Positions 1 through 64,000 of a stretch of 64,000 bases of DNA are shown here, in pieces. This DNA is from Paenibacillus albicereus (GTDB taxonomy: Bacteria > Bacillota > Bacilli > Paenibacillales > Paenibacillaceae): contig NZ_CP051428.1 of the NCBI RefSeq assembly GCF_012676905.1, positions 735,001 to 799,000 of the forward strand, written 5' to 3'. The position numbers were made by a program, and so were the translations under genes. The notes beneath the pieces were generated by a model. That model saw only the letters and a list, made by a program, of their open reading frames with translations, was not told where the DNA came from and made no database searches. Within the stretch, counting starts at the first letter, position 1. Each line of letters starts with the position of its first letter.

Positions 1-20
1 AGAGTAGGACGTCGCCAAGC
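1..20 (+). rRNA. rrf: 5S ribosomal RNA, 3' end only
   Basis: The first 20 bases match the conserved 3' end of Bacillus-type 5S rRNA (AGAGTAGGAC followed by GTCGCCAAGC). The rest of the gene lies left of the window. It precedes tRNA-Ile, tRNA-Ala and the 23S gene, so the 5S sits on the 5' side of the 23S here. Confidence 0.8.
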
Positions 21-86
21 GGTGCATTTTTGCGCCAAGTTCTTCGGTTCCGCATTGGAATGAAGAATTTATAGGAGAATGAATAT

Positions 87-163
<77 letters not shown>

Positions 164-192
164 TTTGTCTCTTCGGAGACGGAACCTTATAC

Positions 193-268
193 GGGGCCAT
201 AGCTCAGCTGGGAGAGCGCCTGCCTTGCAAGCAGGAGGTCAGGAGTTCGATCCTCCTTGGCTCCACCA
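193..268 (+). tRNA. tRNA-Ala (TGC)
   Basis: Acceptor GGGGCCA pairs with TGGCTCC, with anticodon TGC and encoded CCA. Together with tRNA-Ile it forms the spacer pair leading into the 23S gene. The following 269-372 segment holds the conserved spacer motif CCTTGAAAACTGGATA and no gene. Confidence 0.97.
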
Positions 269-372
269 ACAACTTTTTTGTCTTGTTCCTTGAAAACTGG
301 ATACGAACGAAATGATATGCTGAAACATCCGATAGCTGTATCTTGGCTGACGCTGATCTTCGGATCGGTGAT

Positions 373-3300
<2,928 letters not shown>

Positions 3301-3388
3301 TATTCAGCAAGACACAGCCGGTCAGCACGGCATTTCGTTCGATCCAGTTTTCAGGGCGCAAGTCCTGAAGCAACCCATCGCTTTATAT

Positions 3389-3464
3389 TCCCTGATAGCT
3401 CAGTTGGTAGAGCACTCGACTGTTAATCGAGTTGTCACAGGTTCGAGTCCTGTTCGGGGAGCCA
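3389..3464 (+). tRNA. tRNA-Asn (GTT)
   Basis: Acceptor TCCCTGA pairs with TCGGGGA, anticodon GTT, encoded CCA. It is the first of seven tRNAs behind the 23S gene. The 3301-3388 spacer is too short for a 5S gene and has none of its motifs. Confidence 0.96.
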
Positions 3465-3467
3465 TTT

Positions 3468-3543
3468 GCTCTCATAGCTCAGTAGGTAGAGTGCATCCAT
3501 GGTAAGGATGAGGTCACCGGTTCGATCCCGGTTGAGAGCTCCA
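3468..3543 (+). tRNA. tRNA-Thr (GGT)
   Basis: Acceptor GCTCTCA pairs with TGAGAGC, anticodon loop ATGGTAA gives GGT, and CCA is encoded. It starts three bases after tRNA-Asn, so both are processed from one transcript. Confidence 0.95.
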
Positions 3544-3550
3544 TTTGCGT

Positions 3551-3625
3551 GGCCCGTTGGTCAAGGGGTTAAGACACCTCCCTTTCACGGAGGTAACAGG
3601 GGTTCGAATCCCCTACGGGTCACCA
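3551..3625 (+). tRNA. tRNA-Glu (TTC)
   Basis: Acceptor GGCCCGT pairs with ACGGGTC, anticodon TTC, TTCGAATC T-loop, encoded CCA. Confidence 0.96.
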
Positions 3626-3673
3626 TTTTTTTTATTTCTACATAAGAATGGACGCTCCAGGCCATTCTACTGG

Positions 3674-3749
3674 GGAAGCTTAGCTCAGCTGGGAGAGCAT
3701 CTGCCTTACAAGCAGAGGGTCGGGGGTTCGATCCCCTCAGCTTCCACCA
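3674..3749 (+). tRNA. tRNA-Val (TAC)
   Basis: Acceptor GGAAGCT pairs with AGCTTCC, anticodon TAC, encoded CCA. A 48-base spacer separates it from tRNA-Glu, the longest gap in this cluster. Confidence 0.96.
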
Positions 3750-3758
3750 TCATCTTAT

Positions 3759-3833
3759 TGGGGATTAGCCAAGCGGTAAGGCAACGGACTTTGACTCCGT
3801 CATTCTCAGGTTCGATCCCTGAATCCCCAGCCA
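3759..3833 (+). tRNA. tRNA-Gln (TTG)
   Basis: Acceptor TGGGGAT pairs with ATCCCCA, anticodon loop CTTTGAC gives TTG, discriminator G and encoded CCA. Confidence 0.95.
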
Positions 3834-3837
3834 TTAA

Positions 3838-3910
3838 GAGCCATTAGCTCAGTTGGTAGAGCACCTGACTTTTAATCAGGGTGTCGAAGGTTCGAGTCCT
3901 TCATGGCTCA
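3838..3910 (+). tRNA. tRNA-Lys (TTT), no encoded CCA
   Basis: Acceptor GAGCCAT pairs with ATGGCTC, anticodon loop CTTTTAA gives TTT. After the discriminator A the sequence runs into TTTTTT rather than CCA, so the 3' CCA must be added by tRNA nucleotidyltransferase. Confidence 0.94.
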
Positions 3911-3920
3911 TTTTTTACTC

Positions 3921-4001
3921 GCGCGTATGGCGGAATTGGCAGACGCACCAGATTTAGGTTCTGGCGCCTCCGGCGTGGGGGTTCAAGTCCCTCTACGCGC
4001 A
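3921..4001 (+). tRNA. tRNA-Leu (TAG), no encoded CCA
   Basis: Class II tRNA with a variable arm. Acceptor GCGCGTA pairs with TACGCGC and the anticodon is TAG. The sequence after the discriminator A is TATTCG, so CCA is not encoded. It is the last tRNA of the cluster. Confidence 0.94.
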
Positions 4002-4013
4002 TATTCGTTAAGG

Positions 4014-4053
4014 AATAGCCATCGGATCATGATGATCCGATGGCTATTTTTTA
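4014..4053 (+). terminator. Intrinsic terminator of the rRNA-tRNA cluster
   Basis: A 16-bp perfect inverted repeat (AATAGCCATCGGATCA, three-base loop, complement) is followed by TTTTTTATT. It ends the tRNA-Leu transcript and insulates the iron genes. Confidence 0.9.
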
Positions 4054-4111
4054 TTATCCCGCCCCTAGAGCCTTCCGACCAAGGGAATGAGCGCGGTTGA
4101 GAAGGTTTCTT

Positions 4112-4167
4112 TTGACAAGAACAGTGAGAACAATTATCATGGTGACTATAATGATAATCGTTATCAG
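4112..4167 (+). promoter_or_regulatory. SigA promoter with overlapping Fur box
   Basis: TTGACA at 4112-4117 and TATCAT at 4135-4140 are 17 bp apart, a strong SigA promoter. Just downstream, over the expected start site, lies ATAATGATAATCGTTAT (about 4148-4165), a close match to the palindromic Fur consensus built from GATAAT repeats. Inference: Fur with iron blocks transcription of the following iron-uptake pair. Confidence 0.8.
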
Positions 4168-4209
4168 GAATTCGGAGCGCGGCTCCGGCAGCAGAGAGGA
4201 GCATGCAGC

Positions 4210-5070
4210 ATGGTTCGATTGGAGACCAGCCAGCTGGACATAGCCTATGAGAAGAGGCAGATCGTGCGGGATCTCAATCTCCGCATTCCGCAAGGCAAGA
4301 TTACGGCGCTCGTAGGCTCGAACGGCTCCGGCAAATCGACCATCCTCAAGACAATGGCGCGCCTGATGTCGCCGCAGAACGGCCAGGTGCTGCTGGACGG
4401 CAAATCGATCCACAAGCAATCGACGCGGGAGGTCGCCAAGGAGCTGGCGATCCTGCCGCAGAACCCGACTGCGCCGGATGGCCTGACCGTTCAGGAGCTT
4501 GTCTCCTACGGCCGTTTCCCGTATCAAAAAGGGTTCAGCTCGATGCGCAAGGAAGACCGCGAAATCGTCGCCTGGGCACTGAATGCGACAGGAATGACGG
4601 AATTCGCCGATCGTCCGGTCGACCAGCTGTCCGGCGGGCAGCGGCAGCGCGGCTGGATCGCGATGGCGCTCGCGCAGGAGACGGACATCCTGTTTCTCGA
4701 CGAGCCGACCACGTTCCTCGACATGGCGCATCAGCTCGACGTGCTGCAGCTGCTTCAGCAGCTGAACGGCAAGGAGAACCGTACGATCGTCATGGTCGTG
4801 CATGACCTCAACCATGCCTCCCGATTCGCTCATCATATGATCGCGATCCAATCCGGGACGGTGCTGGCCGAAGGCTCTCCCGAAGAGGTCGTGACGCCGA
4901 AGGTGATGCGGGATGTATTCGGCATCGAGGCCGATATCGTGAGCGATCCGCGCACGGGGGTGCCGCTGTGCCTTCCCTACGCGCTTGCGCTGGGAGAACG
5001 GAAGGTAGAGCGTCCGGCGGCCGAACGCCAGGACGAGAGGCAGCGCGTGCTGCAGCCGGCCGGGGTTTGA
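4210..5070 (+). CDS. Iron-siderophore ABC transporter ATP-binding protein (FecE/FepC/YusV family)
   Basis: Energises ferric-siderophore import at the inner face of the membrane. Within 286 residues it has Walker A GSNGSGKST, signature LSGGQ, Walker B ILFLDEPT and the H-loop VVHDLNHA, in the FecE/FepC order. The start is the ATG after GAGAGGAGCATGCAGC; an upstream in-frame ATG would put coding sequence over the Fur box and promoter and is rejected. No permease or binding protein is adjacent, so it may be a shared ATPase serving several siderophore permeases, as YusV does in Bacillus subtilis (inference). The last 25 residues are a charged extension (ERPAAERQDERQ) beyond the family core. Confidence 0.88.
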   Translation: MVRLETSQLDIAYEKRQIVRDLNLRIPQGKITALVGSNGSGKSTILKTMARLMSPQNGQVLLDGKSIHKQSTREVAKELAILPQNPTAPDGLTVQELVSYGRFPYQKGFSSMRKEDREIVAWALNATGMTEFADRPVDQLSGGQRQRGWIAMALAQETDILFLDEPTTFLDMAHQLDVLQLLQQLNGKENRTIVMVVHDLNHASRFAHHMIAIQSGTVLAEGSPEEVVTPKVMRDVFGIEADIVSDPRTGVPLCLPYALALGERKVERPAAERQDERQRVLQPAGV

Positions 5071-5108
5071 CCCCGCCGGTATTTTTCATTTAGAGGGGGC
5101 TGCGGCCG

Positions 5109-5915
5109 ATGGATCGCCAAGGGACGAAAGAAACGCTATACGGCAAGCTGGGCTTGCTGGAGACGGCTCCGGAAGGGGTGCGGGTATCCGCGACGCTGGA
5201 GCGGCTCTCGAACGATCCGGAGACGGCCGATGCGTTCCTCCGCAGCTATGCCGAGCTGATTCCGTCGCGCTGCATCGAACCCGCAGCGACCTATTTTCCT
5301 TCCTGGCTGCGCTCGCTTGCCGGCGCGTTCCATTATCTCCTTGCCAGCGGCTCAGGAAGCTTTCCGCTGGACCCTTCCCGGTGGGAGATGGTGCTCTACC
5401 AAGCAGAGGGGGCCTCGTATGCGTCCATCGGGTTCCGGACCGATTCTCTGGAGCTGCAGGAGGCGCCGCGGCTCCTTGCCGCCGATCAGCGTTGCGAGCG
5501 GATCGAACGCTTCTACGGCCTGCTTGTCGCGCCTGTATTCCGTCAGCTCGCCGGTCGCGCAGGTGTCAGGACCCATGAGCTGTGGAGGCTGGCCGCGAGC
5601 GGGCTGCACCACACCAAGTCGTTCCTGCTGCAGGCTGCGGTGGAACAGCCGGAGCTGCTGCAGGCGCTGGAGCAAGACTTCGCGTATGCCGTCGAGGGGA
5701 TGCCGGGCGAGGCGGTCGGAGAGCGTCGCAATCCGCTCGCGATCCGGCTGATCTATGTCGACAGTCCGTATGAGCCTGGCACGAAGCTGCCGCTGCGGGG
5801 AGGATGCTGCCTGGCTTTCAAGACCGAATACGCCAAGTACTGCTACAACTGCCCTCGACTCAAGCCGGAGGAGAGGAGTTCGATGTATGAGGAGCTGTGC
5901 GCTGCCCGCTCCTAA
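5109..5915 (+). CDS. FhuF-like (2Fe-2S) siderophore-iron reductase
   Basis: Probably releases iron from imported ferric siderophores in the cytoplasm by reducing Fe(III). The C-terminus carries the family signature CC-x10-C-x2-C (GGCCLAFKTEYAKYCYNCP), which binds a 2Fe-2S cluster. The 268-residue length fits FhuF-type proteins; the N-terminal part is weakly conserved. It starts 38 bases after the ATPase gene with the ribosome site GAGGGGGC, so both should be co-transcribed from the Fur-controlled promoter. The assignment rests mainly on the cysteine motif and the context. Confidence 0.75.
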   Translation: MDRQGTKETLYGKLGLLETAPEGVRVSATLERLSNDPETADAFLRSYAELIPSRCIEPAATYFPSWLRSLAGAFHYLLASGSGSFPLDPSRWEMVLYQAEGASYASIGFRTDSLELQEAPRLLAADQRCERIERFYGLLVAPVFRQLAGRAGVRTHELWRLAASGLHHTKSFLLQAAVEQPELLQALEQDFAYAVEGMPGEAVGERRNPLAIRLIYVDSPYEPGTKLPLRGGCCLAFKTEYAKYCYNCPRLKPEERSSMYEELCAARS

Positions 5916-5933
5916 ACTTTTTTGAAAAAGGAC

Positions 5934-5962
5934 TTGCATTCCGTCGATGGGCCTGATATATT
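5934..5962 (+). promoter_or_regulatory. Promoter of second tRNA cluster
   Basis: TTGCAT at 5934-5939 and TATATT at 5957-5962, exactly 17 bp apart, lie 37 bases before tRNA-Gly. The short A+T-rich segment contrasts with its surroundings. Confidence 0.7.
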
Positions 5963-5998
5963 ATTACTTGTCGCGCTGAACAAATTGTTCTTCGACAA

Positions 5999-6073
5999 GC
6001 GGAAGTGGCTCAGCGGTAGAGCATCGCCTTGCCAAGGCGAGGGTCGCGGGTTCGATTCCCGTCTTCCGCTCCA
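5999..6073 (+). tRNA. tRNA-Gly (GCC)
   Basis: Acceptor GCGGAAG pairs with CTTCCGC, anticodon loop TTGCCAA gives GCC, encoded CCA. Confidence 0.96.
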
Positions 6074-6076
6074 TAC

Positions 6077-6153
6077 GTGCCCGTAGCTCAGCTGGATAGA
6101 GCATTTGACTACGAATCAAAAGGTCGGGAGTTCGAATCTCTCCGGGCACGCCA
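6077..6153 (+). tRNA. tRNA-Arg (ACG)
   Basis: Acceptor GTGCCCG pairs with CGGGCAC, anticodon ACG (A34 expected to be edited to inosine), discriminator G, encoded CCA. Confidence 0.96.
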
Positions 6154-6162
6154 TTTATACAA

Positions 6163-6239
6163 CGGGATGTAGCTCAGCTTGGTAGAGCACCTGGTTTGGG
6201 ACCAGGGGGTCGCATGTTCAAATCGTGTCATCCCGACCA
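6163..6239 (+). tRNA. tRNA-Pro (TGG)
   Basis: Acceptor CGGGATG pairs with CATCCCG, anticodon loop TTTGGGA gives TGG, encoded CCA. Confidence 0.96.
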
Positions 6240-6268
6240 TTGCTTCAACTTGCCTGTCGATTTTGTTT

Positions 6269-6342
6269 GCGGGTGTAGTTCAATGGTAGAACTTCAGCCT
6301 TCCAAGCTGATAGCGTGGGTTCGATTCCCATCACCCGCTCCA
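6269..6342 (+). tRNA. tRNA-Gly (TCC)
   Basis: Acceptor GCGGGTG pairs with CACCCGC, anticodon TCC, encoded CCA. It is the second glycine tRNA of this cluster and complements the GCC isoacceptor. Confidence 0.96.
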
Positions 6343-6355
6343 ATAGAGAATTCTC

Positions 6356-6383
6356 AAACCTTGCCTATCGGCAAGGTTTTTTT
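6356..6383 (+). terminator. Intrinsic terminator of second tRNA cluster
   Basis: AAACCTTGCC, a four-base loop and GGCAAGGTTT form a perfect 10-bp stem followed by a run of T. The remaining 220 bases to ppc hold no gene. Confidence 0.9.
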
Positions 6384-6604
6384 GCATCGTTAACGCTTTA
6401 ACACAGTGCTTGGGCAAAAAAACCTGCCTTCCACCGTCTTCTATCCCTATAGCTTTTGTAGTATGATGGAAAAAGCGATTTGAAGTCACCTGCAACCGGG
6501 AAAGACGCGCCAGGAGCGGCGTTCGGGGATTCAGCGCCAGGCTGGCTAGCTTTATGATTTGGTTCATTCCGCTGCCGTAGGAGCGAACCTGGAGGAGGAA
6601 CATC

Positions 6605-9409
6605 ATGTCGGAACAGGCTGCAACGGCCCAAGCGACGGCTCGCCCGCAATCGAACAACTTGCTGCGCCGAGACGTAAGATTCATGGGCAATCTACTGGGC
6701 GAAGTGCTCGTCCACCAAGGCGGCGACGAGCTGCTGGAAGTGGTCGAGAGGATCCGCGAGATGAGCAAGGCGCTGCGCGCCGAGTTTGTCCACGAGCTGT
6801 ACGAGGAGTTCAAGAAGACGATTACGACGCTTGATCCGGAGATTCGACATCAGGTCATCCGCGCGTTCGCGGTCTACTTCCAGCTGGTCAATATCGCCGA
6901 GCAGAACCATCGCATCCGCCGCAAGCGCGATTACGAGCGTTCCGCGGGCGAGAGCGTGCAGCCGGGCTCGATCGAGGCGGCCGTCCAGGTGCTGCATGAG
7001 CGCGGCATTCCGGTCGACGGCGTCAAGTCGATGCTGGACGGCATTTCCTTGGAGCTCGTCATGACTGCCCACCCGACGGAAGCGACCCGCCGTGTCGTGC
7101 AGGACATCCACAAGCGCATCGCGCTCGGGCTGATGGAGCTCGACAATCCGACGCTTACGCATCGCGAGCGGGAGAAGCTGCGCGCCGGACTGCTCAACGA
7201 CGTGCAGATCCTTTGGCAGACCGACGAGCTGCGCGACCGCAAGCCGACTGTCATCGACGAGGTTCGCAACGGCCTGTACTACTTCGACGAGACGCTGTTC
7301 GAAGTGCTTCCCAATGTCTATGAGGAGCTGGAGCGCTGCCTGCACAAGTATTACCCGCAGGAGCAGTGGCATGTTCCGACTTATCTCAAGTTCGGCTCGT
7401 GGATCGGCGGAGACCGCGACGGCAATCCGTCGGTCAAGGCCAAGGTCACCTGGGAGACGCTGACGCTGCACAAGCAGCTTGCGCTGAGCAAGTACCAGTC
7501 GATCCTGAAGGAATGGATGGACATCCTGAGCTTCAGCACCACCATCGTCGACGTGCCGGCCGAGCTGCTCGGCTCGATCGAGGACGACGAGCAGGAGGTC
7601 GAGCTGCGAGGTATCGACAAGTGGCGCAACAGCAAGGAACCTTACAAGGTGAAGCTCTGCTACATGCTGGAGAAGCTGGTGAACACCGGCGACGATTCCC
7701 TCAAGGGCACCTCGAAGCGCTACAACAGCCCCGAGGAGTTCAAGCAGGACCTGCTGCTCATCGACCGCTCGCTGCGCTCGCACTACGCCGACTACACAGC
7801 CGACTCGCATGTGCGCAAGCTGATTCGCCAAGTCGAGCTGTTCGGCTTCCATATGGCGGCACTCGACGTCCGCCAGCACTCCAAGGAGCATGAGTCGGCG
7901 ATGGCTGAGATTTTGGCCAAGATGAACATTGCGGCCGATTACGCTTCCCTCTCCGAGGAGGAGAAGATCGAGCTGCTGGACCGGCTGCTGAACGATCCGC
8001 GTCCGCTGACCTCGTCCCACCTGGATTACACCGAGTCCACTCGGGAATGCCTGGACGTCTACCAGACGATCTACCGGGCGCAGCAGGAATTCGGCGAGTC
8101 TTGCATTTCCAGCTATCTGATCAGCATGACGCAGGGTGCCAGCGACATGCTCGAGGTCATGGTATTCGCCAAAGAAGTCGGCCTGTTCCGCCAAGAGGCG
8201 GACGGCACGGTCCGCTGCACGCTGCAGTCGGTGCCGCTGTTTGAGACGATCGACGACCTGCATGCCGCTCCGGGCATCATGCAGAGGCTGTTCGAGCTCC
8301 CGCTCTACCGCAAAGGGGTCGAGGCTCGCGGCAACCTGCACGAGATCATGCTCGGCTACTCCGACAGCAACAAGGACGGCGGCGTCGTCACGGCCAACTG
8401 GGAGCTGCGCTGCGCGCTCATCGACATTACGGAGGCCGGCTCCCGGCACGGCGTGAAGCTCAAGTTCTTCCACGGTCGCGGCGGCGCGCTCGGCCGGGGC
8501 GGCATGCCGCTCGGCCGCAGCATCCTCGCCCAGCCGCCGCACACGGTCGGCGGCGGCATCAAGATCACGGAGCAGGGAGAGGTGCTCTCCTCCCGCTATT
8601 CGATGCAGGGCATCGCCTATCGCAGCCTCGAGCAGGCGACCTGGGCGCTGCTGACGGCAGCGCGCCTGGCGAGCCATCCGGAGCAGATGCCGGAGAGCCT
8701 GCCGGAGTGGGTCGAGATCGCCAAAGGCATTTCCGAAACGGCTCAGGAGAAGTACCAGGATCTGATCTTCCGCGATCCGGACTTCATGGAGTTCTTCAAG
8801 GAGTCGACGCCTCTTTCCGAGGTCGGAGAGCTCAACATCGGCTCCCGTCCGTCGAAGCGCAAGAACAGCGACCGCTTCGAGGACCTGCGCGCGATCCCAT
8901 GGGTATTCGCCTGGACGCAGAGCCGCTACCTGCTGCCTGCTTGGTACGCTTCGGGCACGGCGTTCCGCCAGTACGTCCAGGGCGACGAGAGCCGCCTGCA
9001 GACGCTGCGCGACATGTACAAGGGCTTCCCGTTCTTCCGTCAGCTCGTCGACAACCTGCAGATGGCGATGGCCAAAGCCGATCTGCTCATCGCCCGCCAG
9101 TACGCCGGCATGATCAAGAACGCCGGCGTGCGCGACCGCATCTTCCAGCTGGTCGAGCAGGAGTACTCGCTGACGCTGCGGATGATCCTCGACATCACCG
9201 GCCAGAAGGAAATTCTCGACAACGTGCCGGTCATTCAGGAATCGATCCGCCTCCGCAATCCGTACGTCGATCCGCTCAGCTACCTGCAAGTGGAGCTGCT
9301 TGCCGAGCTTCGCCAGAAGCGCGAGGACGAAGAGGACGACACGGAGCTGCTGCGCGAAGTGCTGCTCACGATCAACGGCATCGCCGCCGGCCTTCGCAAT
9401 ACCGGCTGA
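6605..9409 (+). CDS. ppc: Phosphoenolpyruvate carboxylase
   Basis: Carboxylates PEP with bicarbonate to oxaloacetate and phosphate, refilling the TCA cycle. At 934 residues it has the usual bacterial length. Catalytic motifs are clear: VMTAHPTEATRR around H156, GYSDSNKDGG near residue 580, and the mobile-loop motif FHGRGGALGRGG near residue 620. The C-terminus ends in NTG, the conserved Asn-x-Gly type ending of PEPC. The start has a strong GGAGGAGG ribosome site. It is monocistronic, with its own terminator 30 bases downstream. Confidence 0.98.
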   Translation: MSEQAATAQATARPQSNNLLRRDVRFMGNLLGEVLVHQGGDELLEVVERIREMSKALRAEFVHELYEEFKKTITTLDPEIRHQVIRAFAVYFQLVNIAEQNHRIRRKRDYERSAGESVQPGSIEAAVQVLHERGIPVDGVKSMLDGISLELVMTAHPTEATRRVVQDIHKRIALGLMELDNPTLTHREREKLRAGLLNDVQILWQTDELRDRKPTVIDEVRNGLYYFDETLFEVLPNVYEELERCLHKYYPQEQWHVPTYLKFGSWIGGDRDGNPSVKAKVTWETLTLHKQLALSKYQSILKEWMDILSFSTTIVDVPAELLGSIEDDEQEVELRGIDKWRNSKEPYKVKLCYMLEKLVNTGDDSLKGTSKRYNSPEEFKQDLLLIDRSLRSHYADYTADSHVRKLIRQVELFGFHMAALDVRQHSKEHESAMAEILAKMNIAADYASLSEEEKIELLDRLLNDPRPLTSSHLDYTESTRECLDVYQTIYRAQQEFGESCISSYLISMTQGASDMLEVMVFAKEVGLFRQEADGTVRCTLQSVPLFETIDDLHAAPGIMQRLFELPLYRKGVEARGNLHEIMLGYSDSNKDGGVVTANWELRCALIDITEAGSRHGVKLKFFHGRGGALGRGGMPLGRSILAQPPHTVGGGIKITEQGEVLSSRYSMQGIAYRSLEQATWALLTAARLASHPEQMPESLPEWVEIAKGISETAQEKYQDLIFRDPDFMEFFKESTPLSEVGELNIGSRPSKRKNSDRFEDLRAIPWVFAWTQSRYLLPAWYASGTAFRQYVQGDESRLQTLRDMYKGFPFFRQLVDNLQMAMAKADLLIARQYAGMIKNAGVRDRIFQLVEQEYSLTLRMILDITGQKEILDNVPVIQESIRLRNPYVDPLSYLQVELLAELRQKREDEEDDTELLREVLLTINGIAAGLRNTG

Positions 9410-9441
9410 GCCGCAGGAAGAACTCTTCGTTGCCATCCCAC

Positions 9442-9472
9442 GCCGTGCGCACCGGCTGCGCACGGCTTTTTC
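9442..9472 (+). terminator. Intrinsic terminator of ppc
   Basis: GCCGTGCGCA, five-base loop, TGCGCACGGC and TTTTT form a perfect 10-bp stem with a T-run. Confidence 0.9.
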
Positions 9473-9555
9473 CTGTCATGGAACGTTCTTGCTTTTTCCA
9501 TGCGCGTGAATTACCATGGGCTAGACAGTCCGGTTAGTCTGGAGGAATGTAGGCC

Positions 9556-10122
9556 GTGAAATCCATCGAAGCCAACTTGGTCCGCCTCTCTCTCAAGGGA
9601 GATCAGAGAGCGTTCGCGGAGCTCGTCGGCATGTATCAGGACAAGCTTTACCATCTTGCATACCGGATGCTGTACAACCGCCAGGAGGCGGAGGACACCG
9701 TGCAGGAGACGTTTTTGCGCGTCTTCCGCAACATGGAGCGCTACGACGAGTCCATGAAGTTCTCGACCTGGATCTACCGCATCACAACCAATCTAGCCAT
9801 CGACCGTCTTCGCCGCCGCAAGCCCGGCTTCTCGCTGGATGCCGAGCTGCCCGAGCATGACGGCTTGGACGGCTATTCGATGTTTGCGAGCGAGGATGCC
9901 TCGCCGGAGGACGAGGTGCTGCTCTCCGAGACGCAGCGGATCATTCGCTCGGCGATCGACACGCTGCCGCCCAAGTATAAAAGCGTGATGGTTCTCCGCT
10001 ACTTGGAGGATCTTTCGCTGCAGGAGATCGGCGACGTGCTCGACATGCCGGTGACGACGATCAAGACTCGGGTCCATCGCGGACGGGAGTTCCTGCGCAA
10101 GAAGCTCGAGCATAAATTATAG
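9556..10122 (+). CDS. sigW: ECF RNA polymerase sigma factor SigW
   Basis: Redirects RNA polymerase to cell-envelope and antimicrobial stress promoters. The 188 residues show sigma region 2 (AYRMLYNRQEAEDTVQETFLRVF, about 34-57; WIYRITTNLAIDRLRRRK in 2.4) and region 4 (LPPKYKSVMVLRYLEDLSLQEI, with a helix-turn-helix at VTTIKTRVHRGR). The start is GTG, nine bases after GGAGGA. The anti-sigma gene follows, and the cda-glm genes after it match the sigW neighbourhood of other bacilli. No SigW-type promoter was found directly upstream. Confidence 0.93.
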   Translation: MKSIEANLVRLSLKGDQRAFAELVGMYQDKLYHLAYRMLYNRQEAEDTVQETFLRVFRNMERYDESMKFSTWIYRITTNLAIDRLRRRKPGFSLDAELPEHDGLDGYSMFASEDASPEDEVLLSETQRIIRSAIDTLPPKYKSVMVLRYLEDLSLQEIGDVLDMPVTTIKTRVHRGREFLRKKLEHKL

Positions 10123-10143
10123 GCTCATCCCGGCCATAAAAAT

Positions 10144-10169
10144 TGAAACACCTTCCGTCATGATACGTA
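10144..10169 (+). promoter_or_regulatory. SigW-type ECF promoter between sigW and rsiW
   Basis: TGAAAC (10144-10149), exactly 16 bp, then CGTA (10166-10169), a perfect match to the SigW consensus TGAAAC-N16-CGTA. It reads into rsiW with a leader of about 90 bases. See the related finding for the implied feedback. Confidence 0.82.
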
Positions 10170-10263
10170 CCTTATAGGTAGACTTGGCACCGGTGCGTCC
10201 GCGCGCCGGCAAAAGACGACGGGCAGGGCCTGCCTCTGTACCCTGAAGAAAGGACTGGCTGCC

Positions 10264-10890
10264 ATGAATTGCAATGTCGCTATCGTTTGGATGCACGACT
10301 ATATCGACGGCGAGCTGCCTCGCGAGGACTCCCTTACCCTCAAGCAGCATCTGCTCTCCTGTCCGGGATGCCGAGCGCGGTTCGAACAGCTGGAGAAGAC
10401 CGAAGCGCTCCTCTCCTCGGTGATGGCTGAGCCAAAGGGACAGGCGATGACGCCGGCCGCTTCCGCAGCGCTCACCGACAAGATTCTAAAACAAATTCCT
10501 CCACCCGCTCGTCATAGAGATTGGACGGGATGGATTCGCAGACATCCTGCCGTCACGGCAGCGGCCGTATTCGTGGTCGTCATGCTCGCTAGCCTGAGCC
10601 CGACGGTGAACAACGGCTCGGAGCTGATCGTGCGCGGCGACGACCTCAAGCAGGTCGTCATCGACGGCCATACGGTCATCGTGCCGGAGGGCGTCAAGAT
10701 CCTCGGCAACCTGACCGTAGAGAATGGAACCGCCGATGTGCGCGGGGACGTAGAAGGCAGCGTCACCGTCATCGACGGATCGCTCCTCACGGCGTCCACG
10801 GCGCATATCGCCGGCCAATCCCGCATGATCGACCAGCTGCTGGACCGCTTCTGGTACAAAGTGACCCAATCGTTCGGCAACACGCCGTGA
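10264..10890 (+). CDS. rsiW: Anti-sigma-W factor RsiW
   Basis: Membrane protein that holds SigW inactive until it is cleaved under envelope stress. The N-terminus has the zinc-associated anti-sigma domain with the H-x3-C-x2-C motif HLLSCPGC (about residues 30-37). A single transmembrane segment (AAVFVVVMLASLS, about 99-111) follows, then an extracellular part with beta-rich repeats (LTVENGTADVRGDVEGSVTV). The 208 residues match RsiW length. The ribosome site GAAAGGA lies just upstream. It has its own SigW-type promoter in addition to read-through from sigW. Confidence 0.9.
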   Translation: MNCNVAIVWMHDYIDGELPREDSLTLKQHLLSCPGCRARFEQLEKTEALLSSVMAEPKGQAMTPAASAALTDKILKQIPPPARHRDWTGWIRRHPAVTAAAVFVVVMLASLSPTVNNGSELIVRGDDLKQVVIDGHTVIVPEGVKILGNLTVENGTADVRGDVEGSVTVIDGSLLTASTAHIAGQSRMIDQLLDRFWYKVTQSFGNTP

Positions 10891-10898
10891 TCGGGTGA

Positions 10899-10926
10899 CG
10901 CCCCCTGCGCGCAGGGGGCTTTTTTT
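10899..10926 (+). terminator. Intrinsic terminator of sigW-rsiW
   Basis: GCCCCCTG, loop CGCG, CAGGGGGC and eight T form a compact GC-rich hairpin. Confidence 0.92.
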
Positions 10927-10953
10927 TGGCCGAAAAAGGATTTATGTTATGAT
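10926..10953 (+). promoter_or_regulatory. Probable promoter of cdaA-cdaR-glmM
   Basis: TATGAT at 10948-10953 follows a weak -35 TTGGCC at 10926-10931 with 16-bp spacing, directly after the rsiW terminator. The -35 is poor, so this is tentative. Confidence 0.4.
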
Positions 10954-11049
10954 ACCTAGAAAAGAATAAAGTTGCGACAGAACGAAGCAATCCAGGCCTT
11001 CGGCCATACATAGAGAAGGGGCCGCGGGCAGCGGGCGGGGGTAGCGGAT

Positions 11050-11892
11050 ATGAGCTTTTTCACGGAAATGACGTGGCAGAACTGGATCCGGAATATCATC
11101 GATATCGGGATCGTCAGCTATATCATCTATAAATTGATTCTGCTCGTGCGCGGAACGCGCGCCGTGCAGCTGATCAAAGGCATCCTGCTGCTGGTCTGCA
11201 CCTGGGCCATCAGCACGTGGTTTGACCTGTATACGCTCAAGTGGCTCATGAACCAGATGTTCACCTTCGGCGTCGTGACGATCATCATCATCTTTCAGCC
11301 GGAGCTGCGGCGCGCGCTGGAGCAGCTGGGCCGGGGCAAGCTGTTCGCCCGCACGTCATCGCTCGACCGCGATCAGGTGAACGAGCGCATCATGGAGCTT
11401 ATCAAGGCCGTGCAACACATGTCCAAACGGCGCATCGGAGCGCTGATCGTCTTCGAGCGGCATACCGGCCTGAACGAGCTGATCGAGTCGGGCATCAAAA
11501 TGGAGTCGCGGATCAGCTCGGAGCTGCTCATCAATATGTTCACGCCCAACACGCCTCTCCACGATGGGGCGGTCATCATACGCGGCTCCCAGATCATGGC
11601 GGCGGCCTGTTATCTCCCCTTGTCGGAGAATCCGTTCATCAGCAAGGAGCTTGGCACGAGGCATCGCGCTGCGATCGGCGTGAGCGAGGTGACTGACGCG
11701 GTGTCGGTCGTCGTCTCGGAGGAGACCGGACAGGTGACGCTTGCCGTCGGCGGCATGATCGTGCGCGACATCAAGGAAGAATCGCTCATCTCCAAGCTGT
11801 TCGAGGAGCTTACCCAGCAGAACGGACAGGCGTCCAAGACGAAGTCCAAGTTCCCGTTCCGCAAAAAGAAAGAAGGGGAAGCCAATGGATAA
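11050..11892 (+). CDS. cdaA: Diadenylate cyclase CdaA
   Basis: Makes cyclic di-AMP from two ATP; this second messenger controls potassium and osmolyte uptake and cell-wall balance. Three N-terminal membrane helices (residues about 15-33, 40-58, 67-82) precede the DAC domain. Catalytic motifs are DGA (172-174, in TPLHDGAVII) and RHR (204-206, in GTRHRAAIG). The 280 residues fit the family. The next gene, its regulator, overlaps by 8 bases, and glmM follows, the conserved cdaA-cdaR-glmM module whose products interact in other Bacillota. Confidence 0.96.
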   Translation: MSFFTEMTWQNWIRNIIDIGIVSYIIYKLILLVRGTRAVQLIKGILLLVCTWAISTWFDLYTLKWLMNQMFTFGVVTIIIIFQPELRRALEQLGRGKLFARTSSLDRDQVNERIMELIKAVQHMSKRRIGALIVFERHTGLNELIESGIKMESRISSELLINMFTPNTPLHDGAVIIRGSQIMAAACYLPLSENPFISKELGTRHRAAIGVSEVTDAVSVVVSEETGQVTLAVGGMIVRDIKEESLISKLFEELTQQNGQASKTKSKFPFRKKKEGEANG

Positions 11893-13297
11893 ATGGCTGA
11901 GCCATCCGACTGCCCTCAAGATCCTGTCCATCGTCATCGGCATCCTGCTGTGGGCAGTCGTGCACTTCGACCCGTCGTCGACGCCCAATACGGTCACGTC
12001 GACGACGGAGACCAAGAGCGTCGACATGCTGCGCATCCAGACCGAAGGACTGGACGAGAGCGCCTATGCGCTCAAAATGCTGGAGCCGAGCGTCGGCAAG
12101 CTGATGGTGCGCGGCAGCCGCTCGGCGCTGGCGTTCGCCGAGGACGACGATTATTCGATCAGCGTCAATCTGGCCGGCAAAGGGCCAGGCAGCTATACGA
12201 TTCCGCTCACGGTGGGCAAGCTGCCCCGGGGTATCGAGCTGCTCAACGTGTCGCCGTCTACGGTCGAGGTCATCATCGACCGGCTGGACAGCGGCTCGTT
12301 CGAGGCGGGCGTCGTCACCCAGGGCACGCCAGCCGAAGGCTATGAGCTCGGAGCGCCGGTCATCCGGCCGGGCGGCGCGGTGCAAGTGACGCTGCCGGCG
12401 CAAGACCTTGCCCGTGTCGGCTCGGTCAAGGTTTTCGTCAACGTCGATGGCGAGACCGAGACGGTGCGAGACAAAAAAGCCCACATGATCGTCTTTGACA
12501 AGTCGGGCAACGAAATCCAGGGTGCCGTCATCGAGCCGGCGACGCTTGATGTCGAGGTTCCGGTGACGATGCCGGGCAAAGCGGTTCCGCTCCAAGTAGG
12601 TACGAAAGGCAGCCTGCCGTCCGGGTTGTCGCTGGAGGCCATCGATACCGACGTAAGCGAGGTGACGGTGTACGGCGAGCGCTCCATGCTGGATGGCGTC
12701 AACCTGCTCGCCGCCGATGTCGATCTGTCCCAAATCCGGGCCACCGGCGACGTGGAGCTGGAGCTGCTTCCTCCCGAAGGCATGAAGGCGGTCGAGCCGA
12801 GCAAGGTCAAGGTGCGCGTGACGCTGGCCTCCTCCGACGTGAAGACGCTGCAAGTGCCGGTGCGGCTGGAGAACGCCGGCGACGGCCTCGACGCGGCGCT
12901 GGAGGCTCCGGCAGGAAGCGCGGTCAGCATCAGCGTGCGCGGCACGCCGGACGAGCTGTCCGGCCTTACGGCCGGCGACATCCGCGCCGTCGCCGATCTG
13001 CAGGATCTCAAGGAAGGCACGCATGAGGTGCGGCTGCAGCTGACGCTGCCGAACTATGTGTCGGCGGTCGGCGAGGCTCCGACCGTCACCGTGCGCCTGG
13101 CGGCCAGCGAGCCCGCGATGGGCAGGCCGGAAGGCGGCAGCGCGACCCCGTCGCCGACGCCTTCTCCGGACCGCGGGCCGAGCGAAACCGATTCGAGCGG
13201 AGGCTCCGGTCCGGCTCCGGGCTCCGGCGGCAGCGACAACGACGCTGCTGCCGGGGACGGCGGCGCTGCCGCCGACAGCGGAGAGGAACGGCGATAA
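11885..13297 (+). CDS. cdaR: CdaA regulatory protein CdaR (YbbR-domain protein)
   Basis: Membrane-anchored extracytoplasmic regulator of CdaA. One N-terminal helix (ALKILSIVIGILLWAVVHF, about 9-27) is followed by about four YbbR repeats of 80-85 residues ending near residue 415. The last 55 residues are a low-complexity Gly/Ser/Pro/Asp tail (TPSPTPSPDRGPSETDSSGG), not part of the fold. It overlaps cdaA by 8 bases, so translation is coupled. About 190 non-coding bases separate it from glmM. Confidence 0.92.
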   Translation: MDKWLSHPTALKILSIVIGILLWAVVHFDPSSTPNTVTSTTETKSVDMLRIQTEGLDESAYALKMLEPSVGKLMVRGSRSALAFAEDDDYSISVNLAGKGPGSYTIPLTVGKLPRGIELLNVSPSTVEVIIDRLDSGSFEAGVVTQGTPAEGYELGAPVIRPGGAVQVTLPAQDLARVGSVKVFVNVDGETETVRDKKAHMIVFDKSGNEIQGAVIEPATLDVEVPVTMPGKAVPLQVGTKGSLPSGLSLEAIDTDVSEVTVYGERSMLDGVNLLAADVDLSQIRATGDVELELLPPEGMKAVEPSKVKVRVTLASSDVKTLQVPVRLENAGDGLDAALEAPAGSAVSISVRGTPDELSGLTAGDIRAVADLQDLKEGTHEVRLQLTLPNYVSAVGEAPTVTVRLAASEPAMGRPEGGSATPSPTPSPDRGPSETDSSGGSGPAPGSGGSDNDAAAGDGGAAADSGEERR

Positions 13298-13487
13298 AAG
13301 CGGCCGTGTCTCCCTCCGTTCTTTTTTTGTGGAACCCATCGTCTCCGCCCGTGCGTATGATACCGGATAGGCGCGTGACCACGGCTGGATGAACCCGCCA
13401 TAGCGTTAACGGCATGAACTCTTTATCATCAATACCATTCATCTGATTCATTATCCACCTCAAACCGAAAAGGGGCAGCATGAATTC

Positions 13488-14828
13488 ATGGGAAAATACT
13501 TTGGAACCGACGGAGTCCGCGGGGTCGCGAACCTCGAGCTTACGCCGGAGCTTGCATACAAGATCGGCCGCTGCGGCGGCTACGTGCTGACGGCAGGGGC
13601 GCACAAGCCGACGGTCGTCATCGGACTGGACACCCGAATCTCCGGACCGATGCTGGAGTCGGCGTTGATCGCCGGCCTGCTGTCGATCGGTGCGAGCGTC
13701 GTCCGTCTCGGCGTCGTCTCGACGCCGGCCGTCGCTTACCTGACCCGCCAGCTGAAGGCGGACGCAGGCGTGATGATATCCGCGTCGCATAATCCGGTCG
13801 CCGACAACGGCATCAAGTTTTTCGGCGGCGACGGCTTCAAGCTGTCCGACGAGACGGAGCTTGAGATCGAGCGCCTCATGGATGCGGAGAGCGACGAGCT
13901 GCCGCGCCCGGTCGGCGGCGACATCGGCACGGTCGAGCAGCATGAGAGCGGCAAGCGCGAATACCTCGACTTCCTCCGGACGACGGTCCGCACCCGCTTC
14001 GACGGGCTCAAGATCGTGCTCGACTGCGCGAACGGATCGGCGTATGAGCTGGCTCCGCAAGTGTTCCGCGAGCTTGGAGCAGAGATCATCACCGTCGGCG
14101 CGGAGCCGAACGGCCGCAACATCAATGACGGCGTCGGCTCGACGCATCCGGAGCATCTGCGCGACGAAGTGCTCCGCCATGGCGCCGATCTGGGCCTCAG
14201 CTTCGACGGAGACGCCGACCGCCTGATCGCGATCGACGAGCGCGGCGAAGAGGTCGACGGCGACTTCATCCTCTGCATCTGCGGCGACGCCATGAAGCGC
14301 GCCGGCACGCTCAAGGGCGATACGGTCGTCACGACTGTCATGAGCAACATCGGCTTTTTCAAGGCAGCGCAAAGCCTCGGCCTGCAGACGGCCCGCACCG
14401 CGGTCGGCGACCGCTATGTGATGGAAGAGATGCGAAAGGGCGGCTACAACCTCGGCGGCGAGCAGTCCGGACATGTCATCTTCCTCGACCACAACACGAC
14501 GGGGGACGGCATCCTGACGGCGTTGCAGCTGACGGATACGCTCGTCCAGTCCGGACGCAAGCTCAGCGAGCTCAAGAGCCTCATGCGCAAGTATCCGCAA
14601 GTGCTCATCAACGTGCGCGTCGCCGACAAGTCGCTCTACAACGACAACGAAGCGATCGTGGCGGCGGTGCGCAAGGTGGAGCAGGAGCTCGGCGACAACG
14701 GCCGCGTGCTCGTCCGTCCGTCCGGCACCGAGTCGCTCATCCGCGTCATGGCCGAGGGGCCGGACAAGGATCAGGTCGCGGCTTATGTCGACGAGATCGT
14801 GCATGTCGTCAAGGCCGAGCTCGGCTGA
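13488..14828 (+). CDS. glmM: Phosphoglucosamine mutase GlmM
   Basis: Converts glucosamine-6-phosphate to glucosamine-1-phosphate for UDP-GlcNAc and peptidoglycan. The N-terminus [15 protein letters not shown] is diagnostic. The phosphorylated serine is S100 in SASHNP, the metal loop is FDGDADR near residue 240, and the phosphate-binding loop [12 protein letters not shown] lies near the C-terminus. The length of 446 is standard. The start uses AAGGGG upstream; another ATG 11 bases earlier is out of frame. Confidence 0.97.
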
Positions 14829-14853
14829 TCGCCTCTCGGTTCCAAAGGGTCGT

Positions 14854-14878
14854 TTAACCCGGGTCCGTCCCGGGTTAA
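14854..14878 (+). other. Perfect inverted repeat after glmM
   Basis: TTAACCCGGG, five-base loop TCCGT, CCCGGGTTAA: a 10-bp perfect stem 26 bases after glmM. No T-run follows, so it may stabilise the mRNA 3' end or terminate with a factor rather than be a classic intrinsic terminator. Confidence 0.6.
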
Positions 14879-14923
14879 TGTCCCCTAGCGGCGGGACATG
14901 GATGGAATTCCAGCCATGACGGG

Positions 14924-14952
14924 TTGCCAGCCAAGCCCGCATCGAATATGAT
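14924..14952 (+). promoter_or_regulatory. glmS promoter
   Basis: TTGCCA at 14924-14929 and TATGAT at 14947-14952 with 17-bp spacing. It lies about 65 bases before the ribozyme cleavage site, as expected for a glmS transcript. Confidence 0.75.
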
Positions 14953-15026
14953 AGAGCGTATTGGTTTTTCATTTTTTCATTCCAGCAGGAAAGCGAGGAT
15001 CGAGGTAGGCCCATCCAGCATCACAA

Positions 15027-15270
15027 GCGCCAGAGCTTGCAACGATCAAGCTGAACCATCCCCCGGCCTCTTCGCCCGTTGCGAAGAATGCCGGCAGCGA
15101 TGATCCGTCAAGCTGACGAGGTGAAGGTGTTCGAAATTTCGGCGGGGACCTTCCGGTGGAGCATGACATCGACAGCCATTCCGGCAAAAGGACGCGGGCA
15201 ACCGGTTCTACAAACGGATGGCGAACATGCCTTTGAGACGGACTTTCATACGGACGCGGACGAGATTCCC
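15027..15270 (+). ncRNA. glmS self-cleaving ribozyme/riboswitch
   Basis: Cis-acting ribozyme that cleaves the glmS mRNA leader when it binds glucosamine-6-phosphate. The 5' core motif AAGCGCCAGAGCTTG puts the cleavage before G15027. The catalytic core TGACGAGGTGAAGGT and TTCGAAATTTCGGCGGGGA (about 15114-15148), then CCTTCCGG, matches the glmS ribozyme consensus. The 3' limit (peripheral P3/P4 helices) is estimated. About 190 bases separate it from the glmS start. Confidence 0.88.
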
Positions 15271-15462
15271 TGGAAAGGGATAGTCGCGGTCCGTTGCGAT
15301 GATACTACTGCTTATAAAAATGACAAATGAGCGGGCAAGCCGCTCGAACGGAACGGATGCCTCGGCCGCTGGCCGGAGGTTCAATTGAATACTGCCATCA
15401 GCCTGGATTCACGGCATCCTTACCGGAGCGGCTTGCGGCCGCATACGGAGGTTTCTTTTCAT

Positions 15463-17298
<1,836 letters not shown>

Positions 17299-17316
17299 CA
17301 AAATAGACAGTCGTAT

Positions 17317-17360
17317 AAAGCCGATCGATTCCGGAACTCCGGATATCGATCGGCTTTTCT
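17317..17360 (+). terminator. Intrinsic terminator of glmS
   Basis: AGCCGATCGAT (17319-17329) pairs with ATCGATCGGCT (17345-17355), then TTTT. The 15-base loop carries TCCGG / CCGGA and may extend the stem. Confidence 0.85.
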
Positions 17361-17435
17361 CATGCCGCAAGGAGAGTTGGGCTTTACTTGTTTTGTACCG
17401 CTAACTTAGCGAGCAATCATGGTATATATAATCGT

Positions 17436-17561
17436 GCAGGAATAAATGACAGCAATGCGGCAGGACAGACCTTAGCGGGAGGCGAGATCAAGGGGACAAG
17501 TGTTCTGTGGAATAAAGGATTGGACCAGGAAAATGAAATTATGACAGAAAGCAGGGGTTGA
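17436..17561 (+). other. Possible gene remnant in a 450-base non-coding stretch
   Basis: The gap from the glmS terminator to the next gene is visibly richer in A+T than its surroundings. One frame reads AGINDSNAAGQTLAGGEIKG then TSVLWNKGLDQENEIMTESRG to a stop, protein-like in composition but with no start codon or ribosome site. I do not recognise it. It could be the C-terminal scrap of a lost gene, or chance. Nothing else was seen in this gap. Confidence 0.2.
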
Positions 17562-17807
17562 GCTAACGGGCAGTTTAGCGTGGCGGCCGACTGAATCCAA
17601 CATCGTTGCATTTGAGTTCGCCGTCCTGGCTAAGATGCCGTTGCTCCGTGGCCGGGGCGAGCAGGTCTGGGAAGACGCATTGTCGCAGACCAGTTGCGGG
17701 AAATCATGCCGGAGGCGGCATCGCTCGAAGCGGGTACGGCAAGTGGCCTTGCAAGTGAAAGAGTGAGTGCGGCGATATCTTTAGATGATGAAAGGAGGAT
17801 TTATTCG

Positions 17808-18665
17808 ATGAAGCTGATCGTGACGGGAGCGACGGGGCAGCTCGGAGGCCTGGTCGTCCGCCATTTGCTCCGCAAGGTTCCGGCAAGCCATATTGTCGGA
17901 GTCGCACGACATCTTGAAAAAGCCTCTGCGCTCATGGAGCTTGGCATTGAAGTTCGCCAAGGAGAGTATCGGGATCCGGAATCTCTTTCCCATGCTTTTG
18001 CCGATGGAACCAAGCTGCTCTTCATCTCAAGCTCTGAGCAGGACGATCCATCGCGCGTCGTTCAACATGCCCATGTCGTAAAAGCCGCCCGGGATGCAGG
18101 GATCAAGCACATAGCTTATACCAGCTTTGCTTTCGCCGAGGACAATCCGCTCGCTCTTGTCCATCTGACGACCGAGCATGCGATCCGCACGACGACGATT
18201 CCGTACACCTTTTTGCGCAACGGGGGCTACGCCGAGTTTTTCATCCATTCGTCGCTAAAAGCAAACGTAGAAAACGGGACGATCTTTACGAATGCCGGTC
18301 AGGGGAAGGTGAACGCGGTCAGCCGCAGCGACCTGGCCCTTGCTGCCGCCACCGTCCTGACGGAGGAGGGACATAAGAACAAGGAATACAACCTGGTGTC
18401 CTGTCATCCTTGGAGCTTCGATGATTTGGCTGAAGCTCTATCCGAAATTGCGGGAAAAAGCGTCGTCCATCGCTCCGTTTCCTTTGAAGAAGAAAAAAGC
18501 CTGCTCGTTCGATCCGGCATGCCGGAAGCTTATGCGGAGCGGACGGCCTATGTCTACACCGCCATTGCCGAGGGCAAGATGGCGAGGACGACGGATGATT
18601 TAGTCAAGCTGATCGGATACGAGACGCCGATGAAGGAGCTTGTGGGGAAAGCTTTGCAAGGCTGA
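17808..18665 (+). CDS. NmrA/QorB-like NAD(P)-binding oxidoreductase
   Basis: Atypical short-chain dehydrogenase, probably an NAD(P)H-dependent quinone reductase or redox sensor in the cytoplasm. The N-terminus KLIVTGATGQLGGLVVRHLL is the glycine-rich Rossmann motif (GATGQLG, about 7-13). The rest follows the QorB/YtfG pattern (YTSFAFAEDNPLALVHLTTEHAIR; TFLRNGGYAEFF). 285 residues is typical. The start is the ATG after AAAGGAGG; an earlier in-frame ATG has no ribosome site. It is isolated, and the substrate cannot be told from sequence. Confidence 0.8.
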   Translation: MKLIVTGATGQLGGLVVRHLLRKVPASHIVGVARHLEKASALMELGIEVRQGEYRDPESLSHAFADGTKLLFISSSEQDDPSRVVQHAHVVKAARDAGIKHIAYTSFAFAEDNPLALVHLTTEHAIRTTTIPYTFLRNGGYAEFFIHSSLKANVENGTIFTNAGQGKVNAVSRSDLALAAATVLTEEGHKNKEYNLVSCHPWSFDDLAEALSEIAGKSVVHRSVSFEEEKSLLVRSGMPEAYAERTAYVYTAIAEGKMARTTDDLVKLIGYETPMKELVGKALQG

Positions 18666-18722
18666 CGACGGCAACATCCGTTCCGCTCCCTCCGTCAGGA
18701 GGGATAGGGAGGTCGGAAATCA

Positions 18723-19271
18723 ATGAACAAGCTGCCGGGAATTGTCTTGGCGATCATCATGATGACGCTTCTGCTGGTCCTGCCTGCGCAGGCCCAAGCG
18801 CTGTCCTGCACGGAGCTCCGATCCGGCGAGGAAGCCTATGCCGCCTACGACGGAATTGCGGTCGGACGCGTAGAGAGGGTCAGCGAAGGACGGGAGCGGA
18901 ACTTGGTCAGGATCGCGGTGGAGACGAGCTACAAGGGCGTCGTGTCCGAACGCATCGTGGCGGAGGAGGACAAGAGCTGGGGAGCTTTGAACGGTCCCAG
19001 CCAGGTCGGCGAGGAGTACCTGTTCTTCCTGAGAACGAAGGGGGAACATTGGGAAAATCCGCTATGCGCGCCGTCCAGGCCGATTCATGCCTCGGCCAAG
19101 GAGCTTGCATTCCTGATGGGAAAGGAAATTCCGCTGGAGCGCGAGCCCGCGGATGCGGGAGAAGGCTGGCGCCATACGCTCCAGCGGGCCGCCGAAGGAG
19201 TCTTTGCGGCCGCTGCGATCGGATGGATCGCAGCGGGAATCGTGATCGCCGTCCGGCAACGACGGGTTTGA
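18723..19271 (+). CDS. Secreted, membrane-anchored protein with TIMP/NTR-like domain
   Basis: 182 residues. The N-terminal signal peptide (VLAIIMMTLLLVLPAQAQA) probably is cut before LSC. The mature part begins with Cys and reads CTELRSGEEAYAAYDGIAVG then RVERVSEG, YKGV and VGEEYLFFL, the pattern of small NTR/tissue-inhibitor-of-metalloproteinase-like extracellular domains, with a second Cys in NPLCAPSRP that could pair with the first. A C-terminal helix (GVFAAAAIGWIAAGIVIAV) with RQRR after it anchors it in the membrane. The ribosome site GGGAGG is present. Function unknown; the domain call is by pattern only. Confidence 0.55.
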   Translation: MNKLPGIVLAIIMMTLLLVLPAQAQALSCTELRSGEEAYAAYDGIAVGRVERVSEGRERNLVRIAVETSYKGVVSERIVAEEDKSWGALNGPSQVGEEYLFFLRTKGEHWENPLCAPSRPIHASAKELAFLMGKEIPLEREPADAGEGWRHTLQRAAEGVFAAAAIGWIAAGIVIAVRQRRV

Positions 19272-19293
19272 ACAAGCTTGTCCCGTCGCACGA

Positions 19294-19302
19294 TGCTATA
19301 AT
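19294..19302 (+). promoter_or_regulatory. Extended -10 promoter element
   Basis: TGCTATAAT is a perfect extended -10 (TGnTATAAT). No good -35 lies at 16-18 bp. It would start transcripts near 19309, inside the 16-bp repeats that follow. Confidence 0.55.
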
Positions 19303-19365
19303 GCGGTTAACCCTTCTTGCGGATAATCCTTCATCGGGCTTATCCTCCATGCGGTTAATCCTATC
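19302..19365 (+). repeat. Four tandem 16-bp repeats in the leader of the GNAT gene
   Basis: Units begin at 19302, 19318, 19334 and 19350 with consensus TGCGGTTAATCCTTCA; units 1, 2 and 4 are close, unit 3 is diverged. The array fills the space between the -10 and the ribosome site. Confidence 0.7.
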
Positions 19366-19383
19366 GTTCGAAGGAGAATGAGC

Positions 19384-19926
19384 ATGTCGGAATCAAACGT
19401 ATTCATCCGCTATCCAGAGGAATCCGATGCCGCGGAGCTGGCCGCCCTGTACCGCCGCAACCGCGCCTTTTTCGAGCTGTTCTCGCCTGCGCCGGGCAAT
19501 GAATTCTATACGGAGGAGCATCAGCTCGAATCGATCCGCACCTCCAAAGCCCACCATGCCAATGACACGCGGTATTCGTTCGTCATCTGCCTGCGGGCGG
19601 ACGAGTCGATCATCGGCAGCATCGGCCTGTCGTTCGTGGCGCGCGGCGTGCTCCAGAGCTGCATGGCCGGCTTCAACCTCGACCAGGCGCACAACGGCAA
19701 GGGCTACATGACCGAAGCGCTGCGCCAGGTCGTCCGCTACGCCTTTGAGGAGCTGCGCTTCCACCGCATCACCGGCGAAGCCTCGCCGCGCAATCCGGGC
19801 TCCATCCGCACGATGGAAAAGGCCGGCTTCCACAAGGAAGGCATCGCCCGCCGGAACGTCAAGATCAACGGCGTCTGGGAGGACCATCAGGTGATGGCCA
19901 TCCTCAATCCGTCCGAGGACATCTAG
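19384..19926 (+). CDS. GNAT acetyltransferase (RimJ/RimL-like)
   Basis: Probably acetylates an N-terminus or small amine using acetyl-CoA. Conserved features are the strand before the CoA loop (MAGFNLDQAHNGKGYMTEAL, with Q/R-x-x-G-x-G/A replaced by HNGKGY) and the RimJ-type end (ITGEASPRNPGSIRTMEKAGF). 180 residues. Two ATGs are possible; the second, seven bases after AAGGAG, is preferred because the first lies almost on the ribosome site. The substrate is unknown. Confidence 0.82.
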   Translation: MSESNVFIRYPEESDAAELAALYRRNRAFFELFSPAPGNEFYTEEHQLESIRTSKAHHANDTRYSFVICLRADESIIGSIGLSFVARGVLQSCMAGFNLDQAHNGKGYMTEALRQVVRYAFEELRFHRITGEASPRNPGSIRTMEKAGFHKEGIARRNVKINGVWEDHQVMAILNPSEDI

Positions 19927-20028
19927 CCGCCCGTTGCGGAGTGCCATCGTCAAACAGCCGCCCGAACGGCTTTCTTTCAAGACCATCCCTGCCGGGGCGG
20001 TCTTTTTGCCGATTTGCGCGATAGGGCA

Positions 20029-21282
20029 TCAGGCTTCGGCGCGGACCGCTTCCCGGCTGCGGACCATCGCCGGCAGCGTGGACAGGTAGAACGTGCTGAC
20101 TCCGACGGTAATCGCCGCCAAGCCGTAATGCAGCCACGTCACGGAAATCCAGGCCGGGAAGGCGAGGGCGATGATGCCGAGCGCCATCGATTGGCCCAGC
20201 ATCAGGACCGGCTCGATCAAGGCGTTCACGCGCCCCATGCTCTGCGGCGGCACGAGCTCCGGTATCCAGCTGCCCAGCGCGATGTTGATCGGCGCGATGG
20301 CGATGCCGGCGATCAGCATGAGCGCGAAGTACACTTCGACCCGCTCGGCCAGGCCCAGTCCCCCGATCAGCGCGCCGGCAAGGAACAGACCGGCGATGAG
20401 CGTGCGGGTTCTCGAGAAGCGGCGGATGAGCGTCGGGCCGAGAAGGCTGCCCGCAAGGACGCCGATGCCGAGGAAAACGGTGATGAGCGACGAATGGACG
20501 ACATAGGTTTCGGGGCTGAGGCCGTATTTCATGGCGAACAGGGGAAGGACGGCAAAGACGCCGTTGACGACGCCGAAGAAAAGGAAGCCGCTGATGACGA
20601 TGACGAGCAGGCGGTTGCCGGCGATATAGCGGAGGCCCTCGCGAAAATCCTGCCAGATGAGCGGGAAGCGCAGCTCCCGCAGGCGATGCGCTCCATTTGG
20701 CACACGGGCCTTTTCGTCGAACTTGCCCCAGCCGATCAGCAGGCCGGATACGATGAAGCTGATCCCGTCGAGGAGGATCGCGCCCTCGATGCCGATGAAC
20801 TGATACGCCGTGGCGCCGAGGCTCATGCCGAAGAGCATGAACAGACCGAGCACCATCTGGTTCAGTCCGGAAGCCTGAACGTACTGGTCGGGCTCGATGC
20901 TGCTCTGCAGCAGGCCCATTTCGGCGGGGCCGAAAAATTTGGAGATCGCGCTGCGGAGGAACAGCGTGAGGAAGGTCAGGAAGAACAGATCGGAGAGGAC
21001 GAAGAGAAGCAGCAGCACGGTGAGGCCGGCCCGGATCCAGTCGCTCCAGGCGGCGATGCGCTGGCGGTCGAACCGGTCCGCGGCGACGCCGACGAGCCAG
21101 AAGACGGCCAGAGTCGGGAGGGAGTACATCAGCTCCGCCGTCGTGGCCAGCGCCGGCTGGCTGCTGAAGCGGTCGACGAAGTAGAAGGCCAGCGCCATGT
21201 TGCCGACGACATTGCCGAGCTGAGAGGCGACGGAAGCGAAAAACAGCCTGCAGAACGTTGGGTTGCGGAACAGGGTTTTCAT
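20029..21282 (-). CDS. Major facilitator superfamily efflux transporter
   Basis: Twelve-helix membrane transporter, 417 residues, of the EntS/MefA-like drug or siderophore exporter group. Helices are evident from FCRLFFASVASQLGNVVGNM at the N-terminus, with the MFS loop motif WLVGVAADRFDRQRIAAWSD between helices 2 and 3. The start codon overlaps the stop of the TetR-like gene as ATGA, and GGGAGG lies upstream, so the two are translationally coupled. Inference: the TetR-like regulator controls its own operon with this pump; substrate unknown. Confidence 0.85.
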   Translation of the reverse strand: MKTLFRNPTFCRLFFASVASQLGNVVGNMALAFYFVDRFSSQPALATTAELMYSLPTLAVFWLVGVAADRFDRQRIAAWSDWIRAGLTVLLLLFVLSDLFFLTFLTLFLRSAISKFFGPAEMGLLQSSIEPDQYVQASGLNQMVLGLFMLFGMSLGATAYQFIGIEGAILLDGISFIVSGLLIGWGKFDEKARVPNGAHRLRELRFPLIWQDFREGLRYIAGNRLLVIVISGFLFFGVVNGVFAVLPLFAMKYGLSPETYVVHSSLITVFLGIGVLAGSLLGPTLIRRFSRTRTLIAGLFLAGALIGGLGLAERVEVYFALMLIAGIAIAPINIALGSWIPELVPPQSMGRVNALIEPVLMLGQSMALGIIALAFPAWISVTWLHYGLAAITVGVSTFYLSTLPAMVRSREAVRAEA

Positions 21283-21863
21283 GGTCCATCCTCCCGTTGC
21301 GCGGGATCGCCTCCGAAGCCGGGGCGCAGCAGCGTCTTGAAATAGCTCAGCAGCGCTTCGATCTGCATGGGTGCGTTCGCTTGCCGGATGCCGATCGTGA
21401 TGGAGTGCGTCAGGATGCCCTCTTGGTAGGAAGCGGCCAGCCGGGCGAAATTGTCGACATCCAGGCGGGGGGAGAATTCCCCGCGGTCGATGCCGAGGCG
21501 GATCAGGGCGGCGAACCGGGCGATGCCTTGCTCGTAGCGCCTGGACAGCAGGTCCCGCCGGGCCGAGTCCCTCCAGCCGACGAGGGAGTATTCGTAGAAA
21601 GCCGGCATCAGGCCGCCGTCCGGAGAGCGCTGGAGCTGCTCCAGCTGCTCGGAGTAGAGCGTCTCGACGACGTCCCAGATCGAAGGCTTGGCAGCGACGA
21701 GCTCGCTCAAATAGCGCTCGTACTCCCGATCCTGATACTCCAGCAGGTCTTCGAAAATCTCTTCCTTGGTCTGGTAATACAAGTAGATCCAGCCCCGGCT
21801 CATGCCCGTTTCCTCGATGATGTCCTTCAGCGTGGCCGCGCCGTAGCCTTTCTGGATGAACAC
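21279..21863 (-). CDS. TetR-family regulator, start uncertain
   Basis: DNA-binding repressor. The HTH TLKDIIEETGMSRGWIYLYYQTKEEIF is typical, and the variable C-terminal part is of usual length. The given GTG start lies inside the first helix: the reading frame continues upstream through DPRSLQILDAAKKV, a normal TetR beginning, but no ATG, GTG or TTG occurs there before the in-frame stop of the LysR gene. An ATG with AGGAGG nearby (21928-21930) is in another frame. A sequencing error, an authentic frameshift or a rare start could explain this. Coupled downstream to the MFS gene. Confidence 0.7.
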   Translation of the reverse strand: MFIQKGYGAATLKDIIEETGMSRGWIYLYYQTKEEIFEDLLEYQDREYERYLSELVAAKPSIWDVVETLYSEQLEQLQRSPDGGLMPAFYEYSLVGWRDSARRDLLSRRYEQGIARFAALIRLGIDRGEFSPRLDVDNFARLAASYQEGILTHSITIGIRQANAPMQIEALLSYFKTLLRPGFGGDPAQREDGP

Positions 21864-21932
21864 CTTCTTGGCCGCGTCGAGAATCTGCAGGCTCCGCGGA
21901 TCGATGCCCTCCTGGAGGCGCGGGAGGCATAC

Positions 21933-22832
21933 TCAAGCCTGCGTTCCCGCCGGCCACTCCTGGCGCATGAACGCGATCCACTCCCGGGCCGCGAAGGAGA
22001 GGTACTTGTCCTTTTTCCAGATCATATTGAGGCTCCACGTCATCGTCGGACGGACGACCGGAAGGACGAGGAAGCGCTCCGGATCGAGCGAGCGGCGCAT
22101 GCCGCCGGGGAGCAGCGTGATGCCGAACCGAGCCCTGACGAGCTGCACCATGAAGTCCCACTGCGAGCTCTCGAAGGCGACTTGCGGCTCGAAGCCGGCT
22201 TGCCGGCAGTGGTCGAGGATGAGGTGATGGAGCGTGAATTCGTCGCGGAACAGCAGGAACGGCTCGCGCTCGAGCTCCCCGAGCTCGACGCTCTCGCGGC
22301 CTGCCGCCCAGTGGTCGCGCGGCGCGATGAGATGAAGCGTCTCGTCCATGCACGGCAGCAGGTGGAACTTGTCCTCCTGCGCCATCGGCAGGATGACGAG
22401 CCCCACATCGAGCTCGCCGCTGTCGACCTCCTCTTCGATCCGCTTGCCTCCGCGCTCCACGAGCTGGAGCCGGATCTGCGGATAGCGGCTGTGGAACCTC
22501 TCGATCAGCGAGGGAAACACATGCACGCCGATCATCGGCGGAATGCCGAGCCGCAGCGTACCCTTGCGCGCCTGCATGACATCGTCGAGCTCGGCCGCCA
22601 TCGTATCGATCGAGCTCAGGATGCCCTGCGACGAGCGCAGGATCGTCTCCCCGGCGTCGGTCAGCGCGATCGGCTTGGACGAGCGGTCGAACAGCGTCGC
22701 CCCCAGCTCCTCCTCGAGCAGGCGGACCATCTTGGACAGCGTCGGCTGCGTCACATGCAGCTCCTGCGCGGCCTTCGTGAAGCTGCCGTGCCGGGCGACG
22801 GCAGAGAAATAAGTCAGTTGCCGGATTTCCAT
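21933..22832 (-). CDS. LysR-family transcriptional regulator
   Basis: 299 residues with the N-terminal winged helix-turn-helix (MEIRQLTYFSAVARHGSFTK, HVTQPTLSKMVRLLEEELGA) and a LysR substrate-binding domain. It is divergent from the thioesterase gene, with a 158-base shared control region containing a palindrome; LysR proteins commonly regulate the divergent neighbour. It also runs directly into the TetR-MFS genes. The effector is unknown. Confidence 0.9.
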   Translation of the reverse strand: MEIRQLTYFSAVARHGSFTKAAQELHVTQPTLSKMVRLLEEELGATLFDRSSKPIALTDAGETILRSSQGILSSIDTMAAELDDVMQARKGTLRLGIPPMIGVHVFPSLIERFHSRYPQIRLQLVERGGKRIEEEVDSGELDVGLVILPMAQEDKFHLLPCMDETLHLIAPRDHWAAGRESVELGELEREPFLLFRDEFTLHHLILDHCRQAGFEPQVAFESSQWDFMVQLVRARFGITLLPGGMRRSLDPERFLVLPVVRPTMTWSLNMIWKKDKYLSFAAREWIAFMRQEWPAGTQA

Positions 22833-22881
22833 CGAAATCAGTTCCGCCTTTCCGGTCGAATCTTGCTTTTACTATAGACAG

Positions 22882-22902
22882 AAGGAATGAAAACCATTCC
22901 TT
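22882..22902. promoter_or_regulatory. Palindrome in the LysR/thioesterase control region
   Basis: AAGGAATG, five bases, CATTCCTT is a perfect 8-bp inverted repeat in an A+T-rich control region, the form of a LysR operator. Downstream, TACAAT at 22934-22939 with weak TTTATC 17 bp upstream could be the thioesterase promoter. Confidence 0.6.
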
Positions 22903-22990
22903 ATATGTATTTTATCTATCCTTTAGCGAGGTGTACAATGAAGGACACTTCCGGACAACCGGAACGGATTTGAAACGAAAGAAGGCATGA

Positions 22991-23788
22991 ATGATGATTC
23001 CCAAACCGCAAGCGATGCCGGCCAAGCCGGCCAGCGATTCCTATACGATCAAAGCTTCGATCGTGCTCCCGCCGGACACGAACCATCACGGGACGATCTT
23101 CGGCGGCAAGCTGATGGCGTACATCGACGATGTCGCCACGATCGCCGCGACGCGCCACGCGCGCCGGCCGGTCGTCACCGCCTCGACCGACTCGGTCGAC
23201 TTCCTGCATCCGGTCAAGAAAGGCGACGCCGTCTGCCTGTCCGCTTTCGTCACGTGGGCGCACAAGACGTCGATGGAAATCTTCGTCCGCGTCGTCACGG
23301 AGGACCTGTTGAGCGGCGAGCGCAAAGTATGCGCGACGTCGTTCCTGACGTTCGTCGCGCTCGGCGAGGACGGCCGTCCCGTCGAGGTCGCGCCGGTCAT
23401 CCCGGAGACGCTGGAGGAGCAGCGCCTGCACGAGACGGCTGCGGAGCGCAAGGAGGCTCGCAAGGTGCGACGCAAGGAGAGCAAGCTGTTCGCCGAGTTC
23501 CTCGGCCCGGACTTCAGCCTGCGCCAGACGAAGCAGGCGCTGGACGAGAAGCGCGCCGGCCGTACGCGGCCGGCCGGCAGCCACGGGGCTGCGCGGGAAG
23601 CTTCTCGCTCCGTCGCCGCTGACGCGACGCCGGCGGCCGCTCGGTTCCTGCCGCGCGAGGCTTCGCCATCGCAGAGCGGCGAGCCGTCCGCTTCCGTCGC
23701 CGCGAGCGCGATCCGTCCCGGCAACGCCCAGGAGGCGGCTCCGCGCCTGACGGAGGCCTACGCAAGCGCATGGGGCAGCGAATGGTAG
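22991..23788 (+). CDS. Acyl-CoA thioesterase (hotdog fold, YkhA-like)
   Basis: Hydrolyses acyl-CoA to free acid and CoA. The hotdog core covers residues about 15-145: LPPDTNHHGTIFGGKLMAYI carries the conserved N-H-H-G-T-x-F-G-G motif of the cytosolic thioesterase group, followed by the substrate-channel segment STDSVDFLHPVKKGDAVCL. Residues about 150-265 are unusual: a charged helix (AAERKEARKVRRKESKLF), then about 80 residues of Ala/Arg/Ser-rich low complexity. Most homologues stop near residue 170. The start is one of two adjacent ATGs behind GAAAGAAGG. Confidence 0.85.
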   Translation: MMIPKPQAMPAKPASDSYTIKASIVLPPDTNHHGTIFGGKLMAYIDDVATIAATRHARRPVVTASTDSVDFLHPVKKGDAVCLSAFVTWAHKTSMEIFVRVVTEDLLSGERKVCATSFLTFVALGEDGRPVEVAPVIPETLEEQRLHETAAERKEARKVRRKESKLFAEFLGPDFSLRQTKQALDEKRAGRTRPAGSHGAAREASRSVAADATPAAARFLPREASPSQSGEPSASVAASAIRPGNAQEAAPRLTEAYASAWGSEW

Positions 23789-23816
23789 CCAATCGGGCCG
23801 GAAAGATTCCAATCGT

Positions 23817-23845
23817 CCGCCGGAGAAATCCGGCGGGCTTTTTTT
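23817..23845 (+). terminator. Intrinsic terminator of thioesterase gene
   Basis: CCGCCGGA, loop GAAA, TCCGGCGG, then a T-run at 23839-23845. Confidence 0.92.
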
Positions 23846-23940
23846 CGTCCGAAACCGAGGTAAGGGGATTGAACTCCGTCAAATCTATGATACGATCATG
23901 TTATATATTCTAACATCAATATTCCTGGGGGGGACGGAGC

Positions 23941-24744
23941 ATGAAAAAATGGACGACAGCCGGCATGATCGCGGTGCTCGGACTGGCGCTGGCGGCATGC
24001 GGCGGCAACGAGGCGGGGGGCAGCGGCGGGGACAAGCTGAGCATCGCCACCGACGCGAGCTATGCGCCGATGGAAAGCATGGACAAGGACAAGATCGTCG
24101 GCTTCGACGTCGACTTCCTGGATGCGGTCATGAAGGAGGCGGGCTTGACCTACGAGCTGACGAACACCGGCTGGGACCCGTTGTTCGCTGACCTGGAAAA
24201 GGGCGGCCAAAGCGCCTACGACGCGGCGATCTCGGCGATCTCCATCAGCGACGACCGGAAGCAGACGTACGACTTCTCCCTCCCCTACTTCGAATCCGTG
24301 AACATGATTCTGACCAAGCAGGGCGCCGGGGTCAAGGATGCGCTGGAGCTCAAGGACAGGAAAGTCGCGGTTCAGGGAGCGACGACGGCGGAGGAGCTGA
24401 TGAAGGGCATCATGGGCGACGGCAATACGGCGCTCAAGCGCTTCGCCAGCAACGCCGAGGCGCTGCTGGAGCTGGAGAAGGGCGGCGTCGATGCGGTCGT
24501 AGCGGACTTCGCGGTCGTACAGGCCTACGTCCAGAACAATCCGGAGCAGAAGTTCGACGCGATCTACGACAAGACGAATTTCGCTCCGGAGTATTACGGC
24601 ATCATGTTCCCCAAAGGCAGCGAGCTCAAGGAGAAGGTGGACGCGGCCGTGGAGAAGGTGCGCGCGAGCGACGAGTACAAGGAGATGTACAAGAAATGGA
24701 TCGGCGTCGAGCCGGACACGACCGACCTGATCCGCGCCAAATAG
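23941..24744 (+). CDS. Amino-acid ABC transporter substrate-binding lipoprotein
   Basis: Extracellular solute receptor of the polar/basic amino-acid family (SBP_bac_3). The lipobox LAAC makes C20 the lipidated residue after a short signal peptide. The mature protein shows the family pattern LSIATDASYAPMESMDKDKI, VGFDVDFLDAVMKEAGL, DAAISAISISDDRKQTYDFS and the hinge SKLP-like LPYFESVNMIL. 267 residues. It pairs with the permease downstream. TTGAAC at 23869 with TACGAT 16 bp later is a possible promoter, and a small palindrome (ATGTTA, seven bases, TAACAT) at 23898-23916 lies just after it. Confidence 0.92.
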   Translation: MKKWTTAGMIAVLGLALAACGGNEAGGSGGDKLSIATDASYAPMESMDKDKIVGFDVDFLDAVMKEAGLTYELTNTGWDPLFADLEKGGQSAYDAAISAISISDDRKQTYDFSLPYFESVNMILTKQGAGVKDALELKDRKVAVQGATTAEELMKGIMGDGNTALKRFASNAEALLELEKGGVDAVVADFAVVQAYVQNNPEQKFDAIYDKTNFAPEYYGIMFPKGSELKEKVDAAVEKVRASDEYKEMYKKWIGVEPDTTDLIRAK

Positions 24745-24761
24745 AGGCGGGACGGATCCGG

Positions 24762-24799
24762 GGCATGCGCGGGCGAAGGCCGCGGCGCATGCCTTTTTT
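24762..24799 (+). terminator. Terminator between binding protein and permease genes
   Basis: GGCATGCGC (24762-24770) pairs with GCGCATGCC (24785-24793), followed by TTTTTT. Partial read-through would give more binding protein than permease. Confidence 0.85.
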
Positions 24800-24852
24800 C
24801 GAGGGTTCGGACCGTCGGCACGCGCATCATCATTCGAGGGGGAGGGCGGCTT

Positions 24853-25500
24853 ATGGGATTTGATTTCGACATCGTCTGGGATTACCTGCCGCTGCTCTTG
24901 AGAGGCACGGGGTATACGATCGGCATTTCCTTCCTGTCGATCGCGCTGGGAGCGCTGCTCGGCCTGTTCATCGGATTCGGCAAAATGTCGCGCCGCTGGT
25001 GGCTCCGCTGGCCGGCCAGCGCGTACGTCAACTTTTTCCGCGGGACGCCGCTCATCCTGCAGATCATGATGACGCACTTCATGCTCGTGCCGCTGTTCCT
25101 CGGCACGACCAACGCCTTCGTCGCGGCGATCGTCGCGCTGTCGCTCAACTCGGCCGCTTACACGGGCGAGATTTACCGAGCCGGCATCCAGTCGATCGAC
25201 CCGGGCCAGGAGGAGGCGGCGCTGTCGCTCGGGCTGACGCGCTGGCAGTCGATGCGCTACGTCGTCCTGCCGCAGGCGGTCAAGCGGATGATCCCGGCGT
25301 TCGGCAACGAGTTCATCGTGCTCGTGAAGGACTCGTCGCTCGTCGCCTACATCGCCGTGCCCGAGCTCATGTACTGGAGCAATGCGATGAAAGGCCAGTA
25401 CCTGAAAGTATGGGAGCCGTACATGACGGCTGCCATCATTTATTTCATCCTCACCTATCTGCTCAGCAAGGCGCTGCAGTACGTGGAGAAGCGGGTATAG
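24853..25500 (+). CDS. Amino-acid ABC transporter permease (HisM/GlnP family)
   Basis: Membrane subunit of the importer, 215 residues with about five helices. The ATPase-contact EAA loop reads AALSLGLTRWQSMRYVVLPQAVKRMIPAFGNEF, and the family segment NFFRGTPLILQIMM is near residue 57. GAGGGGGAGG precedes the start. Unlike usual loci, no ATP-binding subunit gene follows: the next 1.3 kb is tandem-repeat DNA. The transporter must borrow an ATPase encoded elsewhere. Confidence 0.92.
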   Translation: MGFDFDIVWDYLPLLLRGTGYTIGISFLSIALGALLGLFIGFGKMSRRWWLRWPASAYVNFFRGTPLILQIMMTHFMLVPLFLGTTNAFVAAIVALSLNSAAYTGEIYRAGIQSIDPGQEEAALSLGLTRWQSMRYVVLPQAVKRMIPAFGNEFIVLVKDSSLVAYIAVPELMYWSNAMKGQYLKVWEPYMTAAIIYFILTYLLSKALQYVEKRV

Positions 25501-25535
25501 CCTTCGGGCGGAGAACGGAGGAGCGGCGCTTTCGG

Positions 25536-25710
25536 GATGAAAAGCCTGCTGCGCGAGCCGGCCGTTCGATGGACGAGAAGCCCGCTGCGCGAGCCGACCG
25601 TTCGATGGACGAGAAGCCCGCTGCGCGAGCCGAGCCTTTCTCGGCCGCCCTCGGAAGAGCCGGCGCTTTCGGGACGAGAAGCCCGCTGCGCCGAGCCGAG
25701 CCTTTCTCCG
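25536..25710. repeat. Tandem 32-36-bp repeats downstream of permease
   Basis: Units start at 25536, 25568 and 25604 with core GACGAGAAGCCCGCTGCGCG and a fourth, interrupted copy near 25673; GGCGCTTTCGGGA occurs before the first and last copies. All frames are open here through base composition, but no frame has a ribosome site and codon pattern like its neighbours. The 25711-25961 segment holds no feature I recognise apart from a C-run/G-run hairpin near 25844-25864. Confidence 0.75.
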
Positions 25711-25961
25711 ATTCCACTGGAAGCCGGATGCCTGGATCGCCTAACCTCCTATTCGGAGGCCATCCGTCTTCCAAGAGGACCGCTGCCGCTTCTCCGAAAG
25801 GCATCGGCTCGCTTCGCTTTGCTCGTCCCATGCTCGTCCTCCTTCCCCCCCTTTTTTGGGGGGAGGGACGCCTTCCATAGAACCCGGAAGGCGGCAGCGA
25901 ACAAGCGCTCGTTTGCTCTATCCGACTTCTTCGCGCTTAGAAGAGCAAGCCGCTCCTTCCC

Positions 25962-26447
25962 ATGAAGGGGTCGGGACTACCGTCGCGAACGTGTAGGCGG
26001 CTGATCGGTCCCCGTGAAGGGGTCGGGACTACCGTCGCCAGCGTCTGGACGGCTGATCGGCCCCCATGAAGGGGTCGGGACTACCGTCGCGAGCGTGTAG
26101 GCGGCTGATCGATCCCCGTGAAGGGGTCGGGACTACCGTCGCCAGCGTCTGGACGGCTGATCGGCCCCCATGAAGGGGTCGGGACTACCGTCGCGAGCGT
26201 GTAGGCGGCTGATCGATCCCCGTGAAGGGGTCGGAACTACCGTCGCGAACGTCTATGAGGCTGATCGGCCCTCGTGAAGGGGTCGGGACTACCGTCGCGA
26301 GCGTCTGGGCGGCTGATCGGCCCTCGTGAAGGGGTCGGGACTACCGTGGCGAGCGTCAAGGCGGCTGATCGATCCCGTGAAGGGGTCGGGACTACCGTGG
26401 CGAGCTTCTGGACGGCTGATCGGTCCCCGTGAAGGGGACGGGACTGG
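25962..26447. repeat. Tandem array of 52-bp units, nine full copies plus a partial
   Basis: Units start at 25962, 26014, 26066, 26118, 26170, 26222, 26274, 26326, 26377 and 26429: spacing is 52 bp except once 51. The core is GAAGGGGTCGGGACTACCGTC and GGCGGCTGATCG. Units 1-5 alternate between two versions, so the real period there is 104 bp. Each junction can fold as CGGCCCC, loop, GGGGTCG. The units are contiguous with no unique spacers, so it is not a CRISPR array, and 52 is not divisible by 3, so it is not one coding frame. Confidence 0.93.
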
Positions 26448-26598
26448 ATTGAAACCGAGAGCGAAGCGGACGGGGGCTCGTGGAGAAGCGGCAGCGGTTC
26501 CCTTGGAGGCCGGATTCCTTCCTTTCTTGACCATATCGTTCAAGGAATCTGGGCTCCAGGGAGATCGGAACGAGTTCCCGCTCCGCGAAGCGGGTGCA

Positions 26599-26730
26599 GG
26601 TTTCAGCTGGCCTCTGGGTTTCAGCTATGCCTTTGGGTTTCAGCTGTGCCTTTGGGTTTCAGCTGTGCCCCTGGGTTTCAGCTATGCCTTGGGTTTCAGC
26701 TGCGCCCCTGGGTTTCAGCTGCGCCCGACC
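26599..26730. repeat. Seven tandem 18-19-bp repeats just upstream of marR promoter
   Basis: GGTTTCAGCT recurs at 26599, 26617, 26636, 26655, 26674, 26692 and 26711, each followed by a variant of GTGCCCCTG. The last unit ends two bases before the -35 box of the next promoter. The 26448-26598 segment has no recognised feature. Confidence 0.92.
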
Positions 26731-26732
26731 GG

Positions 26733-26774
26733 TTGACAGCCGGCCCCTACGCGCTTATTATCTTCTAGTATAAG
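26733..26774 (+). promoter_or_regulatory. marR promoter and MarR-type operator
   Basis: TTGACA at 26733-26738, 17 bp, TATTAT at 26756-26761: a near-consensus promoter. CTTCTAGTATAAG (26762-26774) sits directly on the expected transcription start, and its exact reverse complement occurs before the exporter genes. It is an imperfect palindrome (CTTCTA / TATAAG). Confidence 0.8.
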
Positions 26775-26796
26775 CTATCGAAGCAGGTGAACCGTC

Positions 26797-27201
26797 GTGG
26801 ACTACAAGCTGTTGGCCGAGGAGATGTTCGAGCATGTGGCTCGCTCCAATAGCGCATCCTTCGAAGAGCCGGTTCCATTCTCCCGCGGGGAGGTCGGCAT
26901 TCTGCTCTATCTGCTCTTCCGCAACAACGGCGCCTCCGCCGGAGAGCTGAGCGAGTTCCTGGCCGTCAGCACGGGGCGCATCGCCTCCGCGCTCAAGACG
27001 CTGGAGAAGAAAGGACTGGTGCTGCGCTGCACGGACGAAGGCGACCGCCGCCGCGTGCTCGTCTACTATACCGATGCAGGCAAGAAGTTCCTGCTTGACC
27101 GGCGGGCCGAGCATATCGCGCAGACCGAGCAGATGCTCCGCCGGCTGAGCGAGCGGGATGCGCAGGAGTTCGTCCGCCTCATGAAGCTGCTCGTGCCGTG
27201 A
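26797..27201 (+). CDS. MarR-family transcriptional regulator
   Basis: Small dimeric repressor of 134 residues. The winged-helix core is GASAGELSEFLAVSTGRIAS, ALKTLEKKGLVLRCTDEGDR, RRVLVYYTDAG: recognition helix then the wing with the conserved D-x-R. The start is GTG behind AGGTGA. It is followed after 109 bases by the two ABC exporter genes on the same strand. A shared 13-bp operator at both promoters suggests that it represses itself and the exporter until a substrate drug is bound. Confidence 0.9.
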   Translation: MDYKLLAEEMFEHVARSNSASFEEPVPFSRGEVGILLYLLFRNNGASAGELSEFLAVSTGRIASALKTLEKKGLVLRCTDEGDRRRVLVYYTDAGKKFLLDRRAEHIAQTEQMLRRLSERDAQEFVRLMKLLVP

Positions 27202-27275
27202 GAGCAGGCGAGGCATCGCTTCGAACGGTTGTTCCGCAGCCCCATCCGGGCGCTGCGTTTCTTTTCCGCAAGTAT

Positions 27276-27288
27276 CTTATACTAGAAG
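27276..27288 (+). promoter_or_regulatory. MarR-type operator over the exporter promoter
   Basis: CTTATACTAGAAG is the exact reverse complement of the site before marR. It contains TATACT (27278-27283), a good -10 box, so binding here would block polymerase. The -35 is weak. GGAGGGAAGG, the ribosome site of the exporter, follows. Confidence 0.75.
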
Positions 27289-27310
27289 AATTATAGGAGG
27301 GAAGGAATCG

Positions 27311-29089
27311 ATGCTGAAGCTGTTCAAGTACCTGACGAAGGGCGAGTGGGGGTTCGTCCTGTACAGCCTGATCTTCATCATCGTCCAGGTGTGGCTCGAC
27401 CTGCGGCTGCCGGACTACATGGCCGAGATCACGACGCTCATCCAGACAGAGGGCACGCGCGCGGCCGATCTGCTGGAGCCGGGCGTCTACATGCTGCTGT
27501 GCGCCGTCGGCAGCGTCCTGACGTCGGTCATCGTCGGCTGGTTCGCCGCCAAGGTGGCGGCGGGGCTGGCGATGCGCCTGCGCGGCATGGTGTTCGACCG
27601 GACGCTGTCGTTCTCCCATCAAGAGATCAACGGCTTCTCGACGGCCAGCCTCATCACGCGCTCGACCAATGACGTCACCCAAGTCCAGATGATCGTGGCA
27701 ATGGGGCTGCAGGTGATGCTCAAGGCTCCGATCCTCGCCGTCTGGGCGATCGCCAAAATTTCCGGCAAGAGCTGGCAGTGGACGGCCGCGACCGGCGGCG
27801 CCGTAGCGGCGCTGATCGTCATGCTGACCGTCATCATCCTGTTCGCGATTCCCAAATTCCGCATCATCCAAGGGCTGACCGATAATCTCAACCGCATCAC
27901 CCGCGAGAACCTGACCGGCCTGCGCGTCATCCGCGCCTACAACGCGGCGCCATACCAGGAAGCCAAGTTCGACCGGGCGAATCGCGAGCTCACCGGCACG
28001 AACCTGTACGCCAGCCGCCTGATGGCGATCATCGGTCCCGGCATGACGCTCATCATGTCCGGCCTCAGCGTCTCGATCTACGCGATCGGCGCCTACCTGA
28101 TCCAGGATGCGCCGGGCACGGACCGCATCGGAATCTTTTCCGACATGGTCGTCTTCACCTCGTACGCGATGCAGGTGGTGATGGCGTTCATGATGGTGAG
28201 CATGATCTTCATCATGGCGCCGCGGGCATCCATCTCGGCCAAGCGGATTCTCGAGGTGCTCCGCACGGAGGCCGCCATCCGGGACGGAGCCGAGACGGCA
28301 GGCAGCGGGGAGGGCGGAGTCGAGTTCCGCGACGTCAGCTTCACCTATCCGGGAGCGGAGGAGCCGGTGCTGCGCAACATCAGCTTCAAGGCGCGCAAAG
28401 GCGAGACGGTGGCGATCATCGGCTCGACCGGCAGCGGCAAGACGAGCGTGCTGAACCTGATCCCGCGCTTCTACGACGTCGCCGAGGGCGAAGTGCTCGT
28501 CGACGGCATCGACGTGCGCCGGTACAGCCAGCACGCCTTGCGCGCCAAGCTCGGCTACGTCTCCCAGCGGGCGGTGCTGTTCAGCGGCACGGTCTCCGGC
28601 AACGTCGCCTACGGCGGCAGCGCCGCGCCGGGGAGCGACGCCGAGGAAGGCGTCCGGAGGGCTGTCGCGATCGCCCAGGGAACGGATTTTGTCGAGCGGA
28701 TGGAAGGGCAGTACGAGGGCCGCATCGCCCAGGGCGGAGACAACGTCTCCGGCGGGCAGAAGCAGCGGCTGTCGATCGCGCGCGCCGTCTACCGGCAGCC
28801 GGACATCTACCTGTTCGACGACTCGTTCTCGGCGCTCGACTACCGGACCGACCGCGAGCTGCGCGCGGCGCTGCGCCGGGAGACCGGCGGCGCGACGACG
28901 ATCATCGTCGCCCAGCGCATCGGCACGATCAAGGACGCCGACCGCATCCTCGTGCTCGAGGACGGACGCATCGTCGGCAGCGGCACGCATGAGGAGCTGC
29001 TGCAGGATTGCGAGACGTATCAGGAGATCGCCCTTTCCCAGCTATCCAAGGAGGAACTCGGCCATGGCCCAATCGAATCAGCCTTATAA
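27311..29089 (+). CDS. Heterodimeric ABC multidrug exporter, subunit 1 (degenerate catalytic site)
   Basis: Half-transporter of 592 residues: six membrane helices (about 1-320), then the nucleotide-binding domain with Walker A GSTGSGKTS (371-379), signature VSGGQKQR and Walker B IYLFDDSFSALD. The residue after the Walker B Asp is D504 where active half-sites have Glu. With the partner's intact Glu this is the hallmark of heterodimeric exporters such as BmrCD, where one ATP site is non-hydrolytic. It overlaps subunit 2 by 26 bases and lies under the MarR operator. Substrate unknown, probably drugs or lipids. Confidence 0.9.
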   Translation: MLKLFKYLTKGEWGFVLYSLIFIIVQVWLDLRLPDYMAEITTLIQTEGTRAADLLEPGVYMLLCAVGSVLTSVIVGWFAAKVAAGLAMRLRGMVFDRTLSFSHQEINGFSTASLITRSTNDVTQVQMIVAMGLQVMLKAPILAVWAIAKISGKSWQWTAATGGAVAALIVMLTVIILFAIPKFRIIQGLTDNLNRITRENLTGLRVIRAYNAAPYQEAKFDRANRELTGTNLYASRLMAIIGPGMTLIMSGLSVSIYAIGAYLIQDAPGTDRIGIFSDMVVFTSYAMQVVMAFMMVSMIFIMAPRASISAKRILEVLRTEAAIRDGAETAGSGEGGVEFRDVSFTYPGAEEPVLRNISFKARKGETVAIIGSTGSGKTSVLNLIPRFYDVAEGEVLVDGIDVRRYSQHALRAKLGYVSQRAVLFSGTVSGNVAYGGSAAPGSDAEEGVRRAVAIAQGTDFVERMEGQYEGRIAQGGDNVSGGQKQRLSIARAVYRQPDIYLFDDSFSALDYRTDRELRAALRRETGGATTIIVAQRIGTIKDADRILVLEDGRIVGSGTHEELLQDCETYQEIALSQLSKEELGHGPIESAL

Positions 29090-30938
29090 GAATGATGAAG
29101 GCCGCCAGGGAGCGGCGCCGCGCCGGGGCCATCCCGGCGGGGGACCGATGGGCGGACCGATGGGGGGCGGCATGGCGCCGGGCGACAAGGCGAAGGACTT
29201 CCGCGCCACGCTTCGCAAGCTGGCCGCCTACTGCCGGAAGTACATGCCGATCATCGTGCTGTCGCTCGTGCTCGCGCTGGCCGGGTCCGCGCTGAACGTC
29301 ATCGGGCCGGACCTGCTGCGCGACATCACCGACAAGATCCAGGAAGGCATCCGGGGGACGATCGACATCGATGCGATCAACCGGATCGTGCTGCTGCTCG
29401 CGGCGCTGTACGGCGCCGGCCTGATCTTCAACTACGCGCAGGGGTTCATCATGGCGACGGTCACCCAGCGTATCACGAACAAGATGCGGACCGAGATTTC
29501 CGCTAAAATCAACCGCATGCCGCTGCGCTACTTCGACTCGACGAGCTACGGCAACGTGCTGAGCCGCGTCACCAACGACATCGACATGATCGGCCAGACG
29601 CTGAACAACAGCCTCGGCATGCTCGTCTCGTCCGTCGCCTTGTTCGTCGGCGCGCTCGTCATGATGGTGTACACGAACTGGATCCTCGCGCTCACGGCCG
29701 TCGTCTCGACGATCCTCGGCTTCGCGCTCATGAGCGTCATCATGAAGCACTCGCAGCGCTATTTCGTCGCCCAGCAGGAGGTGCTCGGGCGGCTCAACGG
29801 CCATATCGAGGAGACCTACTCCGGCCATGCGGTCGTCAAGGCGTACAACGCCGAGGACGAGGCCAAGGCCGCCTTCCACGACCTGAACGGCAAGCTGTAC
29901 GGCAGCGCTTGGAAGTCGCAGTTCATGTCCGGCCTCATGATGCCGATCATGGGCTTCGTCGGCAACCTCGGCTACGTCGCGATCTGCGTCGTCGGCGCGA
30001 TGCTCGTCACCTCGGACTCGATCAGCATCGGCACGATCGTCGCGTTCATGATCTACATCCGGCTGTTCACGCAGCCGCTCGGCCAGATCGCCCAGGCGGC
30101 GACCAACCTGCAGGCGGCGGCAGCCGCGGGCGAGCGCGTCTTCGAATTCCTCGAGGAGGAGGAGCTGGCGGACGAAGGCGGCAAGACGGCGAAGCTGGCG
30201 AACGTCAAAGGCGACGTCGAATTCCGCCATGTCCGCTTCGGCTACGCGGCCGACAAGGACGTCATCAAGGACTTCTCGATGAAGGCGGAGGCCGGGCAAA
30301 AGATCGCCATCGTCGGCCCGACCGGAGCCGGCAAGACGACGCTCGTCAACCTGCTCATGCGGTTCTACGAGCTGAACGGAGGCGAGATCCTCGTCGACGG
30401 AATGCCGATCGACCGGATGACGCGGGAGGACGTGCATAGCCTGTTCAGCATGGTGCTGCAGGATACCTGGCTGTTCGAGGGCACGATCCGCGACAACATC
30501 GCCTTCTCCCGTCCGGACGTCACGGATGCGCAGATCGAGGAGGCCTGCCGCGCCGTCGGCCTGGACCACTTCATCCGCACGCTGCCGGAAGGCTACGGCA
30601 CCGTGCTGGGCGACCGCGCCAGCCTGTCGGCCGGGCAGAAGCAGCTGCTCACGATCGCGCGGGCGATGATCGACGACGCGCCGCTGCTCATCCTCGACGA
30701 GGCGACCAGCTCCGTCGACACGCGCACCGAGCTGCTCATCCAGCGCGCGATGGACCGCCTGTCCGCCGGCAAGACGTCGTTCGTCATCGCCCACCGGCTG
30801 TCCACGATCAAGAACGCCGACCGCATCCTCGTCATGAAGGACGGCGACATCCTCGAGACGGGCACGCATGACGAGCTGCTGGCGCGGGGCGGCTTCTACG
30901 CCGAGCTGTACAACAGCCAGTTCGAGCAGGTTTCCTGA
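29064..30938 (+). CDS. Heterodimeric ABC multidrug exporter, subunit 2 (catalytic Glu present)
   Basis: Partner half-transporter, 624 residues. A Gly/Pro/Met-rich leader (GGGPMGGPMGGGMAPGDK) precedes six helices. The nucleotide-binding domain has Walker A GPTGAGKTT (418-426) and Walker B LLILDEATSSVD with D545-E546 intact, but its signature is LSAGQ rather than LSGGQ. So the competent ATP site is made of this Walker B and subunit 1's signature, the degenerate one of LSAGQ and subunit 1's DD. The start is the ATG eight bases after AAGGAGG; a longer frame upstream lies inside subunit 1. Confidence 0.92.
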   Translation: MAQSNQPYKNDEGRQGAAPRRGHPGGGPMGGPMGGGMAPGDKAKDFRATLRKLAAYCRKYMPIIVLSLVLALAGSALNVIGPDLLRDITDKIQEGIRGTIDIDAINRIVLLLAALYGAGLIFNYAQGFIMATVTQRITNKMRTEISAKINRMPLRYFDSTSYGNVLSRVTNDIDMIGQTLNNSLGMLVSSVALFVGALVMMVYTNWILALTAVVSTILGFALMSVIMKHSQRYFVAQQEVLGRLNGHIEETYSGHAVVKAYNAEDEAKAAFHDLNGKLYGSAWKSQFMSGLMMPIMGFVGNLGYVAICVVGAMLVTSDSISIGTIVAFMIYIRLFTQPLGQIAQAATNLQAAAAAGERVFEFLEEEELADEGGKTAKLANVKGDVEFRHVRFGYAADKDVIKDFSMKAEAGQKIAIVGPTGAGKTTLVNLLMRFYELNGGEILVDGMPIDRMTREDVHSLFSMVLQDTWLFEGTIRDNIAFSRPDVTDAQIEEACRAVGLDHFIRTLPEGYGTVLGDRASLSAGQKQLLTIARAMIDDAPLLILDEATSSVDTRTELLIQRAMDRLSAGKTSFVIAHRLSTIKNADRILVMKDGDILETGTHDELLARGGFYAELYNSQFEQVS

Positions 30939-30958
30939 GCCTTCCATGCACGTTAAGG

Positions 30959-31002
30959 CCGGCCCGCGACTTCCGGATTCGGAGCGCTGCGGGCCGGTTT
31001 TT
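30959..31002 (+). terminator. Intrinsic terminator of the marR-ABC operon
   Basis: CCGGCCCGC (30959-30967) pairs with GCGGGCCGG (30989-30997), then TTTTT; the loop of 21 bases may fold further. Confidence 0.85.
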
Positions 31003-31014
31003 CCATCGCGGCGG

Positions 31015-31043
31015 TTGTCGCCGTCCGAACCGGCTCCTATACT
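31015..31043 (+). promoter_or_regulatory. Promoter of the EF-G-binding protein leader
   Basis: TTGTCG at 31015-31020, 17 bp, TATACT at 31038-31043. Transcription from about 31050 gives a leader of 190 bases before the structural gene. Confidence 0.6.
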
Positions 31044-31066
31044 GGAGGAAAGGGGGATTGGTACGG

Positions 31067-31117
31067 ATGGCAAATCACGTTGCCGGGAGACGCCGGACTC
31101 ATGCAAAGCCTGACTGA
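31067..31117 (+). CDS. Putative 16-residue leader peptide
   Basis: ATG 10 bases after AAAGGGGG opens a short frame, MANHVAGRRRTHAKPD, ending in TGA. It has three consecutive Arg codons. Its last codons form one arm of a hairpin in the leader of the EF-G-binding protein gene. Such peptides act as ribosome-position sensors in attenuation. It is too short for statistical support; the call rests on the ribosome site and the pairing pattern around it. Confidence 0.4.
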   Translation: MANHVAGRRRTHAKPD

Positions 31118-31230
31118 GGGGCGATCCTTTGCATGGGGCATATCCGGCTGAAGACGATATCGCCCGCCGATCGTTTCCGAGGATGGGGCTTTGCACCTTA
31201 TGAATCTTCAACCATCTTTATCATAAGGAG
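31100..31230 (+). promoter_or_regulatory. Predicted translation attenuator upstream of EF-G-binding protein gene
   Basis: Segment A (CATGCAAAG, 31100-31108) can pair with B (CTTTGCATG, 31127-31135), or its overlapping TGCAAAGCC (31102-31110) with C (GGCTTTGCA, 31187-31195). The choices exclude each other. D (CCTTATGA, 31196-31203), immediately after C, pairs with E (TCATAAGG, 31221-31228), which contains most of the ribosome site AAGGAG (31225-31230) of the gene starting at 31240. A lies in the leader peptide's last codons. See the finding for the model. Confidence 0.5.
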
Positions 31231-31239
31231 CGTTAAACG

Positions 31240-31899
31240 ATGATTCCCCCATTTATCCGAAACCATCAATTCAATGGAATTCAAAAGCAGGTCCGCTTGC
31301 TGCAGCAGGCGTGCGCTTCGGCCGCAGATCCGAAGGTGCTCCGCTCGGCGCGCGAGGGCGTGCTGCTGGCGCTGCACGAGGCGTTTCCGGATGCGGACGA
31401 AGGGCAGCGCGCCCTGCTGGAGCCGATCGCCGGCTGGCATGCGGCGGATGATTTCCGGCTCGGGCTGCACGCCCTGCAGCCGTACCGGCTTCCGTTTCCG
31501 ACTCCGTCCGACGCCGGGCTGCGCCGTCTGTTCCCCAAGGTCAAGAAGCTCAAGACGCCGGACCTGGCCGAGCTTGACCTCGCGCAGACGACCTATCTCG
31601 GCTGGACGGAGGCCGGCAGCGGACGCATGCTGCTCGTCTGCGGCATCGACGGCATGCTCATCGGAGTCGAGGGCCGCGTGACCGGGGCGGTACGCGGCAA
31701 GAACGTCTGCTTCGCCTGCCGGCATCATGGCGAGGTCGGCTTGTTCACCGCCGTCGCCAAGCACCGGCCGGCCAAGGCCTCGCCCGACTATTACAAGGCG
31801 ATCGGCAACTACATTTGCCTCGACAGCGCCGTCTGCAACCGGCAGATCGAGGATGCCGGGCCGCTGGAGCGGTTCGTCCGCGACGTGACGGCGCGCTGA
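31240..31899 (+). CDS. FusB/FusC-family elongation factor G-binding protein
   Basis: Binds EF-G on the ribosome and helps release it; relatives give fusidic-acid resistance. The 219 residues match the family: an N-terminal helical domain (MIPPFIRNHQFNGIQKQVRL), a central sheet (LDLAQTTYLGWTEAGSGRML), and a C-terminal zinc-binding part with C157-x2-C160 (NVCFACRHH) and C193-x5-C199 (YICLDSAVCN). The start follows AAGGAG by nine bases. Whether it protects against fusidic acid or has a housekeeping role cannot be seen from sequence. The leader suggests inducible expression. Confidence 0.8.
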   Translation: MIPPFIRNHQFNGIQKQVRLLQQACASAADPKVLRSAREGVLLALHEAFPDADEGQRALLEPIAGWHAADDFRLGLHALQPYRLPFPTPSDAGLRRLFPKVKKLKTPDLAELDLAQTTYLGWTEAGSGRMLLVCGIDGMLIGVEGRVTGAVRGKNVCFACRHHGEVGLFTAVAKHRPAKASPDYYKAIGNYICLDSAVCNRQIEDAGPLERFVRDVTAR

Positions 31900-31939
31900 T
31901 GGAGGCAGCAGGACGAGAAGAGAAAGGGGAACGGTCGGA

Positions 31940-32521
31940 ATGAAGAGCATCGCTGTCTTTTGCGGGTCGCGTCCGGGGGCTTCGGCCCTGTACATGGAGG
32001 AGGCGCGGGCGATGGGACGAAAGCTGGCGGAAAGCGGCATCGAGCTCGTCTACGGAGGCGCGGCGGTCGGTCTGATGGGAGCGGTCGCGGACGGCGCGCT
32101 GGAGGCGGGCGGCCGGGCGATCGGCGTGCTCCCGCAATTCCTGCAGGATCGGGAAATCGCGCATCGGGGACTGACGGAGCTGATCGTCGTCGACTCGATG
32201 CACGAGCGCAAGCAGCGGATGGCGGAGCTGGCGGACGGCTTCGCCGCCTTGCCGGGAGGTCCGGGCACGATGGAGGAGTATTTCGAAATCTTCACCTGGG
32301 GCCAGCTCGGCCTGCACGGCAAGCCGTGCGGCCTGCTGAACGTCGGAGGCTACTTCGACCCGCTGCTCGCGATGTTCGAGCGGATGGAGCAGGAAGGCTT
32401 CATGCAGCCTCAGCATCGCGGCATGGTGCTGGCGGACGGCTCGCCGGACGGGCTGCTGGAGCAGATGCTGGCCTACGAGCCGCCGGCGGTCAAGACCTAT
32501 CTGACCCCCGGCCGCACGTAG
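31940..32521 (+). CDS. LOG-family nucleotide phosphoribohydrolase (YvdD-like)
   Basis: Rossmann-fold enzyme that releases the base from nucleoside 5'-monophosphates (cytokinin-activating LOG activity in plants and bacteria); formerly called lysine decarboxylase. The diagnostic motifs are MHERK (87-91) and PGGPGTMEE (105-113). 193 residues is standard. It begins 38 bases after the EF-G-binding protein gene with AAAGGGG, and may share its transcript with the next gene. Confidence 0.9.
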   Translation: MKSIAVFCGSRPGASALYMEEARAMGRKLAESGIELVYGGAAVGLMGAVADGALEAGGRAIGVLPQFLQDREIAHRGLTELIVVDSMHERKQRMAELADGFAALPGGPGTMEEYFEIFTWGQLGLHGKPCGLLNVGGYFDPLLAMFERMEQEGFMQPQHRGMVLADGSPDGLLEQMLAYEPPAVKTYLTPGRT

Positions 32522-32538
32522 AAGGGGGCGGGGGCCGC

Positions 32539-33021
32539 ATGAACGGCTGGAACATCCGCTTGCTGGAGCGGCGCGACAACGAGCGCATGGCCGGCATCAT
32601 CCGCGCCTGCCTGGTGGAGTTCGGCGGCAACCGCGCCGGCCTCGCCTGGGAGGACGCCAGCCTGCATGACCTGCACGCGCATTACGGCGAGCCGGGACGC
32701 GGCTATTGGGTCGCCCTGGACGGCGAAGGCGAGATCGCGGGCGGCTGCGGCATCGCCGCCTTCGCCGGCTCGGCGGGCGTGTGCGAGCTGCAGAAGATGT
32801 ACCTGCTGCCGGCCGCGCGCGGGACGGGCGCGGCCGGGCTGCTGCTCGCGGAGGCGCTCGCCTTTGCCCGCGGCCGCTACCGGCAGTGCTATCTGGAGAC
32901 GCTGACGAGCATGAAGGCGGCGGAGCGCTTTTACGGGAAACACGGCTTCGCGCCGCTGCGGGCGCCGCTCGCAGGGTCGGAGCACTACGCCTGCGATGCC
33001 TGGTATATCCGGGATCTGTGA
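32539..33021 (+). CDS. GNAT-family N-acetyltransferase
   Basis: 160 residues. Acetyl-CoA-binding segment LQKMYLLPAARGTGAAGLLL carries the R/Q-x-x-G-x-G/A pattern, with AAERFYGKHGFAPL at the C-terminal half, as in GNATs of the YjcF/PhnO type. It starts 15 bases after the LOG gene behind GGGGGC, so co-translation is likely. Substrate unknown. Confidence 0.85.
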   Translation: MNGWNIRLLERRDNERMAGIIRACLVEFGGNRAGLAWEDASLHDLHAHYGEPGRGYWVALDGEGEIAGGCGIAAFAGSAGVCELQKMYLLPAARGTGAAGLLLAEALAFARGRYRQCYLETLTSMKAAERFYGKHGFAPLRAPLAGSEHYACDAWYIRDL

Positions 33022-33107
33022 CGAGGGCAAGGGCAAGGTCGTCCTGCTGCCCTGCGGATGCGGCGCGATGAAGGAACGGTGAATTCGACGACTAGGGAGG
33101 AAGAGGC

Positions 33108-33665
33108 ATGGCTCAAGCGCTGCTGGTCATCGACGTGCAAAAGGACCTGGTGGAAGGAAACGGAGGAGAGGTTCCGATTTTCGAGCCGGAGCGGCTGTTC
33201 GAGGCGATCGGCAAGGCCGTCGAGCAGGCGGAGCAAGCGGGGGCCCGCATCGTCTTCGTGCGGGACAAGTCCGTCGGCGGTGGAGAAGGAGAGGGCTTCG
33301 ACGTCCATCCGGCGCTCCGGATTCCACCGGACGCGGCCGTGTTCGACAAGACCGCCACCAGCTCGTTTCATGAGACGGGGCTGCTGGAGCATCTGCGGGA
33401 GCATGGCGTCCGCCACTGCGTCATCGCCGGCTGCATGACGCAATATTGCATCGACACGGCGGTGCGCGCCGCGACGCTGCACGGCTTCGACGTCACGCTC
33501 GTGCGGGACGGCCACTCGACGAGCGACTCGCCCGTGCTGTCGGCCGAGCAGATCATCGCCCATCATAACGCGACGCTGCACGGCTATGACAACAACGGTC
33601 CGTTCGCGCTGGTGCGCCCGACGGAAGAGGCGTTGTTCGACCCGCCGCACGACCAGTACCGCTGA
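33108..33665 (+). CDS. Isochorismatase-family cysteine hydrolase
   Basis: 185 residues with the triad D9 (LLVIDVQKDL), K81 (FDKTATSSF) and C114 (VIAGCMTQYCIDTAVRAA), so an amide-hydrolysing member (nicotinamidase-like or related) rather than a true isochorismatase. The cis-peptide motif before the Cys helix is present. The strong site GGGAGGAAGAGG precedes ATG. No pathway neighbours indicate the substrate. Confidence 0.88.
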   Translation: MAQALLVIDVQKDLVEGNGGEVPIFEPERLFEAIGKAVEQAEQAGARIVFVRDKSVGGGEGEGFDVHPALRIPPDAAVFDKTATSSFHETGLLEHLREHGVRHCVIAGCMTQYCIDTAVRAATLHGFDVTLVRDGHSTSDSPVLSAEQIIAHHNATLHGYDNNGPFALVRPTEEALFDPPHDQYR

Positions 33666-33691
33666 CGGGACAGGTAACGCGGATCGGCAAA

Positions 33692-33728
33692 CGCCGCTTC
33701 GCCGCCCGCTAAGGGAGGCGAAGCGGCG
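33692..33728. other. Perfect inverted repeat after the hydrolase gene
   Basis: CGCCGCTTCGCC (33692-33703) pairs with GGCGAAGCGGCG (33717-33728). No T-run follows; it may act as a terminator with Rho or as a 3' stabiliser. The rest of the stretch up to 33989 is A+T-rich with no gene I can support. Confidence 0.65.
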
Positions 33729-33989
33729 AGTTGTCCGTGTCCCATTAAACGTTTATTTCAATGACATACCCTGCAACTTTATGAAGCGGATTGTCGTTAT
33801 TCATTATGTCGAATTCAGCTGGACAGCCGGGTTTTACTTTTGTAAGCGCAATATCTGGGGTCTTTTAGCTGGATACAGTTTTTAGCGTGATGAAGTCCAT
33901 AAACTATTTGCATTTTATAAACGACAATTTCGTGAAAGGGCGCAGTTAAATAGTAGGAGTCATTTATTCCTAGGGAGGTGCGGTTAAGG

Positions 33990-34325
33990 TTGTATTTTCT
34001 CATTTCCCTGTCTTTTGTTGTCGTATCGATAATTGGTTTGAAGCGATCTAAAATGAAGCATCCTTATTCAAAAGGCATTTTTCTTGCAATGGCCTTATCG
34101 CTTGTAGCGGTTGTTTGTCTTGCTCAGAATTACACACAAAATCTAATTCCAGAAGTTAATGATGGGATCGGGATTTCAAATCCCGTGGCTTCTTGGATTT
34201 TTGGAGACGACGGCTGGTCGAGGGAATCCTTCCGCGTTGCGTTCGAGAGATCCATCTACGTTAGTCTTTTCTTGATCGTGATCTATCCTGTGGCGCAGGT
34301 ACTTGAGTCGAGATCAGGCAAATAA
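33990..34325 (+). CDS. Small membrane protein of unknown function
   Basis: 111 residues with three hydrophobic segments: YFLISLSFVVVSIIGL, GIFLAMALSLVAVVCLA and SIYVSLFLIVIYPVAQV. Not recognised. The start chosen is TTG, 11 bases after GGGAGG; a GTG four codons earlier overlaps that ribosome site. Its codons use A/T in third position far more than all neighbours, which suggests recent acquisition. It converges on the hybrid kinase genes and shares their terminator. Confidence 0.6.
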   Translation: MYFLISLSFVVVSIIGLKRSKMKHPYSKGIFLAMALSLVAVVCLAQNYTQNLIPEVNDGIGISNPVASWIFGDDGWSRESFRVAFERSIYVSLFLIVIYPVAQVLESRSGK

Positions 34326-34369
34326 GGAACAAATCCGATCCGGGCGGGTGTCCACGCTGCCGTCCGTCA

Positions 34370-34412
34370 CGCAAAAAAAAGGAGCGCAGCATGCTGCGCT
34401 CCTTTTTTTGCG
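34370..34412. terminator. Bidirectional intrinsic terminator
   Basis: A nearly perfect palindrome: A8-GGAGCGCAGC then GCTGCGCTCC-T7, flanked by CGC and GCG. Both strands have a stem followed by a T-run, serving the small membrane protein and the convergent kinase operon. Confidence 0.93.
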
Positions 34413-34424
34413 ATGAAAAAACCG

Positions 34425-35642
34425 TCAGCCCTGCGCCTCGCCGTCCAGCGAGCGCGCCGCCCGAATCGTGAAGATGAACATCGTGCCGTCCCCGACCTGG
34501 GACGAGGCGGAGATCGAGCCGCCCATCAGCTCGACCAGCGTCTTGCTGATGGACAGGCCGAGGCCGGTGCCTCCTCGCCGCGCGGAGCCGCCGTCCAGCT
34601 GGATGAACGGCTGGAACAGCAGGTCCATCTTGTCCGGCGGAATGCCGATGCCGCTGTCCTCCACGACGAACTCCAGCTCCACCGATTCGTCGGAAGCTCC
34701 GCGCTCGTTGACGTAGACCTTCACGCCGCCCGCTTCCGTGTAGCGGATCGCGTTGGCGATCAGGTTGGCGAGCACTTGCTTGAGGCGGCCCGCATCGCCG
34801 ATCAGCGTCCGGGACACGTCGGGGGCGAGGTAGGACTCCAGGCTGATGCCGCGCTCCTCGGCCATCGGACGGAACAGGTCGAGCGTATCGCCCAGCACGA
34901 CCTCCAGCTCGAACGGCTGACGGTGCAGCTCCATTTTTCCGTTCTCCATCTTGGAGTAGTCCAGGATCTGATTGACGATCGTCATGAGCCCCTTGCCGCT
35001 CTTGTGGATCACCTCGGCGCTGTGACGCTCCTCCGGGGGCAGATTGCCCTCGAGCATCATCTCGGACATCGTCAGGATGCCGTTCAGCGGCGTCCGGATT
35101 TCGTGGCTGATCATGTCCAGGAAGCCCGACTTGACCCGGAGCGCGGCCTCCGCCTGCTCCTTGAGGGCGGTCATCTCCCGGTTGCGCGCCTCCAGCTCCT
35201 GCGTCCGCAGCAGCAGCTGGTCGCTCTTGCGCTGCAGCTCCTTGCGCGCCAGATGGAAGCTCGCGAAGGCGTCGATCTTGCTGAGCAGGATGTCGGGATG
35301 AAGCGGCTTCGTGATGTAGTCGATCGCGCCGGCGGAGTAGGCCTTCATGTAGTCCTCCAGCTCCGAGGTGAGGGAGGTGAGGAAGACGATCGGGATGTCC
35401 TGCGATTTTTTGCGCATCTTGATCCGCCGCGCGGTCTCGAAGCCGTTCATGTCCGGCATGAGGACGTCCATCAGGATGAGGGCGATGTCGTTCTCCAGCA
35501 GCGCCTTGAGGGCGAGCATGCCGGAGGTCGCGCCGAGCAGGTGGTACGGACGGTCCTGCAGCAGCGCCGCGATCGACGTGTATTCGTCCGGCCGGTCGTC
35601 GACCAGCAGGATGTTGACGGGAATATCCGATTGCCTGAGCAT
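34425..35642 (-). CDS. Response-regulator/histidine-kinase hybrid (REC-HisKA-HATPase)
   Basis: 405 residues. An N-terminal receiver domain (VDDRPDE; phosphoacceptor D59 in ILMDVLMPDMNG; K112 in TKPLHP) is joined by a coiled coil (about 128-172) to a kinase core with H180 in DMISHEIRTPLNG, N-box NLIANAIRY and G-boxes DSGIGIPP and GTGLGLSISK. No membrane segments, so cytoplasmic. It lies 19 bases after the large hybrid kinase gene on the same strand. The order suggests that its receiver takes phosphate from the upstream kinase and thereby controls this kinase. Confidence 0.92.
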   Translation of the reverse strand: MLRQSDIPVNILLVDDRPDEYTSIAALLQDRPYHLLGATSGMLALKALLENDIALILMDVLMPDMNGFETARRIKMRKKSQDIPIVFLTSLTSELEDYMKAYSAGAIDYITKPLHPDILLSKIDAFASFHLARKELQRKSDQLLLRTQELEARNREMTALKEQAEAALRVKSGFLDMISHEIRTPLNGILTMSEMMLEGNLPPEERHSAEVIHKSGKGLMTIVNQILDYSKMENGKMELHRQPFELEVVLGDTLDLFRPMAEERGISLESYLAPDVSRTLIGDAGRLKQVLANLIANAIRYTEAGGVKVYVNERGASDESVELEFVVEDSGIGIPPDKMDLLFQPFIQLDGGSARRGGTGLGLSISKTLVELMGGSISASSQVGDGTMFIFTIRAARSLDGEAQG

Positions 35643-35661
35643 GAAAAGGGCACCTTTCTTT

Positions 35662-38600
35662 CTAGTTAATCAGCCAAGTCTTGAGCATCGTGACCAGCTG
35701 GGTCGTGTTGATCGGCTTGGGCATGTAGTCGGAGGCGCCCGCATCGAGGCAGCGGATGCGGTCCTCCTCCATCGCCCGCGCGGTAAGCGCGATGATGGCG
35801 AGGGCGCGGAAAGCCGGATCGGAGCGGATCGCGCGCATCGTCTCGTAGCCGTCCATCTCCGGCATCATGATGTCCATGAAGACGAGCTCGATATCCGGCT
35901 TCTCGCGCAGCAGCCGCACGGCCTCGCGCCCGTTTTGGGCGAAGAGGATGTCCATGTTGTAGCCTTCGAGCACGCTCGAGAGAGCGAAGATGTTGCGCAT
36001 GTCGTCGTCGACGATGAGGATGCGCTTGCCCTCGAACGCGGCCGCGGGATCATGCAGCTTCTCGATGAGCTGCTGCTTGTCCGGCGGCAGGTCCGCGGTG
36101 CGCCGGTGCAGATACAGCGCGGTCTCGTCGTAGAGGCGTTCCATCGAGCGCACGTTCTTGATGACGATGCTTTCCGCGTATTGCTTGAGCTTCTGCTCGT
36201 CCTGGCGGCTCAGCTCCTTGCCGGTATAGATGATCGTCGGCAAGGTCTGCAGCTTGCGGTTGGTCTTGACCTGCTCCAGCAGGTCGAAGCCGGAGATGTC
36301 CGAGAGGCCCAGATCCAGCACCATGCAGTCGAAATGCTGCATCATCAGCTGCTCCAGCGCCTCGCGTCCGCTGCCGACGGCGGTGATGCGGACGTCGGGA
36401 TGGCCGATGTAGGCGACGAGGCTATGCCGCAGATCGGCGTTGTCCTCGACGATGAGCAGGCTTTTCACCTTGCGCCGGACGTAGGATTCGATCTCCAGGA
36501 ACGCCGTCGCCAGCTCGTCCTGGCTCGGCTTCTTCCAAAAGGACAACGCGCCGAGGCTGAGCGTCTGCTGATCCCGGTCCTCGGCCGAGATGACGTGCAC
36601 GGGAATATGGCGCAGCTCGGGACGGCTCTTGAGCCGGGTGATGATCGAGCGGCCGTCCAGCACGGGCAGATCGGTGTCGAGCACGATCGCGTCGGGCTTG
36701 TACGCATGCGCGAGCGCGAGCCCTTGGTCGCCCTGGAAGGCGACCAGCGCCTTGAAGCCGCGCTTGCGGGCGAGCTGCAGCAGGATCGAGGCGTATTCGG
36801 CGTCGTCCTCGATGATGAGCAGCACGGCATCGCCGGGCTGCACGGTGTCGCGATCGTCCTCCATTTCCGAGAATTGCAGCAGCTTCGGATTGGAGATGGA
36901 GATGTCCGGGACAAACGATTCCATGAATTTGGCGGGGGCCGGAGCCTTCGTCAGCTCGGCGATCGAGATCGGCGCCTGAGCCGCGGCTGCGGCCTGGGCG
37001 CGGGCTTCGCTCGGAAGGACAGGCAGGACGAGCCGGAACCGGCTGCCTGCGTCCGGCGTCGACTCCGCCTCGATGCGGCCGCCGAGCAGCCCGGCCAGCT
37101 CGCGGCTGATCGTCAGGCCGAGTCCCGTGCCGCCGTACTTGCGGCTGGTCGTGCCGTCCGCTTGCTGGAACGCCTCGAAGATCGACTCCAGCTTCGCGGC
37201 AGGCACGCCGATGCCCGTATCCTTCACCTCGAAGACGATCTCGCTCGCCTCGGGCGCGCCTTGGCGGATGTCCAGAGAGACGGAGCCCTTGTCCGTGAAC
37301 TTGAGGGCGTTGGAGAGCAGGTTGCGCAGAATCTGCTGCGCCCGGTGGCCGTCGGTCTCCAAGGTAGCCGGAGCGTCCGGCGCGATGCGGATGTCGAACG
37401 CAAGCTTTTTGGTCTGCGCCTGCTGCTCGAACGTCCGGTATAGCTGGCCCGCGATGATTTGAAGCTCCGTCGGCTCGATGACGGGCGTCATCTTGCCGGT
37501 CTCCAGCTTGGCGAGGTCGAGAATCTCGTCGATGAGCTGCAGCAGGTCCTTGCCGGAGGAGTAGATCGTGTGGATGTACTCCAGCTGCTTGCCGACGAGG
37601 TTGCCCGGCTTGTTCTCGGCGAGAATCTGGGACAGGATGAGCAGGCTGTTGAGCGGCGTCCGCAGCTCGTGCGAGACGTTCGCGAGGAACTCGGACTTGT
37701 GCTGGGCCGCGAGGTAGATTTCCTCCGCCTGCGCCTGGATCTCCAGCTTCTGGCGCTCGGTCAGCTCCGTCTGGGCGAGCAGCGAGCGGTTGGACGCCTC
37801 CAGCTCCTCCGTCTGCTCGCGCAGCTCCTCGGTCTGGGCGCGCAGCTCTTCCGACTGGGCTTCCAGCTCCTCGGTCTGGACCTGGAGCTCCTCGGCCTGC
37901 TGCTCGATCTCCGCTTTTTGGCGCGCGGTCCGCTCCATCTCCTGTTGAAGGTCGGCATTGGAAAGGCGCAGCTCCTCGGCCTGGCTGGCGAGGCTGTGCG
38001 CTTGCTGCTCGATCTCTTCTTTTTGAAGGAGCGCCAGCTCGCCGGCCTGCTTCAGCTCCTCGGTCTGCACGCGCAGCTGCTCGGTTTGGGCCGCCAGCTC
38101 CTCCGCCTGCTCCCGGGCTTCCTTGTACTGCCGCTCGATCTCTTCCTTCTGGCGGACCGTCGTCTCGCTCTCCAGCCGCAGCTGCTCGTTGGACGCCTCC
38201 AGCTCGAGCGATTGGAGGTGCAGCTGGTCGGTCTGGGCTTTGAGCTCCTCGGTCTGGGCCTGAAGCTCCTCGGTCTGCACCTGCAGCTCCTCGGCTTGGG
38301 TTTTAAGCTCCTCGGTCTGAGCCTCGAGCTCTTCCTTTTGGATCTGCGTCTCGCGCAGCAGCTCGTCGATGCGGGCGACGTCGGCGAGCGTGTTGATGAG
38401 GATGCCCATGTCGGCGCCGACGCGGCGGATAAGCTGGCGCTCCTTGCCGCTGAAGCCGCGGAAGGACGCCAGCTCCAGCACGGCGACGGCCTGGTCCTCG
38501 TACAGGATCGGCACGAGCAGCAGGTGGGACGGCTCGGCGGCGCCGAGTCCGGAGCGGATGCGGATGTAGCCCGGAGGCAGCGGGCTCCGCTCGAGCGTCT

Positions 38601-39210
38601 CGCGGCTCTCCGCGCACTGGCCGACCAGCCCTTGTCCGAGCCGGAGCGGCTCGGCGGGCAGCTCGGCCTCGTCCTGCGCGTAGCCCGCCGCGGCATAGTA
38701 GGCGCCGTCGGCACGCAGCGCGTACAACGCGCCGTAGCTCGCATCGACCGACGAGGCGAGCTTGGCGAGGAAGATGCGGGATGCCGCTCCGACCTCGATC
38801 GAGCCTTGCAGCAGGATGGCCATCTCCGATACGCGCGCGTTGAGCCACGCCTGCTCCTCGGCCTCGAGGCGCAGCGTCCGCTCCTGCTCCGTCTTGCGAT
38901 GCAGGTGGTCCGCGACGCGGCGGAACGAGCCGGCGATGGAGCCGAGCTCGTCGCCAGGCGCGTCAGCGGCGGCGGGCTCGACCTGCTCGCCCCGCTCGAT
39001 CTGGACGGCGATGCCGGCTACCTCGGCCAGGCCTCCCCGCATCCGCTGGCCGAGGCTGCGGTTATGCCAGGCGGCGACGGCGATGCCGGCCGCGGCGACG
39101 GCCGTCGAGACGGCCGCCAGCATCGGATCGGCCGTCAACCAGGCCAGTCCGATGAAATATGTCAATGTCAGGACGACGACGAGCGTGCTGATGGTGCTTT
39201 TATTTCTCAA
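35662..39210 (-). CDS. Membrane hybrid histidine kinase with GAF, long coiled coil and three receivers
   Basis: 1182 residues. Two N-terminal helices (about 8-27 and 30-47), a HAMP-like region (50-105) and a GAF domain (about 130-270) lead into about 225 residues of coiled coil made of repeats such as [13 protein letters not shown] (about 275-500). The kinase core has H514 in [13 protein letters not shown], then HATPase boxes ([20 protein letters not shown]). Three receivers follow: near 800-900 ([10 protein letters not shown]), 920-1030 ([10 protein letters not shown]) and 1063-1178 ([10 protein letters not shown]). The start is TTG after GGAGG. No output domain is present. The overall layout matches large multi-receiver kinases of Paenibacillus and cyanobacteria. 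Confidence 0.92.
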
Positions 39211-39249
39211 GCGTTCTCACCTCCAGGGTTGAATCTAGGCATTCTTCTC

Positions 39250-39255
39250 ATTATA
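39250..39255 (-). promoter_or_regulatory. -10 box of the hybrid kinase operon
   Basis: On the minus strand the sequence reads GGGTATAATGAG, a perfect TATAAT 40 bases before the TTG start. The -35 region (TTCGTA, 16 bp upstream) is poor. Confidence 0.45.
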
Positions 39256-39370
39256 CCCTCTATGAACCTCGTACGAATAGGGAAACCGAGGGGAGGCAGC
39301 GGCGGGATCGAGAGGAAAAGGAATGCCGATGCCTGTACGTCAGGGAGGAATCGATGCAAGGCAGGCCGCG

Positions 39371-39398
39371 AAAAAGCGGCCGTCGCAAGGACGGCCGC
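39371..39398 (-). terminator. Intrinsic terminator of the YhhN gene
   Basis: On the minus strand GCGGCCGTC, five bases, GACGGCCGC is followed by TTTTT. It lies just past the stop of the gene to its right. Confidence 0.8.
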
Positions 39399-39424
39399 TG
39401 CGGCGGGCCTGAAGGAGACGCGGC

Positions 39425-40141
39425 CTACCTATGGCCGGTGCGGCTGCCGAGGCCGCCCCGGCCGCTCAGGCTGCCGGCGATCAGGAACTGGGCGCCGTAA
39501 TAGGTCAGCATGATAAGCGCATGGGAGAACGGCACGTCCGCCACGAACAGGTTCCAGGAGAGGACGGAGTCGGAGGCGACGAACAGCAGGCTGCCCGCGA
39601 TCGCCCGCCGGTCTCCGGTCTGGATGGCCGACCAGGCCATCAGCGAGATGACGGCGACATACGCGATGACGGGCGCGATCAGGCCGTTCTGCCCGCTGTC
39701 GCGAAGCGCCTCCACGAGGCGCGAGCCCATGAAGATGCCGTAGGCGGCCAGCGGCGCGAGCGCGGCGATCCGCAGCGCCGAGAAGCGCATCCGCAGGAGG
39801 AAGGACGACAGGTAGAACAGATGGCCGATCAAAAAGGCGGTCAGTCCGACCGTGAACCAGCGCAGCGTGCCGTCGCCGACCGCGCAGAAGACGAGGCCGA
39901 TCAGCCCGAGCGTCTGCCACGGCCGGCGCTCGGCCGGTAGCCGGCTCCAGGCGTAGGCGAAGATCAGCGCCATCGGGATGAGCTTGAACGTCAGCTTGAC
40001 CGCTTCCGGCTCGGACGGGATGGCGAAGATGTAGACGAGCCCCGTGAGGGCGATGAGCAGAGGCAGGGCGAGTCCGGCTCCGGTCCGCGACGCGGACCGG
40101 GAGTCGGCGGGAGAGACGGGGTCGAGCTTGGGCGTAGGCAT
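39425..40141 (-). CDS. YhhN family membrane protein (lysoplasmalogenase-like)
   Basis: 238 residues with about eight hydrophobic helices. Family motifs are [28 protein letters not shown] (the conserved G-D-x-x-L) and [13 protein letters not shown]86/YhhN members hydrolyse the vinyl-ether bond of lysoplasmalogens; bacterial activity varies. The start is the ATG seven bases after AGGAGG; a longer frame upstream has no ribosome site. It is divergent from cydA. Confidence 0.85.
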
Positions 40142-40302
40142 GGGCGTTCCTCCTGGAGGCGAGTAAGGGAGCATTTTTTGCAACCGTTTACCGTGATTAT
40201 AAAGGGAGCTTGCGGTTTCGCCTAGGCCGAAAGCGGCGTCCTGCATAATTTTGGATGAATCGATCCATTCTAACGCCATCCGAAGGAAGGGAAGATCGTT
40301 TG

Positions 40303-41640
40303 ATGGATCAAGTCCAATTGGCTCGCTCGCTGTTCGGTTCCTCCATGGCTTTCCATATCATCTTCGCCACGCTCGGGGTCGGTCTGCCGGTCATGATTAT
40401 CGCGGCGGAGGTGCTGTTCCAGGTGCGCAAGGACGCCGATTACGCCACGATGGCGATGCGCTGGACCAAGGCGTTCGCCATCCTGCTCGGCGTCGCCATC
40501 CCGTCCGGCACGATCGTCGGCGTCATGCTCGCGCTGCTCTGGCCGGGCTTCATGGAGATCGTCGGCCAGGTCATCGCCCTCCCGTTCCAGATCGAGATCT
40601 GGGCGTTTTTCCTGGAGGCGCTGTTCATGTCCATCTATGTGTACGCGGCCGACCGGCTGAAGCCGTGGATGCGCATCGTGAGCGTCGTCTTCGTCTCGAT
40701 CGGGGCGACCGGCTCGGCGGTGCTCATTACCGACGCGCATGCTTGGATGAATACGCCGCGCGGGTTTTCCATCGATGCGGACGGCGTCATCTCGAACGTC
40801 GACCCATGGGCGGCCGTGTTCAACCCGAGCTTTTTCGTCACGGCGGGCCATGTGGCGCTGTCGGGGTTCATGACAGGCGCGTTCGCCGTCGCCTCCGTCG
40901 CCGCTTGGAAGCTGATGCGCCGGGGCGTGACGCCGCGCGAGGCGTCCTACCACCGCAAAGGGCTGATGATCGCGCTCGTCATCGGGGCGGCCGCATCGCT
41001 CGGCACGGCGCTGAACGGGCACAGCACCGCCCAGATGCTGCATGTGCACGAGCCGGAGAAGCTGGCCGCGGCCGAAGGCCTGTTCGAGACGACCGCCTAC
41101 GCGCCGCTGGCGATCGGGGGCATCGTGGACGAGGAGACGCAGTCGGTCAAGTACGGCTTCCATATCCCGTGGGCGCTCAGCTTCCTCGCCGGCAACAGTT
41201 TTAAAACGGTCGTGCGGGGGCTGAACGAGTTCCCCCGGGAAAACTGGCCGCCGCTGTTCGTCCATACGCTGTTCAACCTGATGGTCGTGCTCGGCTCGCT
41301 GCTCATCGTCATGAGCTTCGGGGCGCTCGTCTACTGGTGGCGCAGCCGCAAGCCGATGCCGCGCTGGATGCTCGGCGCGCTCGTGCTCAGCGGTCCGATG
41401 GCGCTGGTCGGCATCGAGACCGGGTGGGTGTTCAGCTGCAGCGCCCGCCAGCCGTGGACGATCTACCACATCCAGCGCACGGCGGACGCCGCCACCTCGG
41501 CGGGCAACCTCGGCAAGCTGTTCGTGCTGTTCCTCGGCCTGTACGCGCTGCTCATGGCGGTGACGATCCTCGTGCTCTGGTTCTATTTCAAGCGCAATCC
41601 GGTCAGCCGCGAGCTGTCCGGCATGGGACGGGGGGCGTAG
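40303..41640 (+). CDS. cydA: Cytochrome bd ubiquinol/menaquinol oxidase subunit I
   Basis: Membrane quinol oxidase subunit carrying the hemes. 445 residues; heme-ligand H18 (SSMAFHIIFATLG), the segment TAGHVALSGFMTGAF with the second His, and SARQPWTIY corresponding to the GRQPW motif are present. The Q-loop is short, as in the cyanide-insensitive oxidase (CIO) subgroup. The start with GGAAGGGA upstream is preferred over an in-frame ATG 16 codons earlier that lacks a ribosome site. Four bases separate it from cydB. No cydCD export genes are nearby. Confidence 0.95.
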   Translation: MDQVQLARSLFGSSMAFHIIFATLGVGLPVMIIAAEVLFQVRKDADYATMAMRWTKAFAILLGVAIPSGTIVGVMLALLWPGFMEIVGQVIALPFQIEIWAFFLEALFMSIYVYAADRLKPWMRIVSVVFVSIGATGSAVLITDAHAWMNTPRGFSIDADGVISNVDPWAAVFNPSFFVTAGHVALSGFMTGAFAVASVAAWKLMRRGVTPREASYHRKGLMIALVIGAAASLGTALNGHSTAQMLHVHEPEKLAAAEGLFETTAYAPLAIGGIVDEETQSVKYGFHIPWALSFLAGNSFKTVVRGLNEFPRENWPPLFVHTLFNLMVVLGSLLIVMSFGALVYWWRSRKPMPRWMLGALVLSGPMALVGIETGWVFSCSARQPWTIYHIQRTADAATSAGNLGKLFVLFLGLYALLMAVTILVLWFYFKRNPVSRELSGMGRGA

Positions 41641-41644
41641 GCGG

Positions 41645-42667
41645 ATGAGCGATCCGACGCTGGCTATCCTCATCATCTGGCTGTTCGTCTTCGTGTACTC
41701 GATTCTCGGCTCGATCGACTTCGGCGCGGGCTTCTGGTCGATGGTGTTCGCCACGGCCAAGGGCGGCAGCGCCGCCGACATCGCCAACCGCTACCTGTCG
41801 CCCACCTGGAAGGTGACGAACGTGTTCCTCGTGCTGCTCGTCGTCGCGCTGGTCGGCTTCTTCCCGTTCGCCATGCCGGCGCTCAGCTCCATGCTCGTCG
41901 TGCCGGTCTGCCTCGTGCTTCTGCTGCTCGCGCTGCGCAGCACGTTCATGGTGTACGCGCAGATGTCGCCGCGCTACGTGCCGCTGCTGCGCGTCGTCTC
42001 CGGCGTGACCGGACTGCTTATCCCCGGGCTGCTGCTGACGGTGCTGCCGGTGACGCTGGGCGGATTCGTCGAGCTGAGGGACGGACATCTCGTCGTCAAG
42101 ACGGCCGAACTGCTGACGAGCGGCACGCTGTATGCGCATCTGGCGTTCGGCATCGCCAGCGAGCTGCTGCTGTCGGCGGTGTTCCTGGCGGACTACGCCC
42201 GCGAGGCGGAGGACCTGGGGGCGTACCGGATCTATCGCCGCATCGCCATCACGATCGGACCGTTGACGCTGCTCACCGGCATGCTCGCCGCCGTGGCGAT
42301 GCATCCCGAGGCGCAGTGGATCGTCGACCGCATGGCCGAGCGGTGGATCTGGTTCGCGCTGTCGGCGGCGAGCTTCGTCGCGGGCTTCAGCGCCTTGTAC
42401 TGGAGGGGGCGGGGCGGCTGGACCGGCGTGCCGCGCGCCGCCGTCGTGCTCATCATCGTCCAGTACGCCTTCGCCAGCTACGGCTACGGCAGCGCGCATC
42501 TGCCCTACCTCGTCTATCCCCATCTGACCGTCGAGCAGGGCTTCACCAACCATGCGATGTTCGTCTCGCTGCTGGCCGGGTACGGCGTCAGCACCCTCGT
42601 GCTCGTGCCGGTGTTCATCTGGTTCTGGCTGCTGTTCCTCAAGGACAAGCGGTATTTGAAGCCCTGA
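41645..42667 (+). CDS. cydB: Cytochrome bd oxidase subunit II
   Basis: Partner membrane subunit, 340 residues with about nine helices. The N-terminal segment AILIIWLFVFVYSILGSIDF followed by GAGFWSM is characteristic of CydB. It is co-transcribed with cydA and ends before a strong bidirectional terminator. Confidence 0.94.
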   Translation: MSDPTLAILIIWLFVFVYSILGSIDFGAGFWSMVFATAKGGSAADIANRYLSPTWKVTNVFLVLLVVALVGFFPFAMPALSSMLVVPVCLVLLLLALRSTFMVYAQMSPRYVPLLRVVSGVTGLLIPGLLLTVLPVTLGGFVELRDGHLVVKTAELLTSGTLYAHLAFGIASELLLSAVFLADYAREAEDLGAYRIYRRIAITIGPLTLLTGMLAAVAMHPEAQWIVDRMAERWIWFALSAASFVAGFSALYWRGRGGWTGVPRAAVVLIIVQYAFASYGYGSAHLPYLVYPHLTVEQGFTNHAMFVSLLAGYGVSTLVLVPVFIWFWLLFLKDKRYLKP

Positions 42668-42766
42668 GCCGGGTACGGCGGTTCTTTCGCTTGGGCGCAC
42701 GGCGGGCGAGGTGTCGATCTCGTCGTCCCGCTGCACGTCCTTCTGTTCTAAAGGAATTCGCGCATG

Positions 42767-42802
42767 AAAAAAGCGGAGCCGCCGCACCGGGCTCCGCTTT
42801 TT
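42767..42802. terminator. Bidirectional intrinsic terminator after cydAB
   Basis: AAAAAAGCGGAGCC, nine bases, GGCTCCGCTTTTT: a 12-bp stem with A-run on one side and T-run on the other, between convergent genes. Confidence 0.92.
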
Positions 42803-42864
42803 CGGCATTCCGCCGGTCTTCCGTGCCGCTCCCGCCGACCGTCCTCGCCGCCGGCCCGATGCCG

Positions 42865-44325
42865 CTAGACGCTGCGGATGAGCCGGATGTAGAACTCGAT
42901 GCCCTTGCCGAGGCTGCGGACGGGCAGCGACTCGTTGGCGGCATGGATCGTCTCGCGCTCCTCGCGGCTGAGCTCGTACGGCGTGAACCGGTACACGTAC
43001 GGACAGATCGCCGCGAAATGCCGCGAGTCGCTGCCGCCGAGCATGACGTACGGCGTCACCGCCGCCTCGGGATACGTGCCGCGAATCGCCGCGGCTACGA
43101 TCCGGTACGGCTCCTCCCGCGTCGTCGAGACAGGGGAAGGGTCGCCTGCCCGCACGATCCGAAGCTCGACGGCATCGTCGGCGATCACCCGGCGCATGCG
43201 CGCGGCGACGCCCTCGGCCGTCTCTCCGACGGCGACGCGCACGTTGGCGCCCGCTCTCGCCTCGGCGGGCAGGACGTTGGCCGCCGGGCTGCCCTGCAGC
43301 GTCGTCACGGCGATCGTCGTGGAGCTGAGCGCCCTCGTTTCCGGCGACAGCCGGTGGAACAAGCGCGCGAGCAGAGGCTCCAGCAGCCCTAGATTGGCGA
43401 ACAGGATCCGATAGCCGAAGGAGGAGCGCCGGCCGAGCGTATCGAGCATGTCCCGCGTCGGCGGCGGGAAGAACGGCTTGGGCGGGCGGCGCTCCAGACG
43501 CCGGATCGCCCGCGCCAGCCGGTACGCCGTCCCGAGGCGAGGCGGCGCGGAGGCGTGTCCGCCCGCTCCGCGGACGATCAGCTCGAAGTCGCTGACGCCC
43601 TTCTCGGCGACGCCGACGACGGCGATCGGGCCGCGCACGCCGGGGAAAATGCCCTCCACGACGGCGCCGCCCTCGTCGACGACGAGTCCGGGACGGATGC
43701 CGCGCTCCTGCAGCAGGCGGACATGGGTCGGCGCGCCGTCGCCGGCGATCTCCTCGTCGTCGCAGAACGAGAGGTAGACGTCGCGCCGGGGCTGGAAGCC
43801 GGCTTGGATGAGCTGCTCGACCGCCTCGAGGATGCAGACGAGCGTGCCCTTCGTATCGATCGCTCCCCGTCCCCAGACGCGGCCGTCCGCGATCGCGCCG
43901 GAGAACGGCGGGTGAATCCAGCCCTCTTCTTCCGCAGGCACGACGTCGAAATGGGACATCAGCACGGTCGGCGCTTCCGCCTCCTCGCCCCTCCAGCGGT
44001 ACAGCAGCGTGCGGCCGTTGACGATCTCCCTCTCCAGCGCCATATGGGCGGCGGGGTACAGCTCCGGCAGCAGGTCCAGCAGCGAGCGGAATTCCGCGCG
44101 TACGGCCGCCTCCGGCTCGCGGACCGATACGGTGCGCTTGCGGATCAGCAGCGACAGCCTTCCGGCGGCGGCGTCCGCGTCGACCGAGACCGGCTCGCCG
44201 CCGGAAGGGGACTCCAGGACGGCGGGATCGGGCCGGAACCGGGCCGCCCGCAGGAGCAGGACGGCAGCGAGGGCGATCAGGAGAGCGGGCAGGACGAGCA
44301 CGAGCAGGAATGCGGGCTGGGGCAT
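42865..44325 (-). CDS. M20-family metallopeptidase, membrane-anchored
   Basis: 486 residues. An N-terminal helix (FLLVLVLPALLIALAAVLLLRA) anchors it; the catalytic part outside or inside the membrane has zinc ligands in VLMSHFDVVPAEEEGW (H then catalytic D), GRGAIDTKG, SFCDDEEIAGDGA (catalytic Glu) and the later His in GGSDSRHFA. This pattern matches the carboxypeptidase S/PM20D1 branch acting on N-acyl amino acids or dipeptides. The start follows AAAGGCGGAG; an upstream in-frame ATG is not supported. Confidence 0.87.
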   Translation of the reverse strand: MPQPAFLLVLVLPALLIALAAVLLLRAARFRPDPAVLESPSGGEPVSVDADAAAGRLSLLIRKRTVSVREPEAAVRAEFRSLLDLLPELYPAAHMALEREIVNGRTLLYRWRGEEAEAPTVLMSHFDVVPAEEEGWIHPPFSGAIADGRVWGRGAIDTKGTLVCILEAVEQLIQAGFQPRRDVYLSFCDDEEIAGDGAPTHVRLLQERGIRPGLVVDEGGAVVEGIFPGVRGPIAVVGVAEKGVSDFELIVRGAGGHASAPPRLGTAYRLARAIRRLERRPPKPFFPPPTRDMLDTLGRRSSFGYRILFANLGLLEPLLARLFHRLSPETRALSSTTIAVTTLQGSPAANVLPAEARAGANVRVAVGETAEGVAARMRRVIADDAVELRIVRAGDPSPVSTTREEPYRIVAAAIRGTYPEAAVTPYVMLGGSDSRHFAAICPYVYRFTPYELSREERETIHAANESLPVRSLGKGIEFYIRLIRSV

Positions 44326-44458
44326 GAGAATCTCCGCCTTTGCGTCGGGAATGGGGTGGTTCGGATAGGTCCAACGTACCAACGCCCTCCGCGCGCGTCA
44401 ACGGATAACATTCTCTTCTGGAGGGGGACAGGCGATCGGCGCTCTGTCCGGCGAAGCG

Positions 44459-44487
44459 AAAAGGACGATGCGCGCGGCATCGTCCTT
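44459..44487 (-). terminator. Intrinsic terminator of the SRPBCC gene
   Basis: On the minus strand AAGGACGATGC, five-base loop, GCATCGTCCTT, then TTTT. The T-run is short. Confidence 0.7.
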
Positions 44488-44505
44488 CTCAGGCGACGAT
44501 CAAAC

Positions 44506-45021
44506 TCAGGCGGATTGAACGTCGGCCAGATGCTCCGCGAGCCGGTCCCATGTCTCGCGGATGCCTTGCTCCATCCCCATGTCGATGACGGTCTTGAGCT
44601 GCTCCGCCGTCTCGTAGCGGGTCTGGCTGATGACGACGGTGGAGCCGTCCCGCTCCTCGAAGCTGAGCTCCGTGAAGCTCGGAGGGAGCTCCTCGTTGAT
44701 CGTGCCTTCCGCGTCCGAGAAGTAATCCGTATAGGAAAAGAAGTCCTGCGGCCGCGTCTCCTTATAGATCGTCTTGCCCCAGGATTCCATGCCGTAGAAG
44801 TCGCCTTGCGCCGGGTCCTCGCACTTCATGCAGTAGTGCCAGACGCCTCCAGGACGGAAGTCGATCCTGCACTCCGTCAGCGTCCAGCCGCGAGGGCCCC
44901 ACCACTTCGTCAGATGCTCGGCCTCCGTAAAGGCGCGGAATACAAGGTCCTTCGGAGCGCCGAACGTCCTCTCCAGGATGAACTGGTTGCCTTCCACCCG
45001 AACGTGCATGGATGTTGCCAT
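44506..45021 (-). CDS. SRPBCC (AHSA1/START-like) protein
   Basis: 171 residues of the AHSA1-like SRPBCC fold: LERTFGAPKDLVFRAFTEAE then HLTKWWGPRGWT, RPGGVWHY and the C-terminal helix (GMEQGIRETWDRLAEHLA). Members bind hydrophobic ligands; in bacilli they often sit with an ArsR regulator, absent here. The ATG after AGGAGG is used. Transcription should come from a strong promoter with an overlapping palindrome 110 bases upstream. Confidence 0.9.
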   Translation of the reverse strand: MATSMHVRVEGNQFILERTFGAPKDLVFRAFTEAEHLTKWWGPRGWTLTECRIDFRPGGVWHYCMKCEDPAQGDFYGMESWGKTIYKETRPQDFFSYTDYFSDAEGTINEELPPSFTELSFEERDGSTVVISQTRYETAEQLKTVIDMGMEQGIRETWDRLAEHLADVQSA

Positions 45022-45059
45022 AATTGAACTCCTCCTCGAAAAAGGGTTGGATGATCGTA

Positions 45060-45090
45060 CTCTGGTTCTCTGGTTCTCTGGTTCTCTGGA
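45060..45090. repeat. 8-bp tandem repeat in the SRPBCC leader
   Basis: CTCTGGTT is repeated three times and followed by CTCTGGAT. It lies between the promoter and the start codon of the SRPBCC gene, so copy changes would alter the leader. Confidence 0.85.
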
Positions 45091-45109
45091 TGCGCTAGCG
45101 GTTGAATCC

Positions 45110-45149
45110 ACTATAGCTTGATTAGAATATTCCTGTCAAGGAATATTCT
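45110..45149 (-). promoter_or_regulatory. SRPBCC promoter with palindromic operator over the -35
   Basis: On the minus strand TTGACA (45134-45139) and TATAGT (45110-45115) are 18 bp apart. The -35 lies at the centre of a perfect 11-bp inverted repeat, AGAATATTCCT, four bases, AGGAATATTCT (45124-45149). A dimeric repressor bound there would exclude polymerase. No regulator gene adjoins. Confidence 0.82.
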
Positions 45150-45299
45150 AAAAAAAGAATAAGAACCGGAAACAGGCGGGGCTGTGCCCGCCTGTCTTCG
45201 GCTCTTTCGGCCTTGCCGCGATGCTCCTGCGATGCTCTCGACGGCTCTTTGCCGGGACGGCCGCCGCGGGAGGCGGCGGGCTCCCGATCCGGCCCTGAC

Positions 45300-46829
45300 C
45301 TAAGCCGGGGCGGACGGAGGCTGCTGCGCCTGCAGCTTGAGCGCCCGCCGGAGCGTCTTGCCGGAGCTGTTCTTGGGCAGCTCGGGGAGGAACTCGATCG
45401 ACGTCGGCCGCTTGTACTTGACGAGGCTGCCGCTGCAGAAGGCGGCCAGCTCCTCGGCCGTCAGCGCCTCGTCGCTGCGGACGACGTACGCTTTGACCGC
45501 CTCGCCCTGCGTCACGTCCGGCACCCCGACGACGGCCGCCTCGAAGACGCCGGGATGGCGGTAGAGCACCTCCTCCACCTCGCGCGGGTAGACGTTGAAG
45601 CCGCCGACGTTGATCATGTCCTTCATGCGGTCGACGATATAGATGTAGCCCTCCTCGTCCATGCGGGCGATGTCGCCGGTGTGGAGCCAGCCGTCCCGCA
45701 GCGCCTCGGCGGTCGCCTCCGGCAGATTGTAGTAGCCCTGCATGACGTTCGGCCCCTGCACGATCAGCTCGCCGATCTCACCGCGCGGCACCTCGCGGCC
45801 CTCCGGGTCGACGATGCGGTTCGTGACGCGCGGGATGTCGACCCCGACCGAGCCGGGCTTGCGCTTGCCGCCGAGCGGGTTGAACGCCGTCACCGGAGCC
45901 GCCTCCGACAGGCCGTAGCCTTCGTAGACGACGACGCCGAACCGCTCCTCGACCTTGTGCAGCACCTCCACCGGCAGCGAGGCGCCGCCGGAGGAGCAGA
46001 GCCGCAGCGTAGCGAAGTCGGCGGCCGATGCACCCGGCACCTGCAGCAGATACGCATACATCGTCGGCACGCCGGAGAACATCGTCGCCCGCTGCTCGCG
46101 GATCGCGGCGATCGTCTCCACCGGGTGGAAGCGCGGCAGGATGACGATGCAGGCGCCGACCGCCAGCGGGGCGTTCAGGCAGACGGTCAGGGAGTAGATA
46201 TGGAACATCGGCAGCACCGTCACGGCGCGGTCGCGCTCCGTCACCTCGAACATCGTATAGACCGATTCGGCGTTCGTCGCCAGATTGCGGTGGGAGAGCA
46301 TCGCGCCCTTCGGCTTGCCGGTCGTGCCCGAGGTGTAGAGGATGACGGCGGTGTCCTCTTCCTTGATGTAAGCGGATTCAATCTGTCCGGCGCCGAGCTG
46401 CAGCAGTCGGGCAAAGGAAGCTTCGCCTTCTTCCTCTCCCACGTAGAAAGGCTGGATCGGACGGGGCAGCCGGGCCTGCAAGGCGGCGATCAGCGGCCTC
46501 AGCGGCGCGGCGGCGACGGCGGCGCGGGCTCCGCTGTCGGCCAGGATATACGCGAGCTCATCCGCCGTATAGGTCGGATTGACGGGCACGACGATCGCGC
46601 CGAGGCTGAGCGCGCCGTAGAGGGAGACGATGAACTCCGGGGCGTTGCCGAGCAGCAGCACGACCTTGTCGCCTTTGACGATGCCTTGGGCGGCCAGTCC
46701 GGCGGCGCAGCGCCGCACCTCCTCGATCAGCTCCGCATAGGTGGCGCTTGCTCCTTGGTAGACGTACGCTTCCCGATCCGGGAAGCTTGCCGCGCTGGTT
46801 TCGAGCGCTTCGACCAGGTTCCAGCTCAT
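45300..46829 (-). CDS. Long-chain fatty-acid-CoA ligase
   Basis: Activates fatty acids to acyl-CoA through an acyl-adenylate. 509 residues: P-loop-like YTSGTTGKPKGAMLSHRNL, EGYGLSEAAPVTAFNP, hinge DGWLHTGDIARMDEEGYIYI then VDRMKDMINVGGFNVYPREVEE, and catalytic Lys in KNSSGKTLRR. It is close in pattern to Bacillus YhfL/LcfA. The start MSWNLVEALE matches the family N-terminus and has AAGGAG 12 bases upstream; an ATG nine codons earlier has no ribosome site. A cre-like site lies upstream. Confidence 0.92.
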   Translation of the reverse strand: MSWNLVEALETSAASFPDREAYVYQGASATYAELIEEVRRCAAGLAAQGIVKGDKVVLLLGNAPEFIVSLYGALSLGAIVVPVNPTYTADELAYILADSGARAAVAAAPLRPLIAALQARLPRPIQPFYVGEEEGEASFARLLQLGAGQIESAYIKEEDTAVILYTSGTTGKPKGAMLSHRNLATNAESVYTMFEVTERDRAVTVLPMFHIYSLTVCLNAPLAVGACIVILPRFHPVETIAAIREQRATMFSGVPTMYAYLLQVPGASAADFATLRLCSSGGASLPVEVLHKVEERFGVVVYEGYGLSEAAPVTAFNPLGGKRKPGSVGVDIPRVTNRIVDPEGREVPRGEIGELIVQGPNVMQGYYNLPEATAEALRDGWLHTGDIARMDEEGYIYIVDRMKDMINVGGFNVYPREVEEVLYRHPGVFEAAVVGVPDVTQGEAVKAYVVRSDEALTAEELAAFCSGSLVKYKRPTSIEFLPELPKNSSGKTLRRALKLQAQQPPSAPA

Positions 46830-46901
46830 GCTTTCGATCAGCTCCTTTTTCCTCATGGTAGGCGGGGAAGGATCTGCGATGACTCACTGCCATCTTATTC
46901 G

Positions 46902-46915
46902 AGAAAGCGCTTTCG
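46902..46915. promoter_or_regulatory. cre-like (CcpA) site upstream of acyl-CoA ligase
   Basis: AGAAAGCGCTTTCG contains the perfect 12-bp palindrome GAAAGCGCTTTC and matches the cre consensus TGAAAGCGCTTTCA in 12 of 14 positions. It is about 75 bases upstream of the start. No other feature was found up to azlD. Confidence 0.55.
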
Positions 46916-47061
46916 AATCCCTCCTGGGAACGAATGGGAAAAACCCGGCGCAAGGCGCGCCGGGCCGGAGCGGCGGAGTCCGGCCAAGGCGGACCCTCGC
47001 TTCGGGCAGAGGAGCGCATCCGACCGCGATGCGCGGTGCAGCCGGAAGGCGCTCCCGCCGT

Positions 47062-47391
47062 TCAGCCGATGCCGGCCAGGCGCAGCAGCGCCATCGCTGC
47101 GATGCCGACCGCGACGGTGAGCAGCAGGCTGCGCGTCCAAGCGGCGACGAGCAGGGCCGGCAGCAGGGCGAGCAGCGCCGGCAGGTCGAGCGCGGTCCGC
47201 CCGCCTTCGTGCATGAGCAGGCTCTCCATGACGAGCGCGCCGAGCAGGCAGAGCGGGATGAACGACAGCCACTTCCGCACCGGCTCCGGCAGCCGGAGGC
47301 CGCGGACGAGCAGGAAGGGCAGGATGCGCGGAAGCAGCGTGACGAGCATGCCTCCGAGAGCGGCGAGCAGCAGCTTGTCGGAGACGCTCAT
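47062..47391 (-). CDS. azlD: Branched-chain amino-acid exporter small subunit AzlD
   Basis: 109 residues with three to four helices (LLLAALGGMLVTLLPRILPF; WLSFIPLCLLGALVMESLLM; LLALLPALLVAAWT; SLLLTVAVGIAAMALLRL). The pattern MLVTLLPRILPFLL is typical of AzlD. Its start overlaps the azlC stop (ATGA), so the pair is coupled. With AzlC it forms a two-component exporter of branched-chain amino acids or their analogues. Confidence 0.88.
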   Translation of the reverse strand: MSVSDKLLLAALGGMLVTLLPRILPFLLVRGLRLPEPVRKWLSFIPLCLLGALVMESLLMHEGGRTALDLPALLALLPALLVAAWTRSLLLTVAVGIAAMALLRLAGIG

Positions 47392-48128
47392 CGGTCCGTC
47401 GCGGCTCCCAGCGCGGCAGCCAGCACGGTGGAGACGAGCACGGCCAGATGCGAGGGCATGACCGGCAGGCAGGCGGCCATGACGGCCGCCACGCAGCCGA
47501 GCAGCAGCAGGCGATGCCGCAGCTTGCCGCGCGGAGCCTGCTGCAGCTGCAGCACGAGCAGCGCCGCGAACATCGCGGGCAGCGCGAAGTCCAGGCCGAG
47601 CGCCTCCGGATGCTCGATCCAGCGGCCGCCCGCCGCTCCGAGCACGCAGGCGGCGATCCAGCACAGGTAGGCGGTGACGTTGAGCCCGTCCATCCAGGCG
47701 CCGGACAGCCGGCCGGTCGCGCCGAGGCGGACGGTGGCGACGCCGAACGTCTCGTCGGTCAGCAGGGCGCCGAAGCCGAGCGTGCGCAGCAGCGGATACC
47801 GCGTCAGATGCGGAGCGATCGCCAGGCTCATGAGCAGATGGCGCAGATTGACGATGAACGTCGTCAGGATGACGGCGGAGAGCGGCGCTCCCGCAGCCAG
47901 CAGACCGACCATGACGAACTGGGCGGCACCGGCATAGACGAAGACGGCGAGCAGTCCGGCTTCCAGGACGCTCAGCCCGGAGCCGACAGCGACGATGCCG
48001 AAGGCGAAGCCGATGCCGAGGTAGCCGAGCAGCGTCGGCAGGCAGTCCCGGACTCCTTGGAGGAAGGAATCGGAAGCATTCGTCCCGGCGCCGGTCGAGG
48101 CGGAGGCGGATTCGTAGATGGATGGCAT
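47388..48128 (-). CDS. azlC: Branched-chain amino-acid exporter large subunit AzlC
   Basis: 246-residue membrane protein with the AzlC pattern FLQGVRDCLPTLLGYLGIGF, AVFVYAGAAQFVMVGLL, FIVNLRHLLMSLAIAPHL and LLTDETFGVA. The ATG after AAGGAGG is used; an in-frame start 16 codons earlier lacks support. It has its own promoter upstream. No Lrp-type regulator (AzlB) is next to it, unlike in Bacillus subtilis. Confidence 0.92.
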   Translation of the reverse strand: MPSIYESASASTGAGTNASDSFLQGVRDCLPTLLGYLGIGFAFGIVAVGSGLSVLEAGLLAVFVYAGAAQFVMVGLLAAGAPLSAVILTTFIVNLRHLLMSLAIAPHLTRYPLLRTLGFGALLTDETFGVATVRLGATGRLSGAWMDGLNVTAYLCWIAACVLGAAGGRWIEHPEALGLDFALPAMFAALLVLQLQQAPRGKLRHRLLLLGCVAAVMAACLPVMPSHLAVLVSTVLAAALGAATDR

Positions 48129-48184
48129 GGGGGCGGCCTCCTTGCTTGAAGTCTTTCCGGACGTTAGGCCGGACAACAGGCTTC

Positions 48185-48214
48185 ATTATAGCAAGGAACG
48201 GCGGCAGGTGTCAG
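48185..48214 (-). promoter_or_regulatory. azlCD promoter
   Basis: On the minus strand CTGACA (48209-48214), 18 bp, TATAAT (48185-48190) preceded by TGC, an extended -10. Transcription starts about 50 bases before azlC. Confidence 0.75.
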
Positions 48215-48237
48215 GAAGCGGCAGCCAGGAAAGGATA

Positions 48238-48246
48238 TGGTATAAT
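48238..48246 (+). promoter_or_regulatory. Extended -10 promoter of the tubby-like gene
   Basis: TGGTATAAT is a perfect extended -10; the -35 region is poor. It drives the gene divergent from azlCD. Confidence 0.6.
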
Positions 48247-48302
48247 CTAGACGGGAAAGAGGATTTATCCAACTCATGCAATCGGGAGAGGATGGGAGCA
48301 GG

Positions 48303-48797
48303 ATGGAGCTTTTTTTCAGGGATAATTTCTTCAGCTCGGGGGAGACCGAGATCATGGACGCTTCCGGTCAGCCGATCGGCAAGGTCGACCTGCGGAGTGC
48401 GTTCGGCTCCTCGATGGAAATTTACGGGGCCGCGGGCGAAAGCTTGTACGAGGGGCGATTCCCGGCCTTCTCCAGCAAATGGAGGGTCATGGATGCCGGC
48501 GGAGAAGAGATCGGACAGCTTCGCTGGAGGACGGCTTTCTTCACGAAGCGCTTCGAATACGACAGCCATGGCCGCGGCGTCTATCAGCTCACGTCGCCCG
48601 CCATGTCCAAGGAGTACGAGATCGCCGACGAGGACGGACGGATCGTGGCCCGATTCGAGCGGGTAAGCGGCTGGATGTCGGCCGGCGCGTTCCGCCTCGA
48701 ATGCGGCGAATGCCGAATTCCGCCGCTGGAATGGGCGGCGGTCATACTCGGCATGAATGCGATGCAGAAGCAGGCGTCTGCGGCGGGAGGCGTCTGA
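48303..48797 (+). CDS. Tubby C-terminal/LURP-one-like protein
   Basis: 164 residues forming repeated short beta strands with the LURP-one-related pattern: F-x-x-x-F-F, then I-x-D-x-x-G-x-x-I-G-K (TEIMDASGQPIGKVDL), VMDAGGEEIGQLRW, and EYEIADEDGRIVARFE. Proteins of this fold (YxjI in Bacillus) have no firmly known role; lipid binding is suspected. The second ATG is chosen because GAGAGGATGGGAG precedes it. Confidence 0.6.
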   Translation: MELFFRDNFFSSGETEIMDASGQPIGKVDLRSAFGSSMEIYGAAGESLYEGRFPAFSSKWRVMDAGGEEIGQLRWRTAFFTKRFEYDSHGRGVYQLTSPAMSKEYEIADEDGRIVARFERVSGWMSAGAFRLECGECRIPPLEWAAVILGMNAMQKQASAAGGV

Positions 48798-48843
48798 GCA
48801 GGAAAATAGGAGATGTATCGGAGCGTCGATGCTGGAGCCGGCG

Positions 48844-49215
48844 CTAGAGCAGGCGGTAGCCGGCCGGCAGCGAGCCGGTGCGGCGAATCTCGCGGATCTG
48901 CGCGTCGGTCAGCGACTGGTTCGTCGAGATCAGCGACTCGACATCCTCGCCGCCGATCAGATCATCCAGATCGGGCAGGTTGCGCACCGAGCCCCGGTAG
49001 ACGCGGTAGTTGCCGCGGAAGCGCGTCTCCGAGAAGACGACGAGCGTGGCGGTCGAGCTGGTGGAGAAAAAGCGGAGGCTTTCAAATCCGTCCAGGATGC
49101 GGTCCGTATCGCGGATGCCGAGGTTGCCGCGGTAGATGCGGCTGGCTCCGCCGTAACGCTCCTCGGAGTACACGGTGAGGCGGGGGTAGGTCTGGCTCGC
49201 TTGCACAGGTTTCAT
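48844..49215 (-). CDS. Beta/gamma-crystallin-like small protein
   Basis: 123 residues with two Greek-key-like motifs in tandem: LTVYSEERYGGASRIYRGNL (about 13-32) and LVVFSETRFRGNYRVYRGSV (about 58-77), each with the Y/F-x-E-x-x-[FY]-x-G pattern of beta-gamma crystallins, followed by acidic loop and strand residues (FESLRF; VESLIS). No signal peptide. A helical tail (LTDAQIREIRRTG) ends it. Some microbial members bind calcium; the exact binding residues N/D-N/D-x-x-S/T-S are not obvious here. AAAGGAAG precedes ATG. Confidence 0.6.
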   Translation of the reverse strand: MKPVQASQTYPRLTVYSEERYGGASRIYRGNLGIRDTDRILDGFESLRFFSTSSTATLVVFSETRFRGNYRVYRGSVRNLPDLDDLIGGEDVESLISTNQSLTDAQIREIRRTGSLPAGYRLL

Positions 49216-49394
49216 CAGGGGAATCTTCCTTTCGGATTGGCTTCCCTAGCAGATTATGATAGGAACCGCGAAAGGTTCGAGGCGTTTGCCTCGGAGGGAT
49301 GTCCGGCCAGCGGCGGATGCTTCGGAGCGGCAGCGCGGCGGGGCTTTGCGGCCGGAGCCGCGCGCGAAATGCCGCGCAGCCCGGAACCGAGCGA

Positions 49395-50105
49395 TCAGCC
49401 TTCCCGCACGGCGGCATCGTTCTCGGCGATCCGTCCCGGCTCCAGCACCGAGGCGTACAGCCCGAAGCTCAGCCCGAAGCGGTCGTTCATGACGCGCAGC
49501 AGCGAAGGGTCCCGCTCCAGGCTCTCCGGATCGTAATTAATTATAGAGCAGCGGCTGCATAGCGAGTCCACCTGCAGCAGCGAGCTGCCGATGCGCAGCC
49601 GCGCGCCGAGCAGCGACTCGTCGTCGAGCTCGGGATCGTCCGTCCTCAGCAGCAGGTTGGGCCGGAAGCGAAGCGCTTCCGCCTCCTTGCCCCATGCGGC
49701 CTTCAGCCGCCGCAGCGAAGCATCGGTGACGATCAGGACGCTGGCGGCGTCGACCGCCATCAAGCCGTTGCCTTCCCGGCCGGGAGCTCCTTCGCCGCTC
49801 ATCGACATGCGCGTGCCCGTCACCTGCTCCAGCTCGTCCCCAAGGGCGGGCTCCCAGCGGTAAGCGGGACCGAGCGGGGAGGCGACGCGGACGCCTTCTT
49901 CCCCGTAAGTGGCTCGATACATCAGCAGGGCGGGGAACTTACGGGCGGTGTAGTAGCTGTTCCAGCCTTCCTTGGCCTCGTCGAACAGGCTGCAGAAGCG
50001 GTCTCCTTCCAGGCCGTACGATTCGACGGAGACGGCTTGCAGCCGCTCGCCTCCCATCGATTTGACGGGATAGCGCCAGATTTCGCTTGCTTGTCCGATC
50101 CGCAT
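49395..50105 (-). CDS. MOSC-domain protein
   Basis: 236 residues. N-terminal MOSC_N-like sheet (IWRYPVKSMGGERLQAVSVE, then YGLEGDRFCSLFDE) and a MOSC domain (FRPNLLLRTDD near 165; SLLQVDSLCSRCSIINYDPE with Cys residues near 200). MOSC proteins handle molybdenum-cofactor sulfur or reduce N-hydroxylated compounds. The ATG 12 bases after AAGGAG is preferred over a GTG seven codons earlier. Confidence 0.85.
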   Translation of the reverse strand: MRIGQASEIWRYPVKSMGGERLQAVSVESYGLEGDRFCSLFDEAKEGWNSYYTARKFPALLMYRATYGEEGVRVASPLGPAYRWEPALGDELEQVTGTRMSMSGEGAPGREGNGLMAVDAASVLIVTDASLRRLKAAWGKEAEALRFRPNLLLRTDDPELDDESLLGARLRIGSSLLQVDSLCSRCSIINYDPESLERDPSLLRVMNDRFGLSFGLYASVLEPGRIAENDAAVREG

Positions 50106-50335
50106 TCGTTCATCAGTCTCCTTCACATGGTCATAGGGCAGGCTGCAGGCCGAAGAGAAGACCCGCTTCTCCGCAGCAGGCCGCGGCCCGCATTTCGTTC
50201 TCTTGAGGAATGCCGCCGTTCCGCCGAGGCGAAGCGCAGCGTCCGCTTTTTCCCCATAGCCGCTTTACGCGGGCGGGATCAGGGGCAGCCGGACGTTTTT
50301 CCCGCGTGCGGACTGCAGTTTTGCCCCGAATGGGC

Positions 50336-50341
50336 TATAAT
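50336..50341 (+). promoter_or_regulatory. -10 box of the prs-like gene
   Basis: GGGCTATAATGAGC: a perfect TATAAT about 45 bases before the start codon, with no convincing -35. Confidence 0.45.
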
Positions 50342-50386
50342 GAGCAAAAGGGCTCATCCAATCGCGCGGGAGGGAAAGACAACCTA

Positions 50387-51334
50387 ATGACGGATAAAGT
50401 GAAAATTTTCAGCGGATCGTCCAATATTCCGCTTGCCAAAAGCATCAGCGAGCAGCTCGGGCTGCCGCTCGGCGAAGTGACGCTGAGCCAGTTCGACAAC
50501 GGCGAGCTGTACGTCTCGTACGGAGAGCCGATCCGGACCTGCCACATCTTCATCGTGCAGTCGCTCTCCGATCCGGTCAACGAGAACTTCATGGAGCTGC
50601 TGATTATGATCGACGCGGCCAAGCGGGCCTCGGCCAAGACGATCAACATCATCATGCCGTACTACGGCTACGCCCGCCAGGAGCGCAAGCGCCATCCGCG
50701 CGAGGCGATCTCGGCCAAGCTGGTCGCCGACCTGCTGCATACGGCCGGCGCGTCGAGGATCATCACGCTCGACCTCCATACGGCGGCGATCCAAGGCTTT
50801 TTCACCTTCCCAGTCGACCATCTGACCGCGCTGGACGAGCTGACCGAGCACATCCGCGCCAAAAATATCGAGAATCCGGTCATCGTCTCGCCGGATGCCG
50901 GACGGGCCTCCACCGCCGAGAAGCTGGCCAACTATCTCCAAGCGCCGTTCGCGATGGTCGTCACCAACCACGATCCGCATACCGGCGAGGAGAAGATGCA
51001 TGTCATCGGCGACGTCAAGGACAAGACGCCGGTCATCATCGAGGACATCATCGACACGGGCCGCACGCTGTTCAACGTCGTCGAGAAGCTCGTGGAAAAA
51101 GGCGGCCGCGACGTCGTCATCGCCGCGACGCACGGCCTGTTCTCCGGCGACGCGCTGGACAAGCTCAACCATCCGCATATCCGCGAGATCGTCGTCACGG
51201 ACTCCATCCTGCAGCAGTCCACGCCGAATGAAAAGCTGACCGTCATCCCGACGGCGGGCCTGTTCACCGAGGCGATCCGCTCCAACATCTACGGCGGCTC
51301 CATCGCCACCTTGTTCAAAAACCGCGGCATCTGA
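50387..51334 (+). CDS. Ribose-phosphate pyrophosphokinase (PRPP synthetase), divergent copy
   Basis: Makes PRPP from ribose-5-phosphate and ATP. 315 residues; metal/ATP loop DLHTAAIQGFF near residue 130, MPYYGYARQERKRHPREAIS near residue 90 and the PRPP loop IEDIIDTGRT near residue 222. Compared with the main bacillary Prs (ARQDRKARSRE, VDDMIDTAGT) these motifs are changed, so it is probably a second paralogue; the main prs usually lies beside glmU. The start has GGGAGG upstream and the gene has its own terminator. Confidence 0.88.
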   Translation: MTDKVKIFSGSSNIPLAKSISEQLGLPLGEVTLSQFDNGELYVSYGEPIRTCHIFIVQSLSDPVNENFMELLIMIDAAKRASAKTINIIMPYYGYARQERKRHPREAISAKLVADLLHTAGASRIITLDLHTAAIQGFFTFPVDHLTALDELTEHIRAKNIENPVIVSPDAGRASTAEKLANYLQAPFAMVVTNHDPHTGEEKMHVIGDVKDKTPVIIEDIIDTGRTLFNVVEKLVEKGGRDVVIAATHGLFSGDALDKLNHPHIREIVVTDSILQQSTPNEKLTVIPTAGLFTEAIRSNIYGGSIATLFKNRGI

Positions 51335-51347
51335 CGCCGCGCCCTCA

Positions 51348-51387
51348 AGCCCTGCTGTCCGGACCGATCCGGACAGCAGGGCTTTTT
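51348..51387 (+). terminator. Intrinsic terminator of the prs-like gene
   Basis: A perfect 16-bp stem (AGCCCTGCTGTCCGGA, loop CCGA, complement) ending in TTTTT. The remaining 51388-51600 has no recognised feature. Confidence 0.95.
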
Positions 51388-51605
51388 GCCATGCGCGGGC
51401 TTGCCCGTCCGCAGGGCTCGGGTCCGTCCTTTCGGGAAGCAGCGGCGTCGTCTGGTCCATGCCGGTCTCCAGGGGCCAAGGGCGCAGCGACGATCTCGCG
51501 GCACCAGTATACCCCATTTTCATGCCGCTGCCGACGGCGATCGGGAGCGGGCTTCACTTTTCCGGCGGAAGCGTGCAGAAATCCGGAAAGGCCCCGGCTC
51601 TGCTC

Positions 51606-51634
51606 TTGTCTATCCGCAGCCGGGTCGGTAAAGT
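51606..51634 (+). promoter_or_regulatory. Possible promoter of the two-component system
   Basis: TTGTCT and TAAAGT with 17-bp spacing, about 78 bases before the kinase start. Both boxes are imperfect. Confidence 0.4.
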
Positions 51635-51711
51635 AAGTCTAGGACACGCGGCAGCGGCAGGAGAAACGCGGGCAAAGAACCGCAAACCCGCCCGAAGAGA
51701 GGAGGCCCGCG

Positions 51712-53238
51712 ATGCTCATCTACTTCTTTGTTTTGCTGGCCGCCGGCGCGGCGGCGCTGCTGGCCCGGCCGCGCGAGGCGGAAAGCCGCTGGGCGGCGGC
51801 CTTTCTGATCCTGGCCTCGCTCGGCGGCGCCGCATCCTGGCTCGAGCGGGCGGGCCAGCCCTCATGGGCAAGGGCGCTGGAGCTGCTCAACGCCTGCCTC
51901 ACGCCATGGGCGGTGCTGATGTTCGCGCTCGTGTGGAGCGGCTTGTTCCTTCGGCCAGGCACAATTCGGCGGGGGAGCGCGGGGAGCGGGGAGAGCGGGC
52001 GGCGCGGCGGACTGAGCGGAGAAGAACGGCGGAGCGCCGGGAGCGGATCGCGCGGAAACAGAGCGCACGGCGTCAGCGCCAGAGGCCCGTTCGTCGCCCT
52101 GGCGCTGCTGCTGCCGCCGCTAGCGTCGATCGGCGAAGCGCTGCTGCGGGGAGGCGGTCCCGATTACGGGCTGCTGCTCGTCTGGACCGCTCCCTATTAT
52201 CTCGCCGCCTGCGCCGCGATGATTCTGGCCGTGCTCCGCGAGGCGCATCCGCTGAAGCGGCGCTCCCGGCTCATCATGGCCGTCATTACGGTGCCGACGC
52301 TGCTGGCCGTGCTCGGGCTCATCAATGTCGGGCGGGCGATCTCGCCGGACTTTGACTTTTTCCGCTATGTCTCGCTGTTCATCGTCTTCTCGATGGGAGC
52401 CGCGGTGGCCGGGCTGTTCCTGTACGGCGTGCTCGGCATCCGGCTGCGGCTGGAGCGCGACCCGCTGGAGAGCGCGATGCGCGCCGCCGGTCTCGGCGCG
52501 TCGATGCTCAACCATTCGCTCAAGAACGAGCTGGGCAAGATCAGCCTCGCCTCCGAGCTGCTGCGGCGGGAGCTGGAGCGCGAGGAGGTCGGCAGGGAGC
52601 CGGCGGCTTCTGGCGCGGAGAACGTGCCGGCGACGGCGCGTCCGCCGTCGGCGCCGGCAGCCGTCGGCGCCGAGCCGCTGCAGCAGATTCAGCGCTCCGC
52701 CAGCCGCATGCTGGAGACGGTGGAGCGGCTGCAGACGCAGCTCAAGGCGATCCGCTGGCAGGCGGAGCCGGTGCGGCTGCCCGAGCTGCTCGCGCGCGCG
52801 GCGGAGCGGAGCGCTCCGCTCGCCGCCGCTCGCGGCGTCCGTCTGATGGTCCGGACCGAAGGCGTACCGCACGTCGTGCTGGCCGATCCATTTCACCTGG
52901 AGGAGTCGCTCGTCAATCTGCTCGCCAACGCGATCGAGGCGACGCCCGCCGGCGGCGAGGCGGCGCTCGGGGCGCTGCGGTTGCGCCGGCGCCTGCTCAT
53001 CCGGGTGGACGATACCGGCGGCGGCATCGCGGCGGAGCGGCCGGCGCAGGTGTTCGAGCCGTTCTACAGCACCAAGAGCGGACGCATGAATTACGGCATC
53101 GGGCTGTCCTACGTGCATCAGGCGATGCGGATGGCGGGCGGCAGCGTGCGGCTGCAGCCCCGGGAGGGCGGCGGCACGAGGGCGGAGCTGCGGCTGCCGC
53201 TGCTCGGCGGTCAGAGCGGAGAGGAGGAGACACGATGA
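51712..53238 (+). CDS. Membrane sensor histidine kinase
   Basis: 508 residues. Six or seven N-terminal helices form the sensor: residues 1-20, 26-42, 60-82, 125-145, 152-172, 188-208 and 220-245, with a hydrophilic Gly/Ser/Arg loop (about 85-122) between the third and fourth. The phosphoacceptor is H268 in MLNHSLKNELGKI, then an Ala/Pro-rich insert, N-box LVNLLANAIEAT and G-box DDTGGGIA with the F-box FEPFYSTKSG. The stop overlaps the regulator's start as ATGA. Stimulus unknown. Confidence 0.88.
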   Translation: MLIYFFVLLAAGAAALLARPREAESRWAAAFLILASLGGAASWLERAGQPSWARALELLNACLTPWAVLMFALVWSGLFLRPGTIRRGSAGSGESGRRGGLSGEERRSAGSGSRGNRAHGVSARGPFVALALLLPPLASIGEALLRGGGPDYGLLLVWTAPYYLAACAAMILAVLREAHPLKRRSRLIMAVITVPTLLAVLGLINVGRAISPDFDFFRYVSLFIVFSMGAAVAGLFLYGVLGIRLRLERDPLESAMRAAGLGASMLNHSLKNELGKISLASELLRRELEREEVGREPAASGAENVPATARPPSAPAAVGAEPLQQIQRSASRMLETVERLQTQLKAIRWQAEPVRLPELLARAAERSAPLAAARGVRLMVRTEGVPHVVLADPFHLEESLVNLLANAIEATPAGGEAALGALRLRRRLLIRVDDTGGGIAAERPAQVFEPFYSTKSGRMNYGIGLSYVHQAMRMAGGSVRLQPREGGGTRAELRLPLLGGQSGEEETR

Positions 53239-54077
53239 ACGAGTCGGATGCGGGCTCCCGGAGCGGAGCCGCCGAGGCGGCGAGCGGCGCGTCGGAACGG
53301 AACGGCCGGGGCGCAGAGCGCCGGGACGACCGCGTCATGCGGGAAAGTGGCGGCGGGCGGGAGGCTGCCGCGCCGGATGCCGCCGCGCCGGATGCCGCCG
53401 CGCCGGATGCCGTGCCCGATGCCGCGCCCGATGCCGCGCCGATCCGGCTGCTTATCGTCGAGGACGACCCGGAGTGGGTGCGCTCCATGACGCTGTACCT
53501 GGAGATGGAGCCGGACCTGACGGTGGCGGGTTGGGCATCGGGGCCGGACGAGGCGCTCGAGGCGGCCCGCTCGCTGGGCTTCGACGCGGTGCTGCTGGAC
53601 ATTCAGCTGGGCGACGGCGTGCGGGACGGCATCTCGGTCGCGGCCGATCTGCTGGAGCTGCGCGAGGTGCCGATCGTCATGCTGACCTCCGTCGGGGACG
53701 AGGCGATGATGACGCGCTCGTTCGGGGCGGGGGCGGCGAGCTATGTGGAAAAAAGCCGCTACGCCGACTTGCCGGCCGCGATCCGCGACGCGGTGCGCCG
53801 TCCGGCGCCGATGCAGGCTCTGCTTAAGGAATTCCGCCGCCTGAAGCGGGAAGAGCGGCTGCAGCCGCTGACGCCGGCGGAGCGCGAGGTGTTCGAGCTG
53901 ATCGAGGACGGGCGCACGCAGGCCGAGATCGGACGGAAGCTGTTCAAGAGCGAGAGCACGCTCAAGAACCAGGTGAACCGCATCCTCAAGAAGCTCGGCG
54001 CGAGCTCGAGCCGCGAGGCCGTGCGCCGGCTGCGCCGCGGCGACGACGGCGGACCGGACGACGGGGAGCGGCGTTAG
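53235..54077 (+). CDS. NarL/LuxR-family response regulator
   Basis: 280 residues. Receiver domain about 70-190: acidic pocket VEDDPE, phosphoacceptor D122 (AVLLDIQLGDG), T in MLTSV, K in VEKSRY. A LuxR-type helix-turn-helix follows (LTPAEREVFELIEDGRTQAE, then IGRKLFKSESTLKNQVNRILKKLGA). Unusually, 68 residues precede the receiver, including AAPDA repeated (44-69) from a 12-bp tandem repeat. A start nearer the receiver (M35) is possible but has no better ribosome site. It is the cognate regulator of the overlapping kinase gene. Confidence 0.88.
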   Translation: MNESDAGSRSGAAEAASGASERNGRGAERRDDRVMRESGGGREAAAPDAAAPDAAAPDAVPDAAPDAAPIRLLIVEDDPEWVRSMTLYLEMEPDLTVAGWASGPDEALEAARSLGFDAVLLDIQLGDGVRDGISVAADLLELREVPIVMLTSVGDEAMMTRSFGAGAASYVEKSRYADLPAAIRDAVRRPAPMQALLKEFRRLKREERLQPLTPAEREVFELIEDGRTQAEIGRKLFKSESTLKNQVNRILKKLGASSSREAVRRLRRGDDGGPDDGERR

Positions 54078-54302
54078 GCGAGACTGGAGCCGGAGGAAGG
54101 AAGAGGACGATCGGACGAGCCCCGGGCGGCCCGCGTGCGAGGCTTGCTTCGGCAGGCCTTTTTGGCGCTGCGCGGGGAGCAGGCCGGCGGGGGACGGCAT
54201 GGGGCCTATGAAACAGAGGCCTGCCGGGTCGGCAGCCGCAGCGCTACAATGAAAAAACACCAAGGAAAGCCGGAAGGCGGTCCTGCGAAGGGAGGAAGAG
54301 GC

Positions 54303-54836
54303 ATGGCAGAGAGGAAAGCCGTTGCGCTGGTGGACGGAGAGTGCGCGCTGTGCGGCGGGCTGGCTCGGTTCGCGGCGAAACGAGAGCGCGCGGGCGGACT
54401 CCGCTTCGCGGCCCTCCAGTCCGAGGAAGGGCGGTATCTGCTGCGCGAGAACGGACTCGACGCGGAGCGCGTGGACAGCTTCGTGCTGCTCAAGGACGGG
54501 CGCGCCTACGAGCGTTCGTCCGCCTCGCTCGAGCTGCTCGGGCTGCTGGACGGCGGCTGGCCGCTGCTGCGCGGCCTTCGCCTCGTGCCGCGGCCGCTGC
54601 GCGATGCCGTCTATGACGCCGTTGCCGCCGTCCGGCATCAGCTGGGGCGGGCGGCTCGGCTCGGCGAGCCGATCGGCGTGCAAGGCGCCGCCTGCTCCGT
54701 GGAGCAAGGCCGCGAGCTGAGCGGGCGGCTGCTGCAAGGCATGGAGCAGGCCAGGGCGTTTCGACTCGAACAGGCGCGGCTGGCCAAGGATCAGGCAGCG
54801 GCAGGATCGGGGACGGGAGGCGAAAAAGATGCGTGA
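54303..54836 (+). CDS. DCC-family thiol-disulfide oxidoreductase (DUF393)
   Basis: 177 residues. The N-terminal motif VDGECALCGG (D11, C14, C17) is the D-x-x-C-x-x-C of the DCC family; FAALQSEEGRYLL and the segment SFVLLKDGRAYERSSASLEL follow the family pattern. The C-terminal 40 residues (QGRELSGRLLQGMEQARAFR) are an extra helix. GGGAGGAAGAGG precedes the start. It overlaps the next gene by eight bases, so both form a unit. Confidence 0.85.
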   Translation: MAERKAVALVDGECALCGGLARFAAKRERAGGLRFAALQSEEGRYLLRENGLDAERVDSFVLLKDGRAYERSSASLELLGLLDGGWPLLRGLRLVPRPLRDAVYDAVAAVRHQLGRAARLGEPIGVQGAACSVEQGRELSGRLLQGMEQARAFRLEQARLAKDQAAAGSGTGGEKDA

Positions 54837-56097
54837 GAGGCGGATCGCGGCTGCGGCTGCGACGGAGGCTTCCCGCCAGCTGGAGCGGATGGAAGCTCCG
54901 GCGGAGGCTGGAGTCGGGACGGCCGCTGCGGAGTCGCCGGGGAAGGCTGGCGTCCAGGCGGCCGCTGCGGAGTCGCCGGGGAGGGCTAGAGTCGGGACGG
55001 CCGCTGCGGAATTGCCGGGGGAGGCAGGAGTCGGGACGGCCGCTGCGCAGTCGCCGGGGGAGGCAGGAGTCGGGACGGCCGCTGCGGAGTTGCCGGGGAA
55101 GGCTCGCCGCCCCGTCGGCAAGCCTGTATATGTCGAGCTGGCCATGCGCTGCACGCTCGAGGAGCTTTGGCGGCACACGCAGCAGCCGGAGCTGCATGAG
55201 CGCTGGGACGCCCGCTTCAGCTCGATCCGCTACCTCCCGCGCGGGGAGGGCGAGGCGCAGCGCTTCGTGTACACGACGCGGATCGGCTTCGGGCTGGCGA
55301 TCGAGGGCAGCGGCGCGACGCGCGAGCGGACCGGTCCGGATGGCGTGCGGGTATCGGCGCTGCAGTTCCAATCTCCGCAAAAGCTGTCGCTCATCCGCAG
55401 CGGCGCCGGCTTCTGGCGGTATGAGCCGGGCGAGCGGCCCGGCGAGCTGCGCTTTTTGACTCGCTACACGTACTCCACCCGGTTCGGCGTCGTCGGAAGG
55501 CTGCTCGACCGCTTCGTCTTCCGGCCGCTCATGGGCTGGGCGACCGCCTGGAGCTTCGACCGGCTCCGCCTCTGGCTCGAAAAGGGCTGGCCCCCCGAGC
55601 TGACGCTGCGCCTCGCGCTCGTGCACGCCGTGACGGTGGCGCTTCTGTCCGGGCTCTGGCTGTACGAAGGCCTCGTGCCCAAGCTGCTGCTGCCGTCGCC
55701 GGAGGAGCTGCGCCTGCTGCATGGCCTCGGCTTCGGACCGGAGGCGGCCCGCGCGTCGCTGGCCGCGCTCGGAGTCGGCGAAGCCGCGCTGGGAGCGGCG
55801 CTGCTGCTGGGGCGGTCCGCCGGGCTGCTCTGCTGGCAAGGCGTCCTGCTCGCCGTGCTGGCCGCCGGGGCGCTCGTCTCCCGCCCGGAGCAGCTGGCCG
55901 AGCCATTCAACGCGCTGACGCTGACGCTGCCGATGCTCGGCCTCACGGCAGTCGCGCTGCTGGCGCGGCCGTTCGCGCCGCGCGCCGGCCGCTGCCGCCG
56001 CAGGCCGTCGGCCGCCGGAGCGGCTCAAGGCCGCTCGGATACCGATTCGTCCAGCCGCTCCCTCGATGGTACGGATGCCTCTATAAATGAACGATGA
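54829..56097 (+). CDS. SRPBCC/DoxX-like membrane protein with N-terminal repeats
   Basis: 422 residues. Residues 29-93 are five 13-residue repeats like VGTAAAESPGKAG. Residues about 98-255 look like an SRPBCC ligand-binding domain (VYVELAMRCTLEELWRHTQQ, HERWDARFSSIRYL, WRYEPGERPGELRFLTRYTY). Then four hydrophobic helices (TLRLALVHAVTVALLSGLWL, ARASLAALGVGEAALGAALL, GLLCWQGVLLAVLAAGALV, TLPMLGLTAVALLA) form a DoxX-like module with KLLLPSPEEL between the first two. Partnership with the overlapping DCC gene is a recurring pairing in such loci (inference). Confidence 0.7.
   Translation: MRERRIAAAAATEASRQLERMEAPAEAGVGTAAAESPGKAGVQAAAAESPGRARVGTAAAELPGEAGVGTAAAQSPGEAGVGTAAAELPGKARRPVGKPVYVELAMRCTLEELWRHTQQPELHERWDARFSSIRYLPRGEGEAQRFVYTTRIGFGLAIEGSGATRERTGPDGVRVSALQFQSPQKLSLIRSGAGFWRYEPGERPGELRFLTRYTYSTRFGVVGRLLDRFVFRPLMGWATAWSFDRLRLWLEKGWPPELTLRLALVHAVTVALLSGLWLYEGLVPKLLLPSPEELRLLHGLGFGPEAARASLAALGVGEAALGAALLLGRSAGLLCWQGVLLAVLAAGALVSRPEQLAEPFNALTLTLPMLGLTAVALLARPFAPRAGRCRRRPSAAGAAQGRSDTDSSSRSLDGTDASINER
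54913..55107 (+). repeat. 39-bp in-frame tandem repeat, five copies
   Basis: Each unit encodes 13 residues (consensus VGTAAAESPGKAG). Units differ at a few bases only, so the expansion is recent. It lengthens the N-terminus without shifting the frame. Confidence 0.9.
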
Positions 56098-56190
56098 CCT
56101 GCGCCATGCTGGCGGGATCGCCCGTCGAGTGCTGGAGCACTCCCCATTCGAGGCCGCTCCGGATGCGAGCGACTTGTCCTGCGCTTAGAC

Positions 56191-56345
56191 CGCTTAGACG
56201 CCCATTTTGCTTAACTTCATCATGCTAACGACTCCTTATGCGCTTAGACGCCCATTCTGCCGTGCTTCAAATTGCCAACGACTCCACATGCGCTTAGACG
56301 CCCCGATGACCTCGTTTCCCCCCGATTTTACGCATGTTTTCGATT
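56191..56345. repeat. 50-bp direct repeats in the gap before the DUF4166 gene
   Basis: CGCTTAGACGCCC recurs at 56191, 56241 and 56291, exactly 50 bp apart. The first two units are similar along their length (CCAACGACTCC / CTAACGACTCC near their ends), the third only at its start, and a partial copy GCGCTTAGAC precedes at 56181. The rest of the 360-base gap has no gene. Confidence 0.85.
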
Positions 56346-56457
56346 TTAAGCGTTTCACCCGTCGCTACAAGTTTGCATAAGCCCTTTCAGGCCTTCTAAC
56401 GAGCTGATTCGTCGCAAGCTTCCGGCGCCTTCCACTCTCTTCGAAAGGAGATTCCCC

Positions 56458-57312
56458 ATGATTCGTCTTCCCGCCGATTTCACCGCCTCGAGCGCTTCGC
56501 GCGGCGTCGCTGCGCTCGCTCCGGGCAACCGTCTTCATTCCGACGCTATGCCGGACTCCGTCATCCTCCTGTCGACTCCCGCTGCTCCCGATGCTCCCGA
56601 CGCGCAGCGAGTCCCCTTCGGGCTGGACGAACACCCGCGCTCCATCTACGAGCGGGCGCTCGGCCCCCGCTTCGCGGAGCTCCATCCGCGCATCCGCGAG
56701 CGGTTCTCGCTGCACAGCCGTTCGGGGCTGGCCGCGGTCGGCACCGGCGTCATGCACGAGGTTTGGCATAACCGGCTGGCCGCCCTTCCTCTTTGCATCG
56801 GGACGACCCGCCACATCATGTTCCCGCAGAGCGGCCGCGACGTGCCGTTCACGATCCGCAACTACGCCTACCGCGACCGCCTCGGCCGCGAGACGGTCAC
56901 CTGGATCCGCTCGTTCCGCTTCGGCCGGCAGGAGCGCCGCTTCGACGCGACGATGATCTTCAGCCGCGAGCGCGGCTGCATCGTCGACTATCTCGGCAAC
57001 CGCCAGCATCTGGCGGTGGACATCGAGGCGGAGCCTTCGGAGAGGGGCGGCATCCGCATCCGCTCCGGCGCGCAGCGCTTTTACGAGGGCTGGCTCGGCT
57101 TCCGGTTCCCGGAGCTGCTGACGGGCGTGGCCGACGTGCATGAATGGTACGACGAAAGAGCCTGCCGCTTCCGCATCGAGGTGCGGGTGCGCAATCGGCT
57201 GCTGGGGGACGTGTTCCGCTATGACGGCAGCTTCGCGAACGAGCTGATGGAGATCGGCCAGGCGCCTCCGCCTGCAGACGTGCTGCCGCTTCGCACCGAA
57301 GGCCGCGAGTAG
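56458..57312 (+). CDS. DUF4166-domain protein
   Basis: 284 residues, soluble. The core from about residue 60 has the DUF4166 pattern: SIYERALGPRFAELHPRIRE at the N-terminal side, then GTGVMHEVWHNR, REDVPFTI-like GRDVPFTIRNYAYRDRLGRE, TWIRSFRFG and a C-terminal YFRIEVRVRN-like strand (FRIEVRVRNRLLGDVFRYDG). Function unknown; the domain often lies with DCC and DoxX-like genes, as here. The first 50 residues are a poorly conserved Ala/Pro-rich leader. AAAGGAGA precedes ATG. Confidence 0.75.
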   Translation: MIRLPADFTASSASRGVAALAPGNRLHSDAMPDSVILLSTPAAPDAPDAQRVPFGLDEHPRSIYERALGPRFAELHPRIRERFSLHSRSGLAAVGTGVMHEVWHNRLAALPLCIGTTRHIMFPQSGRDVPFTIRNYAYRDRLGRETVTWIRSFRFGRQERRFDATMIFSRERGCIVDYLGNRQHLAVDIEAEPSERGGIRIRSGAQRFYEGWLGFRFPELLTGVADVHEWYDERACRFRIEVRVRNRLLGDVFRYDGSFANELMEIGQAPPPADVLPLRTEGRE

Positions 57313-57630
57313 CGCGCCGGAGCTCGGCCTTATCTTCTGTCGTTCGGCTCGCTGTTCTCCTGCTGCTTACAGCCGTTTCGCCCGCCATCGGTCCTGCTGC
57401 CGAGCTCGCTCGCTGTTCTTCTCCTCCTTCCAATCGACCTTCTTCCCGCCGCTGCGCTCGCCGCGCTGGCTCCGCTCCTTCCGCTATAGTCGTTTTTGCC
57501 CTGCACCTCCTCTTCCTTGGAAGGGGAGGTTCGTTTACGATGGTAGGAAAGCCGGACAGCGGTCCGTTCTCGGCCTTCCGCCGCCCTCGGCATCCGCGTG
57601 TCCCATCCTATGACGACAGGAGAATCCCTC
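57313..57630 (+). other. Pyrimidine-rich spacer with a hairpin
   Basis: About 320 bases without a gene, rich in C and T on this strand. CCTCCTCTTC, four bases, GAAGGGGAGG (57506-57530) forms an imperfect hairpin, and TATAGT at 57485-57490 could be a -10 box. Nothing more was seen. Confidence 0.4.
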
Positions 57631-58707
57631 ATGGAAGCTAGCGTATCGATTCTGTTCACCGCCGATATCCTCGCCCGAGCCGCCGAAGCGTTCGGGCTGT
57701 CGGGAGAGCCTGCCAAGCTGGGCGACTTCGAAAACTACCTCTTCGAGCTGCAGGACCATTCGGGAGAGCCGGCAATTCTCCGCCTCACCCACAGCAGCCA
57801 CCGCAGCGCGGCGCAGCTGGAGGAGGAGCTGCGCTGGCTCCGCCATCTGGCCGCTTCGGATCTGGCCGCGGACGTCGCCGCCTGCGTGCCCGCGCTCTCC
57901 GGCGAATGGGTCGTGCCGCTGGAGGCCGCGGACGGCAGCGAGTTCTTTGCCAGTCGGTTCCGCAAGGCGCCGGGCGCACGCGCCGCCGCCGGCCCGGACG
58001 GCTGGAATCCGGCGCTCGTGCGCGAGTGGGGCGCCGTCACCGGCCGCCTGCACCGGGCCAGCGCCTCGTATGAAGCCGTTCAGCCGAGGCAGCATTGGCA
58101 GGAGGAGGAGCTGACCGCGAACCGCGGACACTACCTTGCCGGCGAGCCGGAGCTGCTGAGCCGGTTCGATGCCGTTTTCGAGGAGCTGGAGCGGCTGCCT
58201 CGCTCGGACAGCAGCTACGGCCTTATCCACGGCGATATCCACCACGGCAACTTCCATGCGCATGAAGGCAAGCTGACCGTGTTCGACTTCGATGACGCGG
58301 AGTACAACTGGTTCGTGCATGATCTGGCGATTCCGCTGTACTACGCGCTCAGCGGAGCGGCGGTCCAGCAGCTGCCGGAGGACGAGCGCGAGGCGTATGC
58401 GGCTGCTTTTTTCCGTCCGTTCTATGAAGGCTACGCCTCCGAGCACGAGCTGGACCTGGACTGGCTGGAGCGGGTGGGGCTGTTCATGCGGATGAGGGAC
58501 CTCGTTCTCTACACCGTGCTGGCCAAGAAGCTCGACGAGTCGGAAAAGGTCGGCCGCATGGCCGACTGGATCGCCGAGATCCGCGCCCGCATCGTCGCCG
58601 GCGAGCCGATCTCCAAGCTCGACTTCCGCGCGCTGGCGGGAGAAGCGGCCGCAGCATCGCCGGAGGCGGCGTTTTTCGCGGAGATCCTGGAGCGGGAGTC
58701 GAACTAG
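57631..58707 (+). CDS. Aminoglycoside phosphotransferase-fold protein (APH/ChoK-like kinase)
   Basis: 358 residues with the kinase-like fold. The Brenner motif reads LIHGDIHHGNFHAHEGKL (catalytic D in HGD, about residue 205) and the metal motif VFDFDDAEYNWFVHDLA follows 15 residues later. It resembles SrkA/YihE and spore-coat CotS-type kinases, so the substrate may be a small alcohol or a protein Ser. The ATG behind CAGGAGA is used; an upstream in-frame ATG has no ribosome site. Confidence 0.82.
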   Translation: MEASVSILFTADILARAAEAFGLSGEPAKLGDFENYLFELQDHSGEPAILRLTHSSHRSAAQLEEELRWLRHLAASDLAADVAACVPALSGEWVVPLEAADGSEFFASRFRKAPGARAAAGPDGWNPALVREWGAVTGRLHRASASYEAVQPRQHWQEEELTANRGHYLAGEPELLSRFDAVFEELERLPRSDSSYGLIHGDIHHGNFHAHEGKLTVFDFDDAEYNWFVHDLAIPLYYALSGAAVQQLPEDEREAYAAAFFRPFYEGYASEHELDLDWLERVGLFMRMRDLVLYTVLAKKLDESEKVGRMADWIAEIRARIVAGEPISKLDFRALAGEAAAASPEAAFFAEILERESN

Positions 58708-58777
58708 CTTTTGGGAACAAAGGCTGCGCGCTTCGCAAAGGAGCATCGTGCTTGGCCTCTCATGTTCCATGCCGAAT

Positions 58778-59009
58778 CCAAGGCATAAACCTGCCCTGGA
58801 TCCGGCGATTCGGCCCATCGGGCCGGATCCAAGGCACAAATCTGCCTTGGATCCGGGTTAATCCGGCTCAACGGCCACAACCAAGGCACAAACCTGCCCT
58901 GGATCCGGGAATTCGGCCGTACGGGCCACAACCAAGGCACAAACCTGCCCTGGATCCGGGAATCCGGCCGAACGGCTCCAACCAAGGCACACGCGTGCCT
59001 TGGTTTTTT
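58778..59009 (+). repeat. 50-52-bp repeats of terminator-like hairpins, ending in a true terminator
   Basis: CCAAGGCA recurs at 58778, 58829, 58881, 58932 and 58982. In each unit it can pair with TGCCCTGG or TGCCTTGG about six bases on. Only the last unit (58982-59009) is followed by TTTTTT, making an intrinsic terminator for the phosphotransferase gene. Neither strand has a supported frame here. Confidence 0.88.
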
Positions 59010-59241
59010 GCCATGCCCTTCCAGCCTAGTACAGCTGCCTCGCGTCCAGCCTTGACCGCGGCAAAAGAAAACGCCGCGCTGAAAGCGACCTGCCGCCTTC
59101 GCCCCGATAGGCGAAAGAACCCGATCAAGCAGCACCGCCGCCCGCTCCCGCCCGGCCAATCTTTTATTTCTAAGATAGAGTTGGGGTATACTGGATGAAT
59201 AGGAATAGAGGTCATCATCCGGGAGGTGCTCCGCCTTACTC

Positions 59242-60966
59242 ATGGACAAGGTTCTGTCATCGCTGGGCAAGTACCGGCTGTCGGCCGGCGTCGCCCTCTT
59301 CATGATGCTGCTGGAGCTGGCCGTGGAGCTCTCGCAGCCGTTCATCATCTCGCGCATCATCGACGCGGGCATCCGCGCCGGCGACAGCGGCGTCGTCTGG
59401 ATGTGGGGCGGCGTGCTGGCCGGGGGCGCGCTGCTGGCGTTCGCGGCGGGCATCATCGGCTCCTACTACGCGGCCTATGCCGCCCAAGGCTTCGGCTACG
59501 ACCTGCGCGAGCGGCTGTACGCCAAGGTGCAAAGCTTCGCCTTCGAGACGTTCAGCCGCTTCGCCTCCTCCTCGCTCATCACCCGCCTGACCGGCGACGT
59601 GAGCCAGGTGCAGGAGACGATCTTCATGGCGCTGCGCTTCATGACGCGCATTCCGCTCGTCGTGGCTGGAAGCGTCATCATGGCGATGATCGTCAACGTC
59701 AAGCTCGGCCTCATGCTGGCGGCGAGCGTGCCGCCCCTGCTGCTGTTCGTCTGGTGGATGATCCGGCGCGCGGGGCGCGTGTTCCAGGCGGTGCAGCAGC
59801 GGCTCGACCGGGTCAACGGCGTCATTCAGGAAAATCTGACCGGCATCCGCCTCATCCGCGTCTTCGTCCGCATGGACCAGGAGAACCGCCGCTTCCGCGA
59901 GGCGAGCGGCGAGCTCATGCGCGGCACCGTCGGCGCGCTGCGGCTCACCGAGACGACGCTGCCGTTCATCATGCTGCTCGTCAACGCCGCGATCATCGCC
60001 ATCCTCTGGTTCGGACGGCTCGACATCGCGTCGGGCGCGGCGACCGAGGGCGAGACCGTCGCCGTCGTCAACTACGCGCTGCGCACGATCGGCGCGATGA
60101 GCATGCTGGCGTGGATCGCCGCCATGTTCTCGCGCGCGGGCGCCTCGGCGGGCCGCATCCGCGAGGTGCTGCGAGCCGGCGAAGCCGCATCCGGCGCCGA
60201 GCGCGCGGGCGTCGAGCCGCTCGCCGGCGCGGATGTCGAGTTCAACCATGTCTCCTTTACCTATCCGGACAGCGACCGGGCGACGCTGGAGGACATCTCG
60301 TTCCGCGCGCCGGCCGGCGCGCGGATCGCGATTCTCGGCGCGACCGGCTCCGGCAAGTCGGCGCTCGCCCAGCTGCTGCTGCGGCTGTACGACGCGGACG
60401 CAGGCGAGGTGCGCGTCGGCGGCACCGACGTGCGTCGGCTCGACGTGAGCTCGCTGCGCGGGAGCATCGGGTACGTGCCGCAGGAGGCGGTGCTGTTTTC
60501 CGGGACGGTGCGGGACAACATCGCCTGGGGGCGCCCCGAGGCGACCGACGCGCAGATCGCCGAGGCCGCCCGCGCGGCGCAGCTGCACGAGACGATCCTG
60601 AACCTGCCGAACGGCTACGGGACGCGCCTCGGCCAGCGCGGCGTCAACCTGTCCGGCGGGCAGAAGCAGCGGCTGTCGATCGCCCGCGCGCTCGTGCGCG
60701 AGCCGCAGCTGCTCGTCCTCGACGACAGCACGAGCGCGCTCGACGTCAAGACCGAGGCCGCGCTGCTCGGCGAGCTCGAGGCGCTGCGCTGCACGACGTT
60801 CCTCATCACCCAGAAGATCGCCTCGACCGCTTCGGCGGATCTCATCCTGCTGCTCGACGAGGGGCGCCTGATCGCCTCCGGCACGCATGCGGAGCTACTG
60901 CGCGGCTCCAGCCTGTACCGCCGCATCGTCGAGTCGCAAGCGGGAAAGGAGGCGCGCCATGCGTGA
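59242..60966 (+). CDS. Second heterodimeric ABC exporter, subunit 1 (degenerate catalytic site)
   Basis: 574-residue half-transporter: six helices (about 12-300), nucleotide-binding domain with Walker A GATGSGKSA (366-374), signature LSGGQKQR and Walker B LLVLDDSTSALD, where D495 replaces the catalytic Glu. This matches subunit 1 of the exporter at 27311 and the YfiB/BmrC type. Upstream, GGGAGG is 15 bases from the ATG, and TATACT at 59187-59192 may be the -10 box. It overlaps subunit 2 by eight bases. Substrate unknown. Confidence 0.9.
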   Translation: MDKVLSSLGKYRLSAGVALFMMLLELAVELSQPFIISRIIDAGIRAGDSGVVWMWGGVLAGGALLAFAAGIIGSYYAAYAAQGFGYDLRERLYAKVQSFAFETFSRFASSSLITRLTGDVSQVQETIFMALRFMTRIPLVVAGSVIMAMIVNVKLGLMLAASVPPLLLFVWWMIRRAGRVFQAVQQRLDRVNGVIQENLTGIRLIRVFVRMDQENRRFREASGELMRGTVGALRLTETTLPFIMLLVNAAIIAILWFGRLDIASGAATEGETVAVVNYALRTIGAMSMLAWIAAMFSRAGASAGRIREVLRAGEAASGAERAGVEPLAGADVEFNHVSFTYPDSDRATLEDISFRAPAGARIAILGATGSGKSALAQLLLRLYDADAGEVRVGGTDVRRLDVSSLRGSIGYVPQEAVLFSGTVRDNIAWGRPEATDAQIAEAARAAQLHETILNLPNGYGTRLGQRGVNLSGGQKQRLSIARALVREPQLLVLDDSTSALDVKTEAALLGELEALRCTTFLITQKIASTASADLILLLDEGRLIASGTHAELLRGSSLYRRIVESQAGKEARHA

Positions 60967-63058
60967 CGGATGGCTCGAACCGTTCCGCGTTCCGAAGCCG
61001 GACACGGACGCCGTCGCATCCATGCCGGAGGCGGCGCAGGGCGGCGGCCACCGGGGCGGCATGCGTCCCAAGGCCCGCGCCAGGAACATGTCGGGCACGC
61101 TGCGCCGCCTGTGGGGGTACCTGGCGGAAAGCAAGCTCAAGCTGACGGCCGTGCTGGCGCTCGTCGCGCTCAGCTCGGGCCTCGCCCTGCTCGGGCCGTA
61201 CCTCGTCGGCCAGGCGGTCGACCTTTACCTCGATGAAGGCGCGGCGAAGGCGCCCGATTTTCCATGGGGATGGTTCCTGCTGCTGCTCGGCGGCGTCTAC
61301 GTGCTGACCTCGGCCGTCTCCTGGGCGCACAACGTCTGGATGATCTCGATCGCGCAGAAGACGGTGTACCGGCTGCGGACGGACCTGTTCGCGCATCTGC
61401 ACCGGCTGCCGATCCCGTTCTACGGACGGCGCCAGCAGGGCGAGATCATGAGCCGCCTGACCAACGACATCGAGAACGTCAGCGGCACGCTCAACAGCTC
61501 GGCGATCCAGATCTTCTCCAGCGTGCTGACGCTCGTCGGCACCGTCTCGGTCATGCTGTGGCTGAGCCCGCTCCTGACGCTGCTGACGTTCACGGTCGTG
61601 CCGCTCATGTTCCTCGGCATTCGCTGGATCACTCGGCGCACGGGTCCGCTGTTCAAGGTGCGGCAGCGCAGCCTCGGCGAGCTCAACGGCTACATCGAGG
61701 AGACGCTGTCCGGCCAGCGCATCATCAAGGCGTTCTCGCAGGAGGAGCGGGTGCAAGGCGAGTTCCGCGCTCGCAACGAAGGCATCCGCGCCGCCGGCTT
61801 CTGGGCGCAGACGATCTCCGGCTTCATCCCCAAGGTGATGAACAGCCTCAACAACCTGAGCTTCGCTATCGTCGCCGGCATCGGCGGCATTCTGGCCACC
61901 CGGGACGTCATCACGGTCGGCACGATCATCGTGTTCGCCGAGTATTCGCGCCAGTTCACGCGGCCGCTCAACGACCTGGCCAACCAGTGGAACACGCTGC
62001 TGTCGGCGATCGCGGGGGCGGAGCGGGTGTTCGAGATCATGGACGAGGACACGGAGGAAAAGGACGACGGCTCGGCGCAGCCGATCGAGCGCGTGGAAGG
62101 GGAAGTGCGGTTCGAGGACGTCGGCTTCGCGTACGACGAAGGCAAGCCGATCCTGTCTGGCGTCAGCTTTACGGCCCGGCCGGGCGAGATGATCGCGCTC
62201 GTCGGGCCGACCGGCGCGGGCAAGACGACGCTCATCAACCTGCTGTCGCGGTTCTATGAACCGACGGAGGGACGGATCCTGCTCGACGGGCGCGACCTGG
62301 CGTCGATCCGGCGCGACAGCCTGCGCTCGCACATGGCGTTCGTGCTGCAGGACTCGTTCCTGTTCGAAGGCACGATTCGCGAGAACATCCGCTACGGCCG
62401 GCTGGACGCCACCGACGCGGAGGTCGAGGAGGCGGCCAAGCTCGCCAACGCCCACAGCTTCATCGTGCGGCTCAAGGGCGGCTACGGCAAGCGGCTGAGC
62501 GCCGACGGCAGCGGCATCAGCAGCGGCCAGCGCCAGCTGCTCGCGATCGCGCGGGCGATCCTCGCGAATCCGTCGATGCTCGTGCTCGACGAGGCGACGA
62601 GCAGCATCGACACGGTGACGGAGATCAAAATCCAGGAAGGGCTGCAGCGGCTCATGCAGGGGCGCACGAGCTTTGTCATCGCGCACCGGCTCGGCACGAT
62701 CCGCGAGGCGGACCGCATCCTCGTGCTCAAGGACGGCCGCCTGCTGGAGCACGGCTCGCATGACGGGCTGCTGGCGCAGGACGGCTTCTACGCCGAGCTG
62801 TACCGCAGCACGCTGCGCGGCGAGTCGGTCGACAGCGCGAGCGAGGCGGCGGGAGGCCGGGCGGGGGAGGCGGGCCGAGGGCAAGCGGGGGAGGTAGGCG
62901 AGGGGCGGGAGCCGCAGAGCGAGTCCGCCGGCGCCGAGGCGGCGCTGCAGGAGGCGGCGGTGCCGCCGCGCTCCGCGGCTTCCTCGCCGGAGACGGCCGA
63001 GGCGGATGCGGAAGCGGAAGCCGCCGCCGCAGGCTCCACCTCTCGTCCCGCCAAATAA
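60959..63058 (+). CDS. Second heterodimeric ABC exporter, subunit 2 (catalytic Glu present)
   Basis: 699-residue partner half-transporter with Walker A GPTGAGKTT (416-424) and intact Walker B LVLDEATSS (D544-E545), but signature ISSGQRQL in place of LSGGQ. The consensus ATP site therefore pairs this Walker B with subunit 1's signature. After the fold ends near residue 620, about 80 residues of Ala/Gly/Glu-rich sequence follow (EAGRGQAGEVGEGREPQSES), absent from typical members. The ATG five bases after AAAGGAGG is the start; longer upstream reading lies inside subunit 1. Confidence 0.92.
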   Translation: MRDGWLEPFRVPKPDTDAVASMPEAAQGGGHRGGMRPKARARNMSGTLRRLWGYLAESKLKLTAVLALVALSSGLALLGPYLVGQAVDLYLDEGAAKAPDFPWGWFLLLLGGVYVLTSAVSWAHNVWMISIAQKTVYRLRTDLFAHLHRLPIPFYGRRQQGEIMSRLTNDIENVSGTLNSSAIQIFSSVLTLVGTVSVMLWLSPLLTLLTFTVVPLMFLGIRWITRRTGPLFKVRQRSLGELNGYIEETLSGQRIIKAFSQEERVQGEFRARNEGIRAAGFWAQTISGFIPKVMNSLNNLSFAIVAGIGGILATRDVITVGTIIVFAEYSRQFTRPLNDLANQWNTLLSAIAGAERVFEIMDEDTEEKDDGSAQPIERVEGEVRFEDVGFAYDEGKPILSGVSFTARPGEMIALVGPTGAGKTTLINLLSRFYEPTEGRILLDGRDLASIRRDSLRSHMAFVLQDSFLFEGTIRENIRYGRLDATDAEVEEAAKLANAHSFIVRLKGGYGKRLSADGSGISSGQRQLLAIARAILANPSMLVLDEATSSIDTVTEIKIQEGLQRLMQGRTSFVIAHRLGTIREADRILVLKDGRLLEHGSHDGLLAQDGFYAELYRSTLRGESVDSASEAAGGRAGEAGRGQAGEVGEGREPQSESAGAEAALQEAAVPPRSAASSPETAEADAEAEAAAAGSTSRPAK

Positions 63059-63100
63059 AGAACCAGCCGCCCCGGCAGGATGGGAGCGGCTGGTTCTTTT
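63059..63100 (+). terminator. Intrinsic terminator of the second exporter operon
   Basis: AGAACCAGCCGC (63059-63070) pairs with GCGGCTGGTTCT (63086-63097), then TTTT. The stem begins directly at the stop codon. Confidence 0.88.
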
Positions 63101-63149
63101 ATTTCCCTGCTCTCTGCCGGCGGACGAGAGAGCGGAGGAGGAGGCTGGC

Positions 63150-63284
63150 ATGCCAGCCGAGCAGGGCGAGAAGGATGAGGACGCCCAGCATCCAGGTACC
63201 GCGTTATCGGACGAAGAAGGCTCGCTTTTTAGGCCGATCTGGGAAAAATGTCTTTTTTCAACATGGCGCCGCCTGACAGCGTAG
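63150..63284 (+). CDS. Possible 44-residue small protein
   Basis: ATG behind GGAGGAGGAGG opens MPAEQGEKDEDAQHPGTALS and ends in CLFSTWRRLTA. The ribosome site is strong, but no homologue is known to me and the sequence has no clear domain. It may be chance. Confidence 0.2.
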   Translation: MPAEQGEKDEDAQHPGTALSDEEGSLFRPIWEKCLFSTWRRLTA

Positions 63285-63334
63285 GCTCGTCATCCCCGAG
63301 GTAAGAGGAAGAAAAAGGGAAAGGAGCGGCAGCC

Positions 63335-63640
63335 ATGACCATCCTCTACGGACTGATGTTCGTCTTTTCCATGCTCATCCTGGCGTATGCGATTCTGAAC
63401 CATCCTCGCAAAGGGGAGGCCGCGCTGTTCGCGCTCCTGCAGCTGCTGCTGCTGAACAGCGTCTATGCGGTGTATAAGATGATGGCGCTGAAGGGCTCGA
63501 CGGAAAGCGACAGCTACCTGGTCCTGTTCCAAACCGACTCCTCCGGAGCGGAGGGCGTCGCGCTGTTCTCCTTCGCTGCCGCCTTGCTGACGCTTGCGGC
63601 CTACATGGCGGCGCGGACGTCGCGAGCCAACGAGGGTTGA
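63335..63640 (+). CDS. Small three-helix membrane protein of unknown function
   Basis: 101 residues with hydrophobic segments YGLMFVFSMLILAYAIL, ALFALLQLLLLNSVYAVYKM and GVALFSFAAALLTLAAYMA. AAAGGAG lies nine bases before ATG. It is next to the exporter operon but after its terminator. Not recognised. Confidence 0.6.
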   Translation: MTILYGLMFVFSMLILAYAILNHPRKGEAALFALLQLLLLNSVYAVYKMMALKGSTESDSYLVLFQTDSSGAEGVALFSFAAALLTLAAYMAARTSRANEG

Positions 63641-63668
63641 AGCTCCGATGGGGACGCCCCGGCTGTCT

Positions 63669-63870
63669 AACGAAACGGGCGAGCGCTATTCGGCGATTTC
63701 GAGGTGTTTTTGGAAGCGAACGAAACGGAGAAGCGTTATTGGGTTGGAATGGCTCCGTTTGGGGCGGATTCGAAGGCAATAAGGCGTCATAGGTTCGTTA
63801 AACGTTTATGCGGCGAAATTTCGATGGGATAAGGCTTGTACGTTTCGTTAGCTGTTGAGGCGGTTGCTAG
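63669..63870. repeat. Diverged 50-bp periodic repeat near the window end
   Basis: GAGCGCTATT (63681), AAGCGTTATT (63731), AAGGCGTCAT (63781) and AAGGCTTGTA (63831) are spaced exactly 50 bp, and CGAAACGG occurs at 63671 and 63721 with CGAAGGCA at 63771. Four diverged units. The remaining bases to 64000 hold no recognised gene. Confidence 0.7.
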
Positions 63871-64000
63871 TTCGGCTGCCTACGCCGTGAAGCTCCGGTC
63901 GGGGGGCGCCGCGCACGCCATCGCGGGCCTCGCTGTCTCCGCCGTTGCGGCCGCTCGTCGTGAGCGGGAATATCCGGTGTTCCTGCCGTCCGCCTGCTGG

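Follow-up and report, generated by a model that had tools for sequence, protein, structure and literature searches.

The FusB-like gene at position 31240 of the window, the 64,000-nucleotide stretch of Paenibacillus albicereus DNA analysed here, is preceded by a leader RNA with a short reading frame of its own (uORF), hereafter the HAKP leader. Comparison across relatives confirms that this element is real and kept far beyond chance, the proof being its conservation and not its folding energy. The reading put forward here, at a probability of about 0.6, is that the HAKP leader is a cis-acting RNA that sets translation of the FusB-like gene by the position of the ribosome on the uORF, with one helix (A:C) clamping a second (D:E) that holds the gene's ribosome site. 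The general type of device, an attenuator that senses translation, is well supported; its inducer and its direction are proposed more tentatively below.

The leader and its downstream gene

The preliminary description had placed a promoter, a 16-codon frame, the alternative pairings A:B and A:C and a helix D:E over the gene's AAGGAG at 31015-31240, and the coordinates of all of these agree with the sequence. The features are as follows.

31015..31043, + strand: promoter-like site TTGTCG-17-TATACT, 9 of 12 consensus positions
31067..31117, + strand: leader frame (uORF) of 16 codons, MANHVAGRRRTHAKPD and a stop, from ATG at 31067 to TGA at 31117, with a purine-rich ribosome site upstream
31069..31084, + strand: hairpin P1, at the beginning of the uORF (window sequence GGCAA/TTGCC), from the swap test and the alignment
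31100..31111, + strand: segment A, CATGCAAAGCCT, the H-A-K-P codons of the uORF; partner B or C
31118..31125, + strand: segment X, GGGGCGAT; partner Y (or Z)
31127..31135, + strand: segment B, CTTTGCATG; partner A
31136..31165, + strand: B':Y hairpin, competing with X:Y
31159..31165, + strand: segment Y, ATCGCCC; partner X, in a putative pseudoknot together with A:B
31169..31177, + strand: segment Z, GATCGTTTC; alternative partner of X
31186..31195, + strand: segment C, GGGCTTTGCA; partner A, abutting D with no gap
31196..31203, + strand: segment D, CCTTATGA; partner E
31221..31230, + strand: segment E, including the gene's Shine-Dalgarno sequence AAGGAG; the D:E part is TCATAAGG at 31221-31228
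31240..31899, + strand: FusB-like EF-G-binding protein gene, 219 aa, ATG at 31240

In the window, A:B joins CATGCAAAG (31100-31108) to CTTTGCATG (31127-31135) over 9 bp, and A:C joins TGCAAAGCCT (31102-31111) to GGGCTTTGCA (31186-31195) by nine Watson-Crick pairs and one G-U pair. D:E pairs CCTTATGA with TCATAAGG (8 bp, 17-base loop) and overlaps the AAGGAG at 31225-31230. Segment A does lie, as first described, in the last codons of the leader peptide, where it reads HAKP in the window uORF. One promoter-like site was observed in 30900-32000, versus 0.1 in shuffles. The folding energy of the window leader is unremarkable (z -1.68; 11 of 200 shuffles were equally good), and the case for the element therefore rests on comparison.

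At 30959-31002, after the upstream ABC transporter gene, lies an inverted repeat of 9 bp, rich in GC (CCGGCCCGC/GCGGGCCGG), with TTTTT behind it. This is probably the terminator of the ABC transporter operon, which suggests that the leader is likely to be its own transcription unit; an inverted-repeat search with a minimum length of 10 did not find this terminator, as the 9-bp repeat, seen by eye, falls below that length. Elsewhere in the window, a glmS ribozyme lies at 15015-15232 (Rfam RF00234, 67.2 bits).

The product of the window gene matches PF07299 at 44.3 bits (cut-off 27.1) and PF16571 at 36.7 bits (cut-off 27.2), and both the FusB-type EF-G-binding N-terminal domain and the treble-clef zinc finger are present. 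Among solved structures, its relatives are Far1 (FusB) and 2yb5, a putative fusidic acid resistance protein. Against the curated NCBIfam FusB, C, D and F resistance families the protein scores 64.4-80 bits, below their cut-offs of 375-450. With FusB domains above cut-off and a solved FusB relative, the gene is FusB-like as judged from its sequence, which agrees with its earlier description as encoding an EF-G-binding protein. FusB-like homologs were found in 224 of 295 genomes sampled from Paenibacillaceae.

Occurrence in Paenibacillaceae and across Bacilli

The element was found upstream of FusB-like genes in 108 of 112 Paenibacillaceae regions, a non-random set made up of 32 loci and 80 regions from better-scoring homolog matches, with a few skipped. 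In the other four regions (L080, L085, L088 and L102) it was absent by eye and gave no covariance-model match at E ≤ 1. The covariance model, R1, was built from 45 leaders. In the genome of the window, the window locus was the only reported match to it at E ≤ 10, with 150 of 450 first-look candidates scored.

Of 398 Bacilli genomes, at least 98 had matches to the model, a lower bound since eight first-look candidates were scored per genome. These genomes belong to 14 families and to 29 of 146 genera; 34 of the 98 came from Paenibacillaceae and 64 from elsewhere. Among 249 genomes sampled across the phylum, 7 carried a match, of which six were in Bacilli and one was weak (28.9 bits). For the analyses below a model-found set was assembled from the best 71 of 94 matches together with L141 and L150, giving 73 copies of which 71 are distinct; 21 reverse-strand or weak matches were left out. 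Eight of the 73 are further copies in Paenibacillaceae.

Behind these 73 leader copies stand 59 genes of the CD3324 family, 12 FusB-like genes and two that the automatic assignment left unplaced, at L285 and L141. By tblastn the gene downstream of L285 belongs to one of the same two families, and the copy at L141 precedes a SpoU-family rRNA methylase gene (PF00588; L141, 155-1031). The genome that carries L141 has three more copies of the leader, one before a FusB-like gene (L138) and two before CD3324 genes (L139 and L140). The CD3324 assignment was tested on two members, which scored 110.3 and 100.8 bits against NF040785 (cut-off 65); members also match the Pfam family Mor weakly, at and just under the cut-off. 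No paper on the function of CD3324 was found in the open-access literature searched.

A pattern scan listed 80 named loci, and the first gene is FusB-like in 29 of these and CD3324 in 51; because the pattern itself prescribes parts of A and B, these loci were excluded from the A:B test. Among the listed CD3324-first loci with at least 2 kb after CD3324, a FusB-like gene follows within 3.5 kb on the same strand in 42 of 50, at a distance of 107-189 nt after CD3324 in 33 of the 42. Taken over the 79 listed loci with enough downstream sequence, a FusB-like gene stands directly behind the leader or up to 3.5 kb behind CD3324 in 71. None was found downstream of CD3324 in 8 of the 50 loci with at least 2 kb of sequence; these include Bacillus spizizenii, B. 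inaquosorum, B. paralicheniformis and B. sonorensis, and in one of the eight (L186) the FusB-like gene lies upstream instead. Four loci of the Bacillus subtilis group (L162, L191, L206 and L223) carry an HAKP leader and CD3324 with no FusB-like gene in 2.5-6.7 kb downstream, indicating that the leader exists apart from FusB.

Other arrangements were also seen. At L137 the leader and CD3324 occur twice in tandem, 765 bp apart and with identical leaders, before a FusB-like gene. An annotated Pseudalkalibacillus plasmid carries the leader, CD3324 and FusB/FusC consecutively. On a Priestia megaterium plasmid (L114) a FusB-like gene devoid of the HAKP leader lies directly behind a macrolide-family glycosyltransferase gene. 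Overall, the leader belongs chiefly to genes for EF-G-binding proteins and to their partner CD3324, the function of which is uncharacterised.

Conservation of the reading frame and the pairings

The prediction that relatives would keep the leader frame is borne out. A uORF start and a purine-rich site were located, the starts partly by pattern, in 108 of 108 family leaders (98 ATG, 9 GTG and 1 TTG), and in 65 of 70 model-found leaders the open frame that has the best ribosome site reads HAK. The exceptions are L121, L129, L132, L138 (which reads SCKA) and L140. Start-to-A distances in the HAK-frame leaders are 27, 33, 36, 39, 42 and 45 nt, so that leader length changes by threes in these 65 of 70. 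When openness was not used as a criterion, a stop before A occurred in 0 of 64 HAK-frame leaders. From the 39-nt class, 98 leaders were selected for their open frame; the remaining two frames are closed in 61 and 36 of these. Judged by this conservation, the uORF is real.

The body of the peptide is not conserved. Across the 98 leaders selected as open, it shows no purifying selection (pN/pS 0.90; 0.80 and 1.20 in the other frames), and HAKP is kept but A is also fixed by pairing. Within the family the frame through A reads SCKA in 72 of 108 leaders, HAKP in 29 and a third frame in 7, which argues that no one peptide is required there. A stop directly after A was found in 56 of the 72 SCKA-frame leaders versus 9 of the 36 with other frames (Fisher p 2e-7, kinship ignored). 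A second leader frame starting from segment B was considered and rejected, as it stops before Y in 52 of 107 leaders; frames 0, 1 and 2 are open from B to E in 18, 21 and 23 of 107 family leaders. In the window a frame from an ATG in B (31133-31243) does run open to an ATGA overlap with the gene start, and this is unconserved in relatives.

The pairings persist through sequence change. Across 107 distinct family leaders A:B is paired in 99.0% of 963 cells, A:C in 98.8% of cells over 9 pairs and 96.0% over 10 pairs, X:Y in 92.9% and D:E in 87.5%. For P1, which in relatives takes the form GGCAAA/UUUGCC or GGCAAU/AUUGCC, 77.1% of aligned cells are paired, the two forms differing in register, and for B':Y the figure is 80.3%; when each leader's own segments were compared with swapped ones, z was -7.8 for P1 and -4.0 for B':Y. 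Own segments beat swapped ones in the family set for P1, A:B, B':Y, X:Y, X:Z and D:E, and by a small margin for A:C (z -2.3), whose two strands are nearly invariant in these leaders. In the 71 divergent leaders the same comparison gave z -5.1 for A:B, -6.2 for A:C, -7.4 for X:Y and -8.5 for D:E, with -7.1 for X:Z, a value owed in part to rows in which Z includes Y; the controls B:C and A:Y gave -1.0 and +0.6. Both the swap and the shuffle tests ignore the relatedness of the leaders.

Taken together, A:B, X:Y and D:E exceed every one of 500 shuffles on all five measures; pairs changed on both sides number 10 versus 4.6 in shuffles, with 0 of 500 shuffles reaching 10. When the segments were slid against one another, the paired fraction of 93.4% fell to at most 57.2%; the 32 cells changed on both sides were exceeded at two shifts (44 and 43), and the other measures were unexceeded. 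For A:C with X:Z, paired cells and both-sides-changed cells lie above shuffle level, whereas both-sides-changed pairs (2 versus 1.5) and further pair types are at shuffle level. Compensation is directly visible in X:Y, where GGCGAU/AUCGCC becomes GGCAAU/AUUGCC in L142 and AGCGUUA/UAACGCU in L144. A tree-based pairwise covariation test with simulated nulls gave no pair below E 0.7, the test having low power on such conserved stems. The covariation among A, B, C, D and E that the preliminary description had named as its own check is thus seen as compatible and compensatory changes in A:B, A:C and D:E, with no pair reaching below E 0.7 in the tree-based test. The helix X:Y, the spread through the class and the CD3324 partner are additions to that description.

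Two further candidates were set aside. A stretch competing for D (AAUAAUGG, pairing Z':D) is plausible by eye but shows no covariation (z +1.0), and RNAalifold on the 107 leaders returned an extended A:B hairpin with a weak helix between C and the Shine-Dalgarno sequence that is mostly G-U.

A:B and A:C are mutually exclusive and both conserved. Since the segments follow in the order A-X-B-Y, A:B and X:Y could form an H-type pseudoknot, and we infer that they form together in this way; the pseudoknot excludes A:C, which itself encloses X:Y. D abuts C with zero inserted bases in 105 of 107 family leaders. Behind Z, relatives carry UUUCUAAUAAUGG, of which UUCUAA is kept at 90% or more per position although it lies outside the supported helices; the window deviates here (31174-31186) and reads UUUCCGAGGAUGG.

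Proposed mode of action and comparison with known systems

The uORF, the position of A inside it, the exclusive partners B and C, and D:E are kept together across genera, and this combination is the comparative base of the model. The gene's ribosome site is predicted to sit in the D:E helix in the uninduced state. In per-sequence folding of the family leaders the resting state has A:C (mean 0.74) together with D:E, and A:B is the alternative at 0.18; with C out of reach, as would be the case early in transcription, A:B becomes the main pairing (0.71).

The preliminary description had proposed that a ribosome held on A would release the start site, and this step was not reproduced by folding with ribosome footprints, which gave no mean start-site release in any state tried. 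The calculations are at equilibrium and leave out pseudoknots and coaxial stacking. The mean probability of an open Shine-Dalgarno sequence in 107 family leaders was 0.19 free, 0.23 with A masked and 0.22 with a ribosome at the leader stop, in which last state 22 single leaders rose and 12 fell by more than 0.1. In 64 HAK-frame model-found leaders the values were 0.144, 0.142 and 0.153, while locking A, X, B and Y gave 0.136. The window leader fell, from 0.32 free to 0.22 with A masked and 0.17 with the ribosome at the stop. As A:C and D:E do not overlap, the exclusion between A:C and A:B does not by itself open D:E.

The clamp model would supply a link between the two. In unstressed cells ribosomes would clear the uORF, and A:C would stack end to end on D:E, clamping the ribosome site. 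Blocked translocation or recycling would hold a ribosome on the uORF and so keep A from C, either by its own presence or because the A:B/X:Y pseudoknot persists. D:E, deprived of its stacking partner, would then become weak enough for initiation, and the FusB-like product would free stuck EF-G and close the loop. The inducer would be a fusidic-acid-like block, taken from the staphylococcal precedent described below. The stacking itself is suggested by geometry, and the opposite assignment, with A:C as the open state, is possible.

A wider proposal, to which we would give somewhat worse than even odds, is that the HAKP leader is a class-wide dedicated sensor of blocked EF-G, in translocation or recycling, running a small translation-stress regulon, and that FusB-like proteins are an inducible housekeeping rescue from which clinical fusidic acid resistance derives. 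Such a regulon, if true, would comprise the FusB-like gene, CD3324 (frequently found beside it) and, in occasional cases, an rRNA methylase. A conserved leader of FusB-like genes across Bacilli is a concrete, mutable object of study; it links the CD3324 family to EF-G rescue and is a possible natural reporter for blocked translocation.

It is unlikely that the leader is instead an autoregulatory protein-binding site, at which the FusB-like protein, or CD3324 with its Mor-like helix-turn-helix, blocks or opens its own leader and the uORF is secondary. The authors of a FusB structure (PMC3352095) mention that the protein might bind nucleic acid in order to control its own production, and both the weak Mor matches of CD3324 members and the conserved bases outside the supported helices, such as UUCUAA behind Z (each 90% or more), would fit a bound protein. 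However, no single such protein suits leaders that precede FusB-like genes lacking CD3324 (29 of 80 listed loci), CD3324 lacking a FusB-like gene (8 of 50 listed) and one SpoU methylase, and the kept reading frame is left unexplained.

Slightly less probable again is a riboswitch, in which a small molecule would bind the A:B/X:Y pseudoknot and the uORF would be incidental or a second input. Conserved unpaired bases, the possible pseudoknot and class-wide spread are all compatible with this, but the leaders retain their start codon, ribosome site and reading frame, length differences being multiples of three in 65 of 70 of the model-found set, and the target genes observed are translation-related or functionally uncharacterised, none being metabolic.

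The mechanism as literally first proposed, in which a ribosome stalled on A removes both of its pairings and opens D:E directly, is improbable: A does lie within the leader frame, D:E does cover the ribosome site and both helices are conserved, but masking A hardly shifts the open probability, and a direct competitor for D, Z':D (AAUAAUGG), shows no covariation (z +1.0). Transcription attenuation or mRNA stability as the main action, rather than a hidden ribosome site, is very improbable even though vmlR of Bacillus subtilis, according to PMC9226507, combines transcription and translation attenuation, since a scan with loops of 3-8 found no + strand terminator-like site in 30900-32000 and D:E has no following U tract in the window.

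The clamp model would place the HAKP leader among the attenuators. In Rfam, the window leader and 18 loci matched no family at the gathering threshold other than a tmRNA beside leader L127, and two sub-threshold matches end at 31053, before the uORF; no description of the HAKP leader was found in the open-access literature searched. In erm- and cat-type attenuators, translation of a leader peptide decides which of the mutually exclusive pairings forms close to a hidden ribosome site, and the HAKP leader would work in a like manner. It differs from these in that its members share no common peptide, in its possible pseudoknot and in its main target, which acts on EF-G and not on a drug or rRNA.

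The preliminary description had invoked attenuation by leader stalling as an established principle, and the precedent extends to FusB itself, as PMC12008383, PMC12493156 and PMC3352095 report that staphylococcal fusB is induced by translational attenuation. According to the first two, fusidic acid stalls ribosomes on the fusB leader and the start site becomes available. The fusB leader of pUB101 (Staphylococcus aureus) and the HAKP leader have their target gene family in common, and the pUB101 uORF (MLKDITYLKLLDLEYKMLCS and a stop), like that of the HAKP leader, ends inside a segment able, by eye, to pair downstream. In pUB101 this A-like segment would pair, as read from the sequence, with the strand that hides the ribosome site, whereas in the HAKP leader A:C and D:E are neighbours and a pseudoknot may form; the former leader is plasmid-borne in staphylococci and the latter chromosomal in most genomes here. 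The pUB101 leader (L113) gave no match to model R1 at E ≤ 0.01. On present sequence evidence, the HAKP leader is probably an attenuator-type device; it falls outside the pUB101 family by the model test and is without an Rfam match.

Among the motifs compared from the RNA-discovery literature, the nearest is uORFC-6-1 (PMC8632094). This motif lies upstream of hflX in Bacillales and combines a uORF with covarying structure, and antibiotic-induced stalling has been proposed for it. Its likeness to the HAKP leader lies in a Bacillales uORF and covarying RNA upstream of a ribosome-rescue gene. The two differ in that uORFC-6-1 has 51 representatives, precedes hflX and carries Arg-Leu-Arg in its uORF, where the leader described here carries HAKP.
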